The position numbers were made by a program, and so were the translations under genes. Below the pieces are notes generated by a model, which made no database searches, had not been told where the DNA came from, and saw only the letters and a program-made list of their open reading frames with translations. From an uncultured Lachnospiraceae bacterium (GTDB lineage: Bacteria; Bacillota; Clostridia; Lachnospirales; Lachnospiraceae): a stretch of 35,161 bases of DNA. Positions 1-35,161 of this stretch are shown piece after piece. The DNA lies in assembly GCA_949740385.1 (NCBI GenBank), contig CATJJD010000235.1:1-35161 (forward strand). The letters are read 5' to 3'. Position 1 is the stretch's first letter. Every line of letters begins with the position of its first letter.

Positions 1-1
1 G

Positions 2-142
2 GTGTCCTTTGAGGGGAAGCGCTATGCGGCGCCCGGCTGCTATGACCGCTATCTGACGCAGATCTTCGGAGATTACAGGAAACTTCCGCCGGAGGATCAG
101 CAAAAAAGCCACGGGATGCGGGTATGGCTTTCCGGGAATTGA
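2..142 (+). CDS. C-terminal fragment of a LicD-like phosphotransferase (truncated by window start)
   Basis: Frame 2 reads VSFEGKRYAAPGCYDRYLTQIFGDYRKLPPEDQQKSHGMRVWLSGN*, resembling LicD-family C-termini (Y-L-x-x-x-YG-DY-x-LPP); sits next to a glycopolymer cluster. Confidence 0.6.
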   Translation: MSFEGKRYAAPGCYDRYLTQIFGDYRKLPPEDQQKSHGMRVWLSGN

Positions 143-168
143 CGTAACGGGCGATACTATGGTAGAAT
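139..168 (+). promoter_or_regulatory. Putative sigma-A promoter for the ABC exporter/glycopolymer genes
   Basis: TTGACG (139-144), 18-bp spacer, TAGAAT (163-168), about 40 bp before the ATG at 209; overlaps the stop of the upstream gene. Confidence 0.45.
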
Positions 169-208
169 AGTTTACGTTTACCGTAATCAGAGAGAATAAG
201 GATAATAG

Positions 209-988
209 ATGAAAAAATATTTTGACTCATTTTTACAATACCGGTTTTTGCTGTCAGAGCTTGTCAAAAAGGGCATCAGGCTCAAGTACCGCCGCTCGTA
301 TCTGGGCATTTTCTGGTCGCTTCTGGAACCGCTTCTGACGATGATTGTGCTTACCATCGTGTTCGGCACGCTGCTGGGGCGGGGGGACGATAAGACGTTT
401 CCGGTGTATATACTGAGCGGGCGTCTTCTGTACAATTATTTTTCCGGGGCAACGAAGTCGGCCTTAACCTCGATTCAGAAAAATGCTTCGATGATCAAGA
501 AGGTGTACGTGCCGAAATACCTGTACACGGTCTCGGGGATTCTCTACAATTATATTATATTTCTGATTTCCCTGATCGTGCTTGTGGCGGTGGCTGCCGT
601 GATGGGCGTAAAGCCGACGGTCTATCTGCTGCAGGCGCCCCTTGCGCTGCTTGTGCTGCTGCTTCTTGCGACGGGCATTGGAATGATCCTTGCGACTCTC
701 GGCGTCTTTTTCCGGGATCTGGAGTATCTGTGGTCGGTTGCGCTGATGCTGATTATGTATACCTGCGCGATCTTTTACCCGGTGGACCGGCTCATTAAGA
801 GCGGCTGGGCGTGGATTCTCAAGTACAACCCGCTGTTTTGCACCATCGACGTTTTCCGCTGCGCCGTGTTCGGAAGGCCGATGAACATGCACTATTTTCT
901 GTATGCGCTGGGCTTCGGCGCGGTGACGACGGTGATCGGCGTAATTATTTTCCGGAAAAAACAGGATGAGTTCATCCTTCATCTGTAG
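209..988 (+). CDS. ABC-2 type polysaccharide/teichoic acid export permease (TagG/Wzm-like)
   Basis: LVKKGIRLKYRRSYLGIFWSLLEPLLTMIVLTIVF N-terminus plus six hydrophobic segments; followed by a TagH-like ATPase. Confidence 0.9.
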   Translation: MKKYFDSFLQYRFLLSELVKKGIRLKYRRSYLGIFWSLLEPLLTMIVLTIVFGTLLGRGDDKTFPVYILSGRLLYNYFSGATKSALTSIQKNASMIKKVYVPKYLYTVSGILYNYIIFLISLIVLVAVAAVMGVKPTVYLLQAPLALLVLLLLATGIGMILATLGVFFRDLEYLWSVALMLIMYTCAIFYPVDRLIKSGWAWILKYNPLFCTIDVFRCAVFGRPMNMHYFLYALGFGAVTTVIGVIIFRKKQDEFILHL

Positions 989-1002
989 GCGAGGAGTGGT
1001 AT

Positions 1003-1860
1003 ATGGGCGAGAAGGCAATCGTACTGAAACATGTCGGAATGAAATTCAATCTCAGCAAGGAGAAGACGGACAGCATCAAGGACTATTTTATCAAGTTTGT
1101 GAAGCGTGAGCTGCAGTACAATGAGTTCTGGGCGTTAAAGGACGTGACCTTCTCGGTGGAGAAGGGCGACCGGGTGGGCGTGCTTGGGCTAAACGGCGCG
1201 GGAAAGAGCACGCTGCTCAAGGTGATTGCGGGTGTGTTTAAGCCGACGGAGGGCACGGTAAGCCACAAGGGCAAGATTGCGCCGCTTCTGGAGCTGGGCG
1301 CGGGATTTGACAAGGAATACACCGGAAAAGAAAATATTTATCTCTACGGCGCGGTTCTCGGGTATAGTAAGAGGTTTATCGACGAAAAATATGAAGAGAT
1401 CGTCGCTTTTTCGGAGCTTGGGGAGTTTATCGACGTGCCGGTGAAAAACTATTCGTCCGGCATGCGCTCCCGGCTCGGATTTTCCATCGCGACCGTTGTG
1501 AATCCGAAAATTTTAATACTCGACGAGGTGCTCTCGGTGGGGGATGCGAGATTTCGGAAAAAGAGCGAGCGAAAGATAAAGAACATGTTTGACAGGGGCG
1601 TGACGGTGCTGTTTGTGTCCCACTCGCTGGCACAGGTGGAGCGGCTGTGCAATAAGGCCATGATACTGGAGCAGGGAAGGCTGGTGGCATACGGCGATAT
1701 TGAACAGGTTGCGCCCGTCTACCGTGAGATGCTGGACAAGTGCGAGGATAAATCTCTGATTCCAAGGAGAAAGAGACGGCGGAAGAAGAAAAAAATCTGC
1801 ATAGATATGGACGGCGTTTCCGAAAACGGCGAACAGAGGAACAGTAAGGAGAAGGAGTAA
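1003..1860 (+). CDS. ABC transporter ATP-binding protein, polysaccharide/teichoic acid export (TagH/Wzt-like)
   Basis: Walker A GLNGAGKST, signature YSSGMRSRLGFS, Walker B ILILDEVLSVGD; very basic C-terminal tail RRKRRRKKKK. Confidence 0.92.
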   Translation: MGEKAIVLKHVGMKFNLSKEKTDSIKDYFIKFVKRELQYNEFWALKDVTFSVEKGDRVGVLGLNGAGKSTLLKVIAGVFKPTEGTVSHKGKIAPLLELGAGFDKEYTGKENIYLYGAVLGYSKRFIDEKYEEIVAFSELGEFIDVPVKNYSSGMRSRLGFSIATVVNPKILILDEVLSVGDARFRKKSERKIKNMFDRGVTVLFVSHSLAQVERLCNKAMILEQGRLVAYGDIEQVAPVYREMLDKCEDKSLIPRRKRRRKKKKICIDMDGVSENGEQRNSKEKE

Positions 1861-1862
1861 AG

Positions 1863-4553
1863 ATGAAGCTATCGATCATTTGGCTTTTGGATGAGAAGGG
1901 GGAGAGCGAGCAGACGCTCTCCTGGATTAAAAACGATTACTGCGGGGCGCAGGAAAAGCCCCAGATCATTCTCTATGCCTGTGAAAAGAGCGGCGAGGGA
2001 TACCGGGAAGCCTTAAGCGAATTCGACTGTGTGTTAAAAGACCGCTCCTTTCGGGACGATGCCGCATGTCTGAACGACGCCGCGCAGCTTGTGACCGGAG
2101 ATCTGGTCACCGCCATCCACAGCGGCGACACCTTCTCGGAGGAGATGGAAAAGTCTCTGGAGAAGGTGGCGGAGAAATATCCGCAGGAGACAATCTTTAT
2201 GCTGCGCAAGGTTATGCCTGGGGGAAAGGACGGCGCCTTTTCGTCGGCGTCCAACACCCAGAAGGACGTGGCTGTCAGCTTAAAGAAGGACTTTGCCCAT
2301 TATCCGTTCTACTTCGGAGGAACCTTTATCCGCAGGGAGTACTTCAGCAAACACACGTTCCGCAGCGAGCTGGGGCTTGAGGCGGAGCGGGAGTATTTCC
2401 TCCGCTTATGTATGGAAAAGATGCATTTCGTGTTCTGCCAGCACATCCACTATTACAGCGGGGCGGCGAGAGAGGGCGATTTCACGTTTTTCCGTGATAT
2501 ATATGAGAAGGAATGGTACGAGGAGTCCTTTGACGGCTTCTGGATACCGTTTCTTGAGGAGATAAAGAGGGAGCGGGAGCACATTCCTCTGTTTGTGCAG
2601 TATCACGTTATGTTCACGATACGAAACCGTATGTCCAGCAACTGGAACAACCGGAACAAGCATGTGATTACCGAGGGGAAGGAGGAGGCGGTGCTGGCTG
2701 CCATCGGCAGGACGCTTAAGCTGGTGGAGAGCCTTGTGATCTACAACGGGCACAAGGTGAAGGAGAGCAACACGACGGACTCCCTGAAATGGATTTACGG
2801 CGTGCTGAGGAACGGGCCGGATTTCTGCTACGACAAGTTTTTCCTCTCCGGCATCCCTTACTACGGGGCCAACAATATTGTCATGAACAGGATCTCCAAC
2901 TTAAAGACCAACATTGTGTTCATGAACTACGAGGACGGGATTCTGCACATCGACGGCACGGTGCACCCGATTCTCTACTCCATGTCGGACTCGGTGTACC
3001 TTGTCTTCGGAGGGAAAAAATATCCGCTGGAATACAACGGCCGCTACGCCTTAAACAAGGTGTTCGGCGTGAGCGTCTACAAGAGCCATTCGTTTCATGT
3101 GAAGCTGCCGATGGATCAGATGAACGACGGCCTGCTTGTGTGCATGGCAAAAATCCGGGGGGACGAGGTGCGGATTGCCTTCTCCTACGAGTCGCATTTT
3201 TCAAGGCTCAGCAGCACCTATAAGATGAGCTACTGGTGCTTCGGCAGAGAACCCATGTACATGGCGGTGCGGGCGGGGGACGGCATCCGCTTTGAGCTCT
3301 CCGGGGCGAAGGCGAAGCGCAGGCGGGAGTGGAAGCTGGAGAAGGAGATGTTTCTCTCCTTCAAAAAGCGGGCCTGGCTGTTTTTGCTCATAAGGCGGGC
3401 TTACTTTGTCATGAAGCCGATTATGAAAAGACGGCCAATCTGGATGTACCTGGACAAGATCTACAAGGCGGGGGACTCCTCGGAATACCTCTACCGGTAC
3501 GCCAGCGCCCAAAAGGACGGCATAAAGCACTACTATCTGGTGGACCGAAAGGCCAGTGACTACCGCAGGCTTAAGGAGGACGGCTTTACGCCTCTCGTGC
3601 GGGGCAGCATCAAACACCGGCTGGTGTTCCTTATGGCGGATATGATGGTGATTTCCAATTCCACGGTGTTTGCGTTCAACAATTTCGGGATGCCGAATTC
3701 CAGCAACGTCAGAGATCTGGTGGATTTCCATGTGTGCTGTGTCCAGCACGGCATGTCGGTGCAGAAGATCGCGGTGGCGCAGAACCGTCTGCGGGACAAC
3801 ACAAGGCTTTACTTCTGCGCCTCCCGGTATGAGATTGAGAATCTGTCCCGGCCGATCTACGACTATGCGGGCTACGACGCCCTGAAGCTGACGGGCGTTC
3901 CCCGCTACGACGGACTGGTGAACGACGATAAGAGGCAGATTATGATCAGCCCCACCTGGCGGATGCAGGCGGCGGTGCCGGTGCGCACAAGCGAGGGGGA
4001 GCAGCGGGACTACAATCCGCTGTTTACCGAGAGCACCTACTTTAAGGTGTTTAACTCCCTGATCAACGACCCGCGGCTGATTGCGGCGGCAAAGCAGTTC
4101 GGCTATCGGATCAAGTATGTGCTTCACCCGATTGTCAGCGCCCAGGCGGACGATTTTGACCGAAACGACTATGTGGACATTATACCGGCGGTGGGGGATA
4201 TGAGCTACGAGCGCATGTTCTGCGAGTCGAGCCTGATGGTGACGGATTTCTCGGGCATTCAGTTCGACTTCGCCTACATGCGCAAGCCTCTTGTGTACCT
4301 GCATCACCGGGACATTCCCCAGCATTACGAGGAGGGGACGTTCTTCTACGACACGATGGCCTTCGGCGAGATCGCCCACGACAACGACGAGCTGATCGAC
4401 CTGCTGTGCGAGTATATGGAGAACGGCTGTAAGATGAAGGAGGAGTACGTGCGTCGGGCGGACGATTTCTTCTACTACAGCGACCACAGCAACTGTAAAC
4501 GAATCTACGATATTATGAGAGAGTACCAGGACAGGCATATTTTGCACCGATAA
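1863..4553 (+). CDS. CDP-glycerol glycerophosphotransferase family protein with N-terminal GT-A-like domain
   Basis: C-terminal half has TagF/TarF-type motifs (RYASAQKDGIKHYYLVD, HGMSVQKIA, ISPTWRMQ, YVLHP, VTDFSGIQFDFAYMRKPLVY); N-terminus resembles a degenerate GT2 fold. Confidence 0.88.
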   Translation: MKLSIIWLLDEKGESEQTLSWIKNDYCGAQEKPQIILYACEKSGEGYREALSEFDCVLKDRSFRDDAACLNDAAQLVTGDLVTAIHSGDTFSEEMEKSLEKVAEKYPQETIFMLRKVMPGGKDGAFSSASNTQKDVAVSLKKDFAHYPFYFGGTFIRREYFSKHTFRSELGLEAEREYFLRLCMEKMHFVFCQHIHYYSGAAREGDFTFFRDIYEKEWYEESFDGFWIPFLEEIKREREHIPLFVQYHVMFTIRNRMSSNWNNRNKHVITEGKEEAVLAAIGRTLKLVESLVIYNGHKVKESNTTDSLKWIYGVLRNGPDFCYDKFFLSGIPYYGANNIVMNRISNLKTNIVFMNYEDGILHIDGTVHPILYSMSDSVYLVFGGKKYPLEYNGRYALNKVFGVSVYKSHSFHVKLPMDQMNDGLLVCMAKIRGDEVRIAFSYESHFSRLSSTYKMSYWCFGREPMYMAVRAGDGIRFELSGAKAKRRREWKLEKEMFLSFKKRAWLFLLIRRAYFVMKPIMKRRPIWMYLDKIYKAGDSSEYLYRYASAQKDGIKHYYLVDRKASDYRRLKEDGFTPLVRGSIKHRLVFLMADMMVISNSTVFAFNNFGMPNSSNVRDLVDFHVCCVQHGMSVQKIAVAQNRLRDNTRLYFCASRYEIENLSRPIYDYAGYDALKLTGVPRYDGLVNDDKRQIMISPTWRMQAAVPVRTSEGEQRDYNPLFTESTYFKVFNSLINDPRLIAAAKQFGYRIKYVLHPIVSAQADDFDRNDYVDIIPAVGDMSYERMFCESSLMVTDFSGIQFDFAYMRKPLVYLHHRDIPQHYEEGTFFYDTMAFGEIAHDNDELIDLLCEYMENGCKMKEEYVRRADDFFYYSDHSNCKRIYDIMREYQDRHILHR

Positions 4554-4563
4554 GGAGTGAGCC

Positions 4564-5292
4564 ATGAATATAGGAGTAATCTTCGCGGGGGGCGTGGGCA
4601 AGCGCATGAACAGCCGTGTCAAACCGAAGCAGTTTATCAATGTGTACGGCAAGCCCATCATTATCCACACGCTGGAAATCTTTGAAAACAGCGAAGAGAT
4701 CGACGCCATTGTTGTGGCGTGTCTCGGGGAGTGGATCGGGTATCTGGAGGAGCTTCTTGCCAAATTCAATATTAAGAAGGTGAAGCGCATCGTCCCGGGG
4801 GGCGCCTCGGGCCAGGAGTCCATCTACAACGGACTTGCGGCTGCGGAGGAGATCGCGGGGGGCGAGGAGTCCGTCGTCTTAATCCACGACGGCGTCAGGC
4901 CTCTGATTCACGATAAGACCATTTCGGACAATATCGCGTCGGTGAGGGAACACGGCTCCGCCATTACCAGCGTGACCGTAAAGGAGACGGTGCTTGTGGT
5001 GGCGGAAGACAATTCCATCGAGAGCGTGCCAAGGAGAGAGGATACGCGGCTTGCCAGAGCGCCCCAGAGCTTTTATCTGCACGATATTTTAAACGCCCAC
5101 CGAAGGGCCATGGAGGAGAACCGGTATGACTTTATCGACTCCTGCTCCATGATGCAGTATTACGGCAAAAAGCTCTACCTCATCGACGGCCCGCAGGAGA
5201 ATATCAAGATTACGACGCCGGACGACTTCTACACGATGCGGGCGCTTTTGGACGCGAAGGAGGAGGCGCAGATATACGGGCTTGAGGAATAG
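4564..5292 (+). CDS. IspD/TarI-family cytidylyltransferase
   Basis: IFAGGVGKRM nucleotide-binding motif, KPKQF, HDGVRPLI, RAPQSF, NIKITTPDDF; located in a wall-polymer cluster. Confidence 0.88.
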   Translation: MNIGVIFAGGVGKRMNSRVKPKQFINVYGKPIIIHTLEIFENSEEIDAIVVACLGEWIGYLEELLAKFNIKKVKRIVPGGASGQESIYNGLAAAEEIAGGEESVVLIHDGVRPLIHDKTISDNIASVREHGSAITSVTVKETVLVVAEDNSIESVPRREDTRLARAPQSFYLHDILNAHRRAMEENRYDFIDSCSMMQYYGKKLYLIDGPQENIKITTPDDFYTMRALLDAKEEAQIYGLEE

Positions 5293-5304
5293 GAGGAATA
5301 TGGA

Positions 5305-6348
5305 ATGAAGGACATATTACTGGAGGATTTTCAGGCGGTGGCGGACAGCGGCATACCCTTTGAGGAGTTAAAGGGCAGCTCGTTTCTGATTACCGGGGCC
5401 ACGGGGCTGATCGGCTCTTTGCTGGTGAAAAATCTGCTCTACTGCAGCAGCGCGCTGGGACTGGAGCTTAAAATTTGCGCGCTGGTGCGAAGCGTGGAAA
5501 AGGCGAGAGGGATATTCGGGGCGGATGCGCCGGTTGACTACGTGACTGCGGATCTCTCAAAGCCGGACTTTGCCTTTGAGGGGGAGTGCGACTACATCAT
5601 TCACGCGGCGTCGGTTACGGCGTCGAAACAGATGGTGGAAGACCCGGTTGGAACCATCGCCACGGCGGTGGAGGGGACGAAGCGGCTTCTTGCCCTTGCG
5701 GTGGAAAAGCGGGCGAAGAGCTTTGTCTACATCTCCTCCATGGAGGTGTACGGACAGCCGGACTCCGGCAAAAAGACGGCGGAGTCCGATCTGGGGTATG
5801 TGGACATCGGGTCGGTCAGAAGCTGCTACCCGGAGGGGAAGCGCATGTGCGAGTGCCTGTGCACGGCATATGCCGCCCAGTACGGGCTGAACGTAAAGAG
5901 CGCAAGGCTTGCCCAGACCTTCGGCGCGGGCATACTGCCGACGGAGAGCCGGGTGTTCGCGCAGTTTGCCAGGAGTGCGCTCAGGGGTGAGAATATTGTG
6001 CTGCATACGGCCGGCGAGTCGGAGGGCAACTACGTGTATACGTCGGACGCCGTCCGGGCGATCCTTCTGCTTCTCGTGAGAGGGGAGTCGGGCCAGGCGT
6101 ACAACATCGCCAACGAGGAGAGCCATGTGACCATCCGGCAGATGGCGGAGCTTGTGGTAGAGCATTTCGGGGAGGGCAGAACGAAGGTCGTGATCGACAT
6201 TCCGGAGGACAGCGAAAGGCTTGGCTATGCCCCGCCGGTTAAAATGTGGCTGGACGCTTCGAAGATGCGGGCACTGGGCTGGACGCCCGCATACGGCCTT
6301 GTGGATTCCTACAGACGAATGATGCAGTATATGACAACAACGGGATAA
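5305..6348 (+). CDS. NAD-dependent epimerase/dehydratase (extended SDR)
   Basis: Rossmann motif FLITGATGLIGS, HAASVTA, YISSMEVYG, Tyr/Lys pair YPEGKRMCE. Confidence 0.88.
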   Translation: MKDILLEDFQAVADSGIPFEELKGSSFLITGATGLIGSLLVKNLLYCSSALGLELKICALVRSVEKARGIFGADAPVDYVTADLSKPDFAFEGECDYIIHAASVTASKQMVEDPVGTIATAVEGTKRLLALAVEKRAKSFVYISSMEVYGQPDSGKKTAESDLGYVDIGSVRSCYPEGKRMCECLCTAYAAQYGLNVKSARLAQTFGAGILPTESRVFAQFARSALRGENIVLHTAGESEGNYVYTSDAVRAILLLLVRGESGQAYNIANEESHVTIRQMAELVVEHFGEGRTKVVIDIPEDSERLGYAPPVKMWLDASKMRALGWTPAYGLVDSYRRMMQYMTTTG

Positions 6349-6353
6349 CTGTT

Positions 6354-7916
6354 ATGAGTAGAACGATGAAGGATAAAACGAACTGGAAAATGATTGCCGC
6401 AATTATTCTGGCCGTGCAGTTTCTTGCGGGGACTGCGACGGTTGCCGTGGTGCTGTGGCTGAATCTGCTTCCGGCGGTCTATGTGGTGCTGATTTCTGTG
6501 GTGCTGCTGTGGCTGCTCACCGTGGTGTACTATTTCTTTTATTCGGGAATATCGAAGAAAAAGCGAAAGCAGATGGACCGGCAGAAGAAAAAGCAGATGA
6601 TAAATATCAAGCGCTCCGCGGGCTGTGTGCTCTCGGCGTTTGTGATGGTGCTGTGCGTCGTGGTCTCATCCATGCTTGTGCAGGCGGGCAACACGCTGCG
6701 CAGGGTTTCCAGCCAGGTGGTCATGACGGACACCGTCTCGGTGTACGTGCTTAAGGACAATCCGGCCAACGACATGCTGGACGCAAGGGACTACGTGTTT
6801 GCGCTGACCGAGAATCAGGACTATGAGAACACAAAAAAGACCGTGACGGAGATCAACGCTCAGGTGGAGAAGGAGATCAGCACAAAAAGCTTCGAGAATA
6901 TGTTTGAGATGATCGACGCGCTGATGGACGGGACGGTGGACGCCATGATCTTAAACGCCGCCTACGTGGAGCTGATCGAGTCCGAGGACGAGTACGAGGA
7001 CTTTTCTCTTAAGACAAAGACGCTCTTTGACCACGAGACGGAGACCATCGTCACCGAGAGCAGCCAGACGAGAGAAAAGAATATTACGGAGAACGCCTTT
7101 GTCATATACATCAGCGGCTCCGACACGCGCAATACGGGACTGAACACAAGCACCAGAAGCGACGTGAACATACTTGCGGTGATCAATCCGAAGACAAAGC
7201 AGGTGCTTCTTATCAACACGCCGAGAGACTACTATGTGGATATTGCGGTGAGTCCGGGGGCGAAGGATAAGCTCACTCACTGCGGCGTCTACGGCATCGA
7301 CTGTTCGATGGAATCGCTCTCCAACCTCTACGACGAGCATGTGGACTATTACGCCAAGATTAATTTCAGCGGCTTTGAGACGTTAATCGACGCCATCGGC
7401 GGCATCACCATCGAGTCGGAGAAGTCCTTTACCACCTACAAGGACAATTACTATATCAGCCAGGGAATCAACCAGCTGGACGGAAAGCGGGCGCTCTCCT
7501 ACGTCCGGGAGCGGAAAGCGTTTGCGGACGGAGACAACGCCAGAGGGCGGCATCAGATGCAAATGATTGAGGCGATCATTAAGAAGGTATCCTCGGGGAC
7601 GACGATACTCTCCAACTACTCCGGCATACTCTCCAGTCTTGAGGGCATGTTCACCACGAGCATGAGCCAGGATGAGATTGCGGCGCTGGTGAAAATGCAG
7701 CTCACCGACGGCGCGGGCTGGAACGTAAAGAGCTTTGCGGTAAACGGAACCGGCAGCAAGCAGCATGTGTACTCCATGCCGGGAAAACGCACTTATGTGA
7801 CAATCCCGGACGAGACTACGGTGAGCTACGCGAAGCTTCTGGTGGACAAGACAATTGACGGCGTCATACTGACGGACGAGGATATGGTACAGCCGACCTA
7901 TGCGCCGCAGCAGTAG
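6354..7916 (+). CDS. LCP (LytR-CpsA-Psr) family cell wall glycopolymer ligase
   Basis: ORF trimmed to ATG at 6354; TM segments then SGSDTR, RSDVNILAVINPKTKQVLLINTPRDYYVDI, KLTHCGVYG, ALSYVRERKAFADGDNARGRHQMQMI. Confidence 0.92.
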   Translation: MSRTMKDKTNWKMIAAIILAVQFLAGTATVAVVLWLNLLPAVYVVLISVVLLWLLTVVYYFFYSGISKKKRKQMDRQKKKQMINIKRSAGCVLSAFVMVLCVVVSSMLVQAGNTLRRVSSQVVMTDTVSVYVLKDNPANDMLDARDYVFALTENQDYENTKKTVTEINAQVEKEISTKSFENMFEMIDALMDGTVDAMILNAAYVELIESEDEYEDFSLKTKTLFDHETETIVTESSQTREKNITENAFVIYISGSDTRNTGLNTSTRSDVNILAVINPKTKQVLLINTPRDYYVDIAVSPGAKDKLTHCGVYGIDCSMESLSNLYDEHVDYYAKINFSGFETLIDAIGGITIESEKSFTTYKDNYYISQGINQLDGKRALSYVRERKAFADGDNARGRHQMQMIEAIIKKVSSGTTILSNYSGILSSLEGMFTTSMSQDEIAALVKMQLTDGAGWNVKSFAVNGTGSKQHVYSMPGKRTYVTIPDETTVSYAKLLVDKTIDGVILTDEDMVQPTYAPQQ

Positions 7917-7961
7917 CGCAGAGGCCGTGATAAATAAGCAAAGAAGAGAGGGGGACAACAG

Positions 7962-9965
7962 ATGATGTTTAAGGGTTTTAGCCGGCGGGGCAAAAAAGCC
8001 GCCGCACTTGTTCTGGCACTTGCTTTTGCGGTGGCGTCTTTGATTTTTTGCGGGGCGGACCCGGCGTTTGCGCTGGAATTTTCCGTTGACAAGGACGGGA
8101 ACCGGTTCGCGGAGGACAAAGACAGCGGGTACTATTTTCTTGTTCCGGCGGGGCAGGAGTACGGCGACACCTGTATTCTCTATGTGTACGGGGGTAAAAA
8201 GACCGATCTGGTACTGCCGACCATGTGCAATTCCTACAAAGTGACAACGGTTGGAAGCAGCTTCTCGAGCATGGTTGAGTATATGGGAGTCGAGGGGCAG
8301 TCTCTTACGACCGTCACGATCCCCTGGGGATACACAACCATTGAGTCCGGCGACGGCGGCAAATCCGGCGCGTTCCAGAACCAGAAGAATCTCTACCGGG
8401 TGGAGATCCCCGACAGCGTGACGGAGATCGGAAAGGACGCCTTTTCGGGCTGCGATTTCAGCAAACTGACCATTGTGGCGCCGGATGGCTCCTACGCGAG
8501 AAAGTACGCGAAGAAATACGGCATCAACAACACCGACAGCACAAAGGTTGCCATTGACCCGAAGGGGAAGACCATGTACGTGGGCAAAAAGAAAACCGTG
8601 CGGGTGTACAACAACAACGCGAAGATTGTGTGGAGAAGCTCGAAGCCGTCGGTGGCAAAAATCAGCTCCGACGGAGTTATCACCGCAAAAAAGGCGGGAA
8701 AGACAAAGATCACCGCTGTGATAAAGGGCAAAAAGTACCGCTTTACTCTGACGGTCAAAAACGTGAAGAAGAGCGCCGCGGCGCCGCAGTCCGCTTCGGA
8801 CAGAAAGACTGTGCCCGGCCAGGGAGAGGGAAATGCTTCCGCGGCGAGCGAGGAGCCGCAGCTTCGGCAGACCGCAGCGACGGACAGCTCCTTTCAGGTG
8901 ACCTGGGAGCCGGCGGCGGGCGCCTCCGGCTACGAGGTGGAGGTAAGGGATGCCTCCGGCAGCACAGTGACCGACACGACGGTTCTTCCGGAGTACACCT
9001 TCTCACAGAATGTTATGCCGGCCGCCCACTACACCGTTCGGGTGCGGCCAAAGGGCGGCATCACCTGGAACGAGATTGACGCGGTGACGGTCCCGAAGTA
9101 CAAAAAGAACGAGTCGAAGCTTGTGCAGAAGAAGTCCGGGGCTTCCACCACCTCCATAAGCTTAAGCTGGACGGACTGTGAGGGGGCGGACGGCTTTCGG
9201 ATTCTGTACTGGAAAGAGGGGGAGACGAAGGAGCAGGCAAAGAGCGTGGACGTCACCGGGGCGCTGCAGTGTCAGCTGACGGAGCTTGCGGAGGACAGCC
9301 GCTACAACATCCGCGTCTACCCGTACTGCGCAAGCCTTTCGGAGACGCCGTTTTTTGCCGTGGACGGCAGAGCATATGCCACCGGGAAAAACATTCCGGT
9401 TGTCCCGCTGAGGATCAAAGACATTGAGCTGGAGGAGTTCTTTACATACACGGGGCTTGCGAAGCTTTCCTGGGAAAAGTCTGGCGCCGCGGCCGGATAC
9501 CAGTGGGAGATTCTGGACGGGGACAAAAGGACGGACGGCGGTTCGGGAAAAGAGAACAGCGTCACCACGACGAAGATGCAGATGAATAAGTTTTACCGGG
9601 TACGGGCGAGGGGCTACATAAGTATCGGCGACGGTAAAAAGTACGGCGAGTGGTCCGAGTGGCAGTATGTGAGCAGCCAGCCGAAGACCATCACCTACCG
9701 GCAGTCCGCGGGACGCCTTGCGCTGACCTGGTCGAAGGTGAGCGGCGCCACCAGCTACACCGTGTACGTCTCCTCCAAAAAGCCGGAGGACATAAGCGAT
9801 ATGAAGAAGGTGAAGACGGTGAAGGGCAACACGTACACCGTAAAGAAGCTGGACGGTAAGTCCATCGAGCGCAATAAGCGCTACTATATCGTCATTGTCG
9901 CAAACAAAGAGACGGACAGCGGGACCTGGCACAGCATCTCCAAATCCATCTATCTCACAAGATAG
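7962..9965 (+). CDS. Secreted surface protein with LRR_5/BspA-like, bacterial Ig-like (BIG_2) and fibronectin type III-like domains
   Basis: Signal peptide KKAAALVLALAFAVASLIFCGADPAFA; LRR_5-like YRVEIPDSVTEIGKDAFSGCDFSKLTI; BIG_2-like KTVRVYNNNAKIVWRSSKPSVAKISSDGVITAKKAGKTKITA; repeated FN3-like ASGYEVEV / ADGFRILYW / AAGYQWEI / ATSYTVYVSS. Confidence 0.85.
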   Translation: MMFKGFSRRGKKAAALVLALAFAVASLIFCGADPAFALEFSVDKDGNRFAEDKDSGYYFLVPAGQEYGDTCILYVYGGKKTDLVLPTMCNSYKVTTVGSSFSSMVEYMGVEGQSLTTVTIPWGYTTIESGDGGKSGAFQNQKNLYRVEIPDSVTEIGKDAFSGCDFSKLTIVAPDGSYARKYAKKYGINNTDSTKVAIDPKGKTMYVGKKKTVRVYNNNAKIVWRSSKPSVAKISSDGVITAKKAGKTKITAVIKGKKYRFTLTVKNVKKSAAAPQSASDRKTVPGQGEGNASAASEEPQLRQTAATDSSFQVTWEPAAGASGYEVEVRDASGSTVTDTTVLPEYTFSQNVMPAAHYTVRVRPKGGITWNEIDAVTVPKYKKNESKLVQKKSGASTTSISLSWTDCEGADGFRILYWKEGETKEQAKSVDVTGALQCQLTELAEDSRYNIRVYPYCASLSETPFFAVDGRAYATGKNIPVVPLRIKDIELEEFFTYTGLAKLSWEKSGAAAGYQWEILDGDKRTDGGSGKENSVTTTKMQMNKFYRVRARGYISIGDGKKYGEWSEWQYVSSQPKTITYRQSAGRLALTWSKVSGATSYTVYVSSKKPEDISDMKKVKTVKGNTYTVKKLDGKSIERNKRYYIVIVANKETDSGTWHSISKSIYLTR

Positions 9966-9999
9966 GCGGCCAGGTGATAAAAATGTAAGAAATAATAAC

Positions 10000-10028
10000 T
10001 TTCCAAACGGGAAGGATTGTGCTAGAAT
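10000..10028 (+). promoter_or_regulatory. Putative sigma-A promoter for the phosphohexomutase gene
   Basis: TTTCCA (10000-10005), 17-bp spacer, TAGAAT (10023-10028); RBS aggaggg precedes the ATG. Confidence 0.5.
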
Positions 10029-10080
10029 AAGAACATGTATTCAGGTAAGTGTTTGATAATTATAATATATCAGGAGGGAT

Positions 10081-11811
10081 ATGACTATGGATTACAGGCA
10101 GGAATACGAGAAATGGTGCAGCGATCCTTATTTTGACGAGGAGACGAGGGCGGAGCTTAAGGCGCTTGCGGGGGACGAGAAGGAGATCGAGGACCGTTTC
10201 TACCGCACGCTGGAGTTCGGAACGGCAGGGCTTCGGGGAATTATCGGTGCGGGCACGAACCGCATGAACGTGTATACGGTGCGCCAGGCCACCCAGGGGC
10301 TGGCAAACTACATACTGTCCCAAAACGGGAAGGAGAGAGGAGTTGCCATCGCCCACGATTCCCGGCTGATGGCGGACGAATTTACCGACGCGGCGGCGCT
10401 GTGCCTGGCTGCCAACGGAATTAAGGCTTACGTGTTCTCCGGCCTGCGGCCGGGGCCGGAGCTCTCCTTTGCGGGGAGAGGGCTGGGCTGTATCGCGGGA
10501 ATTGTAATCACTGCCAGTCATAACCCGAGAGAATACAACGGCTACAAGGTGTACTGGGAGGACGGGGCGCAGGTGACGCCGCCTCACGACACCGGCATTA
10601 TGACAGAAGTTGGCAGGGTTACTTCTTTCGATATGGTAAAGACTATGGATAAGGAGGAGGCCGTAAAGGCGGGACTCTACAGCATCATAGGAGAGGAGCT
10701 GGACGAGAAGTATTTCGCGACGCTGCGGGATCTCTCGATTCACCCGGAGATCATTAAGCAGATGGCAGGCGACATTAAGATCGTCTATACGCCGCTTCAC
10801 GGGACGGGGCTTGGACCGGTGCAGCGGGTGCTTAAGGATCTGGGCTTTGAGAATGTGTACATCGAGCCGCAGCAGGCTGTTGCGGACGGACATTTCCCGA
10901 CGGCCCCTTATCCGAACCCGGAGAATCCGGACGCCTGGGAGCTGGCGCTTAAGCTGGCGAAGGAGAAGGATGCGGACCTTGTGCTGGCGACGGACCCGGA
11001 TGCGGACCGCCTCGGCGTATACTGCAGGGACACGAAGTCCGGCGAGTACGTGACCTTCACGGGCAATATGTCCGCGATGCTGATCGCAGAGTACATCATC
11101 GGACAGAAGGCGGCTGCGGGAACACTGCCGAAGAATCCTGCCTTTGTGGAGTCCATCGTTTCCACCGACATGGCCAAGGCAATCGCCGCGGCATACGGCG
11201 TGGAGCTGATTGAGGTGCTGACCGGCTTCAAGTACATCGGCGAGCAGATGCTTAAGTTCGAGAAGACAGGCTCAAACAACTACGTTTTCGGCTTCGAGGA
11301 GAGCTACGGCTGTCAGCCGGGAACCTACGCGAGAGACAAGGATGCGCCGGCTGCGGTGTGCATGCTCTGCGAGGTGGCGGCGTACTACAAGTCGCAGGGG
11401 AAGACGCTCTGGGACGGCATGATCGAGCTGTACGAGAAGTACGGCTACTACCGGGAGGGAATCGCAACGATGACCCTTGCCGGCATCGACGGCGCGGCGC
11501 AGATCGAGTCGATCATGAGCCGGGCGAGAAGCAGCACGCCGGAGAAGCTCGGAGCTTTCACGGTGCTTGCGGTCCGGGATTACAGGGCGGATACCAGAAA
11601 GGACATGAAGACAGGCGAGGTGACGTCTACGGGGCTTCCGTCCTCCAACGTGCTCTACTACGAGCTGTCCGACAACGCGTGGTGCTGTGTGCGCCCGTCG
11701 GGAACGGAGCCTAAGATCAAGTTCTATGTTGGCGTAAAGGGCACGACTCTTGAGGGTGCGGATCAGATGCTGGAGGACTTAAAGGCAGAGGTGCTCAGGT
11801 GCTTTGAGTAA
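10081..11811 (+). CDS. Phospho-sugar mutase (phosphoglucomutase/phosphomannomutase family)
   Basis: FGTAGLRGIIGAGTNRMN, active-site ITASHNPREYNGYKVY, metal-binding ATDPDADRLGV, GFEESYG, RPSGTEPKIKFYV. Confidence 0.95.
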   Translation: MTMDYRQEYEKWCSDPYFDEETRAELKALAGDEKEIEDRFYRTLEFGTAGLRGIIGAGTNRMNVYTVRQATQGLANYILSQNGKERGVAIAHDSRLMADEFTDAAALCLAANGIKAYVFSGLRPGPELSFAGRGLGCIAGIVITASHNPREYNGYKVYWEDGAQVTPPHDTGIMTEVGRVTSFDMVKTMDKEEAVKAGLYSIIGEELDEKYFATLRDLSIHPEIIKQMAGDIKIVYTPLHGTGLGPVQRVLKDLGFENVYIEPQQAVADGHFPTAPYPNPENPDAWELALKLAKEKDADLVLATDPDADRLGVYCRDTKSGEYVTFTGNMSAMLIAEYIIGQKAAAGTLPKNPAFVESIVSTDMAKAIAAAYGVELIEVLTGFKYIGEQMLKFEKTGSNNYVFGFEESYGCQPGTYARDKDAPAAVCMLCEVAAYYKSQGKTLWDGMIELYEKYGYYREGIATMTLAGIDGAAQIESIMSRARSSTPEKLGAFTVLAVRDYRADTRKDMKTGEVTSTGLPSSNVLYYELSDNAWCCVRPSGTEPKIKFYVGVKGTTLEGADQMLEDLKAEVLRCFE

Positions 11812-11835
11812 CGGCAGGGCGCGTGGTAGAAAAGT

Positions 11836-12039
11836 ATGATGAAGATTTACATATGTCCGCAGTGCGGCTGTATGCGCATGGTGAGCAGACGCAGAGACGT
11901 CGGGTGCCACCAGTGCGGCAGCCGCGATATGCGGCTGACCAATCTGGATCTGGAGAAATATTCATCCATGTCGGGAGAGGAGCGCGTAAGCTATGCGGAT
12001 GCCTGGCTCTACATACATAACAGGCAAAAAGGACAGTAA
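11836..12039 (+). CDS. Small zinc-ribbon-like protein (67 aa)
   Basis: IYICPQCGCMRM...VGCHQCGSRDMRL: paired CxxC knuckles; tightly packed before the next ATG at 12042. Confidence 0.6.
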   Translation: MMKIYICPQCGCMRMVSRRRDVGCHQCGSRDMRLTNLDLEKYSSMSGEERVSYADAWLYIHNRQKGQ

Positions 12040-12041
12040 TT

Positions 12042-13280
12042 ATGGCAGGTGCAGGTAACAGAAGTACAACAGGCAGCAGAAATACAGGCAAAAGAAACGG
12101 CGCAAATAGCGCCGGCAGGGCACAAAGCGGCGGCAGAGGCGGCGGAAGTCAGAAGAACCGACGCCGCAGAAAGAGAAAGCGCAGGCTGATACTGCTGGCG
12201 TTTGAGGCGCTGCTTTTAGTGATCCTTCTTCTGGCGGCGTATTTTATGGTCATTTTGAATAAGATTGAATATGAGGGGCTCGACAGCTCGGAGGCAGGCA
12301 TCAACGAGGACCTGGACGAGGGCACCATCATAACCCTCGAGGGCTACACCAATATCGCCCTCTTTGGTCTGGATAACCGCAGCAGCAACAACTACGGCGG
12401 CGGCAACTCCGACGTGATCATGATCGCCAGCATCAACAACAGGACGAAGGACGTGAAGCTTGTATCCGTATACCGGGATACGTGCTTAAGCATCGGCGAG
12501 GGCAGCTACCGGAAGGCAAACGCCGCCTACGCCAGAGGAGGCGTAAAGCAGGCGGTCCAGATGCTCAATTCCAATCTGGATCTGGACATCACCGAGTATA
12601 TCTGTGTGGACTGGGCGGCGATGGTGGAGGTCATCGACGCGCTGGGCGGTCTGGATCTGGACATCACCGAGGGGGAGATGCGCCAGATCAACAAGTACAA
12701 GAAGGATGTCGACAAGGTCACGGGGCTTGTGACTCCTGAGGTTACGCAGTACGGTGCTTCCATTCACCTGGACGGAACACAGGCGACGACTTACGCCCGC
12801 ATACGAAAGCTTGCCGGCGACGATTTCAAGCGGGCTTCCCGCCAGAGAATCGTGCTGCAGGCAATGCTCGACAAGGCGAAGAAGGCGGATGTGGGGACGC
12901 TGCTTGCCATTGTGAACGCGGTTGTGGACGATATATCCACGAGCCTTACAACAAACGAGATACTGGCGCTGGCGAAGGACATACAGTCATACAGCATCGA
13001 GAGTACGACGGGATTTCCGTTTGATCTTACGACGGCGACGGTGAACGGGGGCGATACGGTCGTTCCGGCAGAGCTGACAAACAACGTGGAGGAGCTGCAT
13101 GAGTACATGTTCGGCGCGACGGGCTACATTCCGTCCCAGACGGTGCGCATGATCAGTGATACCATTGTGCAGAAGACCGGCGTCACGGTCAATTCGTCGC
13201 TCATCAATACCGACGACTACAACGAGACGGTGGGGGCCACCGGAACGGACAGTATCAAAAAGAGTACAGAGAGCAACTAA
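12042..13280 (+). CDS. LCP (LytR-CpsA-Psr) family protein
   Basis: Basic N-terminus, one TM, IALFGLDNRSSNNYGGGNSDVIMIASINNRTKDVKLVSVYRDTCL, YARIRKLAGDDFKRASRQRIVLQAML. Confidence 0.93.
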   Translation: MAGAGNRSTTGSRNTGKRNGANSAGRAQSGGRGGGSQKNRRRRKRKRRLILLAFEALLLVILLLAAYFMVILNKIEYEGLDSSEAGINEDLDEGTIITLEGYTNIALFGLDNRSSNNYGGGNSDVIMIASINNRTKDVKLVSVYRDTCLSIGEGSYRKANAAYARGGVKQAVQMLNSNLDLDITEYICVDWAAMVEVIDALGGLDLDITEGEMRQINKYKKDVDKVTGLVTPEVTQYGASIHLDGTQATTYARIRKLAGDDFKRASRQRIVLQAMLDKAKKADVGTLLAIVNAVVDDISTSLTTNEILALAKDIQSYSIESTTGFPFDLTTATVNGGDTVVPAELTNNVEELHEYMFGATGYIPSQTVRMISDTIVQKTGVTVNSSLINTDDYNETVGATGTDSIKKSTESN

Positions 13281-13287
13281 CGCGGGG

Positions 13288-13310
13288 GGCCAATCGGAAG
13301 GTTGGCCTTT
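13288..13310 (+). terminator. Weak intrinsic terminator-like hairpin
   Basis: ggccaa-tcggaagg-ttggcc followed by ttt; short T-run. Confidence 0.35.
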
Positions 13311-13342
13311 CTCTGTCACATGAAAAACAGGAGGAGAACAGG

Positions 13343-14554
13343 ATGAATGCAGCAATCGAACAGAAAATAGCGGACTATAAACAAAAGTATCTCGGCAGGC
13401 TTGTGGGAACTGACATTCCGGAGAAGCTGAACCGGCAGCTGGAGGAGATGGACTGGTCGAACCTTGATAAGATCAGAGGAAACGAGCTGAAGCGGGGGAG
13501 CTTTGCACCGCTTGGGGCGATGGAAATTCCGGAGATCGAGAGCAGAAAGGAAGAATTTCGAGAGACCGGCATACAGGCCATCCGGGATCGGAAGGTGGGG
13601 GCAATCCTTCTGGCGGGGGGACAGGGCACCCGCCTTGGCTTTGATAAGGCGAAGGGCATGTTCAACATCGGAGTCGGAAAGGAGCTCTACATATTCGAAC
13701 AGCTTGTGGAGAACTTAAAGCAGGTCACCGATGCGGCCGGCGCATGGGTGCCGCTGTATGTTATGACAAGCGAGAAGAACGACGAACAGACCCGGGCGTT
13801 TTTTACGGAGCACGACTTTTTCGGCTACAACAGGGATTACGTGAAGTTCTTCGTGCAGGAGATGGTTCCGGCGGTGGACTTTTCCGGCAATGTGCTGATG
13901 GAGGCAGAGGATTCTCTGGCCATGAGTCCAAACGGAAACGGCGGCTGGTTCAAATCTCTGCTGCGGGCCGGGCTAAAGCAGGACCTTGCCGAAAAGGGCA
14001 TCGAGTGGCTGAACGTCTTTGCGGTTGACAATGTGCTGCAGCGGATCGCGGACCCGGTGTTCGTGGGAGCAACCATTCAGTCCGGCTGCGTCAGCGGGGC
14101 AAAGGTGGTGCGCAAGGCGGACCCTTACGAGCGGGTTGGAGCGCTCTGTCTTGAGGACGGCAGACCGTCCATCGTGGAGTATTACGACCTGACGCCGGAG
14201 ATGGCGGAGGCCACAGACGAGAAGGGGACGCTGCTGTACGGGTTCGGCGTGATATTAAACTATCTGTTTCGGGTGGACACTCTGATGGAGATCGCAGAGT
14301 CGAAGCTGCCGCTTCACATTGTGGAGAAGAAGGTTCCGTACCTGGATGAGAACGGCGTCTTTATAAAGCCGTCGGAGCCAAACGCCTACAAGTTCGAGAC
14401 GCTGATTCTGGATATGATCTACATGATGGATAACTGTCTTTCCTTTGAGGTGGACAGGGAGCGGGAGTTTGCACCGGTGAAAAACGCGGCGGGTGTGGAT
14501 TCGGTGGAATCCGCAAGGGAGCTGCTGCAAAAAAACGGCGTTGCGCTCTCGTAG
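13343..14554 (+). CDS. UDPGP-type (AGX1-like) UDP-sugar / UDP-HexNAc pyrophosphorylase
   Basis: LLAGGQGTRLGFDKAKGMFNIGV, PNGNGGWFKSL, FAVDNVLQRIADPVFVG, KPSEPNAYKFETLILDMI. Confidence 0.85.
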   Translation: MNAAIEQKIADYKQKYLGRLVGTDIPEKLNRQLEEMDWSNLDKIRGNELKRGSFAPLGAMEIPEIESRKEEFRETGIQAIRDRKVGAILLAGGQGTRLGFDKAKGMFNIGVGKELYIFEQLVENLKQVTDAAGAWVPLYVMTSEKNDEQTRAFFTEHDFFGYNRDYVKFFVQEMVPAVDFSGNVLMEAEDSLAMSPNGNGGWFKSLLRAGLKQDLAEKGIEWLNVFAVDNVLQRIADPVFVGATIQSGCVSGAKVVRKADPYERVGALCLEDGRPSIVEYYDLTPEMAEATDEKGTLLYGFGVILNYLFRVDTLMEIAESKLPLHIVEKKVPYLDENGVFIKPSEPNAYKFETLILDMIYMMDNCLSFEVDREREFAPVKNAAGVDSVESARELLQKNGVALS

Positions 14555-14594
14555 CATTTTTACTATAAAAATCAGGCATAATTGAGGAGAGAGT

Positions 14595-16430
14595 ATGTGT
14601 GGAATAGTAGGATATGTTGGTAAGGAACAGGCGGCCCCGATTCTTCTGGACGGCCTGTCCAGGCTGGAGTACCGCGGCTATGATTCGGCGGGAATGGCGG
14701 TGTACGACGGAGAGCGGATTGTGATCAAAAAGTCGACGGGAAGGCTTAAGGTGCTCGGCGAGCTGACCCACGACGGAGAGACCATGCCGGGGCACATCGG
14801 AATCGGACACACCAGATGGGCGACCCACGGGGAGCCGTCGGATGCCAACGCCCATCCCCATTTCAACGGGGATCAGACCATTGCGGTGGTGCACAACGGC
14901 ATTATCGAAAACTACCTCAGACTGCGGAAGCTTCTTACGGATAAGGGCTACCGGTTCTGTTCCGAGACGGACACGGAGGTGGTTGCCCACCTTCTGGACT
15001 ACTATTACAGCAAGTACGGCAGAGATCCCATGGCGGCGGTCACGAAGGTGATCCACCGGGTGGAGGGGTCCTATGCCCTGGGCATTATTTTTGCGGACTG
15101 TCCGGATACGGTGTACGCCGTGCGCAAGGACAGCCCGCTGATCGTCGGCATTTCCGACGGGGGAAGCCTGATCGCTTCCGATGTGCCGGCGGTGCTCAGG
15201 TACACGAGGGACGTGTTTTTTATCGAGAACGAGGAGATCGCAAGGCTTACGGAGGACGAGATCGCCTTCTTTAACGTGGACGGCGATCCGGTTGTGAAGG
15301 AACCCCGGCATATCGACTGGGACATCAACGCGGCGGAGAAGGGCGGCTACGAGTATTTCATGCTAAAGGAGATATACGAGCAGCCCGGGGCGGTGAGGGA
15401 CACCATAAGCCCACGCATCAGGGACGGGCGGATCGTCATCGAGGAGCTGGATATGACGGAGGATGAGGTCCGGGAAATTAAAAAGCTTTATATTGTCGCC
15501 TGCGGCAGCGCCTATCACACGGGAGTCACGGCAAAGTATGTGTTTGAGGGGCTTGCAAGGATTCCGGTGGAGGTGGATCTGGCGTCGGAGTTCCGCTACC
15601 GCGACCCGATTCTGGAGGATGGCTCCCTTGTGATCATTATCAGCCAGTCCGGGGAGACGGCGGATTCCCTTGCGGCCCTTCGGCTGGCGAAGGAGCGGGG
15701 GGTGAGAACCCTCGGCATCGTCAACGTTGTGGGAAGTTCCATTGCCAGGGAGGCGGATGCGGTGATGTACACCTGGGCGGGGCCGGAGATTGCGGTTGCC
15801 ACCACGAAGGCGTACAGCTGCCAGCTGGTGGCCCAGTACCTGCTGGCTCTGCGGTTTGCCGAAATCCGCAAAACGATTACGGAAGCGCAGCTGTCGGATT
15901 ATCTCCATGAGATTGAGATGCTGCCGAACCAGATCGAGATTGTCCTGGGCAACAAGGCCAGAATCCAGAAGTTCGCAAACCGCTATGTGGCGGCTCATGA
16001 CGTCTTCTTTATCGGAAGGGGAATCGACTATGCGATTTCTCTGGAGGGCTCCTTAAAGCTAAAGGAGATCTCCTACATTCACTCGGAGGCCTATGCGGCC
16101 GGGGAGTTAAAGCACGGCACGATCTCTCTGATCGAGGAGGGAACGCTTGTGGCGGCTGTGGTGACCCAGGAGGCCCTCTACAAAAAGACCATCAGCAACA
16201 TTGTGGAGGTGAAGTCCCGGGGGGCTTACGTGCTTGCGGTGACAAACGACGACAACCTGGAGATCGAGCGGACCGCGGATTCGGTGATCTACATTCCGAA
16301 AACAAATGCGTATTTTGCCAATTCGCTGGCAATTATTCCGCTGCAGCTTTTCGGCTACTACGTGTCGGTGGGCAAAGGACTGGACGTGGATAAGCCGCGG
16401 AATCTGGCGAAATCCGTGACGGTGGAGTAG
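14595..16430 (+). CDS. glmS: Glutamine--fructose-6-phosphate aminotransferase (isomerizing)
   Basis: N-terminal MCGIVGYVGKEQAAPILLDGLSRLEYRGYDSAG, HTRWATHG, HNGIIENY; SIS domains ISQSGETADSLAAL; C-term DKPRNLAKSVTVE. Confidence 0.97.
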   Translation: MCGIVGYVGKEQAAPILLDGLSRLEYRGYDSAGMAVYDGERIVIKKSTGRLKVLGELTHDGETMPGHIGIGHTRWATHGEPSDANAHPHFNGDQTIAVVHNGIIENYLRLRKLLTDKGYRFCSETDTEVVAHLLDYYYSKYGRDPMAAVTKVIHRVEGSYALGIIFADCPDTVYAVRKDSPLIVGISDGGSLIASDVPAVLRYTRDVFFIENEEIARLTEDEIAFFNVDGDPVVKEPRHIDWDINAAEKGGYEYFMLKEIYEQPGAVRDTISPRIRDGRIVIEELDMTEDEVREIKKLYIVACGSAYHTGVTAKYVFEGLARIPVEVDLASEFRYRDPILEDGSLVIIISQSGETADSLAALRLAKERGVRTLGIVNVVGSSIAREADAVMYTWAGPEIAVATTKAYSCQLVAQYLLALRFAEIRKTITEAQLSDYLHEIEMLPNQIEIVLGNKARIQKFANRYVAAHDVFFIGRGIDYAISLEGSLKLKEISYIHSEAYAAGELKHGTISLIEEGTLVAAVVTQEALYKKTISNIVEVKSRGAYVLAVTNDDNLEIERTADSVIYIPKTNAYFANSLAIIPLQLFGYYVSVGKGLDVDKPRNLAKSVTVE

Positions 16431-16531
16431 AATTTATAAATTTAACATATTTTCTTCACAGTTTGAACACAGAATGCGTTTAGAATGCTTATCAGAAAGG
16501 CAAATTAAGAGAGCGAAAGGAGCGCATTAAT

Positions 16532-17956
16532 ATGGATAATAATTATAATAACAATTATTTCAGTCAGTCAAACGGCAGCGAGGGGGCAGCGCAGAACGCG
16601 CCGGACACTTACGGCCCTTACGCGCAGAACGGATACGGGGCCGGCTCCACCGGCGCAGATCAGCAGCCTTACCGGAACGGCTGCAATCCCTACCAGCAGC
16701 CTCAGGGGATGCCTTCCATGAATCCGCAGCCAGGGCCGCGCAAAAAAGGCTTCGGGACGACGCTGGCGAAGTGTGCGGCCATCGCCGTAGTGTTCGGGCT
16801 TGTGGCGGGCACTGTCTTTACCGGTGTCAGCTACGCTGGCTTTGCACTCGGCATCAGGCCGGAAGAAAGTAAGGAGAGCAGCCAGATTTTCTCCACGGGA
16901 GACGGAAGCGGCGTGAAGGCTACAACTACCGGCTACGCCGCGGAGCTTACGGACGTTTCCTCCATTGTGGAGGAGGCGATACCGAGCATCGTGGCCATCA
17001 CGAATGTTGGAACCGTCACCTACCGGACCTTCTGGGGTTCACAGGAGTATGAGAGCCAGAGCAGCGGCTCCGGCATCATCTTAAGTCAGGACAAGAACTA
17101 TCTCTACATTGTATCCAACAACCATGTGGTGAGCGCGGCGGACACGCTGACGGTGCAGTTTATGGACGGAAGCACCGCGGTCTGCGAGATTCAGGGCAGC
17201 GACCCGTCGAACGACCTGGCGGTGGTGAAGGTTGCGCTGGACAGCCTTGAGGAAGATACGCTGAACAACATTAAGATGGCGACGCTGGGAGATTCCGACG
17301 CTTTAAAGATGGGCGAGGGAGCAATCTCCATCGGAAACGCGCTGGGGTACGGCCAGTCCACCTCGGTGGGACATATCAGTGCACTGGGCCGCACGGTGAC
17401 GGTGCAGGACCCGACAACCGGTGAGACCATCGTGAACCAGAACATGATCCAGACGGACGCTGCCATCAACCCGGGAAACAGCGGCGGAGCACTTTTAAAC
17501 GCGAAGGGCGAGGTGATCGGCATCAATTCCGTCAAGTATTCGGACACCGATGTGGAGGGCTTCGGCTTTGCGATTCCCATTGCGGACGCCATGCCGATTG
17601 TGGAGCAGCTGATCCGCTACGGCAAGGTTGAGCAGCCGCAGACCGCCTACCTCGGCATTCAGGGGCAGCAGGTTTCCTCCGACATGACGAGCCAGTTCAA
17701 TATGCCGGAAGGCATCTGTGTTGTCCAGGTGATTCCGGAAAGCGCAGCAGAGCAGGCGGGCATCCGTCAGGGAGATATTATCACGGAGTTCGCCTCCCAG
17801 AAGATCACGGATATGTCGGAGCTGAAAGCGCTTGTGGAGGCCTGCAAACCGGAGGACACGGTGACCGTGAAGATCCGGAGACTGGGCGACAACGGCTATG
17901 AGGAGCATGCAATTGAAGTGACGCTCGGCTCCCAGCAGGGAGCTTCCGTGCGATAA
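16532..17956 (+). CDS. HtrA/DegP-like membrane-anchored trypsin-like serine protease with PDZ domain
   Basis: Catalytic-triad contexts SNNHVVS (His), SNDLAVVKV (Asp), INPGNSGGALLN (Ser); C-terminal PDZ AEQAGIRQGDII; N-terminal Gln/Asn-rich cytoplasmic tail and TM. Confidence 0.94.
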   Translation: MDNNYNNNYFSQSNGSEGAAQNAPDTYGPYAQNGYGAGSTGADQQPYRNGCNPYQQPQGMPSMNPQPGPRKKGFGTTLAKCAAIAVVFGLVAGTVFTGVSYAGFALGIRPEESKESSQIFSTGDGSGVKATTTGYAAELTDVSSIVEEAIPSIVAITNVGTVTYRTFWGSQEYESQSSGSGIILSQDKNYLYIVSNNHVVSAADTLTVQFMDGSTAVCEIQGSDPSNDLAVVKVALDSLEEDTLNNIKMATLGDSDALKMGEGAISIGNALGYGQSTSVGHISALGRTVTVQDPTTGETIVNQNMIQTDAAINPGNSGGALLNAKGEVIGINSVKYSDTDVEGFGFAIPIADAMPIVEQLIRYGKVEQPQTAYLGIQGQQVSSDMTSQFNMPEGICVVQVIPESAAEQAGIRQGDIITEFASQKITDMSELKALVEACKPEDTVTVKIRRLGDNGYEEHAIEVTLGSQQGASVR

Positions 17957-17987
17957 ACCGGTTGATGAATCGGAAAAAGTGCGATAT

Positions 17988-18020
17988 AATAGATTGTCCG
18001 AAGGGGCAATCTATTTTTTT
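17988..18020 (+). terminator. Intrinsic terminator after htrA-like gene
   Basis: aatagattg tccgaagggg caatctatt with T-run (tttttt). Confidence 0.75.
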
Positions 18021-18030
18021 GGAGTGACGG

Positions 18031-18423
18031 ATGGGAAGAGTGAAAAGACTGTGTGTGCAGTTTGGTAAATTCGGACTGGTCGGCATGCTCTGCTTTGGAA
18101 TTGATTACGGATTTATGATCGCGCTCACGGAGCTTTTGCATATGGAGTACTTTGTGTCCGCTGCCGTTTCCTTTGTGGCGTCCGTGATCGTGAATTATGT
18201 CTTAAGCATGCGCTACGTCTTCCGGGGCAGAAAAGGGATGCGAAAGCTGACGGAGATCGGGATTTTCATTACGCTGAGTACCCTCGGGCTTGTTCTGAAC
18301 CAGATGATAATGTGGATTGCAGTGGAATTTTTTCATATATTTTACGCGTGGGCGAAAATATTTGCAACGCTGTTGGTTACGGTCTACAATTTTATTTCCA
18401 GAAAAATATTTCTGGAGGCATAA
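18031..18423 (+). CDS. GtrA family membrane protein
   Basis: QFGKFGLVGMLCFGIDYGFMIALTE, FVASVIVNYVLSMRYVFR, YNFISRKIFLEA: typical GtrA/DPMS_GtrA-like four-TM pattern. Confidence 0.88.
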   Translation: MGRVKRLCVQFGKFGLVGMLCFGIDYGFMIALTELLHMEYFVSAAVSFVASVIVNYVLSMRYVFRGRKGMRKLTEIGIFITLSTLGLVLNQMIMWIAVEFFHIFYAWAKIFATLLVTVYNFISRKIFLEA

Positions 18424-18459
18424 AAAATGCCCGCAGGGCGACAGGCAAAGGAGATTAAT

Positions 18460-20265
18460 ATGGCAGAGAATCAGTTGAAGAAGCGGGAGGAGATCTCCCG
18501 GGAGTACCGATGGAGGCTGGAGGATATGTACGCCTCCGACAGTCTGTGGGAGGAGGAGTGTAAGAAGGTGGAGGAGCTCTGCAGGGAGCTCGGGCAGTTT
18601 GCCGGAACACTTGCAGGGAGCGCCGGCGCGCTGCTCTCCTACTGGAAGAAGCACGACGAGCTGGAGTATTATCTGGACCGGGTGTTCAGCTACGCCAGCC
18701 AGCGGCACGATCAGGACACCGCGGACACGAAGTATCAGGGCTTTCTGGCAAAGGCCCAGTCTATTGCGGTTGCGGCGGGCAGCGCCGACAGCTTTGCGGC
18801 GCCGGAGCTGCTCTCCATTGACGGGGAGACGCTGGAGCGGTTTTACGGGGATAATCCGGCGCTTGCGGACTACCGCCGGGCCATGGATGAGATCCGCAGA
18901 ACGAAGGACCACATTCTTACGGCTGCGGAGGAGCGCATTATGGCGGAGACCGGCGAGATGACAAGAGCTCCGAAGAATGCGTACTTTATGTTAAACAACG
19001 CGGATCTCAAATTCCCGGCGGCGGCAGACAGCGCGGGAAATGAGGTGGCCGTCACCCACGGCAACTACATATCGCTGCTTAACAGCAAGGACCGGACGCT
19101 CCGGGAGCGGGCGTTTGGAAGTCTGTACGAGACCTATGCGAGGTTCGGGAATACGGTGGCGTCTCTGTTTACCGCAAACTTAAATCAGGAGAGCTTCCAG
19201 GCCCGCATGAGGGGCTATTGCAGCGCCCGGGCGATGCATCTTGACAACGGCAATATCCCGGAGAGCGTGTACGACAATCTGATTGAGACGGTCCATAAGC
19301 ATCTGCCTGCGCTGCACCGCTACATGAAGATCCGGAAGGATATGCTGGGCGTCGAGGAGCTGCATATGTACGACATCTACGTGCCGCTTCTGGAGAACCT
19401 GGACGTAAAGTACACCTTTGCGCAGGCGAAGGAGATTGTAGAGAAGGCTCTTGCTCCAATGGGGGAGGAGTACGTCTCAATCCTGAAGGAGGGCTTTGAA
19501 AACGGCTGGATCGACGTGTTCGAGAACGAGAACAAGCGCAGCGGCGCCTACTCCACGGGAACCTACGGCACACACCCTTACGTGCTTTTGAACCACCAGG
19601 AGGACATGGACAGCATGTTTACGCTGGCCCACGAGATGGGACACGCGATCCACACGTACTACTCCTGCAAAAACCAGCCGATCACCTACTCCCAGTATCT
19701 GATCTTCGTGGCGGAGGTGGCCAGCACCTGCAACGAGGCGCTTTTGTACCACTATCTGCTGGAGACGGAAGAGGATGCCGACATGCGCCGCTATATCGTA
19801 AACCACTACCTTGAGGGCTTCCGCACCACGCTGTTTCGGCAGACGATGTTTGCGGAGTTCGAGATGATCGTGCACAGAAAGCTGGCAGAGGGGGAGTCGC
19901 TGACGATGGAGTCGCTGAACGCCGTCTACCACGACTTAAACGTGCTCTACTACGGGCCGGACGTGACGGTGGATGAGCTGATCGACTTTGAGTGGATGCG
20001 GATTCCGCACTTTTACACGGCCTTTTACGTGTACCAGTACGCCACCGGCTTTTCCGCGGCCGTGGCTTTCTGCGAGAAGATCTTAAAGGAGGGACAGCCG
20101 GCGGTGGAGCGCTACGTGAAGCGTTTCCTGAGCGGCGGCTGCTCGAAGGACCCGATCGATCTTCTGGCGGACGCGGGAGTGGACATGCGCACGCCGCAGC
20201 CGGTCGACGACGCCCTGTCGGTTTTTGAGCAGTATCTTGACGTTTTTGCAGAGGATGCACAGTAA
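18460..20265 (+). CDS. pepF: Oligoendopeptidase F (M3 family metallopeptidase)
   Basis: Start trimmed to ATG 18460 (aaaggag RBS); zinc motif TLAHEMGHAIHTYYS, VAEVASTCNEALL, FRQTMFAEFE. Confidence 0.94.
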   Translation: MAENQLKKREEISREYRWRLEDMYASDSLWEEECKKVEELCRELGQFAGTLAGSAGALLSYWKKHDELEYYLDRVFSYASQRHDQDTADTKYQGFLAKAQSIAVAAGSADSFAAPELLSIDGETLERFYGDNPALADYRRAMDEIRRTKDHILTAAEERIMAETGEMTRAPKNAYFMLNNADLKFPAAADSAGNEVAVTHGNYISLLNSKDRTLRERAFGSLYETYARFGNTVASLFTANLNQESFQARMRGYCSARAMHLDNGNIPESVYDNLIETVHKHLPALHRYMKIRKDMLGVEELHMYDIYVPLLENLDVKYTFAQAKEIVEKALAPMGEEYVSILKEGFENGWIDVFENENKRSGAYSTGTYGTHPYVLLNHQEDMDSMFTLAHEMGHAIHTYYSCKNQPITYSQYLIFVAEVASTCNEALLYHYLLETEEDADMRRYIVNHYLEGFRTTLFRQTMFAEFEMIVHRKLAEGESLTMESLNAVYHDLNVLYYGPDVTVDELIDFEWMRIPHFYTAFYVYQYATGFSAAVAFCEKILKEGQPAVERYVKRFLSGGCSKDPIDLLADAGVDMRTPQPVDDALSVFEQYLDVFAEDAQ

Positions 20266-20277
20266 AGGAGAATCAGG

Positions 20278-20748
20278 ATGAATCGAATTAAGAGCTTTGA
20301 CATTAACCACAATGTGCTCACGCCGGGATTTTATATTTCCAGAGAGGATAAGGATGTGGTGACCTACGATCTGCGGACCCGCACACCGAACGCCGGCGAC
20401 TACATGGACAACGCTGCCATGCACTCGCTGGAGCATATGTTTGCAACCTTTGTGCGCAACTCCGAGATGTCGGACGATGTGGTGTATTTTGGGCCCATGG
20501 GCTGCCAGACGGGCTTTTACCTTCTCGTCCGGGACACAAGAAGCCGCGAAGAGGTGTTTGAGATGACAAAGAAGGTGTTAAGACAGACCCTGGAGCACGA
20601 GGGTCCGGTGTTTGGGGCTTCCGCCATCGAGTGCGGACATTTCGAGAATCTGTCTCTTGCGGCGGCGCAGGCGGAGGCGAAGCGCTATCTGGATGTACTT
20701 GAGGCGCAGACGGACCGGACGTTCGCATATCCGAAGGGGGAGGAGTAA
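20278..20748 (+). CDS. luxS: S-ribosylhomocysteine lyase
   Basis: HxxEH metal site HSLEHMFATFVRN, YFGPMGCQTGFYLL, FENLSLAAAQAEAKRYLDVL. Confidence 0.95.
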   Translation: MNRIKSFDINHNVLTPGFYISREDKDVVTYDLRTRTPNAGDYMDNAAMHSLEHMFATFVRNSEMSDDVVYFGPMGCQTGFYLLVRDTRSREEVFEMTKKVLRQTLEHEGPVFGASAIECGHFENLSLAAAQAEAKRYLDVLEAQTDRTFAYPKGEE

Positions 20749-20749
20749 T

Positions 20750-21451
20750 ATGAAAATCGGCGTAATCGGCGCGATGCAGATGGAGATTGACAACTTAAAG
20801 GAGTCCATGGAGAATGTCACGGCAGAGACCGTAAGCGGCGTCACCTTCGTCTGCGGAACCCTGGGAGGAAAGGAGATCGTGGCGGCGGTGTGCGGTGTCG
20901 GCAAGGTGTTTGCGGCAATCTGCGCGGAGGCTATGATTCTGCACTGGCATGTTGACCGCATCATCAATATCGGCGTGGCCGGCACTCTCTGTAAGGAGCT
21001 TGGGGTGATGGATATTGCCGTGGCTTCCGCGGTTGTGCAGCACGACATGAACACGTCGGCGCTGGGCGATCCGGTGGGGCTGATCTCCGGCATCAACGAG
21101 GTGTTTTTTGACACGGACGAGGGGATGCGTAAGCTTCTGTGCGAGTGTTTGACGGAAAAGGGATACCGCTATCAGGTTGGAACGATTGCGACGGGAGACC
21201 TGTTCCTGCACAAAAAAGAGCAGAAGGAGCGGATTCACGAGCGATTTCAGGCCATTGCCGGCGAGATGGAGGGCGGAAGCATCGGCCAGGTCTGCTATGT
21301 GAACGCTGTGCCCTTTGCGATTCTCCGCTCCATTTCCGACGGAGAGGGCGGGGCTATGGACTACGCGGAGTTTGCGGAGCTTGCGGCCCTTCGGGCCATC
21401 GAGGTTGTCGTGTCGTTTATCGAAAAATCGGATGTTCTGGAACAGGCGTAA
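20750..21451 (+). CDS. mtnN: 5'-methylthioadenosine/S-adenosylhomocysteine nucleosidase
   Basis: Start trimmed to ATG 20750; MKIGVIGAMQMEIDNLKESM, VCGVGKVFAAICAEAMI, INIGVAGTL, AGEMEGGSIGQVCYVNAVPFAILRSISD. Confidence 0.95.
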   Translation: MKIGVIGAMQMEIDNLKESMENVTAETVSGVTFVCGTLGGKEIVAAVCGVGKVFAAICAEAMILHWHVDRIINIGVAGTLCKELGVMDIAVASAVVQHDMNTSALGDPVGLISGINEVFFDTDEGMRKLLCECLTEKGYRYQVGTIATGDLFLHKKEQKERIHERFQAIAGEMEGGSIGQVCYVNAVPFAILRSISDGEGGAMDYAEFAELAALRAIEVVVSFIEKSDVLEQA

Positions 21452-21523
21452 AGGGCAGGTTGCGGTTCTACACGGGGCAGAGCGGGAATAGGATACAGTA
21501 AAAGCTTTGCGGTGTGGTGTTGC

Positions 21524-22339
21524 ATGCAGTATATTATTCCGGAAACCGAGACGAAAAAAACGAAGATCAGAGAAAAAGGGTCACGGGGCGGGCGCGTAAA
21601 ATGGCTTGTTGCGGCGGCCCTTTTTGCGTGCCTGTCCTTTGGCGCTTATCGGGCGACCGACGCGGTGGTGACCAGCGCCACCTATGGGGACAGGGAGCTG
21701 CCGATCTACTGTGTGGATACGAAGGAGAACAAGATTGCACTGAGCTTTGACGCGGCCTGGGGGGCGGAGGATTTCTCCAGAATTATGGACACACTGGATA
21801 AGCACAATATAAAGGTTACTTTTTTCATGACCGGAGGCTGGGTGGAGGACAATCCGGAGTGCGTGAAGGAGCTGGTGAAGCGGGGGCATGATCTGGGCAA
21901 CCACAGCCAGAACCACTACGACATGACGACGCTCTCAAAAAAAGAGCAGGAGCAGGAGCTGATGGACGTACATAATAAGGTGAAGGAGCTCACCGGGTAT
22001 GAGATGTTTCTGTTTCGCCCGCCATACGGCGCTTACGACAACACCGTGATCAGGACGGCCTACGGGCTGGATTACTACCCGATTCAGTGGTCGGTGGACA
22101 GTCTCGACTGGAAGGGTTACGGGGCGGACTCCATCATCGACACCGTGTGCGGGCACAAGGCCATGGGGCCGGGGGCCATTATTCTCTGTCACAACGGGGC
22201 GAAGTACACGGCCGACGCGCTGGATGCGCTGCTGACGAATCTGGAGCAACAGGGGTACACCTTTGTGCCGATCTCGGAGCTGATTATGAGAGAAAACTAC
22301 CATATGGACGTGACGGGAAAGCAGATCGCGGATGAATAG
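21524..22339 (+). CDS. Polysaccharide deacetylase (PdaB-like, membrane anchored)
   Basis: N-terminal TM, KIALSFDAAWGAED, FFMTGGWVEDNPECVKELVKRGHDLGNHSQNHYDMTTLS, FRPPYGAYDNTVI, ILCHNGAKYTADAL; exact start uncertain (GTG 21512 or ATG 21524). Confidence 0.92.
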   Translation: MQYIIPETETKKTKIREKGSRGGRVKWLVAAALFACLSFGAYRATDAVVTSATYGDRELPIYCVDTKENKIALSFDAAWGAEDFSRIMDTLDKHNIKVTFFMTGGWVEDNPECVKELVKRGHDLGNHSQNHYDMTTLSKKEQEQELMDVHNKVKELTGYEMFLFRPPYGAYDNTVIRTAYGLDYYPIQWSVDSLDWKGYGADSIIDTVCGHKAMGPGAIILCHNGAKYTADALDALLTNLEQQGYTFVPISELIMRENYHMDVTGKQIADE

Positions 22340-22348
22340 ACAAATAAA

Positions 22349-22381
22349 AAGAGGGAGCGCGGCACATGCGGCTCCCTCTTC
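22349..22381. terminator. Intrinsic terminator between convergent transcription units
   Basis: aagagggagc ... gctccctctt inverted repeat with A-rich left and T-containing right flanks, between the + deacetylase and the - DUF2461 gene. Confidence 0.7.
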
Positions 22382-22395
22382 GTGCAAGGCAAAGA

Positions 22396-23079
22396 TCAGC
22401 GGGTCGGCATCTGAAAATCCCTAAGGGCCCGGTTCAGAAAATCGTTGAAGGGCTTCATGGCAGAGAACAGTCCGGCCGCCGTCGCGGGAAGATTTTCGCT
22501 GCTGATGAGAGCCTCGTCGGTGAGGGGATATTCCAGATACCAGCTCTTGTATTTCAGGTATTCCCCCTGGGGATGCTCCCTGTCGTATCCGGCGGGAACA
22601 TTTTTTAATGCGGTCCCCTTTACGGTGAAGTATTTCGAAAACTCCGGCGCGTGAATCAGGCTGTCCCACTCGCTGCCGTTTGCCGCGATATAGTCCCGCA
22701 CCATGGCCGTCGCCTCTTTAAACATATCGGCGAACAGACCTCCGCCGAGAAAGGACTGGCTGCCGGGCTTTAGCATAATGTAGTAGCCGACGGGAACGGG
22801 CAGCTTTCCCTTCGAGGAGATGTGGGCGCGAAAGGCCGGGTTGTAGGGCGATTTGTCGTGGCTGAAGCGGGTGTCTCTCATGAGCTTAAAGGTCAGATCC
22901 TTCGGGCTGTTGTTTAAGACGTTGCCGTCGAATTTTCCGATTTCCAGTATCAGCTCCTGTAAAAATGCCTCAAATGCCTCCGTCGCCTGTTTGTAGTCGG
23001 CTTTGTTCTCGTGAAACCACTCCCGGTTATTGTTGGCGGAGAGCGCCGATAAGTAATCCATGATAATTTTCATGCTCAT
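22396..23079 (-). CDS. DUF2461 family protein (TIGR02453-like)
   Basis: NNNREWFHENKADYKQATEAFEAFLQELI, MRDTRFSHDKSPYNPAFRAHIS, GGGLFADMFKEATAMVRDYIA. Confidence 0.85.
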   Translation of the reverse strand: MSMKIIMDYLSALSANNNREWFHENKADYKQATEAFEAFLQELILEIGKFDGNVLNNSPKDLTFKLMRDTRFSHDKSPYNPAFRAHISSKGKLPVPVGYYIMLKPGSQSFLGGGLFADMFKEATAMVRDYIAANGSEWDSLIHAPEFSKYFTVKGTALKNVPAGYDREHPQGEYLKYKSWYLEYPLTDEALISSENLPATAAGLFSAMKPFNDFLNRALRDFQMPTR

Positions 23080-23102
23080 TTTCTGTCCTCTTTTCTGTAA
23101 TT

Positions 23103-23954
23103 TTATGCTTCCCGGATGATCGAAAGCTGCGCGGAGTCGAAAAGCTCAAGGATCAGATCTCTTGTGCGCTCCGGGGAGCGGTACGGCTTTAAGAAGGAAA
23201 AATCCTGCGATAAATCGTCAATATCCTCCATGGCGTTTTTTACATCCAGCATGGTCTGCGCCGGGATTTCCGAGGCGGAGGTGTAATCCAGCTGCCCGGG
23301 GTTAAGCCTGCGGCTCTGTATTGCGTAGTTGATCCGTTCTCTGCATCTGCAGGCGCCGTTACCGTACTCCCCGCAGTACTGGCCGAGAAAATCCGCCATT
23401 TTTTTGCGCACCCGGGAGAGGCGCTTGCGGTACGCCTCCGGCGTCATGTCCAGGAGATCCCCGGCAATACGGCTGTCCAGCTTAAACATGGTGCCGAGAA
23501 TGAAAATGCACCGGCTCTCCACGTCGAGGCACTGCAGCATCACATTGGTGCAGGACATTTTCAGCTCCTCTGCCAGCAGATTCTTTTCCACGTTCTGGGT
23601 CAGATCCGGCACGTCCTCGATCCGTGCGTTTTGGATGTCGTCTCCATAGAACTCAAAGCTCAGCGGAAAACGGGCAAACATGTGTTTTTTGCAGGTTTTC
23701 AGATGGTTGGCCGCGATGCCGAACACCCATGTGGTAAACGAGCTGTCGCCCCGGAAGGAGGACAGATGGGTGATCACCTTTAACAGGATGTCCTGGGTGG
23801 CGTCCTGCGCGTCGGCGAAGGTGCCCAGCATCCGCAGGGATAAATTAAATACAATGTCCTGGACGCCTGTGATCAGCGTCTCAAGGGCGCTTTTGTTCCC
23901 CGCCGTGGCCTGGTCGATCAGAGCCTGCAGCTCTTCATTGGTTTTGTTATTCAT
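23103..23954 (-). CDS. ECF-type RNA polymerase sigma factor with Cys-rich C-terminal extension
   Basis: Region 2 LSLRMLGTFADAQDATQDILLKVITHLSSFRGDSSFTTWVFGIAANHLKT; region 4 MLQCLDVESRCIFILGTMFKLDSRIAGDLLDMTPEAYRKRLSRVRKKM; then CGEYGNGACRCRERINYAI. Confidence 0.9.
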   Translation of the reverse strand: MNNKTNEELQALIDQATAGNKSALETLITGVQDIVFNLSLRMLGTFADAQDATQDILLKVITHLSSFRGDSSFTTWVFGIAANHLKTCKKHMFARFPLSFEFYGDDIQNARIEDVPDLTQNVEKNLLAEELKMSCTNVMLQCLDVESRCIFILGTMFKLDSRIAGDLLDMTPEAYRKRLSRVRKKMADFLGQYCGEYGNGACRCRERINYAIQSRRLNPGQLDYTSASEIPAQTMLDVKNAMEDIDDLSQDFSFLKPYRSPERTRDLILELFDSAQLSIIREA

Positions 23955-24299
23955 ATTATTTTACCTCCTGTATAGTTAGACTCGCTTTTTTGGCCTTTGT
24001 GACAGCCGAATGATAATTTTTTTGTTTTTTAATCAGACATATCCAGTATAGACATTTCCGGCGGGCGAATCAAGTATGCGGAAGATGGTTACAATTCACA
24101 CCGCGCCGGATTCCATAAAGCTTTTATTTCTGTAAGGGGGCGGATTGCAGCCGGGACCGCCCATATAAAGCGCCTTCGGCGAGGGACAGTCCCTTTGGCT
24201 GTGTAACGGTATACTCCGCACCAGGCAGCGAGGTGATCGGCGTGGGTGTGAAAAGCAGCGCAGAGATGTCATACCGTCCGCAGAGTCTGCGATTTTTTC

Positions 24300-24328
24300 T
24301 TGTATATTGACCGGAAAACATTTATAAT
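24300..24328 (+). promoter_or_regulatory. Putative sigma-A promoter for the second cytidylyltransferase
   Basis: TTGTAT (24300-24305), 17-bp spacer, TATAAT (24323-24328). Confidence 0.55.
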
Positions 24329-24375
24329 CGGGTTAGTGAAAAAAACGGACAGCAGGGATGAGAGGGATGAAACCG

Positions 24376-25125
24376 ATGAGTAAGCATAATGTTTTTGCGG
24401 TGATTCTCGCGGGCGGCGCGGGGACCAGAATGCGTGGCGCAGGCAGACCGAAGCAGTTTCTTGAGATTGCGGGCAAGCCGATTCTTGTGCATTCTCTGGA
24501 GCGTTTTCTGGAAAATGAGGAGTTTGAGGCGGTGCTTGTGCCGGTGCCGGAGGAGTGGATGGACTATACGAGGGAGCTGCTTGCGAAGAGGGGGCTCCTT
24601 GGCGGGCGCACGATTCTGCTCTCCGGCGGCAGCAGCCGGAACGAGACGTTAATGAATGCGATCTCCTGTATCGGGGAACACTTCAGTCTGGATGAGGACA
24701 CGATCGTCGTCACCCACGATTCGGTGAGGCCCCTTGTGAGCCGGCGGATTATCCGGGAAAATATCGAGGCCGCCGCAAAGTACGGCGCATGCGGCACGGC
24801 GATTCCGGCCACCGACACCATTGCGAGAAGCGACGACGGGGCTTTTATCACAGAGATACCGGAGCGGGCCCTTTTGTACCAGCAGCAGACGCCCCAGAGC
24901 TTTCGGGCGCTCCTGCTAAAGCGGGCCTATGAGTCGCTGGGCGAAAAGGAGAAGGAGCAGCTGACGGACGCCTGCGCCATCTTTGTGTTCGGCGGCGCTC
25001 CGGTGTACATCGTGCAGGGGGAGCCGTCCAACATCAAGGTGACGTACCCTTCCGATCTTAAGGTTGCAGAGACGCTGCTTGCGCGGGGGAAGATTATCGA
25101 CATAGCCGCAAGAGGCGGCAGATAG
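24376..25125 (+). CDS. TarI-like (D-ribitol-5-phosphate) / IspD-family cytidylyltransferase
   Basis: ILAGGAGTRM, RPKQFLEIAGKPILVHSLE, VVTHDSVRPLVSRRII, LYQQQTPQSF, EKEQLTDACAIFV, SNIKVTYPSDLKVAE; closer to TarI consensus than to IspD. Upstream in-frame ATGs at 24358/24367 also possible. Confidence 0.85.
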   Translation: MSKHNVFAVILAGGAGTRMRGAGRPKQFLEIAGKPILVHSLERFLENEEFEAVLVPVPEEWMDYTRELLAKRGLLGGRTILLSGGSSRNETLMNAISCIGEHFSLDEDTIVVTHDSVRPLVSRRIIRENIEAAAKYGACGTAIPATDTIARSDDGAFITEIPERALLYQQQTPQSFRALLLKRAYESLGEKEKEQLTDACAIFVFGGAPVYIVQGEPSNIKVTYPSDLKVAETLLARGKIIDIAARGGR

Positions 25126-25140
25126 GAAGGTTTTGTAACA

Positions 25141-26190
25141 GTGGACAGTGACAGAAAACAGGGAGAAATTGCGGCGCCCGGGACATTCGACGCTTTATCC
25201 GGGCAAAGAACGGCGCTTATGGGAGTCGCCATTATCATGATTCTCATCTTTCATTACACGGAGGACTGCAAGATCTATAAGGTGCACTACGAGGGCTTTG
25301 TGGAGTGGTACAAAACTTACGTGGGCTCCTCCAGCGTGGATCTGTTTCTGTTCCTCTCAGGGCTTGGGCTGTATTTTTCCATGAAGAAAAATCCCGGAGT
25401 GGCCGGCTTTTACCGGAGGCGTCTGGTGCGGGTGCTTATCCCCTATCTGGCGGTGGCGGTGCCGGCCTGGTATGTGTACGACATGATACTGACGGGCGAG
25501 AGCGCCGGGCGGTTTTTCCGGGATCTGACCTTTGTGACGTTCTTTACCGAGGGTGTGCGGTGGTTCTGGTATATCGGGGCGATTCTCGCCGGCTATCTCG
25601 TCTATCCCCTGGTGTTTTTGGCGGTGGACCGGTGCAAGAGCGGGATTTTGCGGGCTGCGGTTCTTCTCCTGGCGGTTTTGGCCGTGACGGTCTGCGCGGC
25701 GCAGATGCGGGAGAGCAATCCGGAGCTGTTCGGGGACATCAACATTGTAGTTCTGCGCATCCCGGCGTTTCTCGCCGGCTGCTTTTACGGGCGGGTCAGC
25801 TACGAGAACAGGAGCGTCGGCTGGCTGTGGCTTTTCGCCGCCGCGGCGTCGGTATTTTTTGTGTCGGAGGTTCCGGAGGCGGACTCCGTGATCTATGTCC
25901 GCTATGCCCTTGCGGCCGCCAACATCAGCCTGTGCGCCTGCGGGGCCGTGCTGCTTAAGCTGCTGCAGAAGGCGGGCGCCCTTTATACAGTGATTTCCTG
26001 GTTCGGGACCCACTCGCTGGAACTCTATCTGACCCATGTGGCCATACGAAGGATTATGTGCGAGCTGGGGTATCTCACCTGTGAGCCTTTGTACGAGGCG
26101 GTTATGGTTGCGCTTGCGGTTGGGAGCGCGTGGCTGCTGGGACGGATTGGGGAAGTGCGGATCGGGAGGAGGAAGGAGTGTGCGGGGTGA
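25141..26190 (+). CDS. Acyltransferase family 3 (OafA/WecH-like) membrane protein
   Basis: Multiple TMs, RTALMGVAIIMILIFHYTEDC, SSSVDLFLFLSGLGLYFSM, FYRRRLVRVLIPYL, FWYIGAILAGYLVYPLVF, HSLELYLTHV; GTG start. Confidence 0.88.
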   Translation: MDSDRKQGEIAAPGTFDALSGQRTALMGVAIIMILIFHYTEDCKIYKVHYEGFVEWYKTYVGSSSVDLFLFLSGLGLYFSMKKNPGVAGFYRRRLVRVLIPYLAVAVPAWYVYDMILTGESAGRFFRDLTFVTFFTEGVRWFWYIGAILAGYLVYPLVFLAVDRCKSGILRAAVLLLAVLAVTVCAAQMRESNPELFGDINIVVLRIPAFLAGCFYGRVSYENRSVGWLWLFAAAASVFFVSEVPEADSVIYVRYALAAANISLCACGAVLLKLLQKAGALYTVISWFGTHSLELYLTHVAIRRIMCELGYLTCEPLYEAVMVALAVGSAWLLGRIGEVRIGRRKECAG

Positions 26191-26641
26191 AAAAGCATTT
26201 CAATGTGACCGGCGTATGCAGACCGCCGACCGGTGGGAGATACCGATTTCCGACGACTTTCCCTTTCAGGATCTGGGGGACTGCATCCCGGCGCTCTGCA
26301 GCAAATGCGGCAGAAAAATCGTGCTTATGATCGACGAAGTGGACTAAAGCTCGGACAACCAGATCTTTCTGACGTTTCTTGGGCTGCTCCGGAAAAAATA
26401 TCCTGATCAGGTGCAGGACGTGACGTTTCACCCGGTGATTCTGTCCGAGGAGGAGCTTATGCAGGGCAGCTCTGGCGCGGAAACGCATATCAGGAGAGGG
26501 GAGAGCAGCAGCTTTTCGGCTATCTGGAGTATTACGGGCAGGACAGAGGCTATCTTTTGAGTTTTAATTTTAACAGGCATAAAAAACGGAATACAGGAGA
26601 TTGTGCGGAACGGAAAAACGATTATGGAAGCTGTGGCGTGA
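26187..26641 (+). pseudogene. Decayed AAA-ATPase-like / PD-(D/E)XK_9-type protein (PF09820/PF08011-like)
   Basis: Fragments in order: VKKHFNVTGVC (N-term), CGRKIVLMIDEVD-stop-SSDNQIFLTFLGLLRKKY (Walker B region with in-frame TAA), QLFGYLEYYGQDRGYLLSFNFN in another frame, and NGIQEIVRNGKTIMEAVA* (C-term); Walker A region missing. Confidence 0.75.
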
Positions 26642-26689
26642 CGGTTTTGGGCAAAGCAAATCAGTTTGAAAGGTTTATGGAGCGGGAAT

Positions 26690-28015
26690 ATGAACTTTTT
26701 GGAAATAAAAAATTTTGGACCAATCAGCAATCTGAAAATTGACGTGGATAAAAATATTAATATGATCATCGGACCGCAGGCATCCGGAAAAAGTACGATT
26801 GGAAAAGTACTGTTTTTCTGTAAAAAGATTAAGGAATATTATATTGATTTTGTTTTACAGGATATTGTTTTTTTACAGACACATCCGAATGAGCTTTATA
26901 TTAATTTTCTAAAATATATCCGTCGAAATTTTATGGGCTGCTTTGGAACTACAAAACATATGGCGCCTTTTGAGATTACTTATTCGTATCCCAACAGACA
27001 GAATGTATGCCTGAGTTTAAGAGGTGGTTATGCGTACTTCAGGTTTTCGGATAAGCTTGAGGGAGAAATAAAGAGATCTCTGATGGATGCGTATCAGATC
27101 TACAGGGAAAATCGACTGCAGAAAAGTATAGATTTTATCAGTAACTTTAACAGTAAGCTGCAGCTGAAAAATGAGATTAAGGTTCATTTTTCAGAATTGG
27201 CAAATGAAATGTTCGGCTCAGCCGAGGAGATTATATATATTCCGGCAGGCAGAAGCCTTTTATCTGTATTATCAGATCAGCTGGGTGCAATTGATACTTC
27301 AATTCTTGATTTGCCGATGAAGGAGTTTATTGAAAAAATCGGAATGACGCGGAAGCGGTTTGGATCAAAGTTGGATACCGTTGTAGACGATTATTTAAAG
27401 ACTGTGCAGGGGCAGATCAAAAATACAGATATTCGTTTGGCCGAGGAGCTGATCAAAAATATTTTGAAGGCGGATTATGTGAATGATACGGATGGAGAAA
27501 AATTATACTTTGATGAGACACATTGGGTTAAGCTGATATACGGATCTTCCGGTCAGCAGGAGGCATTATGGATTTTATTGCTTTTGTTTATTGTGATTCT
27601 TGAAAATAAGGAATCGTATATTGTACTGGAAGAGCCGGAAGCACATTTATATCCTGTTGCACAGCGAAATATGGTAGAGCTTATCGCATTAACGATGAAT
27701 TCAAGTAACAGTAAATTTTTAGTTACTACACATAGTCCGTATATACTTACCGCAACAAATCTGTTAATACAGTCATCTGTTGTTGAGAATCGAATTGCAG
27801 CAAAGAACGAAGAGACAATTATTAAAAAACAGCTGCGAATTGCTCCGCAAAAACTATCGGCATATAAGATCGGAGATAACGAAAAAGGGATTTTGGAAAA
27901 TATTGTTGACAGGCCGTCCGGGCTGATTCGATCGATTGAGATTGATTCTGTGTCGGAGATAATTAACGATGAGTCAGATAAACTGGATACGTTGGAGATG
28001 AAATATGATCTGTGA
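26690..28015 (+). CDS. AAA family ATPase (SMC/OLD/AAA_15-like), candidate defence ATPase
   Basis: Start trimmed to ATG 26690 (ggagcggga RBS). MNFLEIKNFGPISNLKIDVDKNINMIIGPQASGKSTIGK (Walker A), GSSGQQEALWILL (ABC-signature-like), YIVLEEPEAHLYP (Walker B), FLVTTHSPYIL (H-loop). Confidence 0.88.
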   Translation: MNFLEIKNFGPISNLKIDVDKNINMIIGPQASGKSTIGKVLFFCKKIKEYYIDFVLQDIVFLQTHPNELYINFLKYIRRNFMGCFGTTKHMAPFEITYSYPNRQNVCLSLRGGYAYFRFSDKLEGEIKRSLMDAYQIYRENRLQKSIDFISNFNSKLQLKNEIKVHFSELANEMFGSAEEIIYIPAGRSLLSVLSDQLGAIDTSILDLPMKEFIEKIGMTRKRFGSKLDTVVDDYLKTVQGQIKNTDIRLAEELIKNILKADYVNDTDGEKLYFDETHWVKLIYGSSGQQEALWILLLLFIVILENKESYIVLEEPEAHLYPVAQRNMVELIALTMNSSNSKFLVTTHSPYILTATNLLIQSSVVENRIAAKNEETIIKKQLRIAPQKLSAYKIGDNEKGILENIVDRPSGLIRSIEIDSVSEIINDESDKLDTLEMKYDL

Positions 28016-28499
28016 AAAACTTTATGAATGCTGTGAGAACAGCCGGTTTGCATGTGAAAATAAGAAAAACTGCATTGTGTACAGGGATTTTAGAAAAGAA
28101 GCGGTTTGTGGAGAAAAGAAAAAAAGGTACAATCTGATAAATGACGGCGGAAATTTGATTACTTTGTTTCATATGGATGGAGGCATCATTCGTGACGACA
28201 CAGATGTGCAGAGATGTGATTTTGTGTATGCAATAGATGATCAGAATTGTCCGACCGCCATTTTTGTTGAATTAAAAGGTAAGGATATTAATCATGCTGT
28301 TCGACAGTTAAAATCTTCGATTGACATGTATGGGACAAAATTGAAAAGAAGAATATGTGCAAGGATTATCTGCAGTTCAGTTCCACGCATGTTTAATGAT
28401 CCTGCAGTCAAAGGGCTGAAAAAAGAACTGGGGAAATGCTATCAGGGCACGCTTGCAATCTGTGAAAAGAATCAGGACGAAAGATATTCTCAAATCTGA
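28005..28499 (+). CDS. Small Cys-rich protein with PD-(D/E)XK-like motif, coupled to the ATPase gene
   Basis: 11-bp overlap (atgatctgtga) with the ATPase; RCDFVYAIDDQNCPTAIFVELKGKDINHAVRQLKSSI fits D...ExK...Q (D72, E89, K91, Q101). Confidence 0.65.
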   Translation: MICEKLYECCENSRFACENKKNCIVYRDFRKEAVCGEKKKRYNLINDGGNLITLFHMDGGIIRDDTDVQRCDFVYAIDDQNCPTAIFVELKGKDINHAVRQLKSSIDMYGTKLKRRICARIICSSVPRMFNDPAVKGLKKELGKCYQGTLAICEKNQDERYSQI

Positions 28500-28545
28500 T
28501 GTGTGGAAGAGATCTGAGATTGTGCAGATACGCAGGATCTGATGA

Positions 28546-28574
28546 TTGTATTTGCAGGTTATTTGTGTTATGAT
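28546..28574 (+). promoter_or_regulatory. Putative sigma-A promoter for TM mini-protein
   Basis: TTGTAT (28546-28551), 17-bp spacer, TATGAT (28569-28574). Confidence 0.5.
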
Positions 28575-28637
28575 AGAAGCATTGGAAGTAACAGAACAGA
28601 TTTTTAAGCGTACAGACTGGTAAGGGAGGCTTGGCGT

Positions 28638-28775
28638 ATGACGGAAGGCGGATTTCTTGCTTTCATATTTATTATTATCGGGATTGCGGTTCTCGGGGCG
28701 GTCATTGCGGTGATTGCGGCGGTATCGGGAGCGTCGGCGGCGATTGTCGATGAGGAGAATTCGCAGGACGATTAA
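28638..28775 (+). CDS. Small single-TM hydrophobic protein (45 aa), not in the ORF track
   Basis: MTEGGFLAFIFIIIGIAVLGAVIAVIAAVSGASAAIVDEENSQDD*; RBS taagggagg upstream, promoter upstream, terminator immediately downstream. Confidence 0.5.
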   Translation: MTEGGFLAFIFIIIGIAVLGAVIAVIAAVSGASAAIVDEENSQDD

Positions 28776-28780
28776 AAAGG

Positions 28781-28816
28781 ACAGGGACACGGCGGGAAGC
28801 CGGTCCCTGTTTTTTC
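28781..28816 (+). terminator. Intrinsic terminator after the mini-protein
   Basis: acagggac-a-cggc-gggaa-gccg-gtccctgt followed by ttttttc. Confidence 0.8.
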
Positions 28817-28847
28817 TAAAAAAAATATAAAAATCCCTGCCGGCCGG

Positions 28848-28875
28848 TTGTAATTTTCTATCAGGCGCGTATAAT
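28848..28875 (+). promoter_or_regulatory. Putative sigma-A promoter of RND/TetR operon
   Basis: TTGTAA (28848-28853), 16-bp spacer, TATAAT (28870-28875). Confidence 0.7.
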
Positions 28876-28877
28876 GA

Positions 28878-28903
28878 TAGCTGACCGACCGGTCGGTCAG
28901 CTA
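28878..28903. promoter_or_regulatory. 26-bp perfect palindrome, probable TetR-family operator
   Basis: tagctgaccgacc|ggtcggtcagcta, perfect dyad beginning 3 bp after the -10 box, upstream of an operon encoding its own TetR-like protein. Confidence 0.8.
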
Positions 28904-28963
28904 CCCGGCAGGTCAGGACAGACAAAAAGCAAACGCATAAGAGAGGAACAGGAGGAATCGAAC

Positions 28964-31900
28964 ATGATTTCAAAGTACAGTGTGAAAAAGCCGTTTACCG
29001 TGCTGGTCGGCGTGCTGTTAATCATTGTGCTCGGCGTGGTGTCGCTGTCCAGGATGACGACGGACCTGCTGCCGGACATGAGCTTTCAGTACGCGCTGAT
29101 CATCACAACCGATGTGGGCGCAAGCCCGGAGAAGGTGGAGAGCGAGATAACAGCCCCCATCGAGGCGGCCATGGCGACGACATCCAACATAAAAAATGTC
29201 AGCTCGATTTCCTACGACAGCTACTCGATTGTGACGTGCGAGTACGAGCAGAGCGCCAACATGGACTCGGTTGTGATCGAGATTCAGCAGGAGCTGGACC
29301 AGATTTCCGGCCAGTGGGGAGATTCTGTCGGAACACCGATGATTATGAAGATCAACCCGGATATGCTGCCGGTGCTCACCGCCGCGGCGGACTATGAGGG
29401 GATGACCGCCGGGGAGCTTTCCGACTACGTGGACAGAGAGCTGATTCCGGCCATCGAGAGTCTGGAAGGGGTGGCGTCGGTGTCCGCCAGCGGACAGATC
29501 GAGGAGAGAGTCGAGGTCACGTTAAACGAGAGCAAAATCAAGAAGCTCAACAAAAAGATAAGAAAGGCAATCAATAAGCAGTTCCGGGATGCCCAGAATG
29601 AGCTGGACGACGCCTCCGCGAAGGTGGATGACGGAAAGCAGGCCATCACCAGCGGAAAGAACCAGCTCTCCAATGCCATCGACAAGGTGATCGGCCAGAG
29701 GGATGAGCTGTACAAAAACGAGAAGGACCTGTTAAAGCAGCAGAAGGATCTCAGAAAGCAGCAGAAGTCGCTGGAGCAGGTGCAGGAGGGCATTCAGGCG
29801 TTTATGGAGTCCGAGGCGTACTCCGCCCTTATGACGATGCTGGAGCAGAATCCCGAGGCTTTGCAGATTCCGGAAGTGCAGGCGCAGGTGGAGGCGTTAA
29901 ACGGCGTGATCGCCGAACAGTTTGCGGGACTTTCCGAGCTCGGAATCGAGGTTTGTACATACGAGGATCTGCCGACGGCGGCAGCGGCCGTAGCCGGGAT
30001 GCTCACAAACATCAACACCGGAATCGCAACCATCGACGAGGCGCTCGTGCAGATCGCGGAGGGAAAAACGACGCTGGCCAATGCCCTCGACACCTTAAAC
30101 GCCAACGCGGCTCTTGCGGCCATCGACCTGGGCGGGAGCGCGGCGGAGCTGGCAAGCGCGGCGGCCTCCCTGGAGAGCGCAAGGGAGTCGCTGGCCGACG
30201 CGAAAAAGGAGGCGAAGGATGCGGCGGACGTGAACGCCGTTCTGTCGGAGGATACGATACGAAGTCTCTTTACGGCGCAGAATTTTGACATGCCGGCGGG
30301 CTATGCTTCGGACGGCGACACCCGGTATCTGGTCCGGGTGGGGGATGCGGTGAAGTCCGCGGATGAGCTTCGTGAGCTTGTGCTCATAGATATGGGACTT
30401 GACGGCGTCGACGAAATCCGGCTGAGCGATGTGGCGGACATTGCGGTGGTGGACAACTCGGACGAGACCTATGCTATTGTAAACGGAAATCCGGGCATTA
30501 TCCTCTCGATGGAAAAGCAGACCGGCTATTCCACCGGCGAGGTGACGGACCGGATTCTGGACCGCTTTGAGAGTCTGCAGAGGGCGGACGGGAAGCTGCA
30601 CCTTACGACGCTTATGGATCAGGGCGTGTACATCGACATGATTGTGGAAAGCGTGTTTTCCAACATGATCTGGGGCGCGGTTCTTGCGATTCTCGTGCTG
30701 ATCGTGTTCCTGAAGGACGTTAAGCCGACACTTGTGATCGCCTGCTCCATTCCGCTGTCGGTCATTACGGCAGTCGTTTTGATGTACTTTACGGGCATCA
30801 CGTTAAATATTATATCCATGTCGGGGCTGATGCTTGGAATCGGAATGCTTGTGGACAATTCCATTGTGGTGATCGAGAACATTTACCGGCTGCGGGGAGA
30901 GGGCTTTTCCGTTAAGCAGTCCGCGGTGCAGGGAGCGTCCCAGGTGGCGTCTGCAATCGTCGCGTCGACGCTCACCACGGTCAGCGTGTATGCGCCGATC
31001 ATCTTTACCGACGGCATCACAAGACAGCTCTTTGTGGATCTGTCGCTGACCATCTTATTTACGCTGATGGCCAGTCTGATTGTGGCGCTGACCTTCGTGC
31101 CGGCATTTTCCACGGCAACCCTTAAGCGGACGAAGGAGATCCGTCATCCGTGGTTTGAGGCGTTCCAGGAATGGTACGGCAGTTTTCTGAAGATCTGCCT
31201 GCGGTTTAAGCCTCTGGTGTTTGTGGTGATGCTTGTGCTTCTCGCCGCAGGCATGGCGCTTGCGCTCTCCCGGGGCATGACCTTTATGGACATGGATATG
31301 CAGACGAATCAGGTTTCGGTGACAATAGCCGCAGGAGACGGCGAGGCGAGAACCTTTGAGGAGATGACGGAGGCGTCGCAGCAGGTGATTGATCGCATTT
31401 CCGATATTGAGGGAATTGATACCATCGGCGCGTCCATCGGCAGCGGCACAACCATGAGTATTATGGGAGGAGGCTCGGATTCGGTGAGCATGTACATCCT
31501 TCTGGACGAGGAGTCCGGCGTGGGCTCGGATTCGGTGACGGAGCAGATTATGGAGCGGACAGCCGACATGGACTACGAGATCAGCTGCAGCAGCTCCTCC
31601 ATGGATTTCACCGCGTATTTCGGCTCCGGCCTCTCCGTAGAGATCCGGGGAAATGACCTTGAGACGCTGCAGAAGCTGGCAAGCGATGTGGCGGCGATTC
31701 TGGAGGAGACGGAAGGGACTTATGATGTGGACGACGGCCTGGATAAGGCGACGCCGCAGCTTACGATCTCCGTGGACAGAGAGAAGGCGGCGGAGTACGG
31801 CTACACCGTGGCGCAGGTGTACCAGCTTGTGTATGCAAAGATGGCGTCCGCAAGCAGCGCGACGACGATTTCCACCGATATCAAGGACTACGAGGTGTAT

Positions 31901-32722
31901 CTGCAGACCGGGGAGCAGGCGGATGTTTCGATCGACGACATACGAAGCCTGACCTTTACCCACACCGACGAGGACGGCAAAGAGAAGGAAATTCCGCTGA
32001 CGGATATATGCGAGATGCGGGAGACGACGACGCTGAGCACCATAAACCGCGATGCCCAGACCCGGTATCTGACGGTGTCCTGCGCCATCGACGAGGAACA
32101 CAACGTGACGCTGGTGTCGGATGAGGTGCAGAAAAAAATGACGGCGGTGCACATACCGGAGGGCTATTCGGTGGAGATGGCCGGGGAGGATGAGACAATC
32201 GGCGAGTCCATGAAGCAGATGGTGCTCATGCTTGTGCTGGCAGTCATCTTCATCTACCTGATTATGGTTGCGCAGTTCCAGTCGCTGCTGTCGCCGTTTA
32301 TCATTATATTCTCGATTCCGATGGCGTTTACGGGAGGCTTTTTCGCCCTGTATTTTGCGGGGGAGGAGCTGAGCATTATATCCATGCTGGGCTTTATTAT
32401 GCTGGCGGGGCTGATTGTAAACAACGGTATTGTGCTGATCGACTACATCAATCAGGAGAGAAAGGCTGGGACCGGCAAGCGGGATGCGATCATTGAGGCC
32501 GGAAAGACGAGAATCCGCCCGATTCTCATGACAGCCATGACAACCGTGCTTGCCATGTGCACGACCATGTTCAGCAAAGCCGAGGGCTCCCAGATGATGA
32601 GGCCGATGGCCATCACGATTATCGGCGGTCTCTTCTACGGCACCGTGCTGACGCTGATCGTCATTCCGTGCATCTATGACGTTTTCAACCGGGAGAAGAG
32701 CATGGTTGAGGAGGAGCGGTAA
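28964..32722 (+). CDS. RND (HAE1/AcrB-like) efflux permease with long coiled-coil insertion
   Basis: Start trimmed to ATG 28964 (aggagg RBS). KKPFTVLVGVLLIIVLGVVSLSRMTTDLLPDMS, MSGLMLGIGMLVDNSIVVIENIYRLRGEG, SMLGFIMLAGLIVNNGIVLIDYINQ, TRIRPILMTAMTTVLAM. Confidence 0.94.
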   Translation: MISKYSVKKPFTVLVGVLLIIVLGVVSLSRMTTDLLPDMSFQYALIITTDVGASPEKVESEITAPIEAAMATTSNIKNVSSISYDSYSIVTCEYEQSANMDSVVIEIQQELDQISGQWGDSVGTPMIMKINPDMLPVLTAAADYEGMTAGELSDYVDRELIPAIESLEGVASVSASGQIEERVEVTLNESKIKKLNKKIRKAINKQFRDAQNELDDASAKVDDGKQAITSGKNQLSNAIDKVIGQRDELYKNEKDLLKQQKDLRKQQKSLEQVQEGIQAFMESEAYSALMTMLEQNPEALQIPEVQAQVEALNGVIAEQFAGLSELGIEVCTYEDLPTAAAAVAGMLTNINTGIATIDEALVQIAEGKTTLANALDTLNANAALAAIDLGGSAAELASAAASLESARESLADAKKEAKDAADVNAVLSEDTIRSLFTAQNFDMPAGYASDGDTRYLVRVGDAVKSADELRELVLIDMGLDGVDEIRLSDVADIAVVDNSDETYAIVNGNPGIILSMEKQTGYSTGEVTDRILDRFESLQRADGKLHLTTLMDQGVYIDMIVESVFSNMIWGAVLAILVLIVFLKDVKPTLVIACSIPLSVITAVVLMYFTGITLNIISMSGLMLGIGMLVDNSIVVIENIYRLRGEGFSVKQSAVQGASQVASAIVASTLTTVSVYAPIIFTDGITRQLFVDLSLTILFTLMASLIVALTFVPAFSTATLKRTKEIRHPWFEAFQEWYGSFLKICLRFKPLVFVVMLVLLAAGMALALSRGMTFMDMDMQTNQVSVTIAAGDGEARTFEEMTEASQQVIDRISDIEGIDTIGASIGSGTTMSIMGGGSDSVSMYILLDEESGVGSDSVTEQIMERTADMDYEISCSSSSMDFTAYFGSGLSVEIRGNDLETLQKLASDVAAILEETEGTYDVDDGLDKATPQLTISVDREKAAEYGYTVAQVYQLVYAKMASASSATTISTDIKDYEVYLQTGEQADVSIDDIRSLTFTHTDEDGKEKEIPLTDICEMRETTTLSTINRDAQTRYLTVSCAIDEEHNVTLVSDEVQKKMTAVHIPEGYSVEMAGEDETIGESMKQMVLMLVLAVIFIYLIMVAQFQSLLSPFIIIFSIPMAFTGGFFALYFAGEELSIISMLGFIMLAGLIVNNGIVLIDYINQERKAGTGKRDAIIEAGKTRIRPILMTAMTTVLAMCTTMFSKAEGSQMMRPMAITIIGGLFYGTVLTLIVIPCIYDVFNREKSMVEEER

Positions 32723-33363
32723 TGGGTAATTTTACAATGGAATATTTTTTTGACCCGCCCGAAAAGGTGCGCCTCATGTTTCAGGCAGTGATTGACTTTA
32801 TCGGGGAAAAGACAGATGTGAACAGCCTGAAGGTGCAGGACATTACCGGGCGGGCCGGCATCGGAAAGGGCACGGCGTATGAATATTTTTCCTCCAAGGA
32901 GGAGCTGATTACGCTGGCGATTCTCTACGATTACAGCAAAAAGATCGAGGAGCTGAAAGGGATTCTGGATCAGCAGGATAATTTTCAGGATAAAATGTAC
33001 GGGATTCTGGACTGGCTGCACGAGAATAAGAGCTACCATGTGACGTTTATGCGGATGATTCAGCTGAGCGTCGGAACCGAGGATGTCTGTGAGGCGCTTC
33101 ACAGCCGGATACCGAAGGACGTGTTTGAGGGGGCAAATGCTTATCTGCTGGAAAACGGGGACGCGATTCTGGAACAGGGCTACCGGGAGGGCCGGTTCAC
33201 CGAAACCGACAAGGTGAAGCGGCGGCTGGCCTTTGTGATGATGATTCTGAGCATGATTCTGTCGCAGGAATTTATGCCGGTGCCCTCCAACCGGTTTTTC
33301 GAGATGGAGTACAGCAGGGTGCGGGAGTACGCCTACGAGACGCTGATTAAGACGCTGACGTGA
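32722..33363 (+). CDS. TetR/AcrR family transcriptional regulator
   Basis: N-terminal HTH LKVQDITGRAGIGKGTAYEYFSSKEELITLAI; 1-nt overlap (TAATG) with the RND gene. Confidence 0.92.
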   Translation: MGNFTMEYFFDPPEKVRLMFQAVIDFIGEKTDVNSLKVQDITGRAGIGKGTAYEYFSSKEELITLAILYDYSKKIEELKGILDQQDNFQDKMYGILDWLHENKSYHVTFMRMIQLSVGTEDVCEALHSRIPKDVFEGANAYLLENGDAILEQGYREGRFTETDKVKRRLAFVMMILSMILSQEFMPVPSNRFFEMEYSRVREYAYETLIKTLT

Positions 33364-33439
33364 GAAGGAGGGCTGTGATGGAACAGGACAGGGGAATCGG
33401 CAGTCTGGGGGAGCTGGAATATCGGGAGGCTGTCCGGGC

Positions 33440-34351
33440 ATGATCACGCTGAATCAGTATCTGAGAGAGCGCTTCGGGCAGAAGGTGTATAAGATTGCAG
33501 TCGATGCGGGCTTTACGTGCCCGAACCGGGACGGGACGCTGGATACCAGGGGCTGCATCTTCTGCTCCGGCGCAGGCTCCGGAGAGTTTGCGCCGGGGGA
33601 CGGGCTGTCTGTGACAGAGCAGCTGAAGCGGGGCCGCCGCCTGCTCGAAGGAAAGATAAAGGACGGCAGGTACATTGCCTATTTTCAGGCGTTTACCAAT
33701 ACCTACGGGCCCGCTGATCGGCTTCTGGCCCTCTACGAGGAGGCCATGGCGGCACCGGATATTGTGGCGATCTCCATTGCCACAAGGCCGGACTGCCTGC
33801 CGCAGCCGGTTGTTGAGCTGCTGGCAGAGCTGAACAAAAGGAAGCCCGTGTGGGTTGAGCTTGGGCTTCAGACGATCCACGCCCATACGGCCGAATACAT
33901 CCGCAGGGGCTATCCCCTTTCGGTGTACGACGATGCGGTTTTGAGCTTAAAGGCCGCGGGACTTTTAGTAATCACACACGTCATCCTCGGGCTGCCCGGC
34001 GAGACGAAGGAGGAGATGAAGCAGACCGTTTCCTACGTGGGAGCAGGCGGCGTTAACGGCATCAAGCTGCAGCTTCTGCACGTCATTCGCGGCACGGATC
34101 TGGAGCGGGACTATTTTGAGGGAAAATTTCAGACGATGGAGATGGAGGAGTACGTTTCGCTTGTGGCGGACTGCGTTGCCCTTTTGCCAGAGCACATGGT
34201 CGTCCACCGGATGACCGGGGACGGGGATAAGCGAACCCTGGTCGCGCCGCTGTGGAGCGCCGACAAAAAGCGGGTGCTCAACGCGCTGAACGCAGAGCTG
34301 GGACAAAAGAAACGCGAAGAAAAACAGGAAGAAAATGCGGCAGAGGGATAG
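33440..34351 (+). CDS. TIGR01212 family (YtqA-like) radical SAM protein
   Basis: FGQKVYKIAVDAGFTCPNRDGTLDTRGCIFCSGAGSGEF (radical SAM Cys cluster), AYFQAFTNTYGPADRL, WVELGLQTIH, THVILGLPGET, LLHVIRGTDLERDY. Confidence 0.94.
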   Translation: MITLNQYLRERFGQKVYKIAVDAGFTCPNRDGTLDTRGCIFCSGAGSGEFAPGDGLSVTEQLKRGRRLLEGKIKDGRYIAYFQAFTNTYGPADRLLALYEEAMAAPDIVAISIATRPDCLPQPVVELLAELNKRKPVWVELGLQTIHAHTAEYIRRGYPLSVYDDAVLSLKAAGLLVITHVILGLPGETKEEMKQTVSYVGAGGVNGIKLQLLHVIRGTDLERDYFEGKFQTMEMEEYVSLVADCVALLPEHMVVHRMTGDGDKRTLVAPLWSADKKRVLNALNAELGQKKREEKQEENAAEG

Positions 34352-34418
34352 AAAATTCCGCCGTTTTATGGTATACTGAGGTTTCACTTTAAGACAGGCA
34401 CTACAGTGGAGGCAGGAG

Positions 34419-34853
34419 ATGGCAGAGGGACATAAGAAGGGACTGGACACCGGGCTGATCGAGGACGACCTGATCAGCTGCTGCAAAAAATGCGACCAGT
34501 GTCAGGGAAAGTCATGCACCGTCGGTTTTGCGAAAAAGTGTGTGTGGGACTACATAAGAAAGCCGCAGAAGGAGGTTTTGGACGGCATAAGCCGGATACC
34601 CGTCACGGATTTCAAGGTATACGACGAGGTGGAGCTGGAGACGGCGATCGCACATATTTTAAAGGAATGCAAGGACTGCAGAGAGGATCACACGGAGGAC
34701 TGCATCATCAATGTGATAAGGAGCTGCTACGAGGTGGGGCTGGTGGGCGACGTCCACGCCTATGAGGGCAGCGCGCTCCAGTACCTGATGTATATGAAGG
34801 AGAACTACCCGGAGCAGGCCGGAAAGATCGCGGACGTATACGCGGGGCTGTGA
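34419..34853 (+). CDS. Cys-rich hypothetical protein (144 aa)
   Basis: Ten cysteines, including SCCKKCDQCQGKSC...KKC and CKDCREDHTEDC; RBS-like gaggcaggag upstream. Confidence 0.6.
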   Translation: MAEGHKKGLDTGLIEDDLISCCKKCDQCQGKSCTVGFAKKCVWDYIRKPQKEVLDGISRIPVTDFKVYDEVELETAIAHILKECKDCREDHTEDCIINVIRSCYEVGLVGDVHAYEGSALQYLMYMKENYPEQAGKIADVYAGL

Positions 34854-34940
34854 CAGAGCATGCGGGAGCTGTCTTTGTATTTTACGGCGGAAAGCAGCGT
34901 GTATGAGCGGCAGTATAAATCAGTACAGGAGGGATTGCCT

Positions 34941-35161
34941 GTGAGTAAAGAACCGGTTATTGAGACAGAAAGACTGATTCTGCGTCCGATAACAGCTGAC
35001 GATGCGGAGGCAGTTTTCAGCTGGAACAGTGATGAAAGAGTCACAAAGTATATGGCGTATTCCACATATTCCGACATCAGTCAGACGAGAGACTGGATCA
35101 GTTCCACACTTGTCGATGAAAAAGAGTGGAACTGGGTATTTGTCCTGAAAGAGGAAAATAA
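34941..35161 (+). CDS. GNAT family N-acetyltransferase (truncated by window end)
   Basis: VSKEPVIETERLILRPITADDAEAVFSWNSDERVTKYMAYSTYSDISQTRDWISS; aggaggga RBS before GTG 34941; in-frame ATG at 34860 is an alternative start. Confidence 0.8.
   Translation, partial: MSKEPVIETERLILRPITADDAEAVFSWNSDERVTKYMAYSTYSDISQTRDWISSTLVDEKEWNWVFVLKEEN

Follow-up and report, generated by a model that had tools for sequence, protein, structure and literature searches.

The window (the whole 35,161 nucleotide stretch of uncultured Lachnospiraceae DNA that was analysed) contains two overlapping genes, here called A and B, that quite probably form a horizontally acquired phage-defence cassette, in which an ATPase sensor would control a nuclease effector in an abortive infection response like that of WonAB. 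With similarly good, though not complete, confidence we place the pair as a Bacillota member of the family that contains WonAB, and not as a new kind of system. A sequence-only reading of the same DNA had proposed a candidate undescribed defence system; "undescribed" does not stand, since the pair falls in the family of the tested WonAB system (PMC12137116) and of the in-silico family "OLD-ABC ATPase + novel REase". The coordinates of the cassette are given in Table 1.

Table 1. Features of the two-gene cassette in the window
Feature	Position	Strand	Description
Gene A	26690..28015	+	441-aa OLD/SMC-like ABC ATPase (AAA_15); putative sensor/activator
Gene B	28005..28499	+	164-aa PD-(D/E)XK-fold protein; putative nuclease effector
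A/B overlap	28005..28015	+	11 bp
DNA homology to L001 and L002	26685..28489	+	73%

The start of gene A is taken to be the first ATG of the interval in Table 1, which has a GGAG 8 nt on its 5' side; an alternative in-frame TTG at 26666 would give a longer frame, and we favour the ATG because homology to the closest relative begins only 5 nt before it. A second GGAG, at 27994-27997 and thus within gene A, is the likely ribosome site for B, and this site and the overlap of the two genes are consistent with translational coupling. The same 11-bp overlap is found at the related loci L001, L003 and L066, and in most relatives the gap or overlap between the two genes is at most about 15 bp. Purifying selection supports the view that both are real genes: the dN/dS values between the window and L001 are about 0.06 for A and 0.10 for B (with dS saturated), and the value for gene A between L001 and L002 is 0.023. 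Scans for tRNAs, repeats and Rfam families turned up neither an integration site nor a clear repeat in the flanks nor an RNA element, and promoter-like sites do not exceed the chance level.

The protein encoded by gene A has the motifs of an ABC-type ATPase as follows: Walker A GPQASGKST (K34), IPAGR (R188), signature GSSGQQEA, Walker B YIVLEEPEAH (E315) and H-loop TTHSPYIL (H348), with a C-terminus that extends about 90 aa past the H-loop. The Walker A motif, the IPAGR arginine, SSGQQE, EEPEAH and THSP vary little or not at all among its relatives. In a Pfam search A matches AAA_15 at 4.7e-29, with AAA_21 and SMC_N ranking below, and no second domain, TOPRIM included, was found on it. The open reading frames confirm the ATPase and its partner, four of these motifs and the 11-bp overlap as the sequence-only reading had given them.

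Gene B is less easily recognized; the window's B protein matches no Pfam family, and a B profile gave no match to PDB sequences at E<=10. That it has a PD-(D/E)XK fold is nonetheless well supported by residue conservation, predicted topology and structural matches taken together, and its nuclease activity is putative. All 24 B proteins compared, the most distant at about 21% identity, keep D58, D72, E89, L90, K91, G92 and Q101 unchanged, so the nuclease core predicted earlier (D72, E89, K91 and a glutamine, here Q101) is retained throughout, and the 24 aligned effector sequences fix the catalytic core of the B family. An AlphaFold2 model built with 10 aligned homologues (pLDDT 83.8, pTM 0.85; a single-sequence model with pLDDT 37 was discarded) has strands at 51-56, 73-78 and 84-90, a helix at 95-113 and a strand at 116-123; D72 opens the second strand and E89-x-K91 closes the third, and this strand-helix order fits the PD-(D/E)XK core. 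Foldseek matches of the model to the PDB are weak (best E 3.2e-3, TM 0.27-0.35), and the leading ones are nearly all PD-(D/E)XK nucleases (Mus81, XPF, FokI, PaqCI, MspJI, BstEII, BamHI, Can2 and Cap4). Model topology and structural matches agree on the type of partner that had been suggested from the letters.

Are the two genes found together elsewhere? Searches with B alone recovered 19 loci, from genomes of the same genus, class and phylum, Bacteroidales plasmids and viral contigs, and A lies directly upstream in 19 of 19. Searches with A alone recovered six further members of the clade, on phage or prophage contigs, and B is the next gene in 6 of 6. Co-occurrence, a check named in the sequence-only reading, holds at all of these loci, and the pair is conserved together across Bacillota, Bacteroidales and phage or prophage contigs. 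Relatives of the window pair include one in Quinella (L003) and those of four genomes that belong to a single family in G609's class; the family of G609 is probably Selenomonadaceae-like. Of 62 same-genus genomes, 6 carry the pair, counting the one the window comes from, and the remaining carriers have it at other sites; in the class sample it is present in 3 of 391 genomes; tblastn of A against plasmids gave no match at 1e-10. A degenerate CDW...ELKG pattern picked out 29 loci, which lack a B homologue by profile search. Some copies may be damaged, either as decaying copies or through sequencing or assembly error: at L002:8001-8494 B is frameshifted by a 1-nt deletion, and at L013/L022 an in-frame stop splits A.

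Base composition, an empty site and this patchy distribution indicate that the cassette was acquired horizontally, and recently, in agreement with the earlier suggestion, whose G+C counts for two named sequence lines (18/60 against 41/60) are exact. The cassette is 36.8% G+C and the rest of the window is 55.4%, and the GC3 of gene A is 0.38, about 14 sd below the average of 12 other genes in the window (0.753, sd 0.027). The DNA homology to L001 and L002 is limited to the interval listed in Table 1, with unrelated flanks in the window-L001 comparison, so the mobile unit, as conserved, is only the two ORFs; the pair travels by itself, having neither its own island nor its own integrase. The empty site is in G970 (locus L047), the closest same-genus genome that has the neighbouring efflux gene, where about 140 bp separate ispD from the small ORF and the efflux gene that come next, and both the cassette and the acyltransferase gene that adjoins it in the window (25141-26190) are missing. 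Because this acyltransferase gene has a host-like G+C of 0.59, its gain or loss was probably independent of the cassette.

Other features of the surroundings are as follows. Directly upstream of the cassette, 26192-26554 is a decayed fragment with in-frame stops (it reads ...GRKIVLMIDEVD*SSDNQIFLTFLGLLRKKYPDQ...), the first 50 aa of which match longer frames (338-546 aa) in four genomes of the genus; it looks like the remnant of an AAA-ATPase_like gene, and its pieces gave no match in Pfam. Downstream, at 28638-28769, is an ORF of 44 codons that encodes a hydrophobic stretch and also lacks a Pfam match; it is conserved in G970 and G966, where it lies upstream of the efflux gene. Polysaccharide gene clusters are a known variable region, and at L007, L022, L025, L065 and L066 the pair lies in or beside polysaccharide/glycosyltransferase clusters (by annotation at L007, by eye at the rest). 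At L067:7562-11091 it sits between two Gate-domain genes that resemble spore-maturation spmA/spmB.

The closest tested counterpart of the pair is WonAB, an OLD-ABC ATPase and PD-(D/E)xK nuclease (AWB73975.1 and AWB73976.1) from the WASA-1 prophage of V. cholerae, an abortive-infection system that gives full protection against phage ICP1 (PMC12137116). Both are two-gene operons with an OLD-type ABC ATPase first and a small PD-(D/E)xK protein second, and both have a GPQAxGK Walker A and a CD-x-ExK-Q core. WonAB activity requires WonA K34, R182, E300 and H333 and WonB K71 (PMC12137116), and these correspond to K34, R188, E315 and H348 of A and K91 of B. The differences are that B (164 aa, 18.9 kDa) is larger than WonB (16.1 kDa), the excess being mostly a Cys-rich N-terminus, and that the host is one of the Bacillota, whereas WonAB has been reported mainly in Gram-negatives (PMC12137116). 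In a tree of the ATPases, those paired with a WonB-type protein group in a single clade (100/99), separate from the Gabija-type and PD-T4-4-type ATPases. Viral loci L098-L103 and L010, with B proteins of 139-145 aa, share the window's clade, and at one of them, the phage locus L101, A has K33, R181, E301 and H336 and B is 16.1 kDa with K71, as in WonB. The published wonA forward primer encodes PQANGK of the Walker A motif (GPQAxGK in the clade) and the wonB reverse primer encodes CDWILS in one frame (CDW/CDF in the clade); as exact patterns the two primers gave no match in the viral contigs. We infer kinship to WonAB itself from motif positions, mass, primer translations, the clade and the published family statement, and not from a direct alignment. 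That statement concerns "OLD-ABC ATPase + novel REase", the in-silico family of Krishnan et al. 2020 as it is presented in PMC12137116, with an Anaerovibrio lipolyticus pair (SHI83489.1 and SHI83462.1) as the example; according to that account it takes in all WonAB homologues and is present in 0.96% of genomes. The window pair shares its gene organisation and is placed there by description, not by alignment. A Bacillota branch of the WonAB-type family now stands beside the tested Gram-negative one, and our literature search found no published phage-defence test of a Bacillota member.

By analogy with WonAB, A would dimerize as an ABC-type ATPase, hold and control B (by homology) and sense a phage-induced signal; activated B would then cleave host nucleic acid, most likely RNA, and the infected cell would stop growing before phage are made. 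In WonAB the nuclease is predicted to sit on the C-terminal extension of the ATPase dimer. WonAB halts growth and translation while DNA is not degraded, from which its authors propose RNA (rRNA or tRNA) as the target (PMC12137116), and that the target is the same here is our guess. It is also conceivable, if rather unlikely, that the pair, as a defence system of this family, works by B cutting phage or plasmid DNA directly, in a restriction-like or anti-plasmid manner, and not by abortive infection. The best structural matches of the PD-(D/E)XK fold are after all DNA endonucleases, and OLD-family ATPases often regulate DNA nucleases (PMC10952713), but overproduced WonB blocks translation and leaves genomic DNA intact (PMC12137116), and the shared unit consists of A and B only, with no methyltransferase or modification gene. 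We think it improbable that the cassette is a toxin-antitoxin module in which A merely sequesters a toxic nuclease B and which is selected mainly for self-maintenance: a 441-aa ATPase as the first gene is unusual in order and size for a type II module, and WonB is toxic only when WonA is there with its ATPase activity (PMC12137116), so that plain sequestration is excluded for WonAB, even though two overlapping, horizontally mobile genes with a patchy distribution are what such a module would look like. A role outside defence, for instance in DNA repair or recombination, with a RecF/Rad50-like ATPase and a small nuclease, is less probable still, for although the ATPase superfamily takes in RecF, RecN and SMC, a core repair function should be less patchy than a pair found in so few class and genus genomes, and the pair has foreign composition, copies on viral contigs and a clade shared with phage-borne WonAB-like pairs.

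Abortive infection by a sensor-effector pair is thus the reading that we prefer, and the neighbourhoods of some relatives may lean towards defence as well: an AbiH gene (L064:5496-7109) is the second gene from the pair, a gene for a type IV methyl-directed restriction enzyme (L024:12294-15494) is the third, and the candidate defence gene PDC-M03B (L066:6618-7328) is directly upstream. No other defence genes were identified in the window's own neighbourhood, and many relatives adjoin housekeeping or polysaccharide genes, outside classical defence islands.

The sole feature found here that goes beyond existing descriptions of the family is the Cys-rich N-terminus of B. In the window it has C3, C9, C10, C17, C23 and C35. 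Within about 40 N-terminal residues, the window, L001 and L025 proteins have six cysteines, that of L066 has four and the others have 0-3. The spacing C-x5-C-x(7 or 13)-C-x5-C-x11-C matches among the window, L001 and L025 proteins and is kept in the distant genome G950. This N-terminus may bind metal. More tentatively, and we would not favour it at present, the window's subclade (the window, L001, L002 and L025, with L066 partly included) could be a variant in which a possibly metal-binding module on B alters the target or trigger relative to WonB. A divergent Gram-positive member is in any case a useful comparison for the trigger and target of the family.

Among catalogued systems, PADLOC-DB 2.0 already holds a candidate that matches the pair, PDC-M29 (PDC-M29A and PDC-M29B, with profile lengths of 410 and 164 aa), and PADLOC was one of the checks that the sequence-only reading had named for its claim of novelty. 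Both components match the models (A at 4.1e-23 and B at 2.1e-4) by E-value, which is not an official PADLOC call. Apart from a broad AriA/AAA_15 model, no PADLOC family fits A better than PDC-M29A, which scores 80 bits in the window and matches A in 8 of 8 relatives (best 2.9e-49). PDC-M29B is likewise the best PADLOC family for B and matches five of the eight relatives (best 3.3e-10), but the window's B matches it at about 2e-4 over residues 46-110 only. By these profile matches the window's B appears to be a divergent member of PDC-M29, which is itself a computational candidate; we found no paper that mentions PDC-M29 by name. PD-T4-4, identified by functional selection for defence against phage (Vassallo et al. 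2022; PMC9519451), also pairs an AAA_15 ATPase with a PD-(D/E)XK nuclease, but A scores 52 bits to PD-T4-4_A against 80 to PDC-M29A, and the PD-T4-4_B model does not match the window's B at E<=1 (one relative matches at 0.0069). The PD-T4-4-like viral ATPase at L118 (147 bits) is outside the window's clade, and L026 was left out of the family because its B is weak and its A is in the PD-T4-4 part of the tree.

Septu (PtuAB), Gabija (GajAB) and PARIS (AriAB) share the ATPase superfamily of A, and the earlier view that the pair belongs to none of them held up. The search for HNH or PtuB gave no match to B (Septu), A has no TOPRIM and the 164-aa B has no UvrD/helicase match (Gabija, whose viral loci are separate from the window's clade in the tree), and B has no match to AriB (DUF4435/TOPRIM). 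The best PADLOC match of A, PDLC02979 "AriA", was rejected as an indication of PARIS, because its match coincides with the generic AAA_15 region and there is no AriB downstream. Five viral relatives of the ATPase (L108, L110, L113, L116 and L120) are paired with another kind of protein, which is about 190-204 aa long and has an AELKSS or IELKDV motif; the partners at L113 and L108 gave no match when scanned against PADLOC. These five ATPases form a clade of their own near the PD-T4-4-type ATPases and may represent another unlabelled ATPase-nuclease pair.
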